A stretch of DNA of 64,000 nt from positions 620,001-684,000 of the forward strand of contig NZ_CP017077.1 of assembly GCF_001742225.1 (NCBI RefSeq), in the 5' to 3' direction. Made by a program: the position numbers and the translations under genes. Origin of the DNA: Novosphingobium resinovorum (GTDB taxonomy: Bacteria; Pseudomonadota; Alphaproteobacteria; Sphingomonadales; Sphingomonadaceae). Below, piece by piece: positions 1-64,000 of the stretch. Each line of letters begins with the position of its first letter. Within the stretch, counting starts at the first letter, position 1. The notes beneath the pieces were generated by a model, which did no database searches, was not told where the DNA came from, and worked only from the letters and a program-made list of their open reading frames with translations.

Positions 1-77
1 CCTGGCTCGACAAGATCCACGCGCGGCCCGCGTATCGGGCCGCGCTCGAACGCGGCGGCCCCTATCGCTTTGCCTGA
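1..77 (+). CDS. Glutathione S-transferase, C-terminal end (partial)
   Basis: Only the last 24 codons are present; the frame runs from base 3 to the TGA at 75-77. The peptide reads WLDKIHARPAYRAALERGG followed by PYRFA, which matches the characteristic C-terminal tail of alphaproteobacterial glutathione S-transferases (an aromatic residue, a RPAYRAAL helix and a GGPY turn). GSTs are cytosolic enzymes conjugating glutathione to electrophiles. The rest of the gene lies upstream of the window, so class and substrate cannot be judged. It is separated by about 107 bases from the aldehyde oxidoreductase operon on the same strand. Confidence 0.7.
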   Translation, partial: WLDKIHARPAYRAALERGGPYRFA

Positions 78-184
78 CGACGACACCGCAATACCGCGCT
101 GCCGGCACGCGGAGCCACCGGCTGCGTTACACACAGGCGCATTCTCCGACCATCAGCCACATCCGGCATCAGGAGGTTTCTGCG

Positions 185-712
185 ATGAGCATTCTCGTTA
201 ATGGAGCGCCCGCCGAGCTCCCATTCGACCCCCGCGTGTCCCTGCTGGATTTTCTGCGCGATCGCCTTCACCTGCACGGGACGAAGAAGGGCTGCGATCA
301 GGGCGCCTGCGGCGCCTGCACGGTTCTGGCGGACGGGGAACGCATCCTGTCGTGCCTTGCGCTGGCGGTACAATACGACGGGCGCTCCATCGTGACGATC
401 GAAGGCGTCGGTTCAGCCACCGAGCTGCATCCACTGCAACAGGCCTTCATCGAACACGATGGCTTCCAGTGCGGCTACTGCACCCCAGGCCAAATCTGTT
501 CGGCGATCGGCATGGCGGACGAACTGCAGCGCGGTGTCCCCAGCCACGTTACGGATGACCTCGACGCCCCAACAATGCCGTTCAGCGCCGAGGAAGTCCG
601 CGAGCGAATGAGCGGCAACCTGTGCCGCTGCGGCGCGCATAACGGAATCATCGATGCCATCGCGGCAACGTTTGCGCCGTCACCGATGCCGGAAACGGAG
701 GCAGCGCAATGA
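185..712 (+). CDS. paoA: Aldehyde oxidoreductase small subunit, two [2Fe-2S] clusters (PaoA type)
   Basis: This is the iron-sulfur subunit of a xanthine oxidase-family molybdenum hydroxylase, passing electrons from the Mo site to FAD. The 175-residue protein has the plant-type ferredoxin motif CDQGACGAC with cysteines at 37, 42, 45 and 57, then the second cluster domain with CGYC (96, 99) and CRC (147, 149). A strong ribosome site (AGGAGG) lies 6-8 bases upstream of the ATG. The stop overlaps the next start as ATGA. E. coli PaoA carries a Tat leader and is exported; this protein begins directly with the ferredoxin fold, so a cytoplasmic enzyme is more likely here. The substrate (probably aldehydes) is inferred from the family, not visible. 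Confidence 0.93.
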   Translation: MSILVNGAPAELPFDPRVSLLDFLRDRLHLHGTKKGCDQGACGACTVLADGERILSCLALAVQYDGRSIVTIEGVGSATELHPLQQAFIEHDGFQCGYCTPGQICSAIGMADELQRGVPSHVTDDLDAPTMPFSAEEVRERMSGNLCRCGAHNGIIDAIAATFAPSPMPETEAAQ

Positions 713-1686
713 CACCTCTGCGTTACGCACGCGCTGCCGATGCCAGCGACGCCGTGCTCCAGGCCGGGACCGGAGCGCGTTATCTGGGAGGCGGCACCAA
801 TCTCGTTGATCTGATGCGCGAGACGATCGAGCGTCCCGAAGAGCTGGTGGACGTATCCGGCCTTGCCGTCGGTATCGAGGAAACTGCGAACGCCGGCCTG
901 ATGATCGGAGCGGGGACACGCAACACCGCGATTGCGGCGCATCCGCTCGTCAGGCAGCGCTACCCCGTTCTTTCCCGCGCCATCCTTGCCGGTGCCAGCG
1001 CCCAGATTCGCAACATGGCGACAGCGGGCGGCAATCTGCTCCAGCGCACGCGCTGCGCCTATTTCTACGACGAGAGCGGATCGCGCTGCAACAAGCGCCA
1101 CGTCGGACAGGGCTGCGACGCGCTCGAGGGCTTCAATCGCAACCATGCGATCCTTGGAGCTTCGGACGCCTGTATCGCCGTACACCCCTCGGACATGGCG
1201 GTTGCGCTGGCGTCACTTGATGCCGTCGTCCACACGCGCACATCCAAAGGCGAACGGCAAATCCCGCTGGCCGACCTGCACCGACTGCCAGGCGATCGAC
1301 CCGATATCGAGACCGTGCTGGATCAGGGTGAATTGATCACCGCGATCGAACTGCCACCTGCCCTCCGCCGTTCGACGTACCGCAAGGTACGGGACCGTTC
1401 GAGCTACGCCTTCGCGCTGGTTTCGGTCGCAGGCGCGATCACCGTCGAGGACGGGCATATCCGCGATGTTCGCCTGGCCCTCGGCGGCGTTGCGCATCGC
1501 CCCTGGCGCGCACGGCGCGCCGAGGACGTCCTGCGGGGCGGGCCTGTCGGCCAGGTCGCCTTCGCAACAGCGGCCGATGCCGAATTGAGCCAGGCCCGCG
1601 CGCTGCGGCATAACGGCTTCAAGATAGAACTCGCCCGCCGCACCCTCGTCGCCGTGCTTGAGGAACTGACGGGAGACCCGGCATGA
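709..1686 (+). CDS. paoB: Aldehyde oxidoreductase FAD-binding subunit (PaoB type)
   Basis: The 325-residue medium subunit binds FAD and relays electrons out of the molybdenum hydroxylase. The FAD site is seen in YLGGGTNLVDLM (residues ~25-36) and ATAGGNLLQRTRC. A cysteine-rich insertion follows (RCAYF, CNKRH, GQGCDA), the feature that distinguishes the PaoB/YagS family: E. coli PaoB carries an additional [4Fe-4S] cluster there. The HPSDMAVAL block and the C-terminal CO-dehydrogenase-flavoprotein-like domain are complete. It overlaps the upstream and downstream genes by 4 bases each (ATGA), so the three subunits are translationally coupled. Confidence 0.93.
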   Translation: MTPLRYARAADASDAVLQAGTGARYLGGGTNLVDLMRETIERPEELVDVSGLAVGIEETANAGLMIGAGTRNTAIAAHPLVRQRYPVLSRAILAGASAQIRNMATAGGNLLQRTRCAYFYDESGSRCNKRHVGQGCDALEGFNRNHAILGASDACIAVHPSDMAVALASLDAVVHTRTSKGERQIPLADLHRLPGDRPDIETVLDQGELITAIELPPALRRSTYRKVRDRSSYAFALVSVAGAITVEDGHIRDVRLALGGVAHRPWRARRAEDVLRGGPVGQVAFATAADAELSQARALRHNGFKIELARRTLVAVLEELTGDPA

Positions 1687-4010
1687 ACATCGCCAAGGAC
1701 GCCAAGGGCCTCGTACAGGGCATGGCGCAGGGCCTGATGGCGAAGGCCGTCGCCTTGGCGCCGGACAACTGGGTGCCGGGCGGTGTGCCCGATCCGCTGA
1801 TCGGCCACCAGCATGGGCATCTGGGGCGCGCGGTATCGAGGATTGACGGCCCGCTCAAGGTCTCGGGCACGGCCCGGTTCGCGGCAGAGTTTCCGATGGA
1901 GGGCATGGTCTTTGCCGCCATTGCTTTCAGCACCATCGCCAAGGGCCGCATCGCCCGCCTCGACACCGCTCGCGCGCTGGCCGCCGACGGCGTGGTCGAG
2001 GTGATGACCTACCGCAATGCGCCCCGCCTCTCGCCGCCGCCTGCGTTCATGTCAAACCCCAAGGCGGCGGGCGGGGACAGCCTTCCAGTGATGCAGGACG
2101 ATCAGATCCACTGGAACGGTCAGCCCGTAGCCGTGGTGCTGGCGGATACGCAGGAGCAGGCCGATCACGCCGCCTCTCTGATCGAAGTGATCTATGAAGC
2201 CGTGGCTGCCGTAACAGCATTCGACGAAGCCCGCCCTGACGCCCGGCCCGCGATGTTCATGGGCCAGCCGCTGCATGACGAGAAGGGCAAGGCGAAAGCC
2301 GCGCTGGATGCAGCAGCCGTGCGCGTCGATGCGACCTATCGCACTCCGCGCCACAATCACAATGCGATCGAGCTGCACGCGGTGACGGTGGCCTGGCAGG
2401 ATGATGTCCTGCGCATCCACGACGCCTCCCAGCTTGTCAGCCATACGGCCTGGTCGCTCGGACAGATGTTCGGCATTCCCGAGGACAAGATCGTTGTTAC
2501 CTCGCCTTACGTAGGTGGGGGTTTTGGCGGCAAATGCATGTGGCAGCATCATGTTCTTGCCGCCGCCGCCGCGCAGCTTTGCGGACGCCCGGTACGCCTC
2601 GTCCTGTCGCGCGAAGGCGTTTATCGACTGGTCGGCGGTCGGTCGTTGACGGAGCAGCAGGTCAGCCTTGGCGCGGATGCGGACGGAAAGCTGACAGCGC
2701 TGATCCATAAGGGCCTTACCGCCAAGACGCCCTCGAACGTCATGCCGGAGCCGTTCATCCTCGCTGCCCGCAGCGCCTATGATGCCGAGACAATTGAACT
2801 CGATGTGCACACGGTCGAACTGGACCTCCTGGCCAATACTTTCATGCGAGCGCCGGGCGAATCGGTGGGAACATTTGCGCTGGAATCAGCCATGGATGAA
2901 CTGGCCGAGGAACTGGGCATCGATCCCATCGAACTGCGCATCCGCAACGAACCCGAGGTCGATCCGCTGAACGGCCTGCCGTTCTCCTCGCGCCGCATCG
3001 TCGATGCCTGGCGCGCGGGCGCGCAGGCGTTCGGGTGGGAGCAGCGCAGCCCGGTTCCCGCCAGCCGCCGCGAAGGCGAATGGCTCATCGGCATGGGCTG
3101 CGCCAAGGGCACTTATCCCTACTACCGCATACCCGGCGGCGCTGCACGGCTGACCATGACGCCGAAAGGCGCCAGCGTGGGGATCGCCGCGCACGAAATG
3201 GGCATGGGCACCGCCACCGCGCAAGTGCAGGTCACCGCCGAACGGCTGGGGCTGCCGATCGAGGCGGTGGATTTCGAGTACGGCGATTCCACGCTTCCGG
3301 GCACCGTGCTGGCAGGAGGATCGCAGCAAACCGCCGCCATCGGCGCAGCCGTTATCGCGGCGCACCGCCTGCTTATCACGGAACTGCTGGAGATCGTCGG
3401 CAATGATTCCCCCTTGGCGGGCCTCAAGCCTGACGACGTGGCATGCCGGGATGCCGGTCTTTGCAAGCGTGACGAACCCGAGCGGCACGAGACATACGCC
3501 TCGATCCTCGCCCGTGCGGGTCAGGACAGCATAGAAGTGACGGGCGAAGGGCCACCGCCGCTCGAACTCATGCACTGGTCGATGCACAGCCATGCGGCGA
3601 TGTTCTGCGAGGTACGCGTCAATGCGATCACGGGCGAACCGCGCGTCAGCCGCTTCCTCGGTTCCTTCGACTGCGGGCGCATCCTCAATCCCAAGACCGC
3701 GACCAGCCAGTTCCGCGGGGGCATCATCATGGGCCTTGGCCTGGCGCTGATGGAGGAAACCCAGATCGACGAACGCAATGGCCGGGTGATGAACCCGAGC
3801 CTGTCCGAATACCATATTCCCGTCCACATGGATGTGCCCGATATCGACGTAATCTGGACCGACATCCCCGACCCGCACACGCCAATGGGCGCACGCGGCA
3901 TCGGCGAGATCGGCATCACCGGCACGGCCGCAGCGGTCGCTAACGCTATCTACAATGCGACGGGAAAGCGGGTCCGCGACCTGCCGATCACGCTCGACAA
4001 GCTGCTGTGA
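1683..4010 (+). CDS. paoC: Aldehyde oxidoreductase molybdopterin-binding subunit (PaoC type)
   Basis: The 775-residue catalytic subunit holds the molybdopterin cofactor. Visible signatures are the early DGPLKVSGTARF segment, the cofactor-binding YVGGGFGGKCMW loop (~residue 277), and GARGIGEIG near the C terminus, which contains the conserved catalytic glutamate of the xanthine oxidase family. Length is usual for PaoC/YagR (about 730-780). It ends the paoABC operon. No paoD/xdhC-like chaperone for cofactor insertion follows; about 290 bases downstream begins a convergent unrelated gene, so maturation must rely on a gene elsewhere. Family known to oxidise aromatic aldehydes; the substrate here is not determined. 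Confidence 0.93.
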   Translation: MNIAKDAKGLVQGMAQGLMAKAVALAPDNWVPGGVPDPLIGHQHGHLGRAVSRIDGPLKVSGTARFAAEFPMEGMVFAAIAFSTIAKGRIARLDTARALAADGVVEVMTYRNAPRLSPPPAFMSNPKAAGGDSLPVMQDDQIHWNGQPVAVVLADTQEQADHAASLIEVIYEAVAAVTAFDEARPDARPAMFMGQPLHDEKGKAKAALDAAAVRVDATYRTPRHNHNAIELHAVTVAWQDDVLRIHDASQLVSHTAWSLGQMFGIPEDKIVVTSPYVGGGFGGKCMWQHHVLAAAAAQLCGRPVRLVLSREGVYRLVGGRSLTEQQVSLGADADGKLTALIHKGLTAKTPSNVMPEPFILAARSAYDAETIELDVHTVELDLLANTFMRAPGESVGTFALESAMDELAEELGIDPIELRIRNEPEVDPLNGLPFSSRRIVDAWRAGAQAFGWEQRSPVPASRREGEWLIGMGCAKGTYPYYRIPGGAARLTMTPKGASVGIAAHEMGMGTATAQVQVTAERLGLPIEAVDFEYGDSTLPGTVLAGGSQQTAAIGAAVIAAHRLLITELLEIVGNDSPLAGLKPDDVACRDAGLCKRDEPERHETYASILARAGQDSIEVTGEGPPPLELMHWSMHSHAAMFCEVRVNAITGEPRVSRFLGSFDCGRILNPKTATSQFRGGIIMGLGLALMEETQIDERNGRVMNPSLSEYHIPVHMDVPDIDVIWTDIPDPHTPMGARGIGEIGITGTAAAVANAIYNATGKRVRDLPITLDKLL

Positions 4011-4296
4011 TGGGGGCCAGCAACCCTTTGTAACGCCCGCCTCTCCGAACTCTTCTTCTGCTCTCGAGCGCGGATGATATTCCGGATAGGCACGCAGCCA
4101 TAGACAGCCGCCGTCGACCGGTAGGCTGATCACGCCGAACAGCGCGACGAGCGTGGGAAGGTGGCAAGCATCACCGAAGGCCGTGAAATCCGTTGGGCCG
4201 CGCCTCGCTTTTTCAGACGCTTCTTGAGGGCATAACCCGCTCCGCGCTTGACCGCCTGAATTCGGCCCTTGATCGGCGCCGTTGCCCGCCCCCAAT
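4011..4296. other. Intergenic gap between convergent operons
   Basis: This 286-base stretch separates paoC from the minus-strand GH130 gene. No convincing gene or terminator was found. On the minus strand, directly after the GH130 stop, a short lysine/arginine-rich frame reads GRIQAVKRGAGYALKKRLKK. It lacks a start codon and a ribosome site, so it is noted but not called. Confidence 0.4.
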
Positions 4297-5607
4297 CTAT
4301 TCCATCATCGCAAGAAGGGAGCCTATCGAACAGGTCGCAAAGCCCACGGTACTGTCGGATATTCCATAGGGGATCAGCAACCGATCCTCGACCTTGAGCG
4401 CGCCGCAGGTGTAGATGACATTGGGCACGTAACCCGAACGGTCCGCATTTTCCGCCGTGAGCACCGGCTCGGGCGTACGAGCGAGCACCTTGCCGGGGTC
4501 GCTACGATCGAGCAGCGCACAGCCGAGGGCATACTTGCGCATGGCGCCGACTCCGTGCGTGAACATCAGCCAGCCTTCATCGATCGGGATCGGGCTGCCG
4601 CAGTTGCCGATCTGGATGAACTCCCAGGGGTACTTGGGCTCCATCAGCAACACGCCCTCGTCGTCCCACGTATCGATGGTGTCCGATTTGAGCAGGAACA
4701 GGTTCTTGCCGTCCTGCCGCCCGACCATGGCGAATTGTCCGTCGATCTTCTCAGGGAACAGCGCCATGCCCTTGTTGCGGCCCGCCTCCCCCCGGATCGG
4801 TTCGAGATCGAAACGCTGGAAATCACGGGTGCGCAGCAATTCCGACCGGATCGAACTACCGGAATAGGCAGTGTAGGTACCGACCCATTCGAAATCGCCG
4901 CCGCCATGATCGAAGCGCACCAGGCGCAGATCCTCCAGGCCGCCGCGCTGCTGCTCGGTTATCGGGAAGATCACCGTGTTGGAAAGGCTCGATTCCGTGT
5001 GGCGGTGAACCGACACCGAACAGTCGGCATCGAACTGGTCTTCCTCGTCAAGTTCCACCGATGTCGCGAAGGCGGCCTGCGGCCAGAGTCGGAAATCGCC
5101 ACTGCATTCCGCGATACCCTCGCGAAAGGCGATCGAGCTGATATGGCCTTCGCCCACCGCGCGCAGGCTCATGATGAAGCGCACGCAGCCGCCATGCAGT
5201 CCTGTCTGGTCGGGGGAAGGGACGATCGACGGATTCATGAGCGCAGCTGCGGCGAAGGTATACTCATGGCAGAAATACGAGCCGATCAGCCGCTGCTTGG
5301 TTTCCGAGAACAGGGTGGGATCGAGGCCAAGGTTGCTTGCCACTTCATCGAAGCGGCAGGCGAAAATCCTTTCGGTCTGCCAGTGGCGTTCCTTGAAGTC
5401 GCGCAGCACGCGCTCGTACTCTAGCGCAGCGCGCTCCTCGGTGAGCGCGGCGATGTCATCCACCAGGGCCAGCGCCCGACCTCCGGGCGCATTCTTCGCC
5501 TGCCAGCCGAGATGGAAGGGGCGTATAACCACGCGCGCCGGATCGGCGTGCAGACGCGTCTCGAAGATACGAAGCGGCTCAGACCAAACGTTTTCAGGCC
5601 GGTTCAA
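4297..5607 (-). CDS. GH130-family glycoside phosphorylase-like protein
   Basis: The 436-residue protein matches glycoside hydrolase family 130, five-bladed beta-propellers that phosphorolyse (or hydrolyse) beta-mannosides. Supporting stretches are GGLEDLRLVRFD, WVGTYTAYSG, GRNKGMALFPEKIDGQ and GNCGSPIPIDEGWLMFTHGV. I chose the TTG at 5607 because GGAGG lies a few bases upstream and the family homology begins just after it; a longer ATG-started frame extends only into the upstream gene. The start lies inside the end of the GT4-fusion gene (14-base overlap), so the two are translationally coupled. A shared role in making or recycling a mannose-type glycan is inferred; the exact substrate is unknown. 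Confidence 0.8.
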   Translation of the reverse strand: MNRPENVWSEPLRIFETRLHADPARVVIRPFHLGWQAKNAPGGRALALVDDIAALTEERAALEYERVLRDFKERHWQTERIFACRFDEVASNLGLDPTLFSETKQRLIGSYFCHEYTFAAAALMNPSIVPSPDQTGLHGGCVRFIMSLRAVGEGHISSIAFREGIAECSGDFRLWPQAAFATSVELDEEDQFDADCSVSVHRHTESSLSNTVIFPITEQQRGGLEDLRLVRFDHGGGDFEWVGTYTAYSGSSIRSELLRTRDFQRFDLEPIRGEAGRNKGMALFPEKIDGQFAMVGRQDGKNLFLLKSDTIDTWDDEGVLLMEPKYPWEFIQIGNCGSPIPIDEGWLMFTHGVGAMRKYALGCALLDRSDPGKVLARTPEPVLTAENADRSGYVPNVIYTCGALKVEDRLLIPYGISDSTVGFATCSIGSLLAMME

Positions 5608-7915
5608 GCATTCCTCCTTCCCGCGGGAGCGGGGTGGACAGAGGGACAATCTCCATAAGCGCATAATGCGACAACTGAAAGGCCAGTATCGACTCCGCAC
5701 CGCAATTCGCGTTGGCACCGCGCGGAGTTACCCCATCCCGGCAACGCCCCGTCGCAATGTCAGCAAGGATCGCACCCCGGTCATTGTCGCCGAAGAACCA
5801 CCGCCATGCCATCATCGCATGCTCGCGCCAGAATGTGTTGCCGGTTACTAGCCATGCCGATCCTGCAGCCTCGATCGCCGCCTGCGCTTCCAGCGGCTGC
5901 TGGTCGAAAGGCAGGTAATTGTGCTCCTTATGGAAGCTCTCCGAGCCGATTGGCCGGAACTGGCGCTTCGCCGAGACCTGCTGGGCACATATCCATTCCA
6001 GCGTTTCCAGTCCTGCGTCGGTCCAGTGTTCCTGCCCCAGCAGTGCGCCGGCTTCGATCAGGGCCTGGGGCAGGCGCGGATTGTCGTAGCCGATCACGGC
6101 TTCGAACCACGCCCAGTCCGGCCGCCGCCCTTCGCCCAGAAGACGCATCAGGATGTCGCCGCCGCGCGTGGCAGCATCGCGGGAGGCGCGGTGCTCCGGA
6201 TCGCGGCGCAGTACGGCGCAGGCGCCAAGCATGGCAAAAGCGATTGCTCGGGGTGATCCCAGTGGCGCCATGTTCTTGTTCACATCGTCGTAGAGATGAA
6301 GCGCCCAGTCAGCGACGCCGTCATCGGGTGCGCACGCATAAGTCTCGCCCAGTGTCCAGATCGCCCGCCCATTCGAGTCCTCGGAGCCTTCATCCTCACA
6401 CCAACTGCGGTCGAACCGCATGAAGTTTCGAAAACGCCCGAGATCGGGGTTCCAGGCGGATTGCACGAAGGCGGCATAGGCGAGCGTCCACTTCATCCGC
6501 TCCGCTGCGGACAGACCCTGCGCCACGTTCATCAGCATGAGCGCGCGGGCATTGTCGTCGAGGCAGTAGCCGTGGCGGCGGTCTGGAACCACGCCGATCG
6601 AATGCTGGAGCATGCCTGTCGCATCGCTCATCGCCAGCACTGCGGCGAGCCCCGGAATGGCGGTGGCTGGCGGCGCCGCCCGCTGGGGCGCGACCGCGCG
6701 AGCGACCAAACGCGCGGAGGCCTCGGCGAACTGCGGCCAGATCGTGGCGCGCCCGCGGCCGTAGGCACGTCGTTGCATGGCGGCCATCGCTTCCGGCGCG
6801 TCGAGCAGGGCATTGACGGCTTCGGCAATGGCTTCGCTCGAGCGCGGGCGGATCAGCCGGCCGACATCCTGCGCAAGCAGTTCGCGCGCATGGACATAGG
6901 GCGTTGAGATGACAGCCTTGCCCAGCGCCACCGCGTAGCTCAGAGTTCCGGATGTGGATTGCTCCAGCCCCGGATAGGGCGTGAGGTAAATGTCACACGC
7001 TTCCAATTGGTCGAGTAATTCAGGCGTGTCGAGGAAGCGGTTGTCCCAAATGATGTAATCGGCGACACCGAGATGTTCGGCCAAGGCTATGAGCTTGTCG
7101 CGATAGGCCTCGCCTTCCTCGGCAACAAGGTTCGGGTGGGTTGCGCCGACGATGCGGTAGAGCGCCTCGGGGTGGCGTGCCACTATCGCGGGGAGTGAGC
7201 GGATCGCGTGTTCCAGCCCCTTGCCGGGGCCAAGCAGTCCGAATGTCATGAGCACCTTGCGGCCTGACAAGCCCAGCATCGACTTGAATTCTTCCTGGCG
7301 GCCGAATGGCCGGTCTGGCGCGCCGTGGTCGATAACTTCCAGAATGCCTGGCGGTGCGCCGTATTCACTCTCGAGCAAGTCGCGCGAGTGATGCGACATC
7401 ACCATGATACGCGAGGCGCGGGTCACGAGATGGCGCAGGATGCGGCCCTGGCGCGCGGAAGGCTCTCCCAGCACCGTGTGGAGGGTAAGCACCAACGGTG
7501 CGGCCAGCAGATCGACGAACTGAATGACCATCTCGCCGTCACGCCCGCCGAAAATGCCGTACTCGTGCTGAAGCCAGACTGCGTCTACCCCGGACTCGTT
7601 GATCCGGCGGGCGACGCGGGCATAATCCTGCGGATCGCTGCGCGCGATGGTGTCCGCTACGTCCGTATATTCAAGAGGGTTTTCCGGATCATCCAGCGGA
7701 TATACGTCCAACGCGATTTCCGGATGAAATTCGCAAAGCTTCTCAAATACGTCGGTGGTGAATGTGGCTATACCGCATTTACGCGGGGCGAAATTGCCTA
7801 CAAGTGCCACGCGCATCTGTTTTTGAGGTTTTGTGCCACTAGCCTCGAAGATGGAATGGATGTCAGCGACTTCGCGCCCGAACTCAGGGTCTTGGAAAAA
7901 CGGCAAGCGTACCAT
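5594..7915 (-). CDS. GT4 glycosyltransferase fused to a C-terminal alpha-barrel domain
   Basis: The 773-residue protein has an N-terminal GT4 (GT-B) glycosyltransferase of about 400 residues: MRVALVGNFAPRKCGIATFT, the acceptor-side LQHEYGIFGGRDGE, FGLLGPGKGLEHAI, and the C-terminal YPGLEQSTSGTLSYAVALGK nucleotide-sugar region. After an alanine/proline linker a second domain (HGYCLDDNARALML, then many alpha-helical blocks) resembles alpha/alpha-toroid carbohydrate domains. The ATG at 7915 has AAGG 7-8 bases upstream; an ATG at 7816 is possible; the longer open frame to 8254 has no family-like sequence. Transferase-plus-toroid fusions paired with GH130 recur in alphaproteobacteria, but the glycan made or degraded is unknown to me. 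Confidence 0.8.
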   Translation of the reverse strand: MVRLPFFQDPEFGREVADIHSIFEASGTKPQKQMRVALVGNFAPRKCGIATFTTDVFEKLCEFHPEIALDVYPLDDPENPLEYTDVADTIARSDPQDYARVARRINESGVDAVWLQHEYGIFGGRDGEMVIQFVDLLAAPLVLTLHTVLGEPSARQGRILRHLVTRASRIMVMSHHSRDLLESEYGAPPGILEVIDHGAPDRPFGRQEEFKSMLGLSGRKVLMTFGLLGPGKGLEHAIRSLPAIVARHPEALYRIVGATHPNLVAEEGEAYRDKLIALAEHLGVADYIIWDNRFLDTPELLDQLEACDIYLTPYPGLEQSTSGTLSYAVALGKAVISTPYVHARELLAQDVGRLIRPRSSEAIAEAVNALLDAPEAMAAMQRRAYGRGRATIWPQFAEASARLVARAVAPQRAAPPATAIPGLAAVLAMSDATGMLQHSIGVVPDRRHGYCLDDNARALMLMNVAQGLSAAERMKWTLAYAAFVQSAWNPDLGRFRNFMRFDRSWCEDEGSEDSNGRAIWTLGETYACAPDDGVADWALHLYDDVNKNMAPLGSPRAIAFAMLGACAVLRRDPEHRASRDAATRGGDILMRLLGEGRRPDWAWFEAVIGYDNPRLPQALIEAGALLGQEHWTDAGLETLEWICAQQVSAKRQFRPIGSESFHKEHNYLPFDQQPLEAQAAIEAAGSAWLVTGNTFWREHAMMAWRWFFGDNDRGAILADIATGRCRDGVTPRGANANCGAESILAFQLSHYALMEIVPLSTPLPREGGMLEPA

Positions 7916-8273
7916 GAGAAGACCTTGAACGAGAAATGAACACCTCTCCTGAAGTCGCCGGCGTCGATTCAGTTTCATGCCGCGCTGCGAAATCGGACGA
8001 TCCGATTGATGGGCGACGCGGAATGATGAGCCGGGCAGGACACTTCCTTTTCCCTGCGCGCCAATGCTCGAGAGTGGCAGACAGCCATCTGCCCTTTTCA
8101 AACGAAGAAATGATCGGTGGTAACCGGCCAGTTTAATTTGTGCGGAAGAAGGAAACCGAGGGTCGGCATTGGAGCATAAGATAGGCTGCTGTGCGACCGA
8201 TATGGGGCGGATCGAGAGGTGGCCCCTAGTCCAAAGCTGCTTGGCGGAGATCAATGGGCGACATAGTTCATTG
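7916..8273. other. Intergenic region upstream of the GT4 fusion
   Basis: About 360 bases between the GT4-fusion start and the SDR pseudogene end, both on the minus strand. Open frames here have atypical composition and no family signal. I saw no GGAAC/CGTT promoter and no clear terminator. Confidence 0.4.
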
Positions 8274-9168
8274 TCAGGCGATGCCGGCGCCGCCAGTCAC
8301 GCCAAAGACCTCGCCAGTAATGTAGCTGCCCTCCTGCGAAGCGAGCGGGACGTAAACCGGTGCAATCTCCACGGGCTGACCTGGACGACCGAAACGACTG
8401 TGCTCGCCGAAGTGGGCAACTTTCTCCTGAGGCTGTCCGCCGCTTGCCTGAAGCACGGTCCAGAACGGTCCCTGGACCACCACGTTGGCCCGTATTCCCT
8501 TATCCATCAGCTGCTTGGCCAACGCTTTGGTGTAAGCGACTATGCCTGCCTTGGTGGTCGCATAGTCGAGCAGGACGTCCGATGGCTCATAGGCTTGCAC
8601 CGACGCCGTTGTGATGACCGAAGCGCCGACCGGGAGATGGGGCACCGCCGCCTGCGTGATCCAGTGCAGGGCGTAGAGGTTGGTCTTGATCGTCTTGTCG
8701 AAATCCTCAGACGTAACTTCGCCAACGTTCTCGCACCACTGCTGGCGGTCCGCATTGATGACAAGAATGTCGAGTCCGCCAAGCCCCTTCCCCGCGTCCT
8801 CGACGAGCTGACGGCTCCAGGCCCCATCGCTTACATCGCCGGGCAGCGCTACGACCTTGCGGCCCTCCGCCTCGATCAGATCGAGAACTTCGCGCGCGTC
8901 TTCCTCCTCGCTCGGCAGATAGGCGATGGCCACGTCATCGCCCTCGCGCGCAAAGGCGATAGCAGCCGCGCGGCCAATCCCGGGATCGCCACCAGTGACA
9001 AGTGCCCTGCGCCCCGTGAGCTTGCCCGCGCCGATGTAGCTTTCCTCGCCGTGGTCAGGTCGAGGCTCCAGCTTGCCTGCAATGCCTGGCCGCGGCTGCG
9101 GCTGCTTCGGAAAAGGGAGGCTTGGGATTTTGTGTGCGGGGGTCCTGCATCGTCAGCCGGTCGGGCAT
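8274..9168 (-). pseudogene. SDR-family oxidoreductase, frameshifted near the N terminus
   Basis: Full-length relatives (about 290-300 residues, YghA-like SDRs) begin like MPDRLTMQDPRTQNPKPPF, which is encoded here from the ATG at 9168 with AAGGAG upstream. The continuation (PKQPQPRPGIAGKLEP, then GRRALVTGGDPGIGRAA) is in another frame. The switch coincides with a T4 run (A4 on the plus strand, 9111-9114); one T fewer would restore the frame. The YATTK catalytic motif is intact, but the conserved NAG is NAD (LVINADRQQ) and the glycine loop reads GGDPGIG instead of the usual GGDSGIG. So the gene may be decaying, or the frameshift may be a sequencing error. An intact 219-residue frame from an internal GTG lacks the nucleotide-binding loop. 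Confidence 0.8.
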
Positions 9169-9215
9169 GATCGCTCCTTGGGTCTATTAGAAATCCACGG
9201 GCGGCGCGAGGTTCG

Positions 9216-9782
9216 TCAGAGGGCTTTGGCCATGTTGAGATGGGCGGTGACTGTCGGGACCAGTTCGGTCGCGAATGTCTTGAGCGATGCCTGGTCGCCA
9301 CCGGCTGCGTAACCTTTGAGGGTATCCAGCGCGGCTTGGTGAGCGCTGACCTGTGCCTTGGCATAGGCCTCATCGAATTGGGCGCCCGTTTTGCTCCGGA
9401 GGTCGGCAAGCTGTGCGTCCTGGGCCGCAGTCATGCGCGGGGCCGGGGTTATGGGCGGAGTGCCCGCCGCTGCGGCTGCGGTCAGCTTCTTGGTAGAGGC
9501 GGTATGGGCCTTGACCATTTGCTCGGCAAAAGTCTTCACCTTGGCGGACTGGCCCTTCTCGGCTGCGAGCTTCGATGTCTCGATCTCGAACATGTCGCTC
9601 GCCGCGGCGATATTGGCAAAGACCTGTGCCGGGCTCTCTGCCGAAGTCGTCCCGGTTTCGTTCATGACATCTGCAGCCGACGTGGAGGTCATTTCGGTGG
9701 CGGGCTCAGTGTCCTTCTTGTTGCAGGCGGTGAGGCTGAGAACGGCCAAGGATGCTGCCATGAGTGCGTTGTGCCTGATCAC
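9216..9782 (-). CDS. DUF4142-domain lipoprotein
   Basis: The 188-residue protein has a lipoprotein signal (hydrophobic stretch, lipobox LTAC, Cys ~19) followed by a Ser/Thr-rich linker and a DUF4142 four-helix domain with FANIAAASDMFEIETSKLA and VKTFAEQMVKAHTAS. DUF4142 proteins are ferritin-like periplasmic proteins of unclear function, often stress-induced. I chose the GTG at 9782 because GGAG sits 8 bases upstream; longer frames start inside the promoter. A perfect EcfG-type promoter (9822-9847) lies about 40 bases upstream, so induction by the general stress sigma factor is likely. Confidence 0.88.
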   Translation of the reverse strand: MIRHNALMAASLAVLSLTACNKKDTEPATEMTSTSAADVMNETGTTSAESPAQVFANIAAASDMFEIETSKLAAEKGQSAKVKTFAEQMVKAHTASTKKLTAAAAAGTPPITPAPRMTAAQDAQLADLRSKTGAQFDEAYAKAQVSAHQAALDTLKGYAAGGDQASLKTFATELVPTVTAHLNMAKAL

Positions 9783-9821
9783 GATCTGTGCTCCGCGTTG
9801 AGTGGTGGGGAATAAGGGCTG

Positions 9822-9847
9822 AACGATCGGCAGCATGAAGCCGTTCC
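9822..9847 (-). promoter_or_regulatory. EcfG-type general stress promoter (perfect consensus)
   Basis: Read on the minus strand, GGAAC (9847-9843) is followed by exactly 17 bases and CGTT (9825-9822). This matches the alphaproteobacterial EcfG consensus GGAAC-N16/17-CGTT. It lies about 40 bases before the GTG of the DUF4142 lipoprotein gene, a sensible leader length. Confidence 0.75.
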
Positions 9848-9925
9848 GCTCAACCATCCGCGTGCTGACGCGTTTGAGGGTCTCACCATCGCGTTATCGC
9901 CGCACCCGTCGTCTAGGAGAGGAGC

Positions 9926-10366
9926 ATGAGCATCTTCGGAAATATCCTGAACAAGATCTTCCACCACGGGACCGAGAAAAAGGCCGATCCCGCAGCCAAT
10001 GCGAGCGCGCCCAAATCGGCCTCAACACCTGCTCCGACGCGGCCTCAGGTGGCGCCTGCATCCCCGGAGCCTGCCCCTTCGGCCGCCGTCACTGCCGCGC
10101 AACCTTCCGTCGATGTTGGCGCGGTGCTTGATGCGATGGCCTCAATGAAGGCGGACCATGGCGGCAATTACCGCACGTCCATTGTCGATCTTCTCAAGCT
10201 GCTCGATCTCGATTCAAGTCTCGCGGCGCGCAAGGAGCTTGGCGAGGAGCTTGACGTCCACGCCGGGGCGGACGGCACCGCGGAACAGAACATCGCCCTT
10301 CATCGTGCGGTGATGGACAAGCTCGCCAGCAATGGCGGCATCGTGCCGGACAGCCTGCGCGGTTGA
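9926..10366 (+). CDS. DUF3597-family protein
   Basis: The 146-residue protein starts MSIFGNILNKIFHHG, then has an Ala/Pro-rich flexible linker (~25-60) and a conserved C-terminal domain: DVGAVLDAMASMKADHGGNY, SIVDLLKLLDLDSSLAARKE and the terminal NGGIVPDSLRG. This is the DUF3597 architecture, solved structurally in E. coli-type relatives but without known function. AGGAG lies 6-7 bases upstream of the ATG. It is divergent from the DUF4142 gene, and the shared 140-base gap carries the EcfG promoter on the other strand; no equivalent motif was seen facing this gene. Confidence 0.88.
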   Translation: MSIFGNILNKIFHHGTEKKADPAANASAPKSASTPAPTRPQVAPASPEPAPSAAVTAAQPSVDVGAVLDAMASMKADHGGNYRTSIVDLLKLLDLDSSLAARKELGEELDVHAGADGTAEQNIALHRAVMDKLASNGGIVPDSLRG

Positions 10367-10367
10367 G

Positions 10368-10415
10368 CGCGGCTGGACGGGGCGGCGGCGTCGATGCGCG
10401 CTGTAGCCGCGTTTT
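10368..10415 (+). terminator. Possible terminator after the DUF3597 gene
   Basis: CGCGGCT at 10368-10374 pairs perfectly with AGCCGCG at 10405-10411, directly followed by TTTT. The 30-base GC-rich loop is long for a classical intrinsic terminator, so this is tentative. Confidence 0.35.
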
Positions 10416-10774
10416 CAACGCGTCTTGGTGGGGCGCGCAATAGTCATCCTGATCTGGTGAATGCTTCCCCGCCCCATACCGGCCTGCCCGCGTACGTGGC
10501 TTGGCGCCCCGCCGTATCGCCTTGCTAGATGCCGCATGCCGTAAAAATCGACGAGGTTACTCGGCGGAAGGCTTGTTACACGCCAGGCGGTTCGTCCTGC
10601 GCTTGCCGGGCCTGGCTCTGCGCGGAAAAGATTATTCCGCGTCGTCTACGCTACCTCGCAGACCGGCGGTGCACGATCTTAACGCTGCTGCTGCGCTCCT
10701 GCTGCCCGTCAACGCCGACAGTGTTTCACCCCGCCCGAGCTTCGCACAAGAACCGCAACAGTTCATCAGTGATG
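10416..10774. other. Intergenic region with a small palindrome
   Basis: No gene is supported in this 360-base stretch; short frames here are Cys/Arg-rich and look like noise. It holds a perfect 7-base inverted repeat, CGCGGAA-AAGATTA-TTCCGCG at 10621-10641, that could be a protein-binding site or a weak hairpin. Confidence 0.4.
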
Positions 10775-11959
10775 TCAGCTGTAGCGTGAAAGATCGACCT
10801 CGACCCCTTCACCTCCCAGCAACTTGACCGCAGCGTTGCGGATGGGCGGCAGGCTCGCCAGGCCAAGCGTGCCATGCAGCAACCTGATGCCCAGGCGGGT
10901 TTTCGGATGCATGAGCCGCGGCGCGATCTTGGGGATGCGCTGGCCATCTTCGACAATGGGCCGCATCTGCTTCTCGTAGGCGCTGAACGCCTGAGCGACC
11001 GTATCCCTGCGGGTGAGTTCCTCGGCCAGCACATAGCTGCCTGTAACAGCCAGGGTCGTACCGACGCCTGCCAACGGCGTGGCGCACCAGGCCGCGTCGC
11101 CGGTAAGAACAACGCGGCCCTTCGACCAGCGCGGCATCCGCACCTGTCGAAGCACGTCGAAGTAGAAGTCGTCGGCGTCGTGCATGGCCGCCAGTACGCG
11201 GGGTGTCTCCCAGCCTGCGTCCGAGAAGCGATCACGCAGGAATGCTCTTTGCCGTTCGCTATCCCATTCCTGTTCGCCGCCCGGCTCCTTCGAGAGGCAC
11301 AGCATCGCACGGGTCGTCCCCTGATGATCGGGACGAAGCGAAACACTGCGCTTGCCAGGCGCATTGAACCAGCGCCACATCCGGTTGTCGTCCGGCGTTC
11401 GCGGGATGGTGAAGTAAGCGATGATCATGTTCATCCAGCGCGGCACGTTCTCGTCCGCAAAGATGATATCGCGAGTGGTCGAGCCGACCCCTTCCGCGAT
11501 GACTACGGCGTCGTACCGCTCGATAGTGCCGCTCGCGAAGGTAACCACCGCCATCTGCTCTTGCTCATCGATCGCGACGATGTGGTCATCGTAGCGAAAC
11601 GCCACCTCGTTTCCGGTTGCGTCGTGGAGAAGCCGGGCGAGGTCGCCGCGCAGGATCTCCATCTCGGCTGTCGGGCCATCGCCGTCGATTTCGTCGGCAT
11701 CGAACCTGGCTGCTTCGCTTCCGTCCTCGTGGACCCAGGCCGTACCTTGCTCACCGGTTCCACAGCCGAGCGCAGCCTGTTCAAGCCCGAGGCGGCGCAG
11801 GACTTCGCGGCCGACACCGCGCACATCAACGTTCTGACCGCCGTCCCGGAACGCCGGTGCCCGCTCGACCACCGTGACATCAGCGCCGCGACGGCCGAGC
11901 AGTGCGGCAACGGTGTTTCCGGCGATGCTGGCGCCGGTGACCAGTATCTTGCGCGTCAT
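10775..11959 (-). CDS. FAD-dependent monooxygenase (PHBH/TetX-like)
   Basis: The 394-residue protein is a group A flavoprotein hydroxylase. The N-terminal Rossmann motif is VTGASIAGNTVAALLGRRGA with the ribose-binding VVERAP. The mid-domain contains the AVVIAEGVGSTTR segment, and the FAD pyrophosphate motif is VVLTGDAAWCATPLAGVGTT (~residue 285). Length is typical. Such enzymes hydroxylate aromatic or polyketide-like compounds or inactivate antibiotics; the substrate is unknown. It is a single-gene unit; upstream bases show GGAG before the ATG. The first GxSxxG usually ends with P (GASIAGP) and here has N, a minor deviation. Confidence 0.88.
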   Translation of the reverse strand: MTRKILVTGASIAGNTVAALLGRRGADVTVVERAPAFRDGGQNVDVRGVGREVLRRLGLEQAALGCGTGEQGTAWVHEDGSEAARFDADEIDGDGPTAEMEILRGDLARLLHDATGNEVAFRYDDHIVAIDEQEQMAVVTFASGTIERYDAVVIAEGVGSTTRDIIFADENVPRWMNMIIAYFTIPRTPDDNRMWRWFNAPGKRSVSLRPDHQGTTRAMLCLSKEPGGEQEWDSERQRAFLRDRFSDAGWETPRVLAAMHDADDFYFDVLRQVRMPRWSKGRVVLTGDAAWCATPLAGVGTTLAVTGSYVLAEELTRRDTVAQAFSAYEKQMRPIVEDGQRIPKIAPRLMHPKTRLGIRLLHGTLGLASLPPIRNAAVKLLGGEGVEVDLSRYS

Positions 11960-12351
11960 GGTTATGCTCCTCGCCGAAAGGATGCCGGCCGTTGTGACGA
12001 TGTTCCCGCCTGGAGACCGGAACCCTCGCCGAGGCGCAGGCTTTGCCGTTTAAATGACACTGGTGCTCTTGCTCATGGGCAATGCCGTCCCGCTGCCCCA
12101 GCGGACGCCTTGCCCATGCCGCCTGAGAGTTCCCGCGTCACCAAATCGATGGCTCTGATCATGGAAGTTGGCTTGCCGCTGTCGCACTCTTGCGCCCGGC
12201 CTGGGTCGGCGCAGATGCCGGGGATGGCGTCTCGTGCGCCTCGGGCAGTCTAGCGCGGCATTGGAGTGCGCGTTTCTTACCAGCGCCATCTGTTCTCTCG
12301 CTTGAACTGACCGCGGCGCAGGTGAACCGCGAAGCCAGTTCTTTTGCTTCG
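11960..12351. other. Intergenic region, no supported gene
   Basis: About 390 bases upstream of the FAD monooxygenase and downstream of the minus-strand small genes. Several short frames on the minus strand (for example a 29-codon frame beginning MIRAIDLVTREL) have no ribosome site or family signal. They may be decayed coding material. Confidence 0.35.
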
Positions 12352-12609
12352 TCATTCCCGCCCTGCGTTGCGTCTCGCGCAAATCAGGTTCGCGGCTCCG
12401 TCAGCGGCGGACGGGCTTTCATCCTCCCTGGATGCGGACGGAATGGGATTCGCCTCCCTGGTCGGGGGGCGATTGGCAAAAGGCTTGGCTTCCGCGCCGG
12501 CAAGTCCACGGCCGCCTTCGCGATCGGTCTCGGCTTGCGCGTCCACTCCCTCTTGCACGGATGCCTTTTTGTTCGAGGCCGGGCCCGGACCTATCGAAAC
12601 ATCGCTCAT
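12352..12609 (-). CDS. Small hydrophilic hypothetical protein
   Basis: An 85-residue frame beginning MSDVSIGPGPASNKKASVQ and rich in Glu, Ala, Arg and Pro, with no membrane segment or recognised domain; it would be largely disordered. Support is contextual: a good ribosome site (GAGGAG, 7 bases before the ATG) and an overlap with the stop of the preceding ankyrin-like frame. I do not recognise the family. Confidence 0.42.
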   Translation of the reverse strand: MSDVSIGPGPASNKKASVQEGVDAQAETDREGGRGLAGAEAKPFANRPPTREANPIPSASREDESPSAADGAANLICARRNAGRE

Positions 12610-12836
12610 GAATATCGCTCCTCTTCTTCGAGACTTGGGCCCATGCCCGTACTGTTTTGCTGCATTGTGCCCTTCCCGGCGCTCGGTGAGCCACCGGGCA
12701 GGCTGTCGTCGCGCTGCATTCGCGCGAGGCTGGCCGCGTCATTACCTGCTGCATCGACCGCATCGATATTGGCCCCCGCCTCCATCAGGACGGGTATCAT
12801 GTCGCCGCGCCCCAGCCTGGCAGCGTCGAACAGCAC
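12606..12836 (-). CDS. Short ankyrin-repeat protein or fragment
   Basis: The 76-residue frame starts with a clear ankyrin repeat: LFDAARLGRGDMIPVLMEAG then ANIDAVDAAGNDAASLA. Ankyrin proteins of this type normally continue with several repeats; here the frame turns into a Ser/Gly/Gln-rich tail after one. The GTG at 12836 has no convincing ribosome site. The ATG at 12919 opens a different frame (MRPLNELEDRTPSTPRQ) that stays open across the start of the ankyrin repeat, so a frameshift at the junction is possible. Either a truncated remnant or a true mini-ankyrin protein; function unknown. Confidence 0.45.
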   Translation of the reverse strand: MLFDAARLGRGDMIPVLMEAGANIDAVDAAGNDAASLARMQRDDSLPGGSPSAGKGTMQQNSTGMGPSLEEEERYS

Positions 12837-12965
12837 TTCCCGCTCGCTCGGGCGAAGGGAGCGGCGGCAGTTGGCGCGGCGTCGATGGCGTTCGATCTTC
12901 CAGCTCGTTCAGCGGGCGCATGATCGTGGTTTCTTGAATGGTCCCCAAATGGATGCGGAAGGTTC

Positions 12966-13253
12966 CTAGATCGGGGCGATTTCGTCGAACACGCGAGCCA
13001 CGATGACCGCGCGCGCGTCATCGTTGACGTCCACCGAGACGGATATGCGCTCGGAAAGCGGCGCGTCGTTGCGCGCCGGCTCCAGATGGGTCGCGGTATC
13101 GCCGCCGCTGGGCGTATCGCCCGCGCTGTTTTGATCGCCGGACGACGATACGAACATGTCGGTTCGCTCGAAGCCGTATTCCTGGACCAGTCGCTCGATT
13201 GCCAGTTCGGCGTCGCGGCGACTGTCGAATGTGCGCTCTATCGTGGTGTTCAT
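12966..13253 (-). CDS. Conserved small stress-type protein
   Basis: A 95-residue acidic protein, MNTTIERTFDSRRDAELAIE at the N terminus, resembling the small sphingomonad proteins with a ferredoxin-like beta-alpha-beta layout in which a helix of type DAELAIERLVQEYG follows the first strand. The middle (~40-65) is low-complexity Gly/Ser/Asp. AAAGGA lies 7 bases before the ATG, an excellent site. It stands between a hairpin and the small ankyrin frame and is probably a separate short unit. No enzymatic function can be assigned. Confidence 0.65.
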   Translation of the reverse strand: MNTTIERTFDSRRDAELAIERLVQEYGFERTDMFVSSSGDQNSAGDTPSGGDTATHLEPARNDAPLSERISVSVDVNDDARAVIVARVFDEIAPI

Positions 13254-13287
13254 GTCTCTATCCTTTGGTTCGCAGTGCCTGAGGTCA

Positions 13288-13307
13288 GCGCCTCTCTATC
13301 GAGGCGC
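13288..13307. other. Hairpin between SDR operon and small stress gene
   Basis: GCGCCTC (13288-13294) and GAGGCGC (13301-13307) form a perfect 7-base stem with a 6-base loop. It sits just after the end of the SRPBCC-ADH-SDR operon and before the 95-residue protein gene on the minus strand. There is no U-tract, so it may be a processing or attenuation hairpin, not a classic terminator. Confidence 0.4.
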
Positions 13308-13314
13308 GGCATGG

Positions 13315-14097
13315 TCATTCGGCGGAGCCGGGCTGCGCCATCTTGCGATGCTGCTCGGCCAGGATCGCCGCCGGGGTGACGTGCGCCACCGCCGCCTGGA
13401 TCTTGTTCTTCCATCCCGAGACGATGTGGGCATCGCCGTTCATCAGTGCTTTCCATCCGTCGCGGGCGACGTCGGCCGGATCGCTCTTGCTTTCTGACGC
13501 GCCCACGCTAGTGTCGAGCATGTCGGCGCGATCGAAGAACTCGGTCTCGACTGGTCCGGGCATGAGTGTCGTGACAGTCACGCCCTTTGCCTCCTTGATC
13601 TCGTTGCGCAGCGCATCGGCAAAGCTGTCCACGAAGGCCTTGGTGCCGTTGTAGACCGCCTGAAAGCTGCCCGGAATGAAGCCTGCGATGGACCCGGTAA
13701 TCAGCACTTTGCCATCGTCGCGCGCCACCATTCCCTTGAGCACCTGTTGCAACAGATAAAGGGTGCCGGTGATGTTGGTATCGACCACCCGGCGCCAGTC
13801 GGCGACATCCTGCTCGAGGAAACCGTGCCCGAGCCCCCGGCCCGCATTGGCGCAAAGAAGATCGATGCGGCGGCCGGCAGTGGCGGCCAGCAAGGTATCG
13901 ACGCCTTCCAGGGTCGACAGGTCGGCCTGCACCGCGTCTACCGAAACGCCGTGCAGCCCAAAGTCCTGTGCGGCCGCCTCGATCAGTCCTTCATCTGCGA
14001 CGACGAGCAGGTCGTAGCCGTTTTCGGCGGCGATGCTCGCCAGTTCGAAGCCGATACCGGTGGAGGCGCCGGTGACGATTGCGAATTTGTCAGCCAT
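13315..14097 (-). CDS. Short-chain dehydrogenase/reductase
   Basis: A 260-residue classical SDR. Visible are the NAD(P) loop [12 protein letters not shown] (residues ~8-19), the NAG motif (LLCANAGRG), the catalytic Ser in ITGSIAGF, and YNGTK holding the Tyr/Lys pair. PGPVETEF completes the cofactor cleft. It overlaps the upstream alcohol dehydrogenase by 8 bases, making it the third gene of the SRPBCC-ADH-SDR operon. The substrate is unknown; the close coupling with a zinc dehydrogenase suggests consecutive redox steps on an alcohol or aldehyde. Confidence 0.9.
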
Positions 14098-15307
14098 GAT
14101 GCGTGTCCTGTTCTGCCGCGACTGCGGTTTCGGTGAAGCCGGGCTTGAGCACGACCTTGGTGACTTCGTCCTGGTTGTCGTGGAACATCTTGTAGCCCTT
14201 GGGCGCGTCCTCCAGGCCCATGCGGTGCGAGATCAGGAAGGTGGTGTCGATCTTGCCCTCGACGATCGCGTTGAGCAGCCCCGGCATGTAGTGCTGTACG
14301 CTGGTCTGCCCGGTCTTGAGCGTCAGCCCCTTTTCCATGAAGGCGCCGAGCGGGAACTTGTCGACAATGCCGCCGTAGACGGCGGGCATTGAGACGCGGC
14401 CGCCCTTGCGGCAGGCGACGATCGCCTGTCGGATCGAGTGGATGCGATCGGTGCCAAGCATCAGCGAGGCCTTGATCTGATCGACTACGTTGTCGACGAA
14501 GAAGCCGTGTGCCTCGAGCCCAACCGCATCGATCACGGCGTCCGGACCGATCCCGCCAGTCATTGCCATCAGCGCTTCGTAAGTCTTCGATTCCTCGAAG
14601 TTGATGATCTCGGCTCCGAACCTGCGCGCGAGGTCCAGCCGGCGGGGAAAGTGGTCGATGGCAATCACCCGCGCCGCGCCCATCAGGAAGGCGGACTGCA
14701 CCGCGAACAGGCCGACCGGGCCGCAGCCCCACACCGCGACAGTGTCGCCCGGCTCGATGTCGGCGTTCTCGGCCGCCTGCCAGCCGGTGGGCAGGATGTC
14801 GGACAGGAACAGCACTTCGTCGTCGTCAAGCCCGTCTGGCACCACGATCGGGCCGACGTCGGAGAACGGCACGCGCACGTACTCCGCCTGGCCCCCGGCG
14901 TAGCCGCCGGTCAGATGGCTGTAGCCGAACAGGCCCGACATCGGCTGGCCGTAAAGCTCCATGCCGATGTCCTGGTTGTCGGCCGGGTTGCCGTTGTCGC
15001 AGGCGGAGTACTGGTGCTTGCCACAGTGGTAGCAGCTTCCGCAGGCGATGGTGAAGGGAACGACGACGCGCTGGCCCTTGACCAGCGTCGATCCCGGCCC
15101 GGTCTCGACGACTTCGCCCATGAACTCGTGGCCGAGGATGTCCCCGGCCTTCATGGTGGGGATGTACCCGTCGTACAGGTGAAGGTCCGATCCGCAGATC
15201 GCGGTCGAGGTGATCTTGATGATGGCGTCGCGCGGGTTGAGGATTTCGGGATCGTCGACCGTATCGACGCGGACGTCATGCTTGCCGTGCCAGGTGAGCG
15301 CGCGCAT
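14090..15307 (-). CDS. Zinc-dependent alcohol dehydrogenase (formaldehyde dehydrogenase-like)
   Basis: The 405-residue protein has the MDR fold: the catalytic zinc ligands in [13 protein letters not shown] (Cys ~39) and [10 protein letters not shown], the structural-zinc cysteines in [16 protein letters not shown], and the nucleotide loop [15 protein letters not shown]. The insertion after CDNGNP and the overall length match glutathione-independent formaldehyde dehydrogenase-like members, which keep NAD(H) tightly bound. I use the ATG at 15307 because it overlaps the SRPBCC stop as ATGA; the longer frame upstream is a read-through. Physiological substrate not determined. Confidence 0.9.
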
Positions 15308-15882
15308 CAGGCTGTCTCCTCGTGAAGCTGCGCGCGGGTGCGCGACGACGTGGCGACTTCGCCGGTTTCCATAAGCTGCTTGAAGCGCCGCAGATCGCGC
15401 CGCGCCTGGATCGCCGGTTCGCGCTGGAACATCTTTGCGATGAGCCTGCCCACCACGCCAGCGGGCGGGTCGTAGACGATCGTGGCGGTGACGATGGTGC
15501 CGCGATCGCCTGCGTTGCGAAATTCGATGCGGCCGCTGTTGGGCACGTCTGCATCTTCGGTGGAGGCCCAGGCGATCAGTTCGCCCTCCTTCTCCTCGGT
15601 GACGAGCGCGTCCCATTCGACCGTCCTTCCGCCTGGCGCCTTGACGACCCAGTGCGAGCGGGTCGGCGACAGCACGTCGACCCGTTCGACGTTGTCCATG
15701 AACGTCGGCAGCCGTGCAAAGTCGCGCCAGTAGGCATAGAGTTCCGCGCGGGGGCGGTTGATCGTCACGGTCCGACCGATCAGGCTGTCACCCCGCGTTT
15801 CTGCAAGTGTCTGCAAGGCGGCGTCGCGGGTCTCGCGAAATTTTGAGGTGGTAGGCGGCGCGTCGTCGTTCATGGTTGCCAT
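15307..15882 (-). CDS. SRPBCC-family (polyketide cyclase-like) protein
   Basis: A 191-residue protein with a START/SRPBCC helix-grip domain: the early [34 protein letters not shown], then the strand-rich [20 protein letters not shown] and [19 protein letters not shown], ending with [12 protein letters not shown]. This is the variant found as a membrane-stress or ligand-binding protein in many proteobacteria. GGAG lies 7 bases before the ATG at 15882. First gene of a three-gene operon with ADH and SDR; its probable role is to bind a hydrophobic ligand handled by the two dehydrogenases, which is inference. Confidence 0.85.
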
Positions 15883-16021
15883 TCCTGCTCTCCATGTTTT
15901 CGGATGTGCTGGTGGTCCGGTCGGACCTGACCACTGTTGCAAATGAAACGATCGCCGCGCTCATAAAGACCCGGCACGATCTAAAGATAATCCCGCCGCA
16001 GGCACGGCTGGGCCCGACAGG

Positions 16022-19000
16022 TCAGCATTCGAACCCGTCGAGCAGGCTTTCGACGCGCACGATACGATCGGCTTCGCTCGGCAGTGCCTCGGCAAGGATC
16101 CACCGTCCCTTGCTTTGCGCGAAGCCCGTGGCGGCGAAGTCGATCGGGCAATCGCGGCGCGGAGTGAGTGCAATCGCGGCTGGGCCCGCGTCTATGCGCG
16201 CGATCCGCAAAGCCCGCGCGGTCAGGCGGATGCGGGCATGGGCCAGCAGCATCGCCGCTTCGGCGGGCAGCGTTCCGAAGCGATCCAGAAGTTCATCATC
16301 GAATGCATCGAGCGCCTCTTCGGTTTCGATGCGCGCGAGCCGCAGGTAAAGGGACAGCCGCAGGTCCGCCTCCGGAATCCAGCTGTCGGGCAGCACGCCG
16401 CTCATGCCCAGGTTGAGTTCGGGACTCCAGCGCTCGGCGTCCTCGCCGCGCGCGGCCTTCAGCGCGACACGGAGCAGATGCTGGTAGAGATCGACGCCGA
16501 TCAGCTTCATGTGCCCGGCCTGATCATCGCCGACGAGGTCGCCCGCGCCGCGCATGTCGAGGTCCTGGCCGCTGATCGCGAAACCCGCGCCCAGCCGGTC
16601 GAAAGTCGCGAGCGTGCGCAGCCGCTTGAGCGTGCGCGCGGCGATAGCATCCTCGCCTTCGATCAGCAGGATCACCTGCCCGCGCCGGTTGCCGCGCCCG
16701 ACGCGGCCGCGCAGCTGGTGCAGCTGTGCCAGGCCGAAGCGATCGGCACGCCAGACGATCATGGTGTTCGCGCGCGGCACGTCGAGGCCCGCTTCGATGA
16801 TGTTGGTCGCCAGCAGGATATCCCCCCGGCCAGCGCCAAAGCCGACCATGACGTCGTCGATTTCGGCCGCTGACATTTTTCCGTGTGCTTCGACCACCAC
16901 CAGATCGGGGGCCGCGCGTTTTATCTTCGCGGCGACTTTCGCCATGTCCTCAATACGCGGCACGACCACGAAGCTCTGGCCTCCCCGCGCCTTTTCGCGA
17001 GTGAGCGCGGTGCGGACGAGCACATCGTCATACTGCCCGATGCTGGTGCGGATCGGCTGGCGCCGGGCGGGAGGCGTGGCGATGAGGGACATCTGCTGCA
17101 GGCCCACCAGCGCGGCCTGCAGGGTGCGCGGGATCGGCGTGGCGCTCAGGCTCAGGACATGGACGGTCCCCAAGCCGCGCAAACGGGCCTTGTCGGCAGC
17201 GCCGAAGCGCTGCTCTTCGTCGATGACGACCAGCCCCGGCCTGGCGTAGTTCACGCCCTTCGCCATCACCGCGCCGGTGCCCACGACGATACCGGTCGAG
17301 CCATCGGCAAGCCCCGCTTTCACAGACTTGCGTTCTGCCGCACTGCTCAGCCGGGACAGGCCGGCGACCTCGATTTTCGTTCCCTCGAAGCGGCGGCGGA
17401 ACGTCTCCAGGTGCTGCCGCACGAGGACGGTGGTCGGCGCGGCGACCACGACCTGGAAGCCGGCCAGCGCCGCCAGAGCTGCGGCCCGCAGCGCGACCTC
17501 GGTCTTGCCATAGCCGACGTCGCCGATGACCAGCCGGTCCATTGGCCGGCCGCTCGCCAGATTGTCGCGGACGGCTGCGATGGCTCCCGCCTGGTCGGCC
17601 GTTTCGTTGAAGGGGAAGCGGCCCGCGAAGCGTTCGTAGGCGGCAGGATCGGGCACCATGACCGGCGCTGTCAGCGTCTCGCGCTCGCGCGCCAGAAGCG
17701 TCAGGGCCTTCGCGCTCTCGTCGATCGCGGCGTTGATCGCCGCGCGGCGCTTGTCCCAGGATGAGCCATCCAGCTTGTCCAGGCTCACCGCGTCGCCGTC
17801 AGCGCCGTATCGCCAGATCCGGTCGGCCTCATCGAAAGGGACCAGCCGCCGAGCACCACCCGCATACTCGAGCACGATCCTGTCGATCGGGGACTGGTCG
17901 TCGCCCGCGCCGACCGGCGAGGCCTCAAGCCCCCGCACGCGCCCGACGCCATGGTCCTCGTGGACCACCACGTCGCCGCTGCACACTTCGATGCCGACGT
18001 GCCACGGGTTCGCGCCGGTCGGGCCACCAACGCCGATCAATGCGCGACTGCCCATCAGGTCTGCCGCCGCGACGAGAACGATGCGCTCGTCGACGTATCC
18101 TGCATCGATCGGCACCGTCAGGCTGCCGCCGCAGCCTGACGGCAGGTCATCCAGTGCCGCCCATGCGTCCAGTTCCACGATTTCCATCGACAGGCGCCGG
18201 ACGACCTTGCCGCGCAGGAAGCGCAAGTCTCGCGCACTGCCCGCCAGCACGAACCTGCGTCCCGCAGCGAGCAGCGGCTTCACGAAGCGCACTAGCGCGG
18301 TAAGCGGCGAACGCTCGTTGGCGAACCGCGGCACCGGCGTGAAGTCCGCGTCAAACGGAGCCGGCCTCCAGTCCTTGCAGTCCTTCTTCCAGGCGATGTC
18401 GTCAATCGCATCCAGGCGATGGGGCGCACCGCCCATAGCGTCGCGGGCAAGCTGGATGAAGCGCCTGCGGCGATGGTCGGCTTTATCGGAAAGAGCGAGT
18501 ATACCCGGCGTCAGGTGGGCAAGGATAGACGTCGGCTCGTCAATCGGCGGTTCGGCGGCGCGGCCGATCTCCAGACGCTCCAGATCGCCAACCGTGCGCT
18601 GCGTGCCGGGATCGTACGAGCGGATCGCGGCGATCCTGCCCGCTGCCAGCTCGATGCGGGCCGGGCCGCCGGCGTCGGCGGGAAAGATATCGATGACCTC
18701 GCCGCGCACCGCCATTTCGCCCGGTTCGTCGACGCGGTCGTCGGCGACATACCCCAGCTCTTCGAGTCGTATCGCGAACGCTAGGGTGTCCGCCTCGTCC
18801 CCGGGGTGCAGCGTGGGCGGGGCGCTATCGAACGCATCAGGCGCGGGATAGCGCCGCGCTGCGGCTTCTCCGCTCAGGATGCAGGCGATGGAAGTGCCTT
18901 GCGCCAGGCGAAGGGCCCGCAGCGCCGACGCGCGGCGCCCCGCGTTCGCCGGCGTCGCGGGAGCCGTGTCCCCCGGAAGTGCGTCGCTGGATGGCACGTG

Positions 19001-19138
19001 GACGACATGCCCTTGCGGCGCCAGCGCCCGGACGGCTTCGGCCAGGGCCTCGGCCTGCTGCTCGTCGTCCGCCAGGAAGGCGATGGACCTCTCGGCGAGG
19101 GTTTGCGCGATGCGGAGCGCGGTGAACGCCAGGTTCAC
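16022..19138 (-). CDS. Mfd-like transcription-repair coupling helicase (divergent paralog)
   Basis: The 1038-residue protein has the Mfd domain order: an N-terminal UvrB-like region (RGEVIDIFPADAGGPARIEL), a CarD-like RNA polymerase-interacting domain (VVHEDHGVGRVRGLE), a superfamily-2 translocase with Walker A GDVGYGKTEV (~residue 540), DEEQ (~640), SATPIPRTLQ and QLHQLRGRVGRG, and the C-terminal TRCF domain. It begins with GTG at 19138, AGG 7 bases upstream. Usual Mfd proteins have 1130-1180 residues; this one is about 100 shorter and its neighbourhood is a stress island, so it may be an additional Mfd-type protein, the housekeeping copy lying elsewhere. That point is inference. Confidence 0.88.
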   Translation of the reverse strand: MNLAFTALRIAQTLAERSIAFLADDEQQAEALAEAVRALAPQGHVVHVPSSDALPGDTAPATPANAGRRASALRALRLAQGTSIACILSGEAAARRYPAPDAFDSAPPTLHPGDEADTLAFAIRLEELGYVADDRVDEPGEMAVRGEVIDIFPADAGGPARIELAAGRIAAIRSYDPGTQRTVGDLERLEIGRAAEPPIDEPTSILAHLTPGILALSDKADHRRRRFIQLARDAMGGAPHRLDAIDDIAWKKDCKDWRPAPFDADFTPVPRFANERSPLTALVRFVKPLLAAGRRFVLAGSARDLRFLRGKVVRRLSMEIVELDAWAALDDLPSGCGGSLTVPIDAGYVDERIVLVAAADLMGSRALIGVGGPTGANPWHVGIEVCSGDVVVHEDHGVGRVRGLEASPVGAGDDQSPIDRIVLEYAGGARRLVPFDEADRIWRYGADGDAVSLDKLDGSSWDKRRAAINAAIDESAKALTLLARERETLTAPVMVPDPAAYERFAGRFPFNETADQAGAIAAVRDNLASGRPMDRLVIGDVGYGKTEVALRAAALAALAGFQVVVAAPTTVLVRQHLETFRRRFEGTKIEVAGLSRLSSAAERKSVKAGLADGSTGIVVGTGAVMAKGVNYARPGLVVIDEEQRFGAADKARLRGLGTVHVLSLSATPIPRTLQAALVGLQQMSLIATPPARRQPIRTSIGQYDDVLVRTALTREKARGGQSFVVVPRIEDMAKVAAKIKRAAPDLVVVEAHGKMSAAEIDDVMVGFGAGRGDILLATNIIEAGLDVPRANTMIVWRADRFGLAQLHQLRGRVGRGNRRGQVILLIEGEDAIAARTLKRLRTLATFDRLGAGFAISGQDLDMRGAGDLVGDDQAGHMKLIGVDLYQHLLRVALKAARGEDAERWSPELNLGMSGVLPDSWIPEADLRLSLYLRLARIETEEALDAFDDELLDRFGTLPAEAAMLLAHARIRLTARALRIARIDAGPAAIALTPRRDCPIDFAATGFAQSKGRWILAEALPSEADRIVRVESLLDGFEC

Positions 19139-19404
19139 GCCGCACCTGAGACGCAGTCGCGCCGTTGGGCTGCGGGGCGCATTGCCCAGTGACGGAGCTC
19201 AAGCCGCATGGTCATGTCAGTCAGATCGCGCTCCTTGCCTGTGAAGTTGATCGCCTGCGAGGTGCGGCGACTGGCCTGGCTCCACAACGCACAGAGAAAA
19301 CGAAAGAAAAGGGGCCCGCCGGCTAAATTTGATTGATCTGTGTTGATTGCGGCATCGCGCCGCACCGGCGTCACCGGGCGGCTGAACCGGGTCACACCGT
19401 TTCG

Positions 19405-19584
19405 TCAGGCTCCCTTCGCGCGCTGGTCTTCAGGATAGTCTTCGGGCCTGACGGTGCTTTCCGAAGGTCGGTCCTTCAGTTTCTGAGGCTTCTGGCCGCT
19501 TTCATTCTGCTTGTGCGGATCGAATGAGTCCGGGCGCGCATCGCCCATCGGGCCGCGCGGAGTTTCCGGATCGCTTTTGGACAT
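19405..19584 (-). CDS. Small hydrophilic hypothetical protein (59 aa)
   Basis: The protein starts MSKSDPETPRGPMGDARPDS and is rich in Asp, Lys, Gln and Pro, with no hydrophobic core, so it is probably disordered. AAGGA lies 7 bases before the ATG. The same frame is open for a long way upstream and there reads ICAGSYEGQLLCVVRERAG, which has coding-like codon use; a longer product or a separate upstream gene joined by a frameshift cannot be excluded. No function known. Confidence 0.5.
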   Translation of the reverse strand: MSKSDPETPRGPMGDARPDSFDPHKQNESGQKPQKLKDRPSESTVRPEDYPEDQRAKGA

Positions 19585-19709
19585 GTTGATTTCCTTCGGT
19601 TCGGGGCGCGGATAGGGCCGCCGCCCGGTATCGAGGAAGAAAGCCTCCGGCAGGCCCGCGCGTTCCCGCACGACGCACAGAAGTTGTCCTTCGTACGACC
19701 CGGCGCAGA

Positions 19710-20006
19710 TCAGTCCGGGCCCTTGCGCTCCCTTCGGCGGCCCTTCGTCATCGGGTCCGGTTTCTTCGGCGGTGTCCATCCCGGAGGTGGCTTTACCTGC
19801 CCGCGGCTTGTGCCCAGCCCCATCGCTCCCGGTTGTTGACGAATGAGACCGGAGGGATCGACGTCCTGTGCCGACCCACCAACCGGCATGCCGCGCAACA
19901 GGCTGATCCGGTCGCGCAATTGCGCTGCCTGCTCGAAGTTTCCCTGCGCCGCGGCGTCGTGCATCGCGCGCTGCAGGTCCCGTAGCTGCTCGTCCTGGCG
20001 GCCCAT
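19710..20006 (-). CDS. UvrB/UvrC-motif small protein
   Basis: A 98-residue protein whose first half is a UVR (UvrB/UvrC interaction) helical hairpin: QLRDLQRAMHDAAAQGNFEQ then AAQLRDRISLLRG, followed by a proline-rich tail (KPPPGWTPPKKPDPMT) and a basic end. UVR motifs mediate protein-protein contacts in nucleotide excision repair and in McsA-like regulators. Its ATG overlaps the stop of the MpaB-type oxygenase gene (ATGA). The nearby Mfd-like helicase makes a repair link attractive but unproved. Confidence 0.8.
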   Translation of the reverse strand: MGRQDEQLRDLQRAMHDAAAQGNFEQAAQLRDRISLLRGMPVGGSAQDVDPSGLIRQQPGAMGLGTSRGQVKPPPGWTPPKKPDPMTKGRRRERKGPD

Positions 20007-20851
20007 CACCTGAACGCCCACCGCAGCGCCTGCGCGACGCCCAGCGTGCCCGCGCGCACCAGCGGCGTTCGAAGCGGCGAGGGAGACAGGCCATGGAGCG
20101 AGCGAGCCCAGCGTGGCAGCAGATCGACGCCAGCCTGCCCGGCAAGCCTGCCGGGCAGGCCGGCGAGCCGGTTCGCTGCGACCGGATGCAGGATCAGCCG
20201 GGCGACTTCGGCCGTTCGCGCATCCGCCCTCAGCGCCGGACGCATCCCGGTTATCAGGCGGTTCGCCTCGGCCCGCGTGCGCGGCAGGGGTTCTGCCCCC
20301 AGCGCCCCGCCGATCAAGGCCATCTCGGCAAAGTAGCGATCCTGGTCGGCGCGTGACATCCAGGGCTCGCCGTAGCGAATCCAGGCGTCGAGGAAGCTGT
20401 GGGTCTCTGTGACATGCACCCACGCCAGAAGCGCCGGGTCGTTCGCTTGATACGCCGTGCCGTCCGGCAGATGCCCCTTGACGCCATCATGGACGGACCG
20501 GACCCGCCTGATCATAGCCTCGGCTGCGGACCGATCGGCATACGTGGTTGTGGCGATGAAGCGGGCGGTACGCCGCAGTCTGCCGTGCATGTCGGCACGA
20601 AAATTGGAATGGTCCCACACCCCTGCCAGAACGCCGGGATGCAGCATCTGCAGCAAAAGGCTGGCGATGCCGCCCGCCATCATAGAGGCGACGTCACCAT
20701 GGACCCGCCAGGCGACCGATGTCGGCGCGAACAGCGCGTTTCGGCTCCTCACCACCGGTGCCTCGCCTTGCTCGCGGTCGTTGAACATGCCGACAACCTG
20801 TTGACGGATGGCCCGCTTGACCGGGTTGGACGTGCGATTGCTTTCGCTCAT
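20006..20851 (-). CDS. Oxygenase MpaB-family protein (DUF2236)
   Basis: The 281-residue protein belongs to the MpaB/DUF2236 family (latex-clearing protein superfamily). Evidence is the block GGIASLLLQMLHPGVLAGVW then DHSNFRADMHGRLRRTARF, the ATTTYADRSAAEAMIRRVR helix and WVHVTETHSFLDAW. The conserved Arg, Thr and His residues of these blocks are those expected around the heme in family members. Such proteins cleave unsaturated lipids or polymers oxidatively; many are uncharacterised. It is 69 bases downstream of the YdeP-type gene on the same strand and overlaps the UVR protein gene, so a three-gene operon is likely. Confidence 0.85.
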   Translation of the reverse strand: MSESNRTSNPVKRAIRQQVVGMFNDREQGEAPVVRSRNALFAPTSVAWRVHGDVASMMAGGIASLLLQMLHPGVLAGVWDHSNFRADMHGRLRRTARFIATTTYADRSAAEAMIRRVRSVHDGVKGHLPDGTAYQANDPALLAWVHVTETHSFLDAWIRYGEPWMSRADQDRYFAEMALIGGALGAEPLPRTRAEANRLITGMRPALRADARTAEVARLILHPVAANRLAGLPGRLAGQAGVDLLPRWARSLHGLSPSPLRTPLVRAGTLGVAQALRWAFR

Positions 20852-20920
20852 ACCAGTCCAACGTCTCGCCGTCGCAATCGCTCCTGGGACTGCGGGCGCG
20901 TCAGCGTGCGCCAGAGGCGT

Positions 20921-23215
20921 TCAGGTCGTTCGTGGGTTTGCAACAAGCCGCACGGGTACGCCCTTTGAGGCAGGCGTTCGCGATTGCTCGTCATGATACC
21001 ATACCGGGATAAGCGGGTTCATCTCGGGATAGTATGCGCCGATGCAGCCGCGCGGGAGCAGGAAGGGGGTGACGGTCAACCCGCTTACCTCCCGGTGGAC
21101 CCCGTCGCCGGCATCGCCGACCAGCCCGATGACCTGACCTTGCACCAGCCCGGCCTCGGCGATGTCTTCCGGGTTCATGAGCACGACGTCCCGCGTGCCC
21201 TCGATACCGCGCAGGCGGTCGGAATAGCCGTAGATAGTAGTGTTGAACTGATCGTTCGAGCGCAAGGTCATCAGGCGGAAACGACCGGGCGCGTCCTCAA
21301 AGCCGATCGAGCGCATGGCGGTGGGGACGCTGAATTGCGCCCTGCCGCTTTCGGTCTTCCATATCCGGCCGCGGGCCGGATTGCCGCGATGGAACCCGCC
21401 CGGCGTGAAGACGCGCCGGTTGAAGTCGTGGAACTGCTCGGGATAGGTCTTCTCGATGCAATCGCGGATCTTGGCGTAGTCTCCCGTCCATTCATCCCAG
21501 CGCACCTTAGGATTCGCCGGTAGGGTCGCCTTCGCGATGCCTGCGACGATCGCAGTTTCCGAGCGGAGATGTTCGGAGGCCGGTGTATTCTTGCCGAGCG
21601 AGCCGTGGATGCACGAAATCGAATCCTCCATTGTCACGGCCTGCGAACCGGTTGCCTGGACATCCTCCTCGGACCGGCCCAGGCAGGGCAGCAGGTACGC
21701 GACTTCGCCGTTCACCAGATGGCTGCGGTTGAGCCTGGTCGCGATCTGGACGGTGAGACGCAGTCTGGTCCAGGCCTCTTCCATCCGCTCGCGCTCGGGA
21801 ATGGCGCGGATGAAGTTGCCGCCCAGGCCGATGAACGCCTTGAGTTCGCCGGACAGGATCTTGTGGCAGGCCTTGATGGTGTTCAGGCCCTCGTCGCGCG
21901 GTGGATCGAAGCCGAACTGCTCCGCCAGCCTGTCGAGCGGCACGAGTTCCGGCTTTTCCGAGATACCTACGGTCCGCTGACCCTGCACGTTGGAATGTCC
22001 GCGCACGGGAGAGATGCCGGTGCCCTCGCGACCGACATTGCCCTTGAGCAACCACAGGTTAGTGAGCGCGGCGATGTTCTGCGAGCCGTGGACATGCTGG
22101 GTCAGCCCCATGCCGAACATGGCGATCGCACGGGGCGCTTCGATGTAGATCTGGGCCGCTTCGCCGAGATCTTCACGCGAAAGGCCGCTCTCGCGTTCGA
22201 TGTCGTCCCAGCTAGTCGCCTCTGCGTGGGCCTTCATCTCGGCGAAGCCGTCCGTGTGCTGGGCGATGAAATCGACATCGAGGACGTGTTGATTCTCGTC
22301 CCGCCAACGGATTTCTTCCGCCGCCAGGACGTGCTTGATCAATCCCGTTATCGCCGCGATGTCGCCGCCCGCCTTGACCTGCAGGTAGAGCGTGGAAATT
22401 TCGGTCTTCTTCGTCGTGAGCATTTCCAACGGGCTCTGGGGGTTCTTGAACTCCTCAAGGCCCTCCTCCCGGATCGGATTGAACGTGACGATCTTCGCGC
22501 CGCGCTCGACCGCCTTCTGGAGTGGGTGAAGGAGGCGCGGGCTGTTTGAGCCGGTGTTCTGCCCGAAGAAGAAGATCGCGTCGCACACGTCGAAATCGTC
22601 CAGGACGCAGGTTCCGACCGGAGATCCGATCACTTTCTTCAACGCCACCGAAGTCGTTTCATGGCACATGTTGGAACTGTCGGGCAGGTTGTTATGACCA
22701 TACAGTCTGGCGAACAGCGCATAGAGGTAGCTGGTCTCCAGGCTCGCGCGGCCTGAGGCGTAGAACACCGCCGAGCCGGGATCGATCGCTTTCAACTCGC
22801 GTCCGATCGCTGCGAACGCGTCCTCCCAGGAACACGCAACGTAGGTATCGCTCGACGCTTCGTAGCGCATGGGATGGGTCAGGCGGCCTTGCTGTTCCAG
22901 GTCGTAATCCTTCCATGTCCGCAGCTCGCTGACGGTATGCCCGGCGAAGAACTCGGGGGTGCAGCGATGGCTCGTCAATTCCCAGAGCGTGGCCTTGGCA
23001 CCGTTCTCACAGAACTCGAACGCATGTGGCTTGGCTGGTTTTCCCCATGCGCACGAGACGCACATGAAGCCTTTGACCTTGTTTTGCCGCCTCAGTGTAT
23101 CGAGGGCGCCCGGCGTCGGCCGTTCGCGCCAGGCGGTCTCGGCGATGCCGCGTACAGAGCCCCACCCACCTTCGGCACCATCGTAATGGACCGTGCCGTC
23201 CTGTTCATCAATCAT
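20921..23215 (-). CDS. FdhF/YdeP-family molybdopterin oxidoreductase
   Basis: A 764-residue DMSO reductase-superfamily enzyme. The N-terminal iron-sulfur region is FMCVSCAWGKPAKPHAFEFC. Molybdopterin-binding blocks include NNLPDSSNMCHETTSVALKK, FFFGQNTGSNSPRLLHPL, LTNLWLLKGNVGREGTGISP and VRGHSNVQGQRTVG; the C-terminal MopB domain has LMTLRSNDQFNTTIYGYSDR. E. coli YdeP is linked to acid resistance, but the reaction is not known. There is no twin-arginine leader, so it is cytoplasmic. It follows the catalase-family gene and precedes the MpaB-type oxygenase. Confidence 0.92.
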   Translation of the reverse strand: MIDEQDGTVHYDGAEGGWGSVRGIAETAWRERPTPGALDTLRRQNKVKGFMCVSCAWGKPAKPHAFEFCENGAKATLWELTSHRCTPEFFAGHTVSELRTWKDYDLEQQGRLTHPMRYEASSDTYVACSWEDAFAAIGRELKAIDPGSAVFYASGRASLETSYLYALFARLYGHNNLPDSSNMCHETTSVALKKVIGSPVGTCVLDDFDVCDAIFFFGQNTGSNSPRLLHPLQKAVERGAKIVTFNPIREEGLEEFKNPQSPLEMLTTKKTEISTLYLQVKAGGDIAAITGLIKHVLAAEEIRWRDENQHVLDVDFIAQHTDGFAEMKAHAEATSWDDIERESGLSREDLGEAAQIYIEAPRAIAMFGMGLTQHVHGSQNIAALTNLWLLKGNVGREGTGISPVRGHSNVQGQRTVGISEKPELVPLDRLAEQFGFDPPRDEGLNTIKACHKILSGELKAFIGLGGNFIRAIPERERMEEAWTRLRLTVQIATRLNRSHLVNGEVAYLLPCLGRSEEDVQATGSQAVTMEDSISCIHGSLGKNTPASEHLRSETAIVAGIAKATLPANPKVRWDEWTGDYAKIRDCIEKTYPEQFHDFNRRVFTPGGFHRGNPARGRIWKTESGRAQFSVPTAMRSIGFEDAPGRFRLMTLRSNDQFNTTIYGYSDRLRGIEGTRDVVLMNPEDIAEAGLVQGQVIGLVGDAGDGVHREVSGLTVTPFLLPRGCIGAYYPEMNPLIPVWYHDEQSRTPASKGVPVRLVANPRTT

Positions 23216-23304
23216 GGGAAATTCCAGCTATGGAGCGCGGAAAAGGATGTGGCGCGGCTTGGATTTGGTCGAAAGCGCCCAGCGCAGCGGCCATATCGCG
23301 AAGA

Positions 23305-23329
23305 GGCCGGCGTTCCTGTAACACCGGCC
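23305..23329 (-). terminator. Stem-loop after the catalase-family gene
   Basis: GGCCGGCGTT (23305-23314) and AACACCGGCC (23320-23329) form a 10-base stem with one mismatch and a 5-base loop. On the minus strand it comes shortly after the catalase-family stop and before the YdeP-type start. The tail TCTTC is only moderately U-rich, so termination strength is uncertain. Confidence 0.5.
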
Positions 23330-23339
23330 CATCTACCAT

Positions 23340-24434
23340 TTACTCTGCCGCAATGTCCTGTGGCGTGCGGGGGTCGTGGATAGGACAGCCGTTGACCCGG
23401 CCGCGAAAGGCGGCCGAGCGACGGTAGGTTTCGTTGCGAGCGCGGTTGATGTTGCCCAGCGGCTGGTGCGCGGTGACCCCCCGCCAGATGTTGAAGCTGA
23501 GCGCGTCGTCCTGCGGGTCGCTCGTCCCGTGCTGCCAGCTGATCTGCGGTTCGATCTCGAGCGTGGCCACCGTCACGAACGGGCTTTCGTCTTCGCTCCA
23601 TTCGACGGTCGAATCCTCGACGGGCATCTTATCGAGATCGGTGTTAAGCTGGACACGCAGTTCCCATTCGCCACCATGCTCGATTAGAGCGCGGCTGACG
23701 TCTTCGCGCAGGGCATCGGGGCGGTCGGTCACGTCGATCTTCACGCCCGTCAGCGAGGTTAGCGAAGCGGCCACCGGCACGAGGCTGAACTTCGCGATAT
23801 AGTCGCCGAACCGATAGGGGGTCTGGGAATAATAGGTTTCGCCGAGCGGGTGGACCTGGGGGGCGCCCCCCAACTGTTGGATCGTCGGCGATTCGTAGCC
23901 CACGGCGGACAGCGCGGCGTTGACGCCCTGCAGCACCGAGGAGAGCACTTTCTTGCCGCCTTCGGCAACATCCGTGGTCTTGGCCAGCAGTTTCAGGTTT
24001 TTGAGAAACGCCGCGGTATCGGGAGCGGTGAAAACCGGCCCGTTGACCATGATGAAATCCTGCGAGGTTTCGCCTTCCGATCCGGGCAGCCGATCACCGG
24101 GAACATCCATTACCTTTAGCGCCAGCCCGCGCGGAAGGGCAATCGCATCGTCGAGCACATCGCCTGCATTGGTGGAGATGCGGATGACGGCGTCGAAGCT
24201 GGCAGGATGCGAAAAAATCCCCTGGGCGAGGTCCGGGGGAAGCCCGGCGGTCACTGTCAGGCGGCCGATGGCAATGCCATGTGCCTTGGCGTGAACGGCC
24301 CGGAAACCTGTCTTGTAATCCTGAGCAGTGGTTTGCTGAATGGAATCGAGTTGTTCTTCAAGCCCCCGTATAGTTTCTGCCTCATCCGGCTTCACTTGCT
24401 CGACAGAAGGGGAAAAACGGACGGGATGGGTCAT
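23340..24434 (-). CDS. Catalase-family (heme-dependent) protein, small clade
   Basis: The 364-residue protein matches the SrpA/YbjN-adjacent group of catalase-like proteins that are shorter than true catalases. The family active-site histidine is seen in FRAVHAKAHGIAIGRLTV; substrate-channel and heme blocks include ALPRGLALKVMDVPGDRLPG and DFIMVNGPVFTAPDTAAFLK. The C terminus has SFNIWRGVTAHQPLGNINRA, conserved in this group. Such proteins may act as peroxidases or fatty-acid hydroperoxide enzymes instead of classical catalases; activity here is unproved. AGGA lies about 11 bases before the ATG. Confidence 0.85.
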   Translation of the reverse strand: MTHPVRFSPSVEQVKPDEAETIRGLEEQLDSIQQTTAQDYKTGFRAVHAKAHGIAIGRLTVTAGLPPDLAQGIFSHPASFDAVIRISTNAGDVLDDAIALPRGLALKVMDVPGDRLPGSEGETSQDFIMVNGPVFTAPDTAAFLKNLKLLAKTTDVAEGGKKVLSSVLQGVNAALSAVGYESPTIQQLGGAPQVHPLGETYYSQTPYRFGDYIAKFSLVPVAASLTSLTGVKIDVTDRPDALREDVSRALIEHGGEWELRVQLNTDLDKMPVEDSTVEWSEDESPFVTVATLEIEPQISWQHGTSDPQDDALSFNIWRGVTAHQPLGNINRARNETYRRSAAFRGRVNGCPIHDPRTPQDIAAE

Positions 24435-24463
24435 GGCGCATGTTCCTGTAAGATTTTAAGTAT

Positions 24464-24838
24464 CTAACGCTGACAACGCGCAGCAAGTTTCCCGCCCCGC
24501 AGGCCCAGACTAAATAGGGTCGGCCAGCAATCGGGAGCTATCGGCGCGATAGACTCGAACGCACGGCGAGGCATGAGCAGCACCATCTGGCCGCACTCGA
24601 ACACGGCGGCGCCGCGCGGAACCGGCCCCAGCTCTTCGGCGATCCCGGCGGCCACCGTGGTCGCCGCAGCAACATAGCTCACCGTGCCGGACCTGTATTC
24701 CATGAGCGCCTGGACGGTTTTGCCAAGAGGTGTGCTGTCCCGTCCAGCCTGGGCATGCCCGCAATTCCGGTGGCGGTGAACAAGGTGGGAGAAGATGCCC
24801 TGCGACTGCCATCTTGGCGGATTACCCACCATCTTCAT
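24464..24838 (-). CDS. Hypothetical protein (124 aa)
   Basis: The frame begins MKMVGNPPRWQSQGIFSHLV and includes GTVSYVAAATTVAAGIAEEL and GAAVFECGQMVLLMPRRAF. It has coding-like third-position GC, and GGGAAGG lies 8 bases before the ATG. I do not recognise a family. Its start overlaps the end of the SemiSWEET-like pseudogene by 17 bases. No signal peptide or clear membrane helix is apparent. It may be a real accessory gene or a remnant; confidence is limited. Confidence 0.42.
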   Translation of the reverse strand: MKMVGNPPRWQSQGIFSHLVHRHRNCGHAQAGRDSTPLGKTVQALMEYRSGTVSYVAAATTVAAGIAEELGPVPRGAAVFECGQMVLLMPRRAFESIAPIAPDCWPTLFSLGLRGGKLAARCQR

Positions 24839-25075
24839 ACGCGCGTTGCCTTCCCAGCCAGCGCCCTATGCCGACGAAATTGATGAACGTCAGCAACCCG
24901 TTGGCGGCGATCAGGCTGACTTGTCGCGAGCAGAGCCCGACGATCGTCCAGGCAACCGAACCGATGGCAACGACCGCAAAGCCCATTCCCTCACACGGGC
25001 GGCCAGGTTGATGTGGGTCATCATGGCCGCAAACATCGTTGCGATCGGAGCCAGCCATTCTGCGATGTCGGTCAG
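24822..25075 (-). pseudogene. Small SemiSWEET/PQ-loop-like membrane protein, frameshifted
   Basis: Two frames together give a normal small membrane protein of about 85 residues: LTDIAEWLAPIATMFAAMMT with HINLAARVREW in one frame, then GFAVVAIGSVAWTIVGLCSR and ANGLLTFINFVGIGRWLGRQ in the next. The change of frame falls at a G-run near 24980; one extra G (TGGGGC instead of TGGGC) would rejoin them. Three helices and the YEDGG end fit PQ-loop half-transporters. No normal start codon is seen just upstream of LTDIAEW, so the N terminus is also uncertain. Sequencing error is as likely as true inactivation. Confidence 0.65.
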
Positions 25076-25211
25076 TGTCCAGTCCTTGCGTGTATGGCAG
25101 ACTGCATCGGTTTTTCGGTCTTTGCTGCCGCTCAACGTATGGGAGTATGCGATGGGACGAGATGAGAGTGTGAAACTCGCATTTATGCCGATTGATCTTG
25201 AGCTGGTACGG

Positions 25212-25553
25212 TCATGTCGTTCTGGCGGCGTACCAGGCGGCGTAAGGTGTAGTCCTCGCCATATGGCGATTGAGGTCCGGCGCTCCGTCATCCCACCAGA
25301 CCTGTCCTCGTTCTCCCAGCGCGCGCTTGGCCCGATCGACTGCCGCGTGCGCCTCGTCTTCGGCGACGGTGTCTTTTGACCGCCGCGCCGCTGCTATCGC
25401 ACGGCGGGCCCTCATCAGTTCTGTAACCAGATGTGCTCGGCGGTCTTCGGGAAGGCGGGGATCGGACATCCGCCACAGCCGGCCGCGAACCACGAAGTAG
25501 CGGCCGTCCGGCGTGACGGGATGGTCCCTAGCGGCTGGCGGTCGGTCAGTCAT
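25212..25553 (-). CDS. Conserved hypothetical protein (113 aa)
   Basis: The sequence MTDRPPAARDHPVTPDGRYF with VVRGRLWRMSDPRLPEDRRA is a recognisable conserved hypothetical of alphaproteobacteria, with an arginine/alanine helix (VTELMRARRAIAAARRSKD) and the tail QVWWDDGAPDLNRH. Function is unknown. The ATG at 25553 was chosen because the conserved part begins there; a TTG 15 bases upstream is also possible, and no strong ribosome site decides between them. It is the first of a minus-strand group of small genes. Confidence 0.72.
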   Translation of the reverse strand: MTDRPPAARDHPVTPDGRYFVVRGRLWRMSDPRLPEDRRAHLVTELMRARRAIAAARRSKDTVAEDEAHAAVDRAKRALGERGQVWWDDGAPDLNRHMARTTPYAAWYAARTT

Positions 25554-25613
25554 GGAACGAAGTCGCAAGCCTTGGTCGCGCCCTGCCGGGTTCCCACTGC
25601 ACGACAGGACGGC

Positions 25614-26126
25614 TCAACTGCTTCTCCGGATGGGTATATACTGGCAGGTAAAGGTGGGTTCCATGCCGGGAGAAGCCGGCGTCAAATGCACGTAAAGTCG
25701 ATCGCCGACCGGCTGGTCGGTCAAGCAGAACGCTTGCTCCGCTTCATACAGGTCGTCCTTGTGCGGATCGGCCCATTGCCTGACCGACTTCACCGCGCGC
25801 GACTTGGCCTTGCCCTCGCTTTCAGCCACGACAAAGACGTTGCGGTGTCGTTCCGCAAACTCCCCGGGCTCGTAGCCACCGAGATTGACGAAAAAAAGTC
25901 TCTCAGGCCCGGTGAACGGCTCGGAGCGCAGCGACACGTCATGGCCATCGGCATGAGTGATCTGTGCCCAGCAATCGATGTGCAGACTTCGGGGCACGCC
26001 CCACCAGTCCCGGCGCAATGCTGCGTAGGTCTCCTCGATCGTGTTGGCGACCACGAACCGAACGTCGTGGACTTCGATGTTGGCGCCAGGAAATTCGCCG
26101 CCGATGTAGATTGCGAACAACTTCAT
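25614..26126 (-). CDS. DUF1543-family protein
   Basis: The 170-residue protein begins MKLFAIYIGGEFPGANIEVH and contains the DUF1543 features DVRFVVANTIEETYAALRRD and SLHIDCWAQITHADG, then a second half with LFFVNLGGYEPGEFAERH. DUF1543 proteins are uncharacterised. Its ATG overlaps the stop of the FAD/NAD(P)-binding protein gene (ATGA), so the two are co-translated and probably function together. The longer frame upstream is only read-through of the neighbouring gene. Confidence 0.82.
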   Translation of the reverse strand: MKLFAIYIGGEFPGANIEVHDVRFVVANTIEETYAALRRDWWGVPRSLHIDCWAQITHADGHDVSLRSEPFTGPERLFFVNLGGYEPGEFAERHRNVFVVAESEGKAKSRAVKSVRQWADPHKDDLYEAEQAFCLTDQPVGDRLYVHLTPASPGMEPTFTCQYIPIRRSS

Positions 26127-27805
26127 GAAAGAGCCATCCCCTGTGCCTCGCTGGCCGGTTCGGCCGCTACCGCGCTTTCCCGGGCAAGGGCAGCGGCCAG
26201 TTCCGCGCCCACGACCTGGCCGATCTCGCAAGAGCTGGTGATTCCCTGGATGAAGGGATGCCTGCCCATGATGAAAGGCAGGCTCAGACAGAAGAGCTGG
26301 TCGGCCGGAAGGTCGGGCGATATGGGATGAAACTCGTCGTCGACCACGATGCCCCGCGCGGGACCGCGTTCCTGTCCGGCTGCCACGTCGCGCACGATGC
26401 CCTGATCGCGCAGCGAGGCGAAAGGGAAGTCCTTGGCCGCCAGAGCACGCTGGCCGGTAGCCTCGATGAAAACCGGGAAATGGACCGCTTCACCATCGAG
26501 GTGGAGAACGGCGCCGCTTTCCGCCCGGTGATTGTCGATCCTGTAGTTCTCCCCCACCCGCAAGACGTCAAGCTTCCCGGCTTTGTGAAGCGCCAGCATG
26601 CGCTTGATCGATTCGTGCGGAACCGTGGCGTAATCGTCGACGAACACGGGTTTGAAGAAGCGGGAGAAGCGTTGGAAATCTGCATCGTCGAGATGCGGTA
26701 TGAGGCTCTGGATGACTTCGTGCATCCGCAGGATCGCGTAGCGCCATGCCACGGTGCGGCGTGCCTCGTAATCCGCCTGCGCTTGTGCCAGGTTCCGATC
26801 AGCCCACACAAATGGGTCAGTCGCCATACGCTCGGCAAAGTAGCCGTCGCAGAATTCTTCCATATCGAGCCGGTCGAGCCCTACCCGCTCTGCATAAACG
26901 CCATCGGCTGCGGCCAGCTCCTGCTTGAATAGCCCAAAAGCTCGATCGAGAAGGTCGTCCATCTGCCCGGCAATAAGGGCTTCGATGGCTTCGTCGTTGC
27001 AGATGGCGAGCGGCTCATAGGGAATGGGAAAATAGAAGTCCGCTTCGGGAAGCAGCCCCTTGCGCGACAGCATGGTCATATGGAAGTCGTCGGTGCCCAC
27101 GCCGGGCGCGTAGATGAGCCCACCCTGCCCATCATCAACGAACGCGCCATGGCTTACCGCCAGCGCCACCGCAGCATCGATCGCGGTCAGCGACGAACCG
27201 CGAATGCCGATCCGGCAGGCGCGAATTTTCTCGATCTCGGAAGCAGGCCAAGGGCTGAGGAAGTAACCCGGCCGCACTTCCGGTTGGGCTGGCCATTGAT
27301 GACCGGTTGCAAGCACGACATGGTCGAAGAGGGTCTCGAAAACACCTCCCCGCTCCGGCCGCACGACCAGGGTCATTCCATCGCTTCCGCTCGTCGCATC
27401 GATGACTTCGCACCGCGTACGCACGTTCACCTTCACACCGGCGCACGTGGCCCGCTCGAGCATCGCCTGAAGCTGATCGTGGAAGTACTCGCCGAGCAGC
27501 ACGCGCGGGTAGAACGCGCGATCATCGATCTGCTCGCGATCTATGCGCAGTTCTGAAAGCCGATCGTCGCTCTGCCGGTGCAGCCAGTCGACCAGTGTCT
27601 CCTCCAGCGGCGGAATCTCGACGCTGGCGATGTTGGACAGCATGGCGGGGTCGTTCCAGCCGGGCCGATAGGGCGTGCCCCGTCCAACGCTCGCCTGCTT
27701 TTCGAACAGGGTGAGCTCGAATGGCGGTACCTCCTGTTGCAGCAAGGCGTGCAGCGTATAGATAGTGGTCGGGCCGGCACCGACGAACGCGACAGATCGG
27801 GTCAT
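26123..27805 (-). CDS. FAD/NAD(P)-binding protein (HpnW/FAD_NAD_binding_9-like)
   Basis: The 560-residue flavoprotein starts MTRSVAFVGAGPTTIYTLHA, a Rossmann dinucleotide motif, followed by LFEKQASVGRGTPYRPGWND and the VVLATGHQWP block typical of the FAD-NAD(P)-binding family 9 (PF13454). A second nucleotide-binding part is IGIRGSSLTAIDAAVAL, and the C terminus ends with MGRHPFIQGITSSCEIGQVV. Members are found as orphan oxidoreductases; the reaction is not known. The ATG at 27805 is chosen because homology begins there. It is coupled to the DUF1543 gene by ATGA overlap. Confidence 0.85.
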   Translation of the reverse strand: MTRSVAFVGAGPTTIYTLHALLQQEVPPFELTLFEKQASVGRGTPYRPGWNDPAMLSNIASVEIPPLEETLVDWLHRQSDDRLSELRIDREQIDDRAFYPRVLLGEYFHDQLQAMLERATCAGVKVNVRTRCEVIDATSGSDGMTLVVRPERGGVFETLFDHVVLATGHQWPAQPEVRPGYFLSPWPASEIEKIRACRIGIRGSSLTAIDAAVALAVSHGAFVDDGQGGLIYAPGVGTDDFHMTMLSRKGLLPEADFYFPIPYEPLAICNDEAIEALIAGQMDDLLDRAFGLFKQELAAADGVYAERVGLDRLDMEEFCDGYFAERMATDPFVWADRNLAQAQADYEARRTVAWRYAILRMHEVIQSLIPHLDDADFQRFSRFFKPVFVDDYATVPHESIKRMLALHKAGKLDVLRVGENYRIDNHRAESGAVLHLDGEAVHFPVFIEATGQRALAAKDFPFASLRDQGIVRDVAAGQERGPARGIVVDDEFHPISPDLPADQLFCLSLPFIMGRHPFIQGITSSCEIGQVVGAELAAALARESAVAAEPASEAQGMALS

Positions 27806-28099
27806 TCCCGCGAAATGCGCGGGACATGGAATCGGCTCCCGCGAAACGGTTTGATCCCTGTTAATGGCTGCGAACTGTGTGACCGGCTCCAGGCGATGAG
27901 GTCGTGATCCGCCTAGACAGGGCAATCTCGAAAGCATGGCGTATCGCACCCACCAGATTTGCTGATCTCAGACCTTCCTACCGTGGAGGGCTCGGTCTCG
28001 CGGTTGAAGTGCGTGCGGTTCGCAAGACCAGGGGATGCCATGCATTCCGTCCCCGATATCGGCATGCCCAAGTCAGCGGCAAGAGATAGCTCAGCGGTT

Positions 28100-30700
28100 C
28101 TATTCGTCACTGGTAAGCAGGTCAGCAATCTGGGCCGAGAGTACATCCAGCGCGAAGGGCTTCGTGACCAGCCTCATGCAAGGCTCCAACTGGCCGTTGG
28201 CCACGACGGCATTCTCTGCAAAGCCGGTGATGAAAATCACCTTAAGATCTGGACGGGTGACCCTTGCCGCGTCAGCGACCTGACGGCCGTTCAGCCCCCC
28301 TGGCAAGCCGACATCCGTGATAAGCAGATCGATCGCTGCGTTTGAATCGAGCAACGTCACCGCCGTAGGTCCATCATCCGCCTCGAGCGTCACGTGGCCC
28401 ATTTCCTCAAGTAGCTCACAAACGAGCATGCGGATGGTCGGCTCATCATCCACGACCAGAACGGTCCGCTTGCCTGTCTCAGGGATCGCGCATGCCACTT
28501 CGAGCGGCTCTGCGGCATCGACGTTGCCGTAGTGTCTTGGCAGATACAGACACATGGTGGTCCCCATACCGACCTCGCTGTAGGCGCGCACTTGTCCCCC
28601 TGATTGCCGCGCGAATCCGTAGATCATGGAGAGGCCCAATCCCGTCCCCTCTCCAAGCGGTTTGGTCGTGAAAAACGGATCGAATGCCCGTTTCATAGTT
28701 TCGGCCGACATGCCCGTACCCGTATCGGACACGCACAGCGAGAGGTACTGCCCTTCCGGGAGATCGCGCTCGCGACTTGCGCGAGGGTCAAGCCACTTGT
28801 TTGCTGTCTCGATAGTTATCCTGCCGCCTTCCGGCATGGCATCTCGTGCATTGATGCATAGATTGAGCAGTGCGTTCTCGAGCTGGTTCGGATCGACCAA
28901 AGCGGTCCAGAGCCCCGCGGCACCGACCACTTCAAGCTGGATCGCCGGCCCCACCGTCCGCCGAATGAGCTCCTCCATTTCCGCGACAAGACGATTAATG
29001 TCGGTCGGTTTTGGATCAAGCGTCTGTCTTCGGGAAAATGCCAGCAGGCGGTGGGTGAGCGCGGCCGCACGGCGCGAGGCTCCCTGGGCAGCCGTTACGT
29101 ACTTTTCCAGCTCACCGATCCGGCCTTGAGCGATCCGGACCTGCATCATCTCCAGTGATCCAGTGATACCGGCAAGCATATTGTTGAAGTCGTGAGCCAG
29201 ACCGCCGGTGAGCTGACCTACGGCTTCCATTTTCTGAGAATGCCGAAGCTGTTCTTCCGTCATCATCAGGCTGGTGGTGCGCTCTTCGACCTGCTGCTCG
29301 AGCGATTGGGTGAGAGCGGCCAGGTCATGCTCGGCCCGCCGCCGTTCAGTTGCGCTTCGAGTACGGGCAGCAATCTCCTGCATGAAAATCACTTCGTCAG
29401 CGGACCAGGTGCGCGGAGTGCCGTTGTTCACGTAGATCAGAGCAACAAACGCACCGTTCTCATGCAACGGCATATTGATGAAAGAATGGGCGGTGATATT
29501 CTTCAGGACGTCGGCCTGGTCCCGCGTGCGCACATCGACATCGGCATCGGTGCACAGCACCGTCTCTCCGCGTTTCAGGTCTTCGATGTAGGTGCCATGC
29601 TCACGAAAATGCAATGTCCCGGCGATGGTTGTCACACCCGGCGCGTTCCAGTCACGCTCGACCGTTATCGTCTCAGCAACTGGATCAATCGTGCCGTATC
29701 CGGCTCGGCTGACACCAAGTGTGGTCCCGAGAATTTCGGACGCCGCGAACGCAATGTCCGCAGGGCTGTCCATCTCGCGCAGCACGTCCGTCAGGTGGAG
29801 TAGTGCTGCTTGGCGAGCCTCTGCCCCCCGGCGGTCGGTAATGTCGAAACTTACGCCCGGAAAGTGCTTGGTGATCCCGTCGGGAGCAAGGCTGCAATGC
29901 CCTTCGGCCGCAACCCATCTAATCGATCCATCCGGCTGGGTCAGCCGATATTCGCAGGCAAAGGGCCCGAGCTCTTCCGCGGCCTTTTCGATTCTGGCTG
30001 TCAATCCGGGGAGATCATCCGGATGAACCCTTGCGAAGAACTCTTCAAGTCGCGCGCCGCGCGCGGCGCGCTCCACGTCCACACCGTAGAGCGTAGCAAG
30101 CCGCGCGTCCGACACGATGAGATCATCGCCGACGTTCCAGTCCCACGTTCCAACTGACCGGGAAGCGACCAACATCGCATCACTTCTACGCTGCAGCATG
30201 CGCAGTTCGATCTGGGTGATCGCCTGGGCCGCCAGTGCGATCAATGTCTGGCGCTGAACTTCGTTCAAGCCCTCAGGTCTTGGGACGGTATCGATGACAC
30301 AGAGCGAACCAAGCGGCAGGCCATCCGGCGTGAGGAGTGGGACGCCGGCGTAATAGCGGATGTGGGGTTCACCGGTGACCAGTGAAAAATTTGCCGTTCT
30401 ACGATCGGCGGCAAGGTCTCGTATCTCGAAAAGGCCCGGTCCCTGGATGGCCAGCGCGCACACGGATGTGTCGATCGACGTCTCAAGCGTAGTGACGCCA
30501 AACCTGGCCTTGAACCATTGCCGGTGCCTGTCGACCAGACTGACAAGCGCAATTGGGGTGCCGCATGCGTTCTTTGCAAGCCAAGCGATATCGTCGAACG
30601 CGCGCTCCGGCGGTGTGTCGAGGATATCGGCCTGCAAGAGGCTTTCGAGCCGCTCCGATTCTGTCCAGGCCCGAGCGGGAGTGTCAGAACCAGATTTCAT
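28100..30700 (-). CDS. Hybrid histidine kinase (GAF-PAS-GAF-HisKA-HATPase-REC)
   Basis: An 866-residue cytoplasmic sensor with no membrane segment. GAF at ~20-165, PAS at ~180-290 (GTWDWNVGDDLIVSDARLA), second GAF at ~305-455, HisKA with GQLTGGLAHDFNNMLAG (phospho-acceptor His ~503), the HATPase with INARDAMPEGG and GEGTGLGLSMIYGFARQSGG, and a C-terminal receiver with LLITDVGLPGG (Asp ~796). It strongly resembles the two other hybrid kinases at 43.9 and 50.3 kb. A probable EcfG-type promoter lies about 95 bases upstream. Signal unknown; GAF/PAS suggests a small ligand, light or redox input. Confidence 0.93.
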   Translation of the reverse strand: MKSGSDTPARAWTESERLESLLQADILDTPPERAFDDIAWLAKNACGTPIALVSLVDRHRQWFKARFGVTTLETSIDTSVCALAIQGPGLFEIRDLAADRRTANFSLVTGEPHIRYYAGVPLLTPDGLPLGSLCVIDTVPRPEGLNEVQRQTLIALAAQAITQIELRMLQRRSDAMLVASRSVGTWDWNVGDDLIVSDARLATLYGVDVERAARGARLEEFFARVHPDDLPGLTARIEKAAEELGPFACEYRLTQPDGSIRWVAAEGHCSLAPDGITKHFPGVSFDITDRRGAEARQAALLHLTDVLREMDSPADIAFAASEILGTTLGVSRAGYGTIDPVAETITVERDWNAPGVTTIAGTLHFREHGTYIEDLKRGETVLCTDADVDVRTRDQADVLKNITAHSFINMPLHENGAFVALIYVNNGTPRTWSADEVIFMQEIAARTRSATERRRAEHDLAALTQSLEQQVEERTTSLMMTEEQLRHSQKMEAVGQLTGGLAHDFNNMLAGITGSLEMMQVRIAQGRIGELEKYVTAAQGASRRAAALTHRLLAFSRRQTLDPKPTDINRLVAEMEELIRRTVGPAIQLEVVGAAGLWTALVDPNQLENALLNLCINARDAMPEGGRITIETANKWLDPRASRERDLPEGQYLSLCVSDTGTGMSAETMKRAFDPFFTTKPLGEGTGLGLSMIYGFARQSGGQVRAYSEVGMGTTMCLYLPRHYGNVDAAEPLEVACAIPETGKRTVLVVDDEPTIRMLVCELLEEMGHVTLEADDGPTAVTLLDSNAAIDLLITDVGLPGGLNGRQVADAARVTRPDLKVIFITGFAENAVVANGQLEPCMRLVTKPFALDVLSAQIADLLTSDE

Positions 30701-30794
30701 CGCGCCGGCCTGTCAGGCGAAATTGATGCCAAGGTGATCTACCATCTCTCTGCGAAAGCGATTTGCGGGGCACAACTTCCACGCATTGTCACCG

Positions 30795-30819
30795 AACGCT
30801 TTAGGGGATTTGATGTTTC
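30795..30819 (-). promoter_or_regulatory. EcfG-like promoter upstream of the hybrid kinase
   Basis: On the minus strand GAAAC (30819-30815), one mismatch from GGAAC, is followed by 16 bases and CGTT (30798-30795). It lies about 95 bases before the ATG at 30700. Confidence 0.45.
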
Positions 30820-31210
30820 CCCAACATCTTAGTTCTGCGCGCCAAATGCCGTGATGCGTTCGGCGCCAGACCGCGTCGGAGATCACCGCAGCCTTGCATC
30901 TTCCCGCTCGCCAAGCAGACGCCAGATCGGAAGGGGATCAGGCGTCGCGCCTTTTGGGGGTATGTGCTCACCCGCAAAAAGCGCGCGCCTGCCGTTTGAC
31001 ATTGATTTCCTCGTGCCTGGAAGTGGGCATCGATTTACGAATGGGTCTGAAAGTCCGTCTGAGAGTGTTCATGGATTGACAATTCTGCGGAGCATGAGAC
31101 TGCCTAGAGCGACATGGATCATGGCCTCCGGGACGTCGATCCGCTGCTCGTCGCCGCGGACGAGCCGTTTCCACCGGGTCATCCCACCGAAAGTGCGCTG
31201 GACGAGACAC
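30820..31210. other. Intergenic region before the GlsB/YeaQ-type gene
   Basis: About 390 bases with no supported gene. A plus-strand frame just before the membrane-protein gene reads DVDPLLVAADEPFPPGHP with coding-like composition, but it has no ribosome site, overlaps the next start and has no family match, so it is not called. Confidence 0.35.
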
Positions 31211-31477
31211 ATGGGCTGGATCATCGCATTTTTCGTTGGCGGCATCGCAGGCTGGCTGGCTAGCATGGTGATGAAGCGGGATGCATCGATAGGCCCCTTC
31301 CTCAATATCGTCGTGGGCTGTGCCGGCTCGATTATCGGCAACGCGCTTTCAGGGCCGTTGCGGGGCATTCGTGGCAGTGTGGGCAGGAATTTTCGCTTAC
31401 AGATCTGATTATCCCCTTCGTTGGCGCGGTCATCCTTCTTTCAATCGTCAATTTCTTCCACCGCAACCGCGCGCTGA
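31211..31477 (+). pseudogene. GlsB/YeaQ/YmgE-family membrane protein, frameshifted
   Basis: The family start is clear: MGWIIAFFVGGIAGWLASMV, then SIGPFLNIVVGCAGSIIGNA. The first frame stops early (TGA at 31406). The expected continuation, QEFSLTDLIIPFVGAVILLS followed by IVNFFHRNRAL, is in the next frame. One extra G in the GGG run near 31381 (GTGGGGCAG) would join the two as GSVGQEFSLTDL. These small multi-helix proteins are stress-induced inner-membrane proteins. The exact 3' end is uncertain; an intrinsic terminator begins at 31501. Confidence 0.72.
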
Positions 31478-31500
31478 GCGAATTTTCAAGTCGGGGATTG

Positions 31501-31533
31501 CGCCGCCCCTCAATTTCGGACGGGCGGCGTTTT
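31501..31533 (+). terminator. Intrinsic terminator
   Basis: CGCCGCCC (31501-31508) and GGGCGGCG (31522-31529) form a perfect 8-base GC stem with a 13-base loop, followed by TTTT. It ends the GlsB/YeaQ-type transcript on the plus strand. Confidence 0.7.
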
Positions 31534-31685
31534 GCCGTCCAGATATCGCCAACCCTTGCTTCCGTCGCACAGATATGCGTTCAGCCGAGTGCATGGTTGA
31601 AACTTAAAAGCCGGCCGGCGCTTTGTGCAAGAGCCATCTTCTCGCCGTTTCGGTGAGTATATGGCGCTTCACCGGAGCCTGATTT

Positions 31686-32534
31686 ATGTTAATTCGCGGC
31701 GGATATGAGATTGGTCTTAAAGTAGAGGCTTCAACGCCTTTGGTGGCGATGCTCAACGTTCGTCCGGAAAGATTTCAGGACTTGCGATCACCTCACGCGA
31801 TCATGAACGATCGCGGCATTCCGATGCAACATTACCATGATGCTTTCGGAAATTTTTGCACGCGCCTCACTCTGCCGAGCGGGACAACCACGATTTCCTG
31901 CAACTTTCTGATGCACGACTCTGGGCTGGCCGACATCGAGTGTCCTGATGCTGTGCAGCATGAGGTGGCCGATCTGCCGCACGAAGTGCTCCAGTATCTA
32001 TTGGGAAGCCGGTATTGCGAGACAGACCATCTCTCCAATATCGCCTGGGGATTGTTCGGACACATACCCGCGGGGTGGCAGCGGGTAAGGGCCATCGTCG
32101 ATTTTGTTCATCGCCACCTGACGTACGGCTACGAGCACGCCCGCGCGACGCGAACGGCGTACGAAGCGTACAACGAACGCGTCGGCGTATGCCGTGACTT
32201 CGCCCATCTGGCCGTGGCTCTATGCCGGTGCATGAACATACCGGCACGCTATTGCAGCGGATACCTTGGTGATATCGGTGTGGAGCCACTCGACGTTCCG
32301 ATGGATTTTCATGCGTGGTTCGAAGCTTATCTGGGCGGCACATGGCACAGCTTCGACGCGCGTCACCAAGTTCCGAGGATCGGGCGGATACTTATGGCAT
32401 GTGGCCGCGATGCGGCGGATACGGCGCTGACCACGGCCTTTGGCCCGCTGCAGCTTGTCAGTTTTCGCGTGCTAACAGAAGAAGTCAACGTGGCCGGAAC
32501 ACAGACTTCGAACTCCCTAGCATTCGCGGCGTGA
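31686..32534 (+). CDS. Transglutaminase-like cysteine peptidase family protein
   Basis: The 282-residue protein has the bacterial transglutaminase N-terminal domain (residues ~1-100) followed by the papain-like core with the full triad: Cys in RVGVCRDFAHLAVAL, His in PMDFHAWFEAYLGG and Asp in WHSFDARH. No signal peptide is present, so the protein is likely cytoplasmic. GGAG lies about 8 bases before the ATG. Such proteins may crosslink or cleave proteins or peptidoglycan-like peptides, and often accompany alpha-E/ATP-grasp partners, which are absent here. The end overlaps a small minus-strand gene by 18 bases. Confidence 0.88.
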   Translation: MLIRGGYEIGLKVEASTPLVAMLNVRPERFQDLRSPHAIMNDRGIPMQHYHDAFGNFCTRLTLPSGTTTISCNFLMHDSGLADIECPDAVQHEVADLPHEVLQYLLGSRYCETDHLSNIAWGLFGHIPAGWQRVRAIVDFVHRHLTYGYEHARATRTAYEAYNERVGVCRDFAHLAVALCRCMNIPARYCSGYLGDIGVEPLDVPMDFHAWFEAYLGGTWHSFDARHQVPRIGRILMACGRDAADTALTTAFGPLQLVSFRVLTEEVNVAGTQTSNSLAFAA

Positions 32535-32711
32535 AGCTTGCTCTTCGGCCAGCCTGGCCGCCGCAATAAGGCTTTGGCCGGTTTTTACTGCAGCATTGAC
32601 GGTCATCGTGACGGCCATGCCGTTGGGGCCGTCCAGAATGACGACCCCGTTCTCGGCACTTGCAACGCCGGGATCGTCTCTTGGCTGGGGCGGGTTCGGC
32701 TGTATCGTCAT
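32517..32711 (-). CDS. Small protein coupled to the Crp/Fnr regulator
   Basis: A 64-residue protein, MTIQPNPPQPRDDPGVASAE then NGVVILDGPNGMAVTMTVNA and a terminal charged helix. Its ATG overlaps the stop of the Crp/Fnr gene (ATGA), which strongly supports translation. I do not recognise the family, but similar short proteins ending in an amphipathic helix occur in sphingomonads. It might be a partner or a modulator of the regulator; this is inference. The 3' end overlaps the convergent transglutaminase gene. Confidence 0.65.
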   Translation of the reverse strand: MTIQPNPPQPRDDPGVASAENGVVILDGPNGMAVTMTVNAAVKTGQSLIAAARLAEEQASRREC

Positions 32712-33457
32712 GACGGGTGCTCTAGATGAGAGGGCAGGACGGGGTCGGGATCTTCCAGATAGAGGTAATCCGGATCAAACTGGCCACGTGCGACAAGGCG
32801 CTTGGCGTCCAGTATTTCGACGAGCGAAGAGCGGAAGATGCAGACTTTCTCTTCCCGCAGCTGGCGCATGACCCTGTTCACATGAACGTTGGTCAGGCCG
32901 CATATTTCGGCGATATCACTCTGGGTCAGCGGCAGGGCAAACCGGCGGCCGTCGCTCAGCCCGGCCGAAAACAGCCGAGCATTGGTCTCGCACAGAAAAT
33001 GCGCGACCCTTCCCATTGCATCCATGCGCCCGAGGCGGAACAGCCAGGCGCGGTGGATCGCAGCATCGATAAGTGTGGAGAACCATAGTTTGCGGCCCAG
33101 TTGCGGCTGCTCCTCGATGATCGCATCGAGCTGTTCATGGCGTACGATCGCCACTGTGGCGGCAGTCATTGTTGCCACGTCATGGTCGAGTGTCTGGAGC
33201 GGGTAGGCGTGCAGATCGACAAAGTCGCCGGGCACATGGATTGCCACCAGCTGGCGTAGTCCGTTGCGATCGTCGATGTACCGTGACAGAAAACCGTCAA
33301 CCAGCAGAGTGCTTTCGTGCAGTGCGGTTCCCGCGCGGATGATGATCTGGCGAGCTTCCAGCGTCCTCACTTCCTCTATCGCCCCTTCGAGGCAAAGGCG
33401 TTCGTTGGCGCTGAGACTGGCTCCGCGCTTGTATCTGAGAAAGCGATCAGTAAACAT
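32708..33457 (-). CDS. Crp/Fnr-family transcriptional regulator
   Basis: A 249-residue protein with a cyclic-nucleotide-binding-like beta barrel (IIIRAGTALHESTLLVDGFL, VAIHVPGDFVDLHAYPLQ), a dimerisation helix and a winged HTH with LTQSDIAEICGLTNVHVNRV MRQL. There are no N-terminal cysteines for an Fnr-type iron-sulfur cluster. AAAAGG lies about 6 bases before the ATG at 33457; the longer frame is upstream noise. It diverges from katE across a region holding a Crp/Fnr-type box, so it may control katE and itself. It is coupled to a 64-residue protein. Confidence 0.9.
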   Translation of the reverse strand: MFTDRFLRYKRGASLSANERLCLEGAIEEVRTLEARQIIIRAGTALHESTLLVDGFLSRYIDDRNGLRQLVAIHVPGDFVDLHAYPLQTLDHDVATMTAATVAIVRHEQLDAIIEEQPQLGRKLWFSTLIDAAIHRAWLFRLGRMDAMGRVAHFLCETNARLFSAGLSDGRRFALPLTQSDIAEICGLTNVHVNRVMRQLREEKVCIFRSSLVEILDAKRLVARGQFDPDYLYLEDPDPVLPSHLEHPS

Positions 33458-33556
33458 CGATGCCTTTTCAATGCTGATGGTGTGGTCCGGCGCACACGCG
33501 CATGATCTGAACTGCTGCTGGCAGGGAAGTGTTGCGCGCATCTGCGATAAATCGTC

Positions 33557-33570
33557 TTGACGCAGGTTAA
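33557..33570. promoter_or_regulatory. Crp/Fnr-type operator between regulator and katE
   Basis: TTGAC-GCAG-GTTAA differs by one base from the perfect FixK/Fnr-type palindrome TTGAC-N4-GTCAA. It is centred about 80 bases before the katE ATG and 105 bases before the divergent Crp/Fnr start, a good position to affect both. Confidence 0.5.
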
Positions 33571-33642
33571 TTTACGATTTTCGGAAGCAACTGGGAGTGA
33601 CGTTCCGGGTTGGATGGCCAGATCAATCCCCGAGGAATGACC

Positions 33643-35865
33643 ATGGCCAAGACCCCCAGCAAGACGCAGTCCAAGTCTTCCAAGCCGGTGACGGCAGCCG
33701 ACCTGGCCGGGGTGGATATCGGCGGGGAGTCACTCCAAAAAGCGGACCCTGTTCCGGCGGATGCGGACATCGCATTTGCGTACAGCGAGCCGCAGGGCGC
33801 TGGCGGAGAGACCCGGCAGGTCGCAGGCGGCGAGGTGCCGACGATGACCACCCAGCAAGGCATTCCGGTTGGTGATGACCAGAACAGTCTCAAGCAGGGC
33901 GCGCGGGGGCCCACGCTGCTGGAAGACTTTCACTTCCGCGAGAAGATGTTCCACTTCGACCACGAACGCATTCCCGAGCGCGTCGTCCATGCGCGGGGCT
34001 ATGCGGCGCACGGATATTTCGAACTCACTGACAGTCTTGCCGACGTCAGCCGCGCCGACATTTTCCAGCGCGTCGGCGAGCGGACGCCGGCTTTCGTGCG
34101 TTTTTCGACCGTGGCGGGCTCGAAAGGCTCGGTCGATCTCGCGCGCGATGTGCGGGGGTTCGCGGTCAAGCTCTACACCCAGGAGGGCAACTGGGATCTG
34201 GTCGGCAACAACATCCCCGTTTTCTTCATCCAGGACGCGATGAAGTTTCCCGACCTCATCCACGCCGCCAAACCCGAACCGGACCGTGCATTTCCGCAAG
34301 CGCAGACGGCGCACGACAATTTCTGGGACTTCATCTCGCTGACGCCGGAGAGCTTCCACATGGTTATGTGGGCCATGTCGGACCGCGCGATCCCGCGCTC
34401 TTTCCGCACGATGGAGGGCTTTGGCGTTCACACGTTCCGCCTCATCGACGCCAAAGGCAAATCGACGTTCGTGAAGTTCCACTGGAAGCCCAAGCAGGGG
34501 CTGCAGTCGGTAGTGTGGAACGAGGCGGTGAAGATCAACGGCGCCGATCCCGATTTTCATCGCCGCGACTTGTGGGACGCCATCAATTCGGGCGATTACC
34601 CCGAATGGGAGCTCGGCGTCCAGCTGTTCGACGATGCCTTCGCCGACAGCTTCGACTTCGACGTTCTCGACGCGACCAAGCTGATCCCCGAGGAACTGGT
34701 GCCGGTCCGGGTGGTCGGGCGCCTCGTGCTGGACCGGGTGGTCGACAATTTCTTCGCCGAGACCGAGCAGGTCGCGTTCTGTACGCAAAACGTGCCGCCG
34801 GGCATCGATTTCTCAAACGATCCGCTGCTCCAGGGGCGCAATTTCTCGTACCTCGATACCCAGATCAAGCGGCTTGGCGGGCCAAACTTCACGCATATCC
34901 CCATCAACGCGCCCAAATGCCCGATGCACCATTTCCAGCAGGACGGGCATATGGCGATGCATAACCCCAGGGGCCGCGCGAACTACGAACCAAACAGCTG
35001 GGGCCCGACCCATGGCGGCCCGCGCGAAGACCCGGCACGCGGGTTCACAAGCTTTGCGCAGGAGGCGGAAGGGCCCAAGCAGCGGGTACGTTCGGAAACT
35101 TTCGCCGACCATTACAGCCAGGCGCGTCAGTTCTTCGTGTCGCAGACGCCGATCGAACAGAAGCACATCGGCGACGCGCTCGTCTTCGAATTGTCGAAGG
35201 TGGAACGCCCCGACATCCGCTCACGCACGGTTTCGCATTTGCTGAACATCGATGGCGGTCTGGCGCAAACCGTCGCGGAGGGTCTCGGCCTGCCATTGCC
35301 GGATGCTGCGGCAGCAGCTCGTGAGCCGCTGGTGGACCTGCCGCCGTCGCACAAGCTGAGCATTCTCAAGAACGGTCCAGATAGCTTCAAGGGGCGCAAG
35401 CTCGGCATTCTTCTGAGTGACGGCGCCGATGCCGCCGTGTTCAAGGCGCTGGTAAAGGCGGTGGACAAGGAAAAGGCGGTCTATGAGGTTATTGCGCCCA
35501 GGATCGCCGGTGTCACGCTGTCAGATGGTACGAGCGTTGCGGCGAAGCAGAAGATCGACGGCGGACCATCGGTCCTTTTCGATGCCGTGGCGGTCGTGGT
35601 GTCGCACGAAGGCGCGGCCCTTCTTGCAGGCGATGCCGCTGCGAAGGACTTCGTTACCGATGCTTTCGCCCACTGCAAGTTCATCGGCTTCAGCGCGGAG
35701 GCGCAGGCCATCTTCGCCAAAGCCGGGATCGCCGAGGATCTCGACGAGGCCTGCAAACCGCTCGGCAACGCGAAGGACGCGGCCGGATTCGTCGAGGCGT
35801 GCCGCGCATTGCGATACTGGCCCCGAGAACTGGAGGTAGACCTGGATGCACGGCCCGCAGCCTGA
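33643..35865 (+). CDS. katE: Large-subunit monofunctional catalase (HPII type)
   Basis: A 740-residue clade 2 catalase converting hydrogen peroxide to water and oxygen. Active-site His ~116 is in [15 protein letters not shown], the distal-side [20 protein letters not shown] block is intact, and the proximal heme Tyr ~403 is in [21 protein letters not shown]-terminal DJ-1/PfpI-like domain ([19 protein letters not shown] to the end) gives the large-subunit length. GAGGA lies 7 bases before the chosen ATG; an in-frame ATG six bases earlier is possible. The Crp/Fnr box lies upstream, and the glycosyltransferase cluster begins 52 bases downstream. Confidence 0.96.
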
Positions 35866-35917
35866 TCCCGCACTGTACGAGTTCGGGGACCAGGCACGAA
35901 ACCCAGGAGGCGACGTC

Positions 35918-37048
35918 ATGCCGCTTCCCGTTTCGTCCGGCGGATCGGGCTCCTTGCGTATCGGCATCATTTCACATCTCAAGTACCCGATTGCCGAGCC
36001 GTTTGCCGGCGGACTGGAAATGCACACGCATCTCCTCGCCCGGGCATTGCGGGATCGCGGCCACGCCGTGACCGTCTTCGCCTCGTCCCGGTCCGACGCA
36101 GCGCTCGGGCTGGAGGCCGTGTGCGACGCGACGGCACTGGACGAGGTCGGAACGGCGGAGGCGCACGATGTCGCCTTTTTCAAGGAGCATCACGCTTATC
36201 TCACGCTGATGAACACCCTGCGGCATCGCGACTTCGACGTGATCCACAACAATTCCCTGCATTACCTGCCGGTGTCGCTGGCGGACACTTTACCGATGCC
36301 GATGGTGACGACGTTCCACACCCCGCCGTTCTGCTGGCTGGAAAGCGGCGTGCGCATGTGCTCGGCGGCCAATCACACTTTCGTCGCTGTCTCGCGCTCT
36401 GTCGCCCGTTTGTGGGATCACGTCGCCCCAAGCGATCAGGTTATCCTGAACGGGATCGACCTTGAGAAATTCGGTTTCAGTCCGCAGCCCGACCCTGAGC
36501 CCTATCTGGTCTGGTACGGGCGGATTGTCCCCGAAAAGGGTCTGCACTTCGCCATCGAAGCCGCGCGATCGATCGGGGTGCGGCTGCGCGTCGCCGGGCC
36601 GATCCTGGATCAGGTGTATTTCGACGGCATGATCAAGCCGCATCTCGGCGACCGCGTCGTTCATGTCGGGCATCTGGATCACCTGGCGCTGGCGCGTTTC
36701 GTCGGCGGTGCAAGGGCCTTCCTGTGCACTCCCACCTGGGACGAACCATACGGCCTCGTCGTCGCCGAGGCGCTTGCATGCGGGGTGCCGGTCGCCGCCT
36801 TCGCCCGCGGTGCAATTCCGGAAATTCTCGACGAGAGCTGCGGCGTACTGGCAACGCCCGATGACGTTGCATCGCTCGCGGCTGCGGTGCGAGGAGCAAT
36901 GCGGCTCAGCCGCTACGATTGTCGCAGACGTGCCGAACAAACCTGCGATGCCCGGCGAATGATCGAGAGCTACGAAGCGTTGTACAATCGCCGGATCGCG
37001 ATGCACGCTGAGAGCGAATTTTGCGAGGTCCCGCTCTTACATGCTTGA
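35918..37048 (+). CDS. GT4 glycosyltransferase (cluster gene 1)
   Basis: A 376-residue GT-B transferase. The acceptor-side motif is FAGGLEMHTHLLARALRDRG, and the nucleotide-sugar side has LVWYGRIVPEKGLHFAIEAA and the E-x7-E motif in EPYGLVVAEALACGVPVAAF. A GGAGG site lies 7 bases before the ATG at 35918, preferred over a longer frame from 35846 that overlaps katE. No membrane segment. First of seven genes that overlap one another by 4-19 bases; the donor (a nucleotide-hexose or GlcNAc) cannot be read from sequence. Confidence 0.9.
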   Translation: MPLPVSSGGSGSLRIGIISHLKYPIAEPFAGGLEMHTHLLARALRDRGHAVTVFASSRSDAALGLEAVCDATALDEVGTAEAHDVAFFKEHHAYLTLMNTLRHRDFDVIHNNSLHYLPVSLADTLPMPMVTTFHTPPFCWLESGVRMCSAANHTFVAVSRSVARLWDHVAPSDQVILNGIDLEKFGFSPQPDPEPYLVWYGRIVPEKGLHFAIEAARSIGVRLRVAGPILDQVYFDGMIKPHLGDRVVHVGHLDHLALARFVGGARAFLCTPTWDEPYGLVVAEALACGVPVAAFARGAIPEILDESCGVLATPDDVASLAAAVRGAMRLSRYDCRRRAEQTCDARRMIESYEALYNRRIAMHAESEFCEVPLLHA

Positions 37049-37997
37049 CGGCGAACCGACAAATCCGCTGGCTGCGGCGTGCGACTTTTGCGTGTGCGTT
37101 CCGGCTCGCGACGAGGAGGAGCGCCTTCCGGTGCTGCTCGCGGCACTTGCGCGGCAGACGCTGCCAGGCGTCATCCGCGTGGTCATCGCGCTCAACAACA
37201 CCACCGACGCGAGCCTTGCTGTCGTCGCCGAGGCCCGCGCCGCGTTCAAGGGGCGATTGCATGTCCATGTCGAAGACGTGACGTTTCCGCCCGGCCTTGC
37301 CCATGCGGGATCTGCGCGCCGCCTGGCAATGGATACTGGGTTGTCGCTTCTGGCAGGTTCAGCGCAGGGCATTCTGGTCAGCACCGATGCCGATACGTGC
37401 CCGCCCGCCTGCTGGCTCGAAAACATCGCTGCGGCCTTTGGCCGCGGTGCGGATCTGGTTGGCGGACGCATCGAGATTGACCAGGCTGAGCCTTTGCCAC
37501 CTGAAGTTGTGCGCCTGCGCCATGCCTGGGACAAGTACTGGAACGTGGTGCGAGCCATCGAAGACGAAGTTGATCCCCTCCCCTGGAACCCGCCGCCGCG
37601 TCATGGCGATCATACCGGCGCATCGCTGGCGATCCGCGCGCAGCTTTATCGCGAGTGCGGCGGGGTCCCGCTGCTTCCGAGCGGAGAAGATCGCGCCCTC
37701 GTCGCCGCCGGCATCGCTCACGGCGGCCGCCTCGCCCATCCCGGCAATGTCTACACCTTCGTCTCGCCGCGCCGTGATGGGCGGGCCGAAGGCGGGATGG
37801 CCCGCGCCATGGAGGAACTCTTCGAACTGGCGGCAACGTGCGCAGCCCCGGCCGCACCAAGCTACGAGCAGTGGCGCGAACGAGCGCTCTGGCGCCGCGG
37901 GATGCGGTCGCTGCCAGACGGACATGCACGGATACCGCGGGAAGAGATGCTGCTTGCGCCCATGCGCCGTGACATGAAACTGGAGATTGGACGGTGA
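37041..37997 (+). CDS. GT2-like glycosyltransferase (cluster gene 2)
   Basis: A 318-residue GT-A fold transferase without membrane helices. The N-terminal CVCVPARDEEERLPVLLAAL block binds the nucleotide, and VSTDADTCPPACWLENI carries the DxD metal site. HTGASLAIRAQLYRECGGVP and GEDRALVAAGIAHGGRLAHP match the acceptor half. The start overlaps the upstream GT4 by 8 bases. The second half (~260-318) is Arg/Ala-rich and poorly conserved. Specificity unknown; with its neighbours it should extend or decorate the same product. Confidence 0.88.
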   Translation: MLDGEPTNPLAAACDFCVCVPARDEEERLPVLLAALARQTLPGVIRVVIALNNTTDASLAVVAEARAAFKGRLHVHVEDVTFPPGLAHAGSARRLAMDTGLSLLAGSAQGILVSTDADTCPPACWLENIAAAFGRGADLVGGRIEIDQAEPLPPEVVRLRHAWDKYWNVVRAIEDEVDPLPWNPPPRHGDHTGASLAIRAQLYRECGGVPLLPSGEDRALVAAGIAHGGRLAHPGNVYTFVSPRRDGRAEGGMARAMEELFELAATCAAPAAPSYEQWRERALWRRGMRSLPDGHARIPREEMLLAPMRRDMKLEIGR

Positions 37998-39037
37998 TCG
38001 ACCGCCCGATCGGCTATTACGTTCACCATCATGGCGCAGGCCATCGCGCGCGCGCACAGGCAATTGCTGCCGCCAGCGAACGCCTTATCGTCCTGCTCGG
38101 CACCGGCCTCGGCGAAAACGGGATCGATCTTGCCGATGATCGCCCTCTTTCGGGCCTGTTCGATGGCTTTGACGGCGCCTCCTCACGCCCCGATGCGCTG
38201 CATTATGCTCCGCTCGATCACGAGGGGGTGCGCAGCCGCGTCGCTCGCATCACTGGCTGGATTGCCCAGGCGCGCCCTGCGATGATGGTCATCGATGTCT
38301 CTGCCGAAGTGGCGATGCTGGCTCGGCTGGCCTCGGTGCCGACGATCTGCGTACGGCTTAGCGGAAACAGGGACGATCCGGCGCACCTCGAGACGTTTCG
38401 CGCCGCATCGGGGTTGCTGGCCCCGTTTCACCCCGCCTGCGAATCCGCTGCGACGCCCGAATGGGTACGGGCAAAGACGCTTTACCTGCCAGGCATAGCT
38501 CAGGCACCGGCGGAGGCAGCACCGCTGGAAAAGGTTGTCCTCGTGGTCTTCGGCCAGGGCGGACCGACAGGTGATGGGGACAAACTTGCCAAGGCGGCCC
38601 GCGCGTGGCCGGGTTGGCGATGGCGCGTGATCGGCCCCGCTGCGGTGCCTCCGCAGCCACCCGGCAATCTGGAATTTGCGGGATGGGTCGCGTCACCAGA
38701 GGCCGAGATCGCGCGCGCTGCAGTCGTCATTGGTGCAGGCGGCAACGGTCTGGTCGGGGCGGTGATGGCGGCCGACCGGCCTTTCGTGTGCATACCCGAG
38801 GATCGTCCCTACGCTGAGCAGCATGCCACTGGCCATGGCCTTAAGGCGCTGGGCGCCGCGATCGTGCTGCCGGAATGGCCCTCTGCATGTTTCTGGGGGC
38901 GTATTCTCGATGATGCCGTGTCCATGTCCGGCGAAGGCAGGCGACGTTTGCGCGATCCGATGGCTGCCGAGAAGGCGGCGCAGTGGCTGGCTCAGCACGC
39001 CTCGCGTTCCCTTTCGCTGGCGGCACCGGGGCGATGA
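37994..39037 (+). CDS. MurG-like GT-B glycosyltransferase (cluster gene 3)
   Basis: The 347-residue protein begins with GTG overlapping the upstream stop (GTGA). GYYVHHHGAGHRARAQAIAA at the N terminus and GAGGNGLVGAVMAADRPFVC with PEDRPYAEQHATG near the C terminus match the GT28/MurG-type C-terminal UDP-sugar-binding fold. FGQGGPTGDGDKLAKAARAW corresponds to the linker strand. MurG relatives add UDP-GlcNAc to lipid- or sugar-linked acceptors; a GlcNAc donor would fit the PIG-L deacetylase four genes on, but this is inference. Confidence 0.82.
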   Translation: MIDRPIGYYVHHHGAGHRARAQAIAAASERLIVLLGTGLGENGIDLADDRPLSGLFDGFDGASSRPDALHYAPLDHEGVRSRVARITGWIAQARPAMMVIDVSAEVAMLARLASVPTICVRLSGNRDDPAHLETFRAASGLLAPFHPACESAATPEWVRAKTLYLPGIAQAPAEAAPLEKVVLVVFGQGGPTGDGDKLAKAARAWPGWRWRVIGPAAVPPQPPGNLEFAGWVASPEAEIARAAVVIGAGGNGLVGAVMAADRPFVCIPEDRPYAEQHATGHGLKALGAAIVLPEWPSACFWGRILDDAVSMSGEGRRRLRDPMAAEKAAQWLAQHASRSLSLAAPGR

Positions 39038-40164
39038 ACAGCTTAAACCCGTCACCCGGCATCGCCGCGGATCCGGTTGGATGTGCGCGGGCGATCGCCG
39101 ATCGGCTGGCCGATCTTGGTGCGCGGTATGATGCCGCGCCGGTCTTCCCTCTTGAAAGCATGCGCTGTCTCGCGGCCGCGGGGCTGCATAGGCACTTTGC
39201 GCCGGCCGCGAGCGGCGGCACGGTCTTCGCGGATACGCGGGAGCGATATCGCATCCTTATGGACGTCCTTCGCATCGCCGGGCGGGCCGACCTTAGTGTC
39301 GGGCGATTGCTCGAAGGGCATGTGAACGCGCTATTGCTATTCGAGTCGTACGGATCGGCGGAGCAGAACCGGCAGCTTGGGCGCGTGCTCGATGCCGGAG
39401 GCTTTTACGGGGTTTGGGCCACCGAACCGGCGCCGGGTGTCTCGATCGAGCTGGCCAACCGCACTCAGATGAGCCTGAAGGGGGCAAAGAGCTTCGCGAG
39501 CGGCGCAGGCGGACTGGCGCACGCGATCGTCACCGCGAGGCAGCCCGAGGGGGGGCGACGGTTGGTAGTGGTGGAAGGCGACGAAGCGGATCGTGCCGAT
39601 CTCTCCGGCTGGCGCGTGCGCGGCATGCGAGCAAGCAACAGCGGCCTTTATGACCTTACGGGATTGCGGATCAAGGACACCGACCTGCTTGGACATCCCG
39701 GCGACTACGATCGCGAGCCGCGCTTCACGACCGGGGCCTGGCGCTTCGCCGCCGTGCAGCTTGGCGGCATCGAGGCGCTGCTGGGGGAGACCCGGCAGGC
39801 CATGTCGGACACGGCCCGGGCTGATCCATTGCAACGCGCCAAGTTCGCTGACTGCGTCGTCGCTGCACGTACCGCTTATCTATGGGTTCGCGAATGCGCG
39901 ATGCGCGCCGCGAGCGATGACCTCGATGGACCAGCCTTTGCGCGCCTGACGCGCGGCGTTGTCGAGCGTGCGGGGCTCGATGTCATGGAACTAGCCGCGC
40001 GTATCGTCGGAACGCGCAGCGCGATGGACGGCCAGCGCATCGACAAGATAAGCCGCGACTTGTCGCTCTACCTGCGCCAGGCCGGACCCGACTATGCCCG
40101 CGATCAGGCGGCTTTGACGTGGCTCGATCACGACGCCTGGGGCGAGCAGGACGTGTTGTGGTGA
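39034..40164 (+). CDS. Acyl-CoA dehydrogenase-family flavoprotein (cluster gene 4)
   Basis: A 376-residue protein with the acyl-CoA dehydrogenase fold: an N-terminal helical domain, the central beta domain with GVWATEPAPGVSIELANRTQ and LKGAKSFASGAGGLAHAIVT, and a C-terminal helical domain (RFAAVQLGGIEALLGETRQA). It starts at the ATG overlapping the previous stop (ATGA). Dehydrogenases in such clusters may desaturate an acyl chain or act as flavin monooxygenases. I could not place the catalytic base with confidence, so whether it acts on an acyl-CoA at all is open. Confidence 0.85.
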   Translation: MNSLNPSPGIAADPVGCARAIADRLADLGARYDAAPVFPLESMRCLAAAGLHRHFAPAASGGTVFADTRERYRILMDVLRIAGRADLSVGRLLEGHVNALLLFESYGSAEQNRQLGRVLDAGGFYGVWATEPAPGVSIELANRTQMSLKGAKSFASGAGGLAHAIVTARQPEGGRRLVVVEGDEADRADLSGWRVRGMRASNSGLYDLTGLRIKDTDLLGHPGDYDREPRFTTGAWRFAAVQLGGIEALLGETRQAMSDTARADPLQRAKFADCVVAARTAYLWVRECAMRAASDDLDGPAFARLTRGVVERAGLDVMELAARIVGTRSAMDGQRIDKISRDLSLYLRQAGPDYARDQAALTWLDHDAWGEQDVLW

Positions 40165-40838
40165 CGACCAGCCTTGCTGATCGTCCCTGGCGGTCGCTGC
40201 GCTGGCTGGTGCTGGCGCCGCATGCTGACGATGAAACGCTTGGAGCCGGCGCTCTTATCGCGCAGGCCGAAGCGACCGGGCACTTCGCGGGCCTCGTCTA
40301 TCTCACTGATGGATCGGGTTCGCACCCGGCGGCGGAGAGAGGCGTGCAGCGACTGATCTGCGTCCGAAGGCGCGAGGGCGCCGGCGCGCTATCGCGGCTG
40401 ACGGGTAGTCGACGAAATCGCCCATTCCATCTGGGCTGGAAGGATGCGGCCCCCGCTGCTCCGGGCAGTTCAAAATTCGATCGTTCGGTCATGACCCTGG
40501 CATCGTTTTGCGTGCGGCTTCGGGTCGATGCGATCGCGGTTACCGCCAGGCATGAACCCCACTGCGATCACGCTGCGGCGGCTGAACTCGCCTACGCGGT
40601 GAAGGGCCGGGCAAAGCGGCGCATCGTCGTGGCTGAATATTGCGTCTGGGCCGACAGGCCCGAACCGCGTCGATACCGCGCAATCCGCTCCGACGCCATG
40701 TCGCCCGGCCTGCGTCGATACGCGCTGCAGGCGCATCGCAGTCAACTGACCGCATCCCATGGGCATGGCTTTCGATTGCCGAAAGCCATGCAGCGCATGG
40801 CCGCGCGCGACACCCTGTTCGTGGAGAGGGGCATATGA
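40161..40838 (+). CDS. PIG-L/LmbE-family deacetylase (cluster gene 5)
   Basis: A 225-residue zinc-dependent N-deacetylase. The metal motif is APHADDETLG near residue 25 (the His-x-Asp-Asp of the family) and a second metal ligand block is EPHCDHAAAAELA. Relatives remove acetyl from GlcNAc residues, as MshB and BshB do in thiol biosynthesis and PIG-L in GPI synthesis. The GTG at 40161 overlaps the upstream stop. The family makes an amino-sugar with a free amine, which gives the next gene (NodS-like methyltransferase) a natural target. That order of steps is inference. Confidence 0.9.
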   Translation: MTTSLADRPWRSLRWLVLAPHADDETLGAGALIAQAEATGHFAGLVYLTDGSGSHPAAERGVQRLICVRRREGAGALSRLTGSRRNRPFHLGWKDAAPAAPGSSKFDRSVMTLASFCVRLRVDAIAVTARHEPHCDHAAAAELAYAVKGRAKRRIVVAEYCVWADRPEPRRYRAIRSDAMSPGLRRYALQAHRSQLTASHGHGFRLPKAMQRMAARDTLFVERGI

Positions 40839-41422
40839 GCCGGCATTTCACCAGACTGACGCCGGAGTATTTCGAAAGCATGTTCCAGGGCACGGAAGAT
40901 CCGTGGAATCTTGAAACGAGTGCCTATGAAAAAGCCAAGCATGACCATACCGTGCGTATGCTGGGCAGCGGCGAATATCGCCATGCCTTTGAAGTTGGCT
41001 GCGCAAGGGGAATGCTGACCTGCCTGCTTGCTCCAGCCGTTCAGTCCCTGCTGGCAATCGACGTCAGCGGGACGGCGCTTCGCGCGGCACGAAAGCGGTG
41101 TGCTTTCTATAAGCACGTGATGTTTGCCAACATGCAATTCCCTGCGCAGGCGCCCGAGTCTGACTTCGATCTCATCGTGCTGTCGGAAGTCGTCTATTAC
41201 TGGGACGATACGGATATCAGGACGGCCGCTGCATGGGTCGCAGACCATCTGCTCCCTGGCGGGGTCATCATCCTCGTCCACTGGCTGGGCGAAACTGATT
41301 ATCCCCAAAGCGGGGACGAGGCAGTCGACAAGCTGCAGGATGCCCTGACGGGGTGTGTGCGCATCGAACGTGCCGAACGCTGCGGCGAGTATCGACTTGA
41401 TGTATGGCGCAGGACGCCATGA
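40835..41422 (+). CDS. NodS-like SAM-dependent methyltransferase (cluster gene 6)
   Basis: The 195-residue protein has the NodS N terminus (YFESMFQGTEDPWNLETSAY EKAKH), the SAM motif AFEVGCARGMLTCLLAP, ISGTALRA-type acidic loop (AIDVSGTALRAARKRC), and LIVLSEVVYYW. NodS N-methylates the deacetylated amino-sugar end of rhizobial Nod factors. The ATG overlaps the deacetylase stop (ATGA), so the two steps are likely coupled. A free-living sphingomonad would not make Nod factors: there is no NodA/NodC homologue in the window. Confidence 0.88.
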   Translation: MSRHFTRLTPEYFESMFQGTEDPWNLETSAYEKAKHDHTVRMLGSGEYRHAFEVGCARGMLTCLLAPAVQSLLAIDVSGTALRAARKRCAFYKHVMFANMQFPAQAPESDFDLIVLSEVVYYWDDTDIRTAAAWVADHLLPGGVIILVHWLGETDYPQSGDEAVDKLQDALTGCVRIERAERCGEYRLDVWRRTP

Positions 41423-42255
41423 GTACCAGCGTATTGACGATAGTACGCAATCGTGCCGGACATCTGGCCCAGCTTGTCGAAGGGCTGCGCCGCAGCGACA
41501 CGGCGCCCCGTGAACTCATCGTGGTGGATATGGGCAGCACAGTGCCGGTCTCGGTCGAGGAAACCCCGTTCCCTTGCCGGATCGAACGGCTGGACTGTGA
41601 GGGCCTTCCTCTCGCAGCAGCGCGCAACGCGGCGGCGCGCGCGGCAAAGGGCGACACCTTGCTGTTTCTCGACGTGGATTGCATTCCGATGCGCGGCCTG
41701 ATCGCGGCCATGAAGGACGTGCTCGATAGCGAGGATGGACTGGTCTGTGCGCAGGTTCGTTACCTGGGGCAGGATGACGCGCGATCAGACTGGGGAGAGG
41801 CCGACCTGCTTGCACGCTCATCGGGACATCCGGAACGCCGTTTTCCGGCATCAGGGCTGCGCCGGGTCGAGAATGCCGGTCTGTTCTGGTCACTTGTCTT
41901 TGGTATTCGCCGCGAACGCTACGCCGGCCTTGGCGGGTTCGACGAGGCTTTCACCGGTTACGGCGCCGAGGACACCGATTTTGGATTTAGGGCGAAGGCG
42001 GCACACGTACCACTGTTATTCATGGGCGGACCCGGCGCCTTTCATCAGCATCACGATGTTTTCGAGCCCCCGCTTCGGCATTTCAACGATATTTTGCGCA
42101 ACGCACGCACGTTTCACGATAAATGGGGAACATGGCCGATGGAAGGGTGGCTCAGCGCCTTCGCGCAATCCGGTCTTGTCGAATGGGATGACAGGAGTCT
42201 GATAAAGCTGCGTGACCCGACCCGCAAAGAAATTGCCGACGCGCTGGTTGATTAA
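41419..42255 (+). CDS. GT2 glycosyltransferase with galactosyltransferase-like C terminus (cluster gene 7)
   Basis: A 278-residue GT-A transferase with LTIVRNRAGHLAQLVEGLRR at the N terminus, the DxD motif in LLFLDVDCIPMRG, and the C-terminal ED motif in TGYGAEDTDFGFRAKAAHV. FHQHHDVFEPPLRHF completes the acceptor side. The ATG at 41419 overlaps the methyltransferase stop (ATGA). It is the last gene; the facing terminator at 42280-42300 belongs to the convergent small gene, and no terminator facing this strand was seen. Sugar and acceptor unknown. Confidence 0.88.
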   Translation: MSTSVLTIVRNRAGHLAQLVEGLRRSDTAPRELIVVDMGSTVPVSVEETPFPCRIERLDCEGLPLAAARNAAARAAKGDTLLFLDVDCIPMRGLIAAMKDVLDSEDGLVCAQVRYLGQDDARSDWGEADLLARSSGHPERRFPASGLRRVENAGLFWSLVFGIRRERYAGLGGFDEAFTGYGAEDTDFGFRAKAAHVPLLFMGGPGAFHQHHDVFEPPLRHFNDILRNARTFHDKWGTWPMEGWLSAFAQSGLVEWDDRSLIKLRDPTRKEIADALVD

Positions 42256-42279
42256 AGATGTAATTTGACATCAGCTTTG

Positions 42280-42300
42280 AAAAACCCCGCCGAAGCGGGG
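42280..42300 (-). terminator. Intrinsic terminator of the small CsbD-like gene
   Basis: Read on the minus strand, CCCCGC-TTCG-GCGGGG forms a 6-base GC stem with a stable tetraloop, followed by TTTTT. It directly follows the 59-residue gene. Confidence 0.8.
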
Positions 42301-42309
42301 TCAATCGTT

Positions 42310-42489
42310 TTACTTCTTGCCGGTTCCCGGCTCCGAGGTCTTCGGTTCCTTGCCGTCTTCGACCCGGCCTTCGTTGCGAAGATCCCGCCCCTCCTGAGCC
42401 TTCTTCTGGCTCTCGGGCGACTTGCCATGCTCGTTAAGTTCCTCCTTCACGTAGCCAGCGGCTTCCTTGGCTTTGCCTTCGATGCTCAT
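42310..42489 (-). CDS. Small CsbD-like stress protein (59 aa)
   Basis: The product starts MSIEGKAKEAAGYVKEELNE and continues with charged, Lys/Glu-rich helix sequence ending TSEPGTGKK. The KAKEAAGYVKEEL helix resembles CsbD-type and other small stress proteins. It has a strong ribosome site (GAGGAG) 6-7 bases before the ATG, a matching EcfG-type promoter about 40 bases upstream and an intrinsic terminator right after the stop, so it is a complete monocistronic stress gene. Function is unknown. Confidence 0.8.
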   Translation of the reverse strand: MSIEGKAKEAAGYVKEELNEHGKSPESQKKAQEGRDLRNEGRVEDGKEPKTSEPGTGKK

Positions 42490-42535
42490 GATAATCTCCT
42501 CGTGCAGTCAGTTCGACAGACTGCCGCACACACTA

Positions 42536-42561
42536 AGCGCACAGCGACGCATTTAAGTTCC
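42536..42561 (-). promoter_or_regulatory. EcfG-like promoter of the CsbD-like gene
   Basis: On the minus strand GGAAC (42561-42557) is followed by 17 bases and CGCT (42539-42536), one mismatch from the EcfG minus-10 CGTT. The predicted start leaves a leader of about 40 bases before the ATG at 42489. Confidence 0.55.
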
Positions 42562-42785
42562 GATCTGATCGTCGGATCCGCGGCACGTGGAGCGGCATCG
42601 CCCGGTCATCAAAGAGAGCGCGCAAATGCATCGATCTGCGTTGCGTCTTGCGAAGATTGTCGCACCCCGCGGTGACTACTTGGCCTGGTCGCTTGGCGGC
42701 ATATTAATTGAAACGACAATGCAACCAAAACTTCGTGCATAGCCTCCGGATCTGCTTGCAGATGGTAAGGAACAATCGCGCAGCA

Positions 42786-42810
42786 GGAACGACCCCGCCG
42801 GTCGAAAGTT
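42786..42810 (+). promoter_or_regulatory. Possible EcfG-like promoter of the lipoprotein gene
   Basis: GGAAC at 42786-42790, a 16-base spacer and AGTT at 42807-42810 (one mismatch) lie only about 8 bases before the annotated ATG, which would make the transcript nearly leaderless. A second GGAAC at 42769-42773 has no matching minus-10. Confidence 0.35.
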
Positions 42811-42818
42811 AATGGTGC

Positions 42819-43184
42819 ATGAAGATGACAACGACCCTAACGGCAGCCGCTGCTCTGGCATGCATGATCGCGGCTTGCGATGGCCCCAAAGAGAAAGCGG
42901 GTGCCGCCAAGGACGAAGCGGCCGCAAAGGCCGCAGGCGTATCATATGATGGGAACGGTCCTGCCGAACGCGCGGGTGAAGCTGCGGACCGCGTAGACCG
43001 AGCAGCCGTCAAGGCGCGCGATTCCGAGGCTGCTGCCCTTAAGAATCGAGGCAAAGCCATTCGTGCGCAAGCTGATGCTGAAGCCGAGAAGCTTGAGCAA
43101 GAAGCAGAGGCTCTGCGCGATCAGGCAAGAACCAAGGCGGACGCGCTCGCGCGGCAAGCAAAGACGCTCGAGCAGAAAAACTGA
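42819..43184 (+). CDS. Small lipoprotein with long charged helix
   Basis: The 121-residue protein has a lipoprotein signal (MKMTTTLTAAAALACMIAAC, lipid Cys ~20) and then an Ala/Lys/Glu-rich body that is almost entirely predicted helix (AEAEKLEQEAEALRDQARTK), suggesting a coiled-coil or amphipathic helix in the periplasm. No domain recognised. No clear ribosome site precedes the ATG; an internal ATG two codons later is an alternative. An EcfG-like promoter immediately upstream suggests stress induction. Confidence 0.65.
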   Translation: MKMTTTLTAAAALACMIAACDGPKEKAGAAKDEAAAKAAGVSYDGNGPAERAGEAADRVDRAAVKARDSEAAALKNRGKAIRAQADAEAEKLEQEAEALRDQARTKADALARQAKTLEQKN

Positions 43185-43851
43185 TAGTCGGTTTGCGGGC
43201 CCGGATTTCAGCTGAAGGCCGCTCTTCCATGACTGCGCTCGACGCGAGGCGTTCCAAAAAATCAGCCAGTCCCTGGGGATCTTCGATCGGGAAGCGGCTG
43301 CGGGTTGAGAGGGTATTGGCACTGCATCGAGGATGTATGACGCGAAGCGATCAACCCGTTTAGCCGGAGATAGATGGGACTTATCCGAATGGCGGCCTGG
43401 GAGATGCTCATTGCGATTGTTTGTCATTTCAGGTGACTTTCAGCGCATTCGCGGAGGTGCGCATGGAACATTCGCGACAGTCTGCTTCGGATAGCCATCA
43501 CGCTTTCTTCGGGCGTTAATCGGTAGTAATTACAGCATTCGGTTGATGCAGTCTTCCTGAACGCGTCGCTGTCGAAACGTCCGGGCTGCGACTGCCCGTT
43601 AAGCAGACCAAAACGTGAAGTCAGTGCGAAACTCGATCGCTTGCACAACCGGCGGCAGTCGAGCGATTCTGCCTGCAGAACGCCGCTTTAGTCAGTCACC
43701 ATTAGCTCGATCCCGGCGCTTGCCGCTGGGGTGTCATCTGCTGGAATAGAGATTTCCTTGCACGCAGCGGTTCGGCTATGGCAGCTCGATAATGAGGCTC
43801 GCGAGCCCTTGCCATATCGGCAGTGGAGTGCGGCTTCCAGGGTCTTGCAAC
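43185..43851. other. Intergenic region before the second hybrid kinase
   Basis: About 670 bases with no supported gene on either strand. Longer minus-strand frames here overlap the lipoprotein gene antisense and show no family signal. No EcfG-type pair, terminator or repeat was found. Confidence 0.4.
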
Positions 43852-46353
43852 ATGTCCACCGTGCCGATCGTAGATGACCATCTCGTTGCAGGCGATCTTC
43901 CCTTTCCCGCGGACAGCAGCAAATGCGCCGATCTCATCGTTCGCAAGGACTGGTCAGCGACACCCCTTGGCCCGATAGAGCGATGGCCGCAATGCCTGAC
44001 GAGCGCCCTGTCCATCATTCTGTGCTCGCGGGTCCCTATGGCCATATTGTGGGGTGCGGCGGGCGTCATGCTCTACAACGATGCCTATTCGTATTTCGCA
44101 GGCGGGCGCCACCCTGATAGCTTTGGCTCCAATGTGCGGGAGAGCTGGCCGGAAATCGCGGAGTTCAACGATGCCGTCCTGAAAGCGGTCCTCACGGGCG
44201 AGTGCCTGCGCTACCGCGATCAGGAAATGACCCTGCTGCGCAGCGGATCCTTGGAACGGGTCTGGATGGACCTGGACTACTCTCCGATTCTTGGCGCCTC
44301 CGGCGTGCCGGAGGGTGTCATCTGCATCCTTACAGAGACCACCCGGCGCGTGGAGGCGCAGCGTCGCAGTGCCTTTCTCCTTTCGCTGTCAGATGATCTT
44401 CGTGCGCTGAAAACACCGGCCGAGATCACCAATCTAGCCGCCCTGCGCATTGGCGAACTGCTCGACGCCAGCCGGGTGTTCTACGCCGAGATCACCAGCG
44501 GCGGCATGATGACGGTGGAGCGCGATTATGCGCGGAGCGTCGGTTCCATTGCCGGTGTTCATTCGCTCGCTTCGTTCGGACCCGATCTGCTGGCCGCCTA
44601 CCGCAGCGGCGCTCCGGTCGTGGTACGCGACGTTCCCGGCGACGAGCGCCTGAGCGCGCCTGCCCGGGCCGGGCTGACGGCCCGGGAAGTCGGCGCTTTT
44701 ATCGACGTTGTTCTGTTCGAGGAAGAACAGTGGGTTGGCCTGCTTGCTGTGCAGAATGCCTCGCCCAGGGTCTGGAGCGAGGCGGAGGAAACCCTCGTTC
44801 AGGAAGTGGGCGTACGAGTAAAGGCGGCAATCGAGCGCGTCCGCGCCGAACGCGACCGATTGTGGGACCTCTCGCAGGACCTTCTCGCGCGTGCCGATTT
44901 TGCGGGCATGATGTCGGCGATCAATCCTGCCTGGACCCGGGTATTGGGCTGGAGCGAGAATGAGCTTCTCACGCGCGGCTATGCCAGCATAATGCATCCC
45001 GATGATGTGACGCATTCCCTGGACGCCATTGCCAGAATGGCGCAGTCGCGCGAGCCTGCACGCTTCGAAAATCGTATCGCGACGCAGGACGGCATCTGGC
45101 GAAGCATCGAATGGACGGCCGCCCCCGAACCGGATGGCATCAACTTCGTGGCGGTAGGCCGCGATCTGACCGATGCCAGGGCACAGGAGGCGGAGCTGGA
45201 GACAGCACAGGAAGCCTTGCGCCACAGCCAGAAGATGGAGGCCATAGGCCAATTGACGGGCGGGATTGCGCACGACTTCAACAATATGCTTACCGGCATC
45301 ATCGGCAGCCTCGATCTTGTTCAACGCAACATTGCGGCCGGACGACTGGACCGTGTGGATCGCTACATTGCGGCCGGTAACGCGTCCGCGCAGCGGGCTG
45401 CCGCTCTTACCGCCCGTCTGCTGGCATTCGGCCGGCGCCAGTCCCTTGATTTGCGGACCACTGACGTCAATGCCCTTGTAACCGGCATGAGCGAACTTCT
45501 GGACCGTACGCTTGGCGAGCAGACGGTCCTGGAAACCCATTTAGGGGCCAGCTTGTGGACAGCGGCGACCGATATCAACCAGCTTGAGAGCGCGCTGCTC
45601 AACTTGTGCATCAACGCCAGGGATGCGATGCCGGGCGGTGGCAGGCTCATCGTCGAGACCGATAACATCGAGCTCGATCAGTTCTACACCCGCGATTACC
45701 CAGACCTTGTGCCTGGCGAGTACGTGGTCCTGAGCGTCAGTGATACCGGCACCGGCATGGACGCTTCGACGCTCGACAAAGTCTTCGAACCGTTCTTCAC
45801 GACGAAACCCGTGGGACAGGGCACGGGCCTCGGGCTTTCGATGATCTACGGGTTCGCCCGCCAGGCTGGCGGACATGTGCGCATTTACAGCGAGCCGGGC
45901 GTCGGAACGACGGTGAAACTCTTCATGCCCCGTGCCTCTGGCGCCGTGGAAGCGGCTGAACAGGGCACACCGCAGCTCGCCCAGGGGCTGGGGGAAACCG
46001 TGATGGTGGTCGAAGATGATCCATCGGTTCGCCTCATCATCACGGAAGTGCTTCAGGAATTGGGCTACGAGGCGATTGAGGCCGCCGATGCCCAAGCGGC
46101 CATTCCCGTCCTGCAATCGACCGAACGGATCGATCTGCTGGTGACGGATGTGGGATTGCCCGGCCTAAATGGTCGTCAGCTCGCGGAAATCGCACGCGAG
46201 ACCAGGCCCGACCTCAGGGTTCTCTTCATCACGGGTTATACGCAGGCAGCCTCGGCCCGATCAGGTTTCCTGCCTGCCGGCATGGAGATGCTGACCAAGC
46301 CATTCTCAGCGGATTTGCTGGCGACGAAAATCAGGGAGATCATCGAGCGGTGA
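43852..46353 (+). CDS. Hybrid histidine kinase (PAS-GAF-PAS-HisKA-HATPase-REC)
   Basis: An 833-residue soluble sensor. Residues ~30-165 form a PAS-like domain (PMAILWGAAGVMLYNDAYSY), ~175-345 a GAF domain, ~350-470 another PAS (VLGWSENELLTRGYASIMHP). HisKA has QLTGGIAHDFNNMLTGIIGS (His ~474), the ATPase has INARDAMPGGGRL and GQGTGLGLSMIYGFARQAGG, and the receiver has LLVTDVGLPGLNGRQ (Asp ~766). AGGG lies 9 bases before the chosen ATG; an upstream ATG at 43792 is possible. It closely resembles the kinase at 28.1-30.7 kb and lacks a partner regulator nearby. Confidence 0.92.
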   Translation: MSTVPIVDDHLVAGDLPFPADSSKCADLIVRKDWSATPLGPIERWPQCLTSALSIILCSRVPMAILWGAAGVMLYNDAYSYFAGGRHPDSFGSNVRESWPEIAEFNDAVLKAVLTGECLRYRDQEMTLLRSGSLERVWMDLDYSPILGASGVPEGVICILTETTRRVEAQRRSAFLLSLSDDLRALKTPAEITNLAALRIGELLDASRVFYAEITSGGMMTVERDYARSVGSIAGVHSLASFGPDLLAAYRSGAPVVVRDVPGDERLSAPARAGLTAREVGAFIDVVLFEEEQWVGLLAVQNASPRVWSEAEETLVQEVGVRVKAAIERVRAERDRLWDLSQDLLARADFAGMMSAINPAWTRVLGWSENELLTRGYASIMHPDDVTHSLDAIARMAQSREPARFENRIATQDGIWRSIEWTAAPEPDGINFVAVGRDLTDARAQEAELETAQEALRHSQKMEAIGQLTGGIAHDFNNMLTGIIGSLDLVQRNIAAGRLDRVDRYIAAGNASAQRAAALTARLLAFGRRQSLDLRTTDVNALVTGMSELLDRTLGEQTVLETHLGASLWTAATDINQLESALLNLCINARDAMPGGGRLIVETDNIELDQFYTRDYPDLVPGEYVVLSVSDTGTGMDASTLDKVFEPFFTTKPVGQGTGLGLSMIYGFARQAGGHVRIYSEPGVGTTVKLFMPRASGAVEAAEQGTPQLAQGLGETVMVVEDDPSVRLIITEVLQELGYEAIEAADAQAAIPVLQSTERIDLLVTDVGLPGLNGRQLAEIARETRPDLRVLFITGYTQAASARSGFLPAGMEMLTKPFSADLLATKIREIIER

Positions 46354-46492
46354 AAACTTATGATGGCCCGGCTAGCCAGCGCGATTGCCTATCGAACTGG
46401 CAAACTGAAATGCATGGTTTCTTGACGCTTATCTGCCGCACCTGACAGATCGACGTTTGTGGCGGAGCGCCATGCGCGCGCCTGGCCAACGG

Positions 46493-49063
46493 TCAACTGA
46501 TAGGTTCCAGGCCGAGCAGTTCCTCGGCCGCTCGCGCGAGATTATGGGCGGTGTAGGGCTTTTGAACCACCATCCTCGCCCTGTGCTCATCGGGAAGCTT
46601 CGCTTGCTCCCCGTAACCCGACGCGAAGAAGAACGGCACGCCCATTTCCAGCAACCGGTCCGCGACCGGGAAGCTCGTCTGGTCACCAAGGTTGATGTCG
46701 AGGACTGCAAAGTCCGGGGCGTAGCCATCGAGCGCGTCATGGGCGGCTTCAACCGTCGATACCGCGGTGAGTTCGGCACCAAGCCGGGTCAGGATATCTT
46801 CCGCATCGAGGGCGATGATCAGGCTGTCCTCGACCAGCATTACCGACCGTCCGCACAGCAGGTCCGCCGGCGGCGCATTCTGTGCGTGATGCGGGGGCGC
46901 CGGAAGCTTCACGTACGGCCCCTGATGATTGCGCGGGACGGAAACGTGGCGCGCCGGAATGCGGAACCTTGCCCGTACGCCCGCAGGATCGTAATGGATT
47001 TCAGAGGAGCCCCCCAGGTCATATGGCACCGAACGGTCGACGATCGTGGTACCAAAACCCTTGCGTGTAGGCGGCGTTACCGGCGGACCGCCTGCTTCTT
47101 GCCATGTGAGGACGAGGTCATTGGCATCATTGCGATCCCAGGCGATGCGTACTTCGCCGTCGCCCGACAAGCTGCCGTACTTTGTCGAGTTCGTGACCAG
47201 TTCGTGGATGACGAGCGCCATCGTTGAGTAGGCTTGCGGATTGAGCAGCAGCGGCGGGCCTTCGGAGCAGATCGATGTTTCCTTGTCGGCGGCAAATGCC
47301 GCCGCCTCCGCGTCGATGAGCGCTTGCAATGGGGCGGGTCCCCAGTGATCGTCCGTGATCTGATTGTGCGCGCGGGCAAGCGCATGGATGCGTCCATCGA
47401 CCACCTTCACGAAATCGCGCACTGCATCCTCGTCGGGCTGCGATTGGCGGATCAGGCCGCGAATGACGCCAAGGATGTTGCGAACACGGTGGTTGAGTTC
47501 CGCGATCAGCAGCTCCTGGCGCGCATTGGCTTGATGCCGCTGCGCCGCAGCCTCGTCCGCAAGACGCAGGACGACTTCGATGAGCGTTGCCCGCAGTGTT
47601 TCTGCCACCCGCATTTCGGACGAGGTAAACGGCCGCGAGCGGCCCTCCACGTTCTCACGCCACTCGGCAAAGCTTTCGCGCGGCGTCAGGCGTGAGCCAT
47701 TGGGACCGTAGGCGATGGGCTTGTGCGGGTCACCGGCCCAGCGCACCGATTCCCGCATCTCCGAGCGGAACAGCACGACATAGTCGCGCGGCGAGCGGGA
47801 AATCGGAATGGCAAGCAGCCCCGAAGCTTGGGGAGCGAATGCGGCGGCCTTGTCGACTAACGATCCGATGTGGTCCGTGGCAAACACCTTGCCTGCCGCT
47901 GTCCCGTTCAGGGCCCGGACAATGCGGCGGAAGTCATCCGTCGGGGGCGTCACGCCGGAGAAAGCATAGCTGCCGTTTAACCACACCCCGACACCATCGG
48001 CCGGGATCGCGCTGGTCAGGATGTCGGCAAGCCAATCAGGATCGTTGAGCAGGGTTTCATCTGACGCGACGGCACCCAGAAGCTGGTCCGAGATATCGCG
48101 CGCGCGGCGCTCGTACTCGATGAGTTCACGCCGCTCGCGGCTCTCGAGCCGCATCGAGAACATCTGGGCGAAGAGTTCGCTGACCGAACGGCGCTCGAAG
48201 GTAGGCGCGCGCGGGGAATAGTGATGGCAGGCGAACAAGCCCCACAGCTCGCCATCGACCAGGATGGATATCGAAAGAGATGCCTCGACGCCCATGTTCT
48301 TGAGGTATTCGATATGAATGGGCGAAACCGAGCGCAGCACGGACAGCGAAAGATCGAGTGGCTTGCGGTGCTCGTCGAGCGCGGGCACAATTGCGACGGG
48401 CACGCAGCTTACATCCCGGATGACCCGGATGAGGTTGCGCTTGTAGAGGGCTCTGGCCTGGCGGGGAATATCGCTCGCCGGGTAATGCAGCCCTCTGAAG
48501 GAGCCAATGCCCGACTTGCAGGCTTCGGCGACAACCTCGCCCGCACCGTCGGGTGCAAACTTGTAGACCATGACCCGGTCATAGCCGAGCAGCGCGCGAA
48601 TTTGGCGGGCACCTTCCTTGTAGAAGGCTGGCAGGTCCGGCTGGTTATCGAGCCTTGTCATCATAGAGCGGACGGCGCCCGATGCATCGCCATTGCTGTG
48701 AGCGCCCGGCTCGGCTTCGATTATGATCTGGCCGCGCGAGTTGTGGATCGCGATGTCGAAGGGAGGGCCGTTCTCGCTGATCTGGCACCCGAACATGCGT
48801 TCGACCGTGTCCGGGGAAATCAGATAGGCGACCCTGTTGCGCAAGTCATGGACGAGCTTGGGCGGAAGGAGCTGAGTCAGCGGCGTTCCGATGGCCGCCT
48901 GGGCATCGAACGGCAGGAACTCGCCAAGATTTGCCGAGACGCGCGCGATGATCCAGTCAGTGCTGACCGCAATGAGGAATCCGACCGGTTGGATCGCCCC
49001 CAGGAGGTGAATCGGCTCCCGGTCGCAGTTCGTCAGGTCGACATGAAATTCCGCGTCAGCCAC
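46493..49063 (-). CDS. Bacteriophytochrome hybrid kinase (PAS-GAF-PHY-HWE kinase-REC)
   Basis: An 856-residue red/far-red photoreceptor. The biliverdin-binding Cys13 is in DLTNCDREPIHLLGAIQPVG; the GAF domain carries the chromophore-pocket PASDIP motif (LHYPASDIPRQARAL), and a PHY domain with the tongue region follows (~340-500). The kinase is HWE/HisKA_2 type: LIAELNHRVRNILGVIRGLI (His ~525), with HELVTNSTKYGSLSG in the ATP site. The C-terminal receiver has DFAVLDINLGDQ (Asp ~789). HWE kinases often feed the PhyR-EcfG stress pathway in alphaproteobacteria. No heme oxygenase for making biliverdin is visible here. Confidence 0.94.
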   Translation of the reverse strand: MADAEFHVDLTNCDREPIHLLGAIQPVGFLIAVSTDWIIARVSANLGEFLPFDAQAAIGTPLTQLLPPKLVHDLRNRVAYLISPDTVERMFGCQISENGPPFDIAIHNSRGQIIIEAEPGAHSNGDASGAVRSMMTRLDNQPDLPAFYKEGARQIRALLGYDRVMVYKFAPDGAGEVVAEACKSGIGSFRGLHYPASDIPRQARALYKRNLIRVIRDVSCVPVAIVPALDEHRKPLDLSLSVLRSVSPIHIEYLKNMGVEASLSISILVDGELWGLFACHHYSPRAPTFERRSVSELFAQMFSMRLESRERRELIEYERRARDISDQLLGAVASDETLLNDPDWLADILTSAIPADGVGVWLNGSYAFSGVTPPTDDFRRIVRALNGTAAGKVFATDHIGSLVDKAAAFAPQASGLLAIPISRSPRDYVVLFRSEMRESVRWAGDPHKPIAYGPNGSRLTPRESFAEWRENVEGRSRPFTSSEMRVAETLRATLIEVVLRLADEAAAQRHQANARQELLIAELNHRVRNILGVIRGLIRQSQPDEDAVRDFVKVVDGRIHALARAHNQITDDHWGPAPLQALIDAEAAAFAADKETSICSEGPPLLLNPQAYSTMALVIHELVTNSTKYGSLSGDGEVRIAWDRNDANDLVLTWQEAGGPPVTPPTRKGFGTTIVDRSVPYDLGGSSEIHYDPAGVRARFRIPARHVSVPRNHQGPYVKLPAPPHHAQNAPPADLLCGRSVMLVEDSLIIALDAEDILTRLGAELTAVSTVEAAHDALDGYAPDFAVLDINLGDQTSFPVADRLLEMGVPFFFASGYGEQAKLPDEHRARMVVQKPYTAHNLARAAEELLGLEPIS

Positions 49064-49108
49064 ATTTTCCCCAATCAGTAAGGCCGCTACGCCGAAAAAC
49101 TACCGTTC

Positions 49109-49133
49109 AACAAACCTGAATGCGGGCGGTTCC
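49109..49133 (-). promoter_or_regulatory. EcfG-like promoter upstream of the bacteriophytochrome gene
   Basis: On the minus strand GGAAC (49133-49129), a 16-base spacer and TGTT (49112-49109), one mismatch from CGTT, lie about 45 bases before the ATG at 49063. Confidence 0.5.
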
Positions 49134-49252
49134 CGCCAAGTGCCAATGGCGCGGTGCCTATGAACCCAGTGCGAAATCCAGCGTGAGCCCGCTGGCATGC
49201 TGGATCAATTCCGAGGCTCTCGACGTTGCTGCTCAAAACATCTGGAGCAGAC

Positions 49253-49666
49253 ATGCCGGACGATTGCAGACCTTTTGCCCTTATCGCGGATGATGATCCT
49301 CTGGTGCGGATGAACTCGGCCGAGATTCTCGAGAATGCCGGATTTCAAGTATTCGAGGCGAGCGGCGTGGAGCAGGCGGCGCAAATCCTGGACGCCAATG
49401 GCGGCAAAATCAGCTTGCTCTTCACCGATGTCCAGATGCCGCCGAGCCAGCGCGACGGCTTCGAACTTGCCAGAGTGTGCGCCGCTGCCTGGCCGGGCGT
49501 TCATATTCTCGTTGCCTCCGGGATGGTCCAGCCAACCGAGGATGACCTACCCGAGGGGGCCATCTTCATAAACAAGCCCTTCAGTGCCGAGGTGGTCTAT
49601 GATCGCCTGCAGGAGCTGCTGCCGGACGATGAACAACCAGCGCCGCTCAGGCAGGCAAACCCGTAA
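49253..49666 (+). CDS. Single-domain response regulator
   Basis: A 137-residue receiver domain without output domain: ALIADDDPLVRMNSAEILEN with acidic pair DDD, phospho-acceptor Asp in LLFTDVQMPPSQRDGFELA, and Lys in INKPFSAEVVYDRLQELL. GGAG lies 5 bases before the ATG at 49253, preferred over a start 27 bases earlier. It is divergent from the bacteriophytochrome gene (about 190 bases between starts) and is a good candidate for shuttling phosphate to or from that kinase or the hybrid kinases. This pairing is inferred from position. Confidence 0.9.
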   Translation: MPDDCRPFALIADDDPLVRMNSAEILENAGFQVFEASGVEQAAQILDANGGKISLLFTDVQMPPSQRDGFELARVCAAAWPGVHILVASGMVQPTEDDLPEGAIFINKPFSAEVVYDRLQELLPDDEQPAPLRQANP

Positions 49667-50011
49667 AGGACCGCTTTCCGGTATAGACTGTGCTGGTTGA
49701 AAGACGAGGCAGGTGAGCGTTGCTCACAGGTCACCTTGCAGCAGATGGCCGTTTGAGACCGGCAGTCGAGGGGTTCGCTTGTGTCGCAACGCCGCTCGCC
49801 GAAAAGTTTCCGACCAAACTTTTGCGGTAGAAACGCCGGGCGCGCGGATCGGGGAGATCATTACCGAAGTGTAGAAGGACACTTCAGGTCACCGGCCTGG
49901 AGGAATTCTGAAAGCACGGCCATCGGCCCCCGAGCCGCCGCAGGCGAAGCCCGGTGAGCTGGTAGGTCCACCGCCAGCTCAGCGGGTGCCGACCAATGCG
50001 ACATTACCGCG
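49667..50011. other. Intergenic region before a gene fragment
   Basis: About 345 bases without a supported gene. It ends exactly where homology of the N-formylglutamate amidohydrolase fragment begins, so the missing part of that gene was presumably deleted here. No repeat or attachment site was seen at the junction. Confidence 0.4.
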
Positions 50012-50209
50012 GGAGACAACGTACCTTATGCGATGGACGATACCGATTATACCGTCCCTCGCCACGCCTTCTCCCACGGCATTGCGTATGCCGAGATCGA
50101 AGTGCGCCAGGACCTGATCAGCAATCTTGCCGGCCAGAAATCGTGGGCGCGTCGCCTGGGCGATGCCGCACGCGAGGCGCAGGCCATGCTGAATGGGAAA
50201 GGAGAATAG
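50012..50209 (+). pseudogene. N-formylglutamate amidohydrolase, C-terminal fragment
   Basis: The 65-codon frame reads GDNVPYAMDDTDYTVPRHAF then SHGIAYAEIEVRQDLISNLA to the TAG. This is the conserved end of N-formylglutamate amidohydrolases (the GDNxPY and EIRQDLI-type blocks). The N-terminal two-thirds, including the zinc site, are absent. No start codon or ribosome site precedes it, so it is a remnant. Confidence 0.7.
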
Positions 50210-50321
50210 CTGCCGGGCTCGGACTTCTCGCGCCAAGGTCGTACCATGCCAGACCTTGCTCGTTCATTCCGGATCGTCATGACCGTACTGCCATGCTAAG
50301 GGCATGGGCTGAAAGGTTTCC

Positions 50322-52460
50322 ATGACCCAAAATCGCGCATCCTGGCTGGAATCGAACGCATCGCAGTCGTTCCTCGTAGAAGCCAGCGAACGCCTGGCCT
50401 CGGCCAGGTCGATGCCAGCGGTCGTAGAGGTACTGCGTGATACGGCGCGCGGCGCAATCGGCGCCGATGGGATCGCAGTCGTGCTCAAGGACGGCGACCA
50501 ATGCTCGTACGTTGCCGAAGACGCCATCGCCCCGTTGTGGAGTGGACGCAGATTTCCTGCCGACCAGTGCATTTCCGGCTGGTCCATGCAGCATGTCGAG
50601 ACCGTGATCGTCAGCGATGTACGAGCGGATCCGCGCATTCCACAGACCGCTTATGAACCTACGTTTGTTCGCAGTCTTGCTATGGTGCCGATCGGTCGCC
50701 CCGACCCTGTCGCTGCGCTGGGCGCCTACTGGTCCACCACGGGAACTCCGCCCGAGGGAAGCATTGCCCGACTGGAAAGCCTGGGGCGGCTTGCGGCGAT
50801 CGCTGTGGAAAATGCAAGGTTGCTCGACCTCAATCAGGAGGACGCGCGTCTCAAGGCCACCATGCTGGCGGCAGGGCGCATGGGCCTGTGGTCGTTTGAC
50901 GTGGCGTCGGGCACGCTCGATGCATCCGCAGCCTGCCGAAAGAACTTCGGACGCGATCCGGCGCTTCCATTCACCTACGAGGACCTGCAATCGGCGATCC
51001 ATCCGGATGACCGAGAGTGGGTCAATGCCGCCATTGCCGCGAGCCTGACGACGCGTTGCGAGTACGATGTCGAGTACCGGGTGCTGGCGCCGGATGGTGA
51101 CATTCGCTGGATCGGGGTGCGTGGACAGCCCTCGTTTCGCCATGAAGGCACTCCAATCGGCTTGTCCGGTGTCTCCATCGACATCACCGAGCGCAAGAGG
51201 ATGGAAGAGGCTCTGAGGACCTCTGCCGCAACGCTTGAACATCTTGTCGAGGAGCGCACGCGCGAACTCGTGCGTACGCAAGACGCGCTAAGGCAGTCGC
51301 AGAAACTGGAAGCGATGGGCCAGCTTACCGGCGGCGTCGCGCATGACTTCAACAATCTGCTCACGCCGATTATTGGCAGCCTCGACCTGCTGCACAGGCG
51401 TCAGGTTGGCAGTGAAAGGGAGCAGCGCCTCATCAGCGGTGCCTTGCAGTCGGCCGACAGGGCGCGCGTCCTGGTCCAGCGACTTCTTGCTTTTGCGCGG
51501 CGTCAGCCGCTGCATCCAGAGCCTGTGGACATGGCTGCCCTGGTCATCGGGATGTCGGAGCTCATCGGCACCACCGTCGGGCCGCAAGTCGAGCTTCGAC
51601 TTGATCTCGCAGCCGAGTTGCCGATGGCGGTCGCTGATCCGCATCAGGTCGAAATGGCTCTGCTGAACCTGTCGGTAAACGCCCGCGACGCGATGCCTGA
51701 CGGCGGCTCACTCGTCATCTCCGCTCATTTGCAACGCACCGATCACTTGGCAGCACCCGGCATCGAGCCTGGCGACTACGTCGTGGTAAGCGTGTCGGAT
51801 ACGGGCCTCGGGATGGATGCCGACACCCAGTTGCGTTCGATCGAACCTTTCTTTTCGACAAAGGGGATCGGACAGGGGACGGGCTTAGGGCTCTCGATGG
51901 CGCATGGACTGGCCCGGCAACTTGGCGGTGCGCTCACGATAGAAAGCGAGCCGGGATCAGGTACGTCCATTGCGCTATGGTTCCCGGCCACCGGTGCGAG
52001 GCAGACGGCGATCACCGCTTCATCGAACCACGAGATGCACGGTTCCGGGGTGGCTCTCGTCGTGGACGATGAACCGCTCGTACGCGCGAGCACGGCCGAC
52101 ATGCTGGTCGATCTCGGGTTCGAGGTTCTGGAAGCGGCTTCAGGTCACGAAGCGCTTGCGCTCATCAAATCCGATGCTCGCATCTGTGTCATGATCAGCG
52201 ACCATCTCATGCCCCACATGACGGGGGTCGAACTGGTGCGCGCGGCTCTCGCCATCCGGCCGTCGCTGCCGGTCCTCATCGTCTCGGGGTATTCGGACGC
52301 GATCGGCCTTGCATCGGACCTGCCGCGATTGAGCAAGCCGTTTCGGCAGGCAGAACTCTCGATCGCGCTTGAAAAGATCATGCCGGCGAAGGAAGCCGCT
52401 CCAATCATTGTGACAGTGGTAGAAGACCCGCTCGGGGCTCCGACAATCCCCATTTCTTGA
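50322..52460 (+). CDS. Hybrid histidine kinase (GAF-PAS-HisKA-HATPase-REC)
   Basis: A 712-residue soluble sensor. GAF domain ~20-170 (GADGIAVVLKDGDQCSYVAE), PAS ~185-300 (HPDDREWVNAAIAASLTTRC), a short coiled-coil linker, HisKA QLTGGVAHDFNNLLTPIIGS (His ~341), ATPase with NARDAMPDGGSLVIS and GQGTGLGLSMAHGLARQLGG, and a receiver (Asp ~627 in VMISDHLMPHMTGVE). AAAGG lies about 8 bases before the ATG. It is the third hybrid kinase of the same type in the window. Because all three lack a dedicated output regulator, they may converge on the single-domain regulator at 49.3 kb or on factors elsewhere. Confidence 0.92.
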   Translation: MTQNRASWLESNASQSFLVEASERLASARSMPAVVEVLRDTARGAIGADGIAVVLKDGDQCSYVAEDAIAPLWSGRRFPADQCISGWSMQHVETVIVSDVRADPRIPQTAYEPTFVRSLAMVPIGRPDPVAALGAYWSTTGTPPEGSIARLESLGRLAAIAVENARLLDLNQEDARLKATMLAAGRMGLWSFDVASGTLDASAACRKNFGRDPALPFTYEDLQSAIHPDDREWVNAAIAASLTTRCEYDVEYRVLAPDGDIRWIGVRGQPSFRHEGTPIGLSGVSIDITERKRMEEALRTSAATLEHLVEERTRELVRTQDALRQSQKLEAMGQLTGGVAHDFNNLLTPIIGSLDLLHRRQVGSEREQRLISGALQSADRARVLVQRLLAFARRQPLHPEPVDMAALVIGMSELIGTTVGPQVELRLDLAAELPMAVADPHQVEMALLNLSVNARDAMPDGGSLVISAHLQRTDHLAAPGIEPGDYVVVSVSDTGLGMDADTQLRSIEPFFSTKGIGQGTGLGLSMAHGLARQLGGALTIESEPGSGTSIALWFPATGARQTAITASSNHEMHGSGVALVVDDEPLVRASTADMLVDLGFEVLEAASGHEALALIKSDARICVMISDHLMPHMTGVELVRAALAIRPSLPVLIVSGYSDAIGLASDLPRLSKPFRQAELSIALEKIMPAKEAAPIIVTVVEDPLGAPTIPIS

Positions 52461-52574
52461 CAGCTTCACATGAACGATCAGCTGCGCCCATTGGACCGCT
52501 TCGGCTATCCTTTTACATAGGGCGCAAGGCTGGCGTTGCGACGTAACATCCCGACATAATCGGGAGATACACGG

Positions 52575-54317
52575 ATGCTCGATCTGCTCATCAAGGGGGG
52601 CGAGATCGTCGATGGTACGGGACGGCCGCGATTCACGGGGGATGTCGGCATCGCCGACGGGCGCATCGTCGCCGTGGGCGATCTGTCGGGCCCGGCCCAT
52701 CGCAGCATTGATGCTTCGGGCCTGCTGGTCACGCCCGGTTGGGTCGACATTCACACGCATTACGATGGGCAGGCGACATGGGACATGCTGCTCGACCCTT
52801 CGTTCAGTTCGGGCGTCACAACTGCGATCCTCGGTAACTGCGGCGTCGGTTTCGCGCCGGTCGCCCGGGGAGACGAAGGGCGACTGATCGATCTGATGGA
52901 TGGGGTGGAGGAAATCCCCGGCGGCGCACTTCACGCCGGGCTGGAGTGGAACTGGTCCAGCTTCCCCGAATATCTCGACGTGCTGGATTCCAAGCCGCGC
53001 AGCTTCGACGTGGGATGCTATCTCCCGCACGGACCGCTGCGCCTTTTCGTTCTTGGCGACAAGGTTGGCTCCGGCCGCAAGGCCGATGTCGACGAGATCG
53101 AGCGGATGGCTGGCCTCGTTGATGAAGCCATGCGGGTCGGCGCATTTGGCGTATCCAGTTCGCGAACTTCAGTCCATCGCACTGTTCACGGTGACATGAC
53201 ACCCGATTTCGAGGTCGACCGCGAGGAACTGGTGGCGCTTGCCCGCGTAGTTGCGCGGCACCGTGGCGTCATGGAATTCGCGCCTGCCGGGGTCGTTGGC
53301 GAGGATCCGCAGGGCATCCGCAGCGAAATGGCGTTGTTTGACGACATCGTGACCGAAACCGGCGTTGACGTGCACATGCTGTTGCTGCAGCCCAACCTTG
53401 ACCCCGATTACTGGCAGGAACAGCTGGACTGGGCGACCCGCATCAACACCGGCGGCCGCTCGCGCGTATTCGGGCAGGTGAGCGGGCGCAGCATCGGCGC
53501 GCTGCTCAGCTTCTACGGCACGCATCCGTTCATGGAACGACCGGCTTTCCGCCAGGTGAAGGCCAGTCTCCCGCGTGACGAATGGCTGGCCGCACTTGCA
53601 GAATCGCAGGTCAAGGCGCGCATCCTGCGCGAGACGGATACTGACGGCAGCTTCGGCGCATTCCTCAACCAGCACTGGGGCAGTTGCTTCGATCTCGGCG
53701 AGACGGCCGATTACGAGCCGGACGACAGCGTCAACGTGGTCGGCCTGGCCGCTGCGGCAGGGACCACTCCGCAATCCTACGTCTACGACATGATGCTCCA
53801 GACCAGCCGCCACCCGCGCCTGCTGCTGGCAATAAACAACTATGTCGGTGGTGGGCTGGAGAAGCTGAAGCCTATGATCGAGCATCCTGCGACCGTGCTT
53901 GGCGCTTCCGATGCCGGGGCGCATGTCATGACGATCTGCGATGGTTCGATGAACAGCTTCATGCTGACACACTGGGCGCGCGATCGATCACGCGGGGCGG
54001 TCATCCCGCTCGAACAGGTGGTGCGGATGATGACACGTGACACTGCGCGCTCGATCGGCATCCTCGATCGCGGCACGCTGGAGCCAGGAATGCGTGCGGA
54101 CCTAAACATAATCGATTTCGAGAACCTCGCATTAGGTAAACCAACCATTGTCGATGACCTGCCGCAGGGCGCGAGCCGCCTGCTGCAGGATGTGCGCGGT
54201 TATCGCCTGACGATGGTAAACGGCACGATCACACGGGAACACGATCAGGCAACGGGCGAGATGCCCGGTCGGCTGTTAAGGCACCGTGCGCCGAAGGTCG
54301 AGGTGCCGAAGATCTGA
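52575..54317 (+). CDS. N-acyl-D-amino-acid deacylase-family amidohydrolase
   Basis: A 580-residue amidohydrolase of the D-aminoacylase/dihydroorotase-like family. It begins MLDLLIKGGEIVDGTGRPRF, carries the metal site VDIHTHYDGQATWD (His-x-His near residue 60), SGVTTAILGNCGVGFAP, and the C-terminal metal ligand region GASDAGAHVMTICDGSMNSF plus LEPGMRADLNIIDFENL. GGGAG lies about 8 bases before the ATG. Members hydrolyse N-acyl-D-amino acids or related amides. A stem of 8 bases (GAAGATCT...AGATCTTC, 54308-54335) overlaps the stop codon but has no U-tract. Confidence 0.9.
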   Translation: MLDLLIKGGEIVDGTGRPRFTGDVGIADGRIVAVGDLSGPAHRSIDASGLLVTPGWVDIHTHYDGQATWDMLLDPSFSSGVTTAILGNCGVGFAPVARGDEGRLIDLMDGVEEIPGGALHAGLEWNWSSFPEYLDVLDSKPRSFDVGCYLPHGPLRLFVLGDKVGSGRKADVDEIERMAGLVDEAMRVGAFGVSSSRTSVHRTVHGDMTPDFEVDREELVALARVVARHRGVMEFAPAGVVGEDPQGIRSEMALFDDIVTETGVDVHMLLLQPNLDPDYWQEQLDWATRINTGGRSRVFGQVSGRSIGALLSFYGTHPFMERPAFRQVKASLPRDEWLAALAESQVKARILRETDTDGSFGAFLNQHWGSCFDLGETADYEPDDSVNVVGLAAAAGTTPQSYVYDMMLQTSRHPRLLLAINNYVGGGLEKLKPMIEHPATVLGASDAGAHVMTICDGSMNSFMLTHWARDRSRGAVIPLEQVVRMMTRDTARSIGILDRGTLEPGMRADLNIIDFENLALGKPTIVDDLPQGASRLLQDVRGYRLTMVNGTITREHDQATGEMPGRLLRHRAPKVEVPKI

Positions 54318-54989
54318 GGCCGATGAGAGATCTTCCGCTGCCATGTGTTGAGGATGGGGGCCTTGTCCTCGGTCCGGTATCGAGAGCGTGAAATACAGAA
54401 TCTGACGTTGGCGATGTCATGGAAGTCAGCTTTGGAGGACAAGTGTTGGGACATTTTCCTCGGTCCGCTTCGGAGCATTTGCCCTGAAAAAAGCTGATGG
54501 GGGCGTCTAATCGCAGCTCTTTTGGCAAGCAGATTTTGAGCTGACCGTATGCCGGGTTCAGGGTCGTCTTCGCGGTCGGCATGGGCCGCCGCACGGTGGG
54601 TCTTCGGCGGACGGAACCTTCCTATTTGGACGGCGCACTCGCCGAAAAGCCGGTGCGTCCCATCAAGCGGATTGGCTCAGCCCACGTCCCGGCAGGGGCG
54701 GATTCGCTCACCAACTGCTCGTCGGCGAAGTACCGCATCACCGGCCGTATTCATTCTTGTTCCACGCCTCTGTGATCTGCCAAGTGTTGCCCTCATGATC
54801 GCACTTCACCTGGACCATCTGGAAATTCTGCATTCAGAAACGAGGTCTGACATCCGTAGCGGTGGTTCGTCACGGATCAGGTTGGCCCCGAAGCCTGGAA
54901 AGGATTGCTGGGTGTTGTCGCTGCATAGCTACTGGTGGTACCAGCAAAGGCGCACTGCTTTCGAACTCCAGGTTTGAAGTCGTGTCACT
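54318..54989. other. Gene-poor, lower-GC region before the AbiE locus
   Basis: About 670 bases with no supported gene. Base composition is visibly more AT-rich than its surroundings and the short frames have no family signal. A short direct repeat TCCTCGGTCCG occurs near 54365 and 54456. This looks like a remnant or insertion junction next to the toxin-antitoxin locus. Confidence 0.4.
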
Positions 54990-55064
54990 ATGCTAAGTCA
55001 TGCTACAGTTTTACAGAGATTTTCAAACTTCTCTTTGGTTTGAATTATCGGTATAATGCTTAGT
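54990..55064 (+). promoter_or_regulatory. AbiE promoter and candidate antitoxin operator
   Basis: A perfect minus-10 TATAAT lies at 55052-55057, seven bases before the antitoxin ATG at 55065, so the mRNA would be nearly leaderless. Upstream, ATGCTA occurs at 54990-54995 and again at 55000-55005, a direct repeat with 10-base (one helical turn) spacing that could be an AbiEi-binding site. No clear minus-35 element was found. Confidence 0.5.
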
Positions 55065-55895
55065 ATGGCTACCGAAAATCGAGGAAAGCTGAACCGGCTC
55101 CAGCAACTTCCGGATGGCGCACTTGTCGATGCGGCCTGGCTGGAGCGTCGCGGCTACTCCTCCTCGCTTCGCAGCCAGTACGTCAAGGCGGGATGGCTCA
55201 ATCAGCCGGCTCCGCGCGTATATCGCCGCGGAAACAGCCCGATCGGCTGGCGCGAGGCCATCATATCCCTCCAGACCTTCCTCGAGAGCGACCTGACCGT
55301 GGGCGGGCGAAGCGCGCTGGAGGAACTGGGGTATGGCCACTACCTGGGGCGGCGCAGGGAGGTTCATCTCTATGGCGCGCAAAGGCCACCCGGCTGGCTT
55401 GCCGCCTTGCCCCTCGAGGTGGAGTTTGTCTGGCACAACAGCCGGCGGCTGTTTCCTGATGATCCGGTCGTCACGCAATCCGATGACGCACAGAGCGGTA
55501 CGAGCGGTGAGCCGCTTCCCGTCCTGCCGGACGGTTTTCTGATCAGTGACGGAACCGCCAAATGGGGCCTGCGCCTCGCCAGCGCCGAACGGGCCCTGTT
55601 CCAGCTTCTCGACGAGCTGCCGGGCCGCGAAACCTTCCACCAGGTCGACATGCTGATGGAGGGCCTGGCGAATTTCAGTCCCCGCAGCCTGCAGGTCCAG
55701 CTGGCATCCTGCACCAGCATCAAGGTGAAGCGACTGTTCTTCTACTTCGCCGACCGCCATCGCCATGCCTGGCTTGAGCGGCTGGACCGCTCGGCCGTGG
55801 ACCTTGGTACCGGCAAGCGCGTGCTCGTGAAAGGCGGCAAGCTGGATCCCACTTACCTCATCACTGTTCCGGAAGAGCTCGATGGCCTTTCTTGA
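55065..55895 (+). CDS. AbiEi-family antitoxin (type IV toxin-antitoxin)
   Basis: The 276-residue protein begins MATENRGKLNRLQQLPDGAL followed by a helix-turn-helix-like N terminus (LVDAAWLERRGYSSSLRSQY), YRRGNSPIGWREAIISLQTF and a C-terminal domain ending KLDPTYLITVPEE. This matches AbiEi antitoxins, which bind their promoter and oppose AbiEii nucleotidyltransferase toxins. The ATG at 55065 is chosen because an earlier ATG at 55056 overlaps the minus-10 box. It overlaps the toxin start by 14 bases. AbiE systems protect against phage by abortive infection in other bacteria. Confidence 0.85.
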   Translation: MATENRGKLNRLQQLPDGALVDAAWLERRGYSSSLRSQYVKAGWLNQPAPRVYRRGNSPIGWREAIISLQTFLESDLTVGGRSALEELGYGHYLGRRREVHLYGAQRPPGWLAALPLEVEFVWHNSRRLFPDDPVVTQSDDAQSGTSGEPLPVLPDGFLISDGTAKWGLRLASAERALFQLLDELPGRETFHQVDMLMEGLANFSPRSLQVQLASCTSIKVKRLFFYFADRHRHAWLERLDRSAVDLGTGKRVLVKGGKLDPTYLITVPEELDGLS

Positions 55896-56804
55896 AGACT
55901 ACCACAATCAGGTAGCGCTGCTGCTGCGCACGATCCCTTTCGTGGCTGCCGAACCCGACTTCGCCCTCAGGGGGGCACCGCGATCAATTTGTTCGTGAGA
56001 GACATGCCGCGCCTGTCAGTCGATATCGACCTGACCTACCTCCCCGTGGCGGACCGCGAGGTCTCGCTGGCCGCCATTGACGCCGACATGGAAAGGATCG
56101 CGCAACGGATCGAAACTGCCATCCCCGGGGTCCATGTGGCGCGAAGTCGGCTCCAGAAGGAAGGCATCGTCACAAGGCTGGTCGTTTGCGATGGCACCAC
56201 GCAGATCAAGATCGAGGTGACACCGGTGCTGCGCGGGGCCGTCTACGAGCCTGTCGAAACGGACGTCTCGGCGGTCGTGGAAGACACATTCGGTTATGCG
56301 CGGATCGCCGTGGTCTCGTTCGCCGATCTCTATGCAGGCAAAATCGTCGCCGCACTCGACCGCCAGCATCCACGTGACCTCTTCGATGTGCGGGATTTGC
56401 TGGTCAACGAAGGTATCAGTGACGAGCTTCGCCGAGCGTTCGTCGTCTACATCCTGAGCCACAACCGGCCGATGGCGGACATCCTTGCGCCAACGCGAAA
56501 AGATCTCGAGGAGGAGTTTGCGCGCGGGTTCGAGGGCATGACCCAGGAGCCTGTGCCGCTGGGTGAGCTGATCGAGGCGCGCGAAAGGCTGGTGCGGCTC
56601 ATGGTCACGGACATGCCCGCCGAGCATCGCCGGTTCCTGCTTGGCTTTAAGCGCGGTGAGCCGGATTGGGATCTGCTTGGCCTGCCCCGAGCCGCCGATC
56701 TGCCCGCCGTAAGGTGGAGGCAGCAGAACCTTGCCAAGCTTCCCGCCGAGCGCAGGGCAGGTCTCATCGAGCGCCTTGAGGCCATATTCGCAGCTGACGG
56801 ATGA
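55882..56804 (+). pseudogene. AbiEii-family nucleotidyltransferase toxin, frameshifted at a G6 run
   Basis: The start MAFLEDYHNQVALLLRTIPF with FVAAEPDFALRG is followed by a frame change exactly where the family reads GGTAINLF. The sequence has six G at 55970-55975; seven would restore GGTAINLFVRDMPRLSVDID, the essential nucleotide-binding motif. The rest of the protein (271 residues, with SVDIDLTYLPVAD and FADLYAGKIVAALDRQHPRD) is intact in the shifted frame. As written, the toxin is inactive. It may be a sequencing error, a neutralised toxin or a phase-variable tract. Confidence 0.8.
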
Positions 56805-57118
56805 ACTATCGCCTTTACCAGACAGGAACCTCGCAGACTTCTCCCGCGGCCAAGCTGGTCGCCAGGCACGCGCAGGATCAAAATCAGAGTCTTGCGCTAC
56901 TTTAGGCACAAGAGCGGCCATTCTGACGCGGGGCAAGGAATTGCCAGGTCTGGTCGAAACCTGCCGGGATAGCAGCCGGTCCGGACCTAGGCGTCGAAAT
57001 CCGGCGCTGAGGGTCCGAAATGCGTCGGGTGCGGGAGCGGCTGCCACGCAGCTATCCGATGAGACGTCGGGACAACGTCACTCATGACTAATTGCGTGGC
57101 TTGTACGATCCTGCACGC
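56805..57118. other. Intergenic region downstream of AbiE
   Basis: About 310 bases without a supported gene, promoter or terminator. It separates the toxin-antitoxin locus from the DoxX-like gene on the same strand. Confidence 0.4.
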
Positions 57119-57523
57119 ATGAGAGTCCGTAGATATTCCTGTGCAGTGCTGGCGATACTCTATGCCGTAGCTGGCACGCTACATTTGATCATCCCGGCAC
57201 CATTCGTCGCCATCGTCCCGGATTGGGTTCCTGCGCCTGCCTTAGTCGTCATGCTGACCGGTCTTGCCGAGATCGCCGGTGCCGCGGGAATCGGACAGCC
57301 TTGGAAGCCTCGGCTTCGCGCTGCTGCGGCGTGGGGGCTCGCCGCTTACGCCCTGTGCGTCTGGCCGGCGAATGTCCATCACATGCTGCTCGACCTTGCG
57401 AAGCCGGGCCACGGACTGGGACTGGCCTACCACTTACCACGCCTTGCCTTACAGCCGGTGCTTATCTTGTGGCCGTTATGGGCGACAAGCGTCACGACCT
57501 GGCCTTTCCGGCCGCGCACCTGA
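57119..57523 (+). CDS. DoxX-like membrane protein
   Basis: A 134-residue integral membrane protein with four predicted helices: CAVLAILYAVAGTLHLIIP, APALVVMLTGLAEIAGAAGI, RAAAAWGLAAYALCVWPANV and LALQPVLILWPLWATSV. The spacing and the HLI, E and P residues resemble DoxX/MauE-type small quinone- or redox-associated membrane proteins. The ATG at 57119 was chosen because the first helix follows immediately; a start 27 bases upstream is possible. It stands next to the broken MsrB gene and may be linked to membrane redox. Confidence 0.75.
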   Translation: MRVRRYSCAVLAILYAVAGTLHLIIPAPFVAIVPDWVPAPALVVMLTGLAEIAGAAGIGQPWKPRLRAAAAWGLAAYALCVWPANVHHMLLDLAKPGHGLGLAYHLPRLALQPVLILWPLWATSVTTWPFRPRT

Positions 57524-57541
57524 GCATCCCGGTGGCGCGCG

Positions 57542-58031
57542 TCAGGCGGGCCGGAATGCCAGCGCAGCACCATTCATGCAGTAACGTAGGCCGGTTGGGG
57601 GGGGCCGTCGTCGAAGACGTGGCCGAGGTGCCCGTCGCAGCGGGCGCAACGCACCTCCCTGCGAACCATGCCCATGGAGCGATCGGCAACGATCTTCAGG
57701 GCGCTCGGGAAATGGTTCCAGAAACTGGGCCACCCCGTTCCGCTATCGAACTTGGTAGTGGACGAAAACAAGGGCAGGTCGCAGCCCGCGCAAAGAAAGC
57801 GACCCTTGCGGTGTTCCTTGAGGAACGGGCTCGAATAGGGGCGCTCGGTACTTCCCTGTCGCAGCACCGCATAGGCCTGAGGGGATAGTCGTCGGCGCCA
57901 TTCCGCGTCTGGCAGGCGAAGACTTGCTGCCGGAGCGGCGACAGCTGGTCTACCCGTCAGTGCAATCGCGCCTGCAACGATCATCGCCGACGTGAAGTCG
58001 CGGCGGTCCAGGGAAAAAAGCTCGAAGTCAT
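57542..58031 (-). pseudogene. msrB: Peptide-methionine (R)-S-oxide reductase MsrB, frameshifted
   Basis: A Tat-type leader (SLDRRDFTSAMIVAGAIAL) precedes an MsrB domain with zinc ligands CAGCDLPLF and CARCDGHLGHVF and the block SSTTKFDSGTGWPSFWNHF. The catalytic Cys end (TGLRYCMNGAALAFRPA) lies in another frame, separated at a C8 run (57597-57604); nine C would give GPPPTGLRYC. A second run of six T at the N terminus (58014-58019) also blocks the natural start MTSSFFSLDRRDF, which needs seven. MsrB repairs oxidised methionine in the periplasm. Both changes are in homopolymers; sequencing error is probable. Confidence 0.8.
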
Positions 58032-58124
58032 GACCTCGAAAATCCTGTTGCTTGGAAGTATACAGGCCAGGCATGGGGATGCGGGCCAACGGCCCAAACA
58101 CCCCATGCCTCTTTCATATCTGGG

Positions 58125-58685
58125 TCAGGGCATCAGCACGGTGTCGACCACGTGGATGACACCGTTCGACTGCATGACGTTGGCGATGGTGATCTTCGCC
58201 TTGCCGCCCTTGGCGTCGGTCAGCCACCAGGCTCCGGTCTTGTCCTTCCAGGCGGTCAGCTTCTCGCCCTCTACCGTCGTCAGCGTGGCCTTGCCGCCAT
58301 GGGCCTTGGCATTGGCGGCGATTTCGGCGGCGGTCATGCGGCCCGCGACAACATGGTAGGTCAGCACTTTCGTGAGCGTCGCCTTGTTTTCAGGCTTGAG
58401 CAGCGAATCCACGGTGCCCTTGGGCAGCTTGGCGAAAGCGGCGTTGGTGGGCGCGAAGACGGTGAACGGACCGGGGCCCTTCAACGTATCGACGAGCCCA
58501 GCAGCCTTAACCGCGGCGACGAGGGTGGTGTGGTCCCTGGAGTTGACGGCGTTGTCGACGATGTCCTTGGTCGAATACATCGCGGCACCGCCCACCATCG
58601 GGTTCTTGGCCGCAATGGCTACGCCGCCGCTGAGCAACAGGGCGGCGGCCAGGCCGGAGGCGAACTTGCGGGTTACTGCTTGCAT
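58125..58685 (-). CDS. Fasciclin-domain secreted protein
   Basis: A 186-residue protein with a signal peptide (MQAVTRKFASGLAAALLLSG, then GVAIAA) and one fasciclin domain: IVDNAVNSRDHTTLVAAVKA, GPFTVFAPTNAAFAKLPKGT, VLTYHVVAGRMTAAEIAANA and VIHVVDTVLMP. Fasciclin domains promote adhesion or matrix contacts. AGAGG lies about 9 bases before the ATG at 58685. It follows, on the same strand, the RskA-type anti-sigma gene and the ECF sigma gene; fasciclin plus SigK/RskA is a recurrent association, so it is probably the main target of that sigma factor. Confidence 0.9.
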   Translation of the reverse strand: MQAVTRKFASGLAAALLLSGGVAIAAKNPMVGGAAMYSTKDIVDNAVNSRDHTTLVAAVKAAGLVDTLKGPGPFTVFAPTNAAFAKLPKGTVDSLLKPENKATLTKVLTYHVVAGRMTAAEIAANAKAHGGKATLTTVEGEKLTAWKDKTGAWWLTDAKGGKAKITIANVMQSNGVIHVVDTVLMP

Positions 58686-58767
58686 GTCAGGGATCCTCTT
58701 TCGCGCACTCCTTTGGATGGAATGCCCCGAAGATACGGAGCGCACGCTGGTCCGGATGCAGGAGAAA

Positions 58768-59454
58768 TCAGATCATCGAGATTTTTCCTGTCATCACCGG
58801 CAGGCTGCTCGGCGCGGCATGGGGCGCGGTGGCGGGATCTTCCATGGTAACGGCCAGCGTCGCTCCCGCAGCAATAAGCGGGCGCATTGCGGGATCGACG
58901 GGAATGGCGCCTCCTTGGTGCGCCATCATTCCCAGCGAGCGCGGGACGCCGTCCTGCGGGATGACCCATAGCTCGGCGTGCTTGCCGTCGCCGGGCTCCG
59001 CCTGCGAGCCGACCTGCAGGATGCCATTGTGCGGGTCGTAGCTGATGGCGAGAACTTGCGCCTCATTGGTCCCCTTTAACTGCGAGACCGCCATTGGCAT
59101 GCGTGCAGTCGGCTCGACCGGGCGCAGTACAACGAATAGGGCGAGCGCTGCCGCGATGGCTCCAGACATCAGCGCACCCGCTCGCCAGGCATGCAGTCGG
59201 TTCGGGCTTGGCGCCTCCGGGGCGGCTCCGATGCGCGCCGCTACCGTATGCCAGACCCGGGACGAAGGCAGGACGGGCGGGAGAGCATCGAGCAAGGGCG
59301 ACAGCCTTGTGGTCCATCCTTCCACCTCCCGTGCAAAGACCGGATCGGATAGGCACAAGCGCAAGGCCTGCGCTCGCTCGGCTCCTTCCAGCAGCCCCAG
59401 CGCGAGTTCAGCGGCGAGAGCACCGCGATCCTGTTCCTCAGCTGCGTCAACCAT
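58768..59454 (-). CDS. RskA-like anti-sigma factor
   Basis: A 228-residue single-pass membrane protein. The N-terminal cytoplasmic part (ALRLCLSDPVFAREVEGWTT) binds the sigma factor, a membrane helix (AGALMSGAIAAALALFVVLR) follows at ~115-135, and the C-terminal extracytoplasmic domain has LPVMTGKISM and ELWVIPQDGVPRSLGMM, typical of the RskA family. It overlaps the sigma gene by 8 bases, the usual arrangement. It should sequester the ECF sigma factor until an envelope or redox signal triggers its release. Confidence 0.88.
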   Translation of the reverse strand: MVDAAEEQDRGALAAELALGLLEGAERAQALRLCLSDPVFAREVEGWTTRLSPLLDALPPVLPSSRVWHTVAARIGAAPEAPSPNRLHAWRAGALMSGAIAAALALFVVLRPVEPTARMPMAVSQLKGTNEAQVLAISYDPHNGILQVGSQAEPGDGKHAELWVIPQDGVPRSLGMMAHQGGAIPVDPAMRPLIAAGATLAVTMEDPATAPHAAPSSLPVMTGKISMI

Positions 59455-60022
59455 GGCCCAGGCAATCTTTAAGCCTGAGCATGCCGCGCCGGATCCAGCT
59501 CTTGACCGTGCCGAGCGGCGTATCGCTGCGGTCCGCCAACTGCTGGTAGGTAAGGCCCTGAAGGAACGCGCTGCGGATGGCGCCGGACTGCTCGCTGGGA
59601 AGGCCTTCGAGGCAGACGAGTAGCCTGAGTCTCTCCTCATCCCCTTCCATCAGCGTGTCGGCGAGCGGCGCATCGTCCGCGATTTCGGCCATCGCTTCAT
59701 CGGGGATGGCGTCATGGCGATGTTCGGCCCGGCGCCAGTCGACAGCGGCGTTGCGCGCGATCGCGGCGAGCCAACTTACGGGACTGGCCCGAGAGGCGTC
59801 GAACGACGCAGCCCGTCTCCAGACCTTCACGTAGACATCCTGTAGCACATCCTCCGCCGCTTCCCGGTCCGCGCAGATGCGAAGGCAAATACCGAACAAC
59901 TTGGCGGAGGTAAGGTCATAGACATTGCGCAATCCGGCCGCATCGCCGCTGGCGGCAAGATGGATCGCCGAGACCAAAAGTGCCCGGTTTTCCGACCGTG
60001 AGGCAAAACTCGCTTCTTGCAT
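59447..60022 (-). CDS. ECF-type sigma-70 factor (SigK-like)
   Basis: A 191-residue RNA polymerase sigma factor with region 2 (REAAEDVLQDVYVKVWRRAA, SWLAAIARNAAVDWRR) and region 4 HTH (GLTYQQLADRSDTPLGTVKS WIRRG), and no region 3. The ATG at 60022 is used because the conserved sequence begins soon after; longer starts exist. First gene of an operon with an RskA-type anti-sigma and a fasciclin protein. Such SigK-like systems respond to envelope redox stress. No autoregulatory promoter could be identified by eye. Confidence 0.9.
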   Translation of the reverse strand: MQEASFASRSENRALLVSAIHLAASGDAAGLRNVYDLTSAKLFGICLRICADREAAEDVLQDVYVKVWRRAASFDASRASPVSWLAAIARNAAVDWRRAEHRHDAIPDEAMAEIADDAPLADTLMEGDEERLRLLVCLEGLPSEQSGAIRSAFLQGLTYQQLADRSDTPLGTVKSWIRRGMLRLKDCLGHG

Positions 60023-60074
60023 TCGCCGGTCTCGTCCCTGCTTCGCCGAAGCATCAACGATCCTTTGCACAACT

Positions 60075-60449
60075 TGTGCCCGGCTCGGCGTGACAACGCG
60101 CAGCGGCATCATGCCCTATGTGACGGGCGGCCTGTCCTCCGCCAAGGTGAGCAACAGCTTCGCGACCAGCAACGGGGCGAACATCTGTACCGAGGTCAAC
60201 CGTAAGGAAGATGCCTGGGGCTGGAACGTCGGCGGCGGCGTTGAAGTCAAGGTCGCGAAGAAACTCTCGATCGGTGCGCGCTACCTCTACACCCGCTATA
60301 ATGCCGGCGATTACCGTGTCGATGTCGGTGCCGGAACGGCGCCTGCGACCAATCCCTTCCGCATCACCCCTTCGGGCGGAGCCAGCATCAATCGCGGCGA
60401 CAAGTTCGACACTCAGAGCGTCATGGCGACCAGCAGCTTCCGCTTCTGA
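60075..60449 (+). pseudogene. Outer-membrane beta-barrel protein, C-terminal fragment
   Basis: The frame reads ARLGVTTRSGIMPYVTGGLS then WGWNVGGGVEVKVAKKLSIG and ends SVMATSSFRF, an outer-membrane barrel C terminus with the terminal aromatic (Phe) recognised by the Bam complex. Only about the last 110 residues are present; no start, signal peptide or upstream strands are found. The fragment begins just inside the promoter region of the ECF sigma operon, so it is the remnant of a gene truncated by rearrangement there. Confidence 0.7.
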
Positions 60450-61142
60450 TCGCGCTGACCTGAGGGCAGCTTCGAACATCCTGCACCACCTTGCAGTTGC
60501 CCTCATTGGTAACCGCGCTACGCATTCTCAGCGGAACAGTTTCAATCCAAATTGCTCGAATGGAGCGCGGTGCTCGCGGCTATTCACAGGATGTAGTCCC
60601 AATCAGGAAGTCCAGCATCTCCCTTAAGGGCTTGATGAGGCGAACGCTGGCGTCAGCCTGGTCAGGGCTCGGAACCCGGAGTTTCTTATCGGCCGGTTCG
60701 GCGTTCAGAAAATGGAAGGCTACTACTCTGGGACTGGAGATTGAAAAATTGCCGCTGCGAGTCCGAGAAGGTGTTTTGCCAGGGGTCAACGCCAGGTTAC
60801 TGCACCCATAGAGTCATAATCTGGGCCGAGCGGTACGCTTAAAGCAAGACCCGAGCGTCGATGGCTCGTCAAACTCTGGCTCATGCTGAACATGCGCTGT
60901 CTCCTTGCCGAGCGCATAAATATCCACGGCATATGCTCGACACCCAAATCGCTCGCGAACATCGCCGTCAAGTTTTAGTTTCAAACGAAATATTTATTTA
61001 TTTTCAGTGAGCTTGGGATCGAAAACCCTTGTCCAAGGTATCAGGATTGCTTGGCCGAAAAATCGGGCGAGTGGTGCTGGGCGTCGGCGGAACCGCGCAA
61101 CAGTCTCGAGATGCGACAAAAGGTTTCGCCTAGGGAGAACAT
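60450..61142. other. Intergenic region before the autotransporter gene
   Basis: About 690 bases without a supported gene, containing an AT-rich run at roughly 60970-61005 that may hold a promoter. A good ribosome site (AGGGAGA) lies close to the autotransporter ATG. Minus-strand frames here are short and unsupported. Confidence 0.4.
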
Positions 61143-64000
61143 ATGAAATCGATAGTTTCACGACGCGGCGCGTCAGCGTCCGTCGGCGCTCGGCTTAAGC
61201 TCGGCAGCGCGCTGGCACCCATCGCAATGGGTCTGGTCGGTTTTTCTTCCCCGGCACTTGCGGACAACGAGTGCGGAATCCCTGGCGCAGGTGGCGGCAC
61301 TGTGGTCTGCGCGGCGGGGAGCCTCTACGCCTCTGGCATTTCCTACCCTGCTCAAGCTGATGGCCTGGTCGTGCAGCTGGATGACGACGTTTCTATTGCG
61401 ACTAGCGGCAATGGAACCCGCGGCGTATTCATCAACACCTCGGGAACCGAAGCGATTACCCTTAGCGGGGGCACCGCTACGGTCGCCACTTCGGGCGCGA
61501 ATGCAAACGCGGTCGAACTCACGAGCATCGGCGGCCCGGTTTCGGTGACGATCGGTGACGTGTCGACCTCCGGTTCGCTCGCGGGCGGCGTGCGTGCGAT
61601 CGGCGGCATCGACGGTGACGTCACGGTCGCGACCGGCAATGTGACGACCACCGGTCTGGACGGCAGCAGCTTCTTCTTCCTGCCCAATTCCACCGGCATC
61701 ACCGCGACCGCTGCGGGAACTGGAAATGTCTCTGTGACCTCCGGGTCGATCAACACCGCGGGGCTCGGCGCACGCGGCGTGAATGCGAGTGCGGCCGCAG
61801 GCGACGTGATCGTCACCACCGGTCCGGTCACCACGACCGGCAGCAATGCCATTGCCGTTGCCGCCAACAGCGACACCGGCAATGTCACCGTCACCACCAC
61901 CGGTGCGGTCGACACCGCCGGCGATGGCGCGCAGGGCATCTACGCCACCGCGCGTAACGGAAGCGCCGCGGTCTCGGCAACCACCGTTGCCACCACCGGC
62001 TTCAATGCCACCGACATTCAGGCGATTTCGGGCGAAGGCGGCAGCACCGTCGACTTCGACGCGGTCTCGACCTCGGGCACCTTCTCCACGGGTGTGATCG
62101 CGGGCTCGAACGGCGGGGACGTCAACATCACCGGCGGCGATGTCACCGCGACTGGTGCTGTCTCCTCGGCGATCTACGGCTATTCCGATACCGGCGCTGT
62201 GAACGTGACGACCACCGGCGATGTCGCCTCCACGGGTCGCGGCGGCTTCGGCATTTACGCCACTTCGGCAACCGGCGACGTTGCGATCTCGGCCAACAAC
62301 GTGTCGACTGTCGCAGTCGATGCGGCTGACACCGCGACCAGCCGCAGCGCGATCTACGCGCAAGGTGCGAACGCCAGCGTCGTCGTCACCGGCACGGCCG
62401 CGATGGCCGGCCAGGCCCTTTACGGCGGTCCTGCTGACGCCGTCACCGTCATCGCCACGGGCGGCAATGCCAGCGCGGACGTCAACAACGTCACTTCCAC
62501 CGGAACCGGCAGCGACGCTGTGAATGTCTCCGCGACCGGCGGCATGGCTATGATCAACGTCGATGGCGCCGTATCGACCACGGGGGACGACAGCTTCGGG
62601 CTCTATGCTCGCGGCGATCAGGGCGTCATTGTAACCGGCTCAGGGACCGTCACGACCAGCGGCGCAAACGCGAATGCCGTGGATGCGCTCAGCGCCACCG
62701 GCCCCGTCTCGGTGACGATCGGTGACGTGTCGACCTCCGGTTCGCTCGCGGGCGGCGTGCGTGCGATCGGCGGCATCGACGGTGACGTCACGGTCGCGAC
62801 CGGCAATGTGACGACCACCGGCGTGGATGGCAGCAGCTTCTTCTTCCTGCCCAATTCCACCGGCATCACCGCGACCGCTGCGGGAACTGGAAATGTCTCT
62901 GTGACCTCCGGGTCGATCAACACCGCGGGGCTCGGCGCACGCGGCGTGAATGCGAGTGCGGCCGCAGGCGACGTGATCGTCACCACCGGTCCGGTCACCA
63001 CGACCGGCAGCAATGCCATTGCCGTTGCCGCCAACAGCGACACCGGCAATGTCACCGTCACCACCACCGGTGCGGTCGACACCGCCGGCGATGGCGCGCA
63101 GGGCATCTACGCCACCGCGCGTAACGGAAGCGCCGCGGTCTCGGCAACCACCGTTGCCACCACCGGCTTCAATGCCACCGGCATTCAGGCGATTTCGGGC
63201 GAAGGCGGCAGCACCGTCGACTTCGACGCGGTCTCGACCTCGGGCACCTTCTCGACGGGTGTGATCGCGGGCTCGAGCGGCGGGGACGTCAACATCACCG
63301 GCGGCGATGTCACCGCGACTGGTGCTGTCTCCTCGGCGATCTACGGCTATTCCGATACCGGCGCTGTGAACGTGACGACCACCGGCGATGTCGCCTCCAC
63401 GGGTCGCGGCGGCTTCGGCATCTACGCCACTTCGGCAACCGGCGACGTTGCGATCTCGGCCAACAACGTGTCGACTGTCGCAGCCGATGCGGCTGACACC
63501 GCGACCAGCCGCAGCGCGATCTATGCGCAAGGTGCGAACGCCAGCGTCGTCGTCACCGGCACGGCCGCGATGGCCGGCCAGGCCCTTTACGGCGGTCCTG
63601 CCGACGCCGTCACCGTCATCGCCACCGACGGCAATGCCAACGCGGACGTCCGCAACGTCGCGTCCACGGGCGCAACTTCGCGGGCCGTCAATGTTACGGC
63701 CACCGGCGATGCATCTGCGACCGTGCGCGGCGCAGTATCGACCACCGGAGCCGGAGCCGATGCCGTCTTCGTCACCGCTGGTGACAGGGCTAATGTCACC
63801 GTGACCGCCACCGGCACGATCGCGTCGACCAATGGCAATCTGATCACCGCGAACTCTGTCAACGGAACCACGATCAATAACGCCGGTGTGCTGGGCGCAG
63901 CGCAGAATGGCTACACGATCGCCGTCACCGGCGGGCCCGCGACCATTAACAACAGCGGCACGCTGCAAAGCGACATCCTGCTCACCGCAGGCAATGACGT
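61143..64000 (+). CDS. Repeat-rich autotransporter/adhesin-like protein (5' part; runs off window)
   Basis: An open frame of 952 codons with no stop before the window end. It begins with a 40-residue signal peptide (extended basic N region, GSALAPIAMGLVGFSSPALA, cut before DNE). The remainder is made of short Val/Thr/Gly/Ala-rich beta-strand repeats such as GNVTVTTTGAVDTAG and TTTGDVASTGRGG, typical of the beta-helical passenger of type V secreted adhesins. NNSGTLQSDILLTAGND at the end resembles the approach to an autotransporter translocator, which lies beyond 64000. A near-identical unit of 389 residues is repeated. Minus-strand frames in this region are repeat-driven shadows. Confidence 0.85.
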   Translation, partial: MKSIVSRRGASASVGARLKLGSALAPIAMGLVGFSSPALADNECGIPGAGGGTVVCAAGSLYASGISYPAQADGLVVQLDDDVSIATSGNGTRGVFINTSGTEAITLSGGTATVATSGANANAVELTSIGGPVSVTIGDVSTSGSLAGGVRAIGGIDGDVTVATGNVTTTGLDGSSFFFLPNSTGITATAAGTGNVSVTSGSINTAGLGARGVNASAAAGDVIVTTGPVTTTGSNAIAVAANSDTGNVTVTTTGAVDTAGDGAQGIYATARNGSAAVSATTVATTGFNATDIQAISGEGGSTVDFDAVSTSGTFSTGVIAGSNGGDVNITGGDVTATGAVSSAIYGYSDTGAVNVTTTGDVASTGRGGFGIYATSATGDVAISANNVSTVAVDAADTATSRSAIYAQGANASVVVTGTAAMAGQALYGGPADAVTVIATGGNASADVNNVTSTGTGSDAVNVSATGGMAMINVDGAVSTTGDDSFGLYARGDQGVIVTGSGTVTTSGANANAVDALSATGPVSVTIGDVSTSGSLAGGVRAIGGIDGDVTVATGNVTTTGVDGSSFFFLPNSTGITATAAGTGNVSVTSGSINTAGLGARGVNASAAAGDVIVTTGPVTTTGSNAIAVAANSDTGNVTVTTTGAVDTAGDGAQGIYATARNGSAAVSATTVATTGFNATGIQAISGEGGSTVDFDAVSTSGTFSTGVIAGSSGGDVNITGGDVTATGAVSSAIYGYSDTGAVNVTTTGDVASTGRGGFGIYATSATGDVAISANNVSTVAADAADTATSRSAIYAQGANASVVVTGTAAMAGQALYGGPADAVTVIATDGNANADVRNVASTGATSRAVNVTATGDASATVRGAVSTTGAGADAVFVTAGDRANVTVTATGTIASTNGNLITANSVNGTTINNAGVLGAAQNGYTIAVTGGPATINNSGTLQSDILLTAGND
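61542..62489 (+). repeat. Internal direct repeat, copy 1
   Basis: About 950 bases within the autotransporter gene that recur almost unchanged 1167 bases downstream. The shift is a multiple of three, so the protein frame is kept. Only scattered single-base differences were seen between copies, for example CTGGACGGC versus GTGGATGGC. Confidence 0.85.
62709..63656 (+). repeat. Internal direct repeat, copy 2
   Basis: The second near-identical copy of the 950-base unit, offset 1167 bases from copy 1. High similarity at the DNA level, including third positions, points to recent duplication or gene conversion instead of slow repeat evolution. Confidence 0.85.

Follow-up and report, generated by a model that had tools for sequence, protein, structure and literature searches.

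A conserved seven-gene cluster of Novosphingobium resinovorum as a candidate operon for an N-modified amino-sugar glycoside

Seven overlapping genes of Novosphingobium resinovorum almost certainly serve one pathway, and we read them, at roughly even odds (about 0.5), as an operon that produces, under stress, a glycoside with an N-modified amino sugar. The cluster lies in a 64,000-nt stretch of DNA (the window) and is conserved but apparently undescribed in the literature, where no paper was recognized, from title and abstract, as describing this gene combination. The reading draws on protein families, metal- and SAM-binding motifs, linkage, unlinked co-occurrence, gene fusions and a stress-related neighborhood, all of which were observed.

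Results

The preliminary description placed seven plus-strand genes, neighbors overlapping, at 35918..42255, an observation that we confirmed. The cluster and its flanks are organized as follows.

32708..33541, minus strand: Crp/Fnr-family regulator, annotated as Crp/Fnr in a near-identical plasmid locus; divergent from katE
33634..35865, plus strand: katE, long catalase; the ORF opens at 33610
35918..37048, plus strand: GT4 glycosyltransferase (Pfam PF13439/PF00534)
37041..37997, plus strand: GT2a, GT2 glycosyltransferase (PF00535), the glycosyltransferase of the widespread core
37994..39037, plus strand: GT-B glycosyltransferase, GT1/GT28 (MurG) superfamily; no Pfam match
39034..40164, plus strand: flavoprotein of the acyl-CoA dehydrogenase (ACAD) fold, nearest to the group D flavin monooxygenases DszC, TdsC and MsuC
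40161..40838, plus strand: PIG-L (LmbE-like) metal-dependent de-N-acetylase; H21, D23, D24 and H137 conserved
40835..41422, plus strand: NodS-like SAM-dependent methyltransferase (MT; PF05401, 6e-20)
41419..42255, plus strand: GT2b, GT2 glycosyltransferase; another possible start at 41404
42284..42301, plus strand: terminator-like hairpin of 7 pairs (6 G-C) followed by CAATCGTTTT, directly 3' of GT2b

The gap between KatE and the extrapolated GT4 start was 23-53 bp in 25 of 27 same-strand sequences, the window included, and katE is probably the first gene of the transcription unit, co-transcribed with the cluster. Relatives of the flavoprotein are encoded in 569 genome stretches, and the analysis covered the best 80; in 33 of these 80, a Crp relative is encoded no more than 4 kb from the cluster. 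The Crp/Fnr-family protein at 32708..33541 would likely be the regulator of this unit. An FNR/CRP-like box between regulator and katE was absent from the window and found in 4/25 sequences against 1.2 expected, and was dropped. Control by an EcfG-type general-stress sigma factor was likewise rejected: sites were found upstream of katE in 0/37 cases, before GT4 in 1/75, before GT2a in 0/91, before the flavoprotein gene in 3/108 and before other genes in 17/1563, while the window held one match against 2.4 expected. Since terminator-like sites were no commoner in the region than in shuffled sequences (6 versus 7.8), position is the sole argument for the hairpin as a terminator.

Conservation of gene order had been proposed as a test of the cluster, which passed it: all seven families were present in 65 of the best 80 of the 569 stretches. 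Among these 80, loci with the full set belonged to Sphingomonadales, Caulobacterales and Hyphomicrobiales, and flavoprotein, PIG-L and MT were found together in every one (80/80). A smaller core, consisting of the flavoprotein, PIG-L, the NodS-like MT and one GT2, extends to Deinococcus and Nostoc, where its compact form is represented by one plasmid locus each; in D. radiodurans (L011), MT is set apart from flavoprotein and PIG-L by an intervening helicase gene. Apart from the window's own, 29 such flavoproteins were encoded across 398 evenly sampled Pseudomonadota genomes. PIG-L was encoded within 5 kb of 25 of them and MT within the same distance of 27, plus one fused MT; PIG-L was not detected at L151 and L155, nor MT at L138. 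Two operon-type MT genes had no flavoprotein gene nearby (L183, L186).

Association of these genes is not confined to physical proximity. The GT-B glycosyltransferase occurred in 17/398 genomes, 14 of which were flavoprotein-positive at the cut-off used (1.3 expected; hypergeometric 4e-15, kinship not corrected), and in 7 of these 14 its gene was on another contig or far from that of the flavoprotein. In two genomes (G151, G028), PIG-L was not detected in the flavoprotein-MT loci (L127, L131) and sits instead in loci of the GT4-GT2a-MurG-GT2b type (L190, L191), either 280 kb distant or on a separate contig. Fusions were also observed: PIG-L is joined to a methyltransferase at L134, and a NodS-like domain is joined to a NodB-type deacetylase (PF01522) in all eight long relatives examined, six of which carry a GT2 as well. 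These fused NodS-NodB proteins need not share the product of the cluster. An apparent GT2a-flavoprotein fusion on a Methylobacterium plasmid (L016) has an open frame but is not claimed, because its inter-domain linker of ~100 residues reads like out-of-frame sequence. The unlinked co-occurrence of GT-B, the placement of PIG-L in the other half-cluster and the fusions thus go beyond neighborhood, and together with the conserved linkage they bear out the earlier proposal that the genes form one pathway. That unrelated genes are merely held beside katE by position is hardly credible: nothing favors it except the absence of a known product, and conservation across phyla, unlinked co-occurrence and fusions already contradict it.

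The metal-site and SAM motifs in the cluster are intact, and the DAD motif of GT2a is conserved (alignment of 113 rows). A section of PMC4101496 gives the LmbE-like motif as HXD1D2 plus a distant H, with a spacer of 97-148 residues; PIG-L has H21-A-D23-D24 and H137, with a spacer of 112, and its metal-site residues are 97-100% conserved (124 rows). The MT scored 72.3 bits against Pfam NodS (gathering score 24), and its SAM motif (E53, G55, C56, G59) is present in 98-99% of 122 rows. Its best PDB match was NodS itself (3ofj, 7.5e-19), followed by 4isc, and it did not reach the NCBIfam NodS equivalog cut-off (88.2 of 300 bits); by sequence the MT is in the NodS superfamily, a membership that is no proof of N-methylation. 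The operon MT at L145 has 4ISC as its top PDB match, with an E-value of 7.5e-71 over 164 residues, so that a solved structure already exists for the MT family; the entry, a structural-genomics deposit from Pseudomonas syringae, is named merely "Methyltransferase" in the PDB listing. The intact PIG-L metal site and the fusions of NodS-like methyltransferases to de-N-acetylases support the amino sugar of the preliminary description, deacetylated and probably N-methylated. The GT-B protein matched no Pfam or NCBIfam MurG model, and its profile and fold similarity to MurG was no more than distant.

The flavoprotein carries the signature EGHxNA ... YLRQ. Its best PDB profile matches were MsuC, TdsC and DszC, with true ACADs close behind; the same three proteins filled the top ten structural rows, with Z-scores of 37.0-38.3 versus 36.7 for true ACADs, that is, within 1-2 units. 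In sequence and fold its nearest relatives are thus, by a modest margin, group D flavin monooxygenases. It fell far under the cut-offs of the NCBIfam SfnB and DszC models (54 of 431 and 31 of 850 bits), and Arg91 aligns, by hand count, with His92 of DszC, an active-site residue; no specific reaction is therefore transferable. In MCAD-type enzymes the catalytic base is a Glu. Ala, Gly or Pro stands at its position in 13/13 core flavoproteins, the comparison covering this one base position. Since 18 of 19 ACAD relatives from the own genome also lack Glu there (1 Glu, 6 Asp), its absence says little, and it was weakened as an argument against acyl-CoA chemistry.

The sugar N-oxygenases (nitrososynthases) KijD3 and DnmZ use nucleotide sugars, whereas a glycoside would be the likelier substrate here. 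In passages of PMC5481743 and PMC6165268 these amino-sugar enzymes are described as homologs of group D flavin monooxygenases, a kinship that the flavoprotein of the cluster shares. The flavoprotein profile matched KijD3 and DnmZ at about 4e-16 and 1e-14, but MsuC, TdsC, DszC and several ACADs outscored them. Neither was among the matches at 1e-12 with a larger flavoprotein profile, and nitrososynthases were absent from the 50 structural rows listed, which excludes nothing.

Genes for KatE, Mn-catalase, Ku, LigD or TreY were found nearby in 10/29 sampled loci versus 0/40 control stretches (Fisher 6e-5), the queries having been picked after the neighbors were inspected. KatE was near the cluster in 37 of the best 80 of 569 stretches but in just 1 of the 29 sampled loci, and five of the six TreY loci came from one family. 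The core also lies beside alpha-glucan/trehalose-type genes in non-alphaproteobacterial genomes. The stress link first drawn from katE is upheld by these loci, and the product of the pathway probably helps bacteria to survive stress.

Discussion

From these data we infer substrates, step order, sites of methylation and oxidation, and biological role. GT2a would build a short glycoside or glycolipid carrying GlcNAc, with GT4, the GT-B enzyme and GT2b contributing further steps in alphaproteobacteria. PIG-L would then hydrolyze the N-acetyl group, and the NodS-like enzyme would methylate the freed amine with SAM. Finally, the flavoprotein may act on the sugar as a monooxygenase, perhaps oxygenating nitrogen, and not as an acyl-CoA dehydrogenase. 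A more specific version, in which the glycoside protects against stress in at least three phyla and its amino sugar, once deacetylated, bears an N-methyl group and an oxygenated nitrogen (hydroxylamine, nitrone or nitroso), is doubtful. Amino sugars of this kind are so far not known outside antibiotics.

Of the alternatives, the one that fares best, although we consider it unlikely, is a soluble small molecule kept in the cytoplasm, such as a compatible solute or a redox cofactor resembling a GlcN-thiol. The presence of GT4 and PIG-L, the katE, Mn-catalase and TreY neighborhood, and the lack of a transporter, flippase or polymerase in the incomplete gene table of the near-identical plasmid locus are consistent with it. 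Against this, GT4 and PIG-L fell far under the BshA, MshA and BshB1 cut-offs, no cysteine ligase is listed at that plasmid locus, and four glycosyltransferases exceed the needs of known thiols.

A somewhat less probable alternative keeps the pathway but makes the flavoprotein a dehydrogenase or oxidase of an acyl chain, so that a glycolipid would result whose fatty acid is modified, as the preliminary description had suggested. The ACAD fold, the closeness of true ACADs in structural and profile scores, and the missing Glu of most own-genome relatives would allow this. The modified acyl chain was not supported: monooxygenases rank first by sequence profile, if by a modest margin; an acidic residue at the Glu position occurs in 0/13 core members versus 7/19 own-genome relatives; and the incomplete gene table of the plasmid locus shows no acyltransferase, ACP, CoA ligase or ETF within 20 kb. 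At a related locus (L004), though, an AMP-binding enzyme is encoded ~6 kb downstream of the cluster.

It is very improbable that the cluster completes sphingomonad glycosphingolipids by adding three sugars, including free GlcN, as in the tetrasaccharide lipid GSL-4A. The sphingomonad host, the several glycosyltransferases and a deacetylase, which a free-amine GlcN needs, speak for it, but MT and flavoprotein are left without explanation, and the core's presence in Deinococcus and Nostoc and beside alpha-glucan/trehalose-type genes outside the alphaproteobacteria speaks against it. Moreover, because the flavoprotein was found in only 38/298 sampled family members at the cut-off used, and is sometimes plasmid-borne, the cluster is unlike a core membrane lipid pathway. 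The word "deacetylase" does not occur in the available portion of the glycosphingolipid paper PMC13318209. An anti-phage defense system was also rejected, six of the seven proteins having no PADLOC match; the MT aligns with positions 278-405 of the 492-position mad2 profile (E 1e-11).

If the N-modified amino-sugar glycoside reading is true, an undescribed metabolite of this type is common to bacteria, and the name acyl-CoA dehydrogenase is wrong for many of the genes that bear it (569 stretches with a relative, the best 80 examined).

Several known systems resemble the cluster in part. In the 2-deoxystreptamine pathway (BtrM/BtrD type), a glycosyltransferase adds GlcNAc and a PIG-L enzyme frees the amine, with later oxidation and methylation; the cluster similarly joins glycosyltransferases and PIG-L to enzymes that would oxidize and methylate the sugar. 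It differs in that its flavoprotein is of another fold class and that cyclitol and sugar-nucleotide genes are not listed at the plasmid locus (incomplete table). A portion of PMC4101496 lists BtrD as LmbE-like. With mycothiol and bacillithiol synthesis (MshA/MshB, BshA/BshB) the cluster shares a GT4 and an LmbE-like deacetylase with the HXDD + H motif, but no cysteine ligase is listed within 20 kb at the plasmid locus (incomplete table), and cluster proteins did not reach the cut-offs of TIGR03999, TIGR03449 and TIGR04001; the scores were 43 of 274 bits for the BshA model, 36 of 183 for BshB1 and 27 of 463 for MshA. In Nod-factor synthesis, a GT2, a GlcNAc de-N-acetylase and the NodS methyltransferase act together (nodB-nodC-nodS). 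The cluster differs by having PIG-L instead of a NodB-type deacetylase, by its flavoprotein, and by the lack of NodA and NodC in the incomplete table of the plasmid locus; it is alike in combining a GT2, a de-N-acetylase and a NodS-type MT that shares the DPW and EVxYY motifs with 3ofj. A four-enzyme module (GT2, PIG-L, NodS-like MT, flavoprotein) of Nod-factor-like logic recurs in many bacteria, often near stress genes, and, should the proposed chemistry be right, the enzymes of Nod-factor type would be one use of a wider kit for tailoring sugar amines.

Conservation of the operon and its core

The cluster is a real, widespread biosynthetic operon and is undescribed as far as literature searches reach; a probable order of its enzyme steps can be deduced from family chemistry. 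When genome contigs were scanned with a 13-row alignment of the ACAD-fold flavoprotein (ACAD), 584 stretches matched, with 569 of them confirmed; the set examined is the best 80 of these, which are the closest relatives and no random sample. All 80 carried ACAD, the LmbE-like de-N-acetylase (PIG-L) and the NodS-like methyltransferase (MT). The first GT2 glycosyltransferase (GT2a) was found in 79 loci; a gene for the GT-B enzyme was present in 69, and GT4 and the last GT2 (GT2b) in 68 each. The conserved order of the seven families, singled out for checking in the preliminary description, was borne out: the complete set was present in 65/80 loci, some of the other 15 being truncated by contig ends, and gene order was constant, as far as the listing tells, except in L083, where two cluster halves face each other. 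Locus L038 was listed out of order as a verified artefact of sorting stop-to-stop frames by left end, and the same may apply to L065. On a Sphingobium xenophagum plasmid (L005, 10911-11959), the GT-B gene is annotated as two separate frames.

Loci L085 and L088-L096 held just ACAD, PIG-L and MT with GT2a in convergent orientation, and this four-gene set recurred in Deinococcus sp. NW-56, Nostoc sp. UHCC 0926, Komagataeibacter and Bradyrhizobium. The widespread core is therefore GT2a-ACAD-PIG-L-MT, with GT4, GT-B and GT2b as an extension. In D. radiodurans a helicase gene sets MT apart from the rest of the core; beside the other core genes of a Roseomonas locus, GT2a was not detected.

Distribution and linkage in Pseudomonadota

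ACAD was detected (E 1e-30) in 30 genomes of an even sample of 398 Pseudomonadota, a lower bound, since four more showed the ACAD core in loci fetched around MT matches (L184, L185, L187, L188). The host's family had it in 38/298 genomes, and the other same-genus genomes listed in 0/5. Within 5 kb of the 29 non-own ACADs of the sample, PIG-L occurred in 25 loci, MT in 27 (28 counting one fused MT) and both together in 23 (24 with the fused MT); a GT2 of some kind was near in 24. Near ACAD, PIG-L was not detected in L127, L131, L151 and L155, nor MT in L138. Operon-type MT genes in L183 and L186 had no ACAD nearby, the former being additional, in genome G271, to the MT of the ACAD locus.

The GT-B gene was found in 17/398 genomes, 14 of them among the 30 ACAD-positive ones (1.3 expected, without correction for kinship), and G074 makes a fifteenth if its lower-scoring core (L188) is counted. 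In 7 of the 14 (G271, G151, G028, G356, G345, G024, G354), GT-B lies on a different contig or distant from ACAD. PIG-L was not detected beside ACAD and MT in G151 and G028 and is grouped there with GT4, GT2a, GT-B and GT2b (L190, L191), on another contig in G151 and ~280 kb off in G028. The cluster genes almost certainly belong to one pathway, even where split. In L192-L200, GT-B, GT2b and GT4 make a separate module, to which L195-L199 add a ~700-residue frame with a weak GT4-like stretch; L196 and L200 are from genomes without ACAD at the cut-off used.

Probable transcription unit and neighboring genes

KatE lay within 4 kb in 37/80 best loci but in only 1/29 sampled loci, so the katE link is a feature of close relatives. 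A Crp relative was within 4 kb in 33/80 best loci. In 25/27 sequences with KatE upstream of GT4 and in the same orientation, 23-53 bp separate the two genes, and the last cluster gene, GT2b, is followed by:

42284-42301, terminator-like hairpin

Given this short gap and the hairpin, a single transcript from katE to GT2b is likely. By the annotation of a near-identical plasmid, a second catalase-family gene lies upstream (23340-24434) and an HWE-type histidine kinase downstream (46493-49063), with further sensor kinases in the region.

Among the 29 sampled loci, TreY was near ACAD in six, Mn-catalase in three, and Ku and LigD in two. At least one of five stress genes, these four and KatE, was present in 10/29 loci versus 0/40 control stretches (arbitrary places on the same contigs, from 23 of the genomes), and the Fisher value of 6e-5 is generous because the queries were chosen after the neighbors were seen and 5/6 TreY loci come from one family. 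In L145 the core adjoins isoamylase-type, alpha-amylase-family and 4-alpha-glucanotransferase genes, the second of which we read as TreY. Four loci of one family (L139, L145, L146, L148) have a second PIG-L gene downstream in the core operon and a TreY-like gene near.

Fusions of the methyltransferase with deacetylases

PIG-L and MT share a single open frame in L134, with natural-looking junction ends. Nine further MT matches of the sample lie within frames >700 aa; in 8/8 of those examined (L175-L182; G071, G329, G035, G123, G274, G253, G043 and G051; about 750-1200 aa), the NodS domain is joined to a NodB-type polysaccharide deacetylase. An N-terminal GT2 is present in six, and the remaining two comprise a frame that starts at the edge of a contig and another of 753 aa. 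These fused proteins are related, which need not imply the same job. In them a NodS-like domain is combined with a de-N-acetylase other than PIG-L, and the NodS-NodB(-GT2) proteins are possibly a second sugar-amine pathway.
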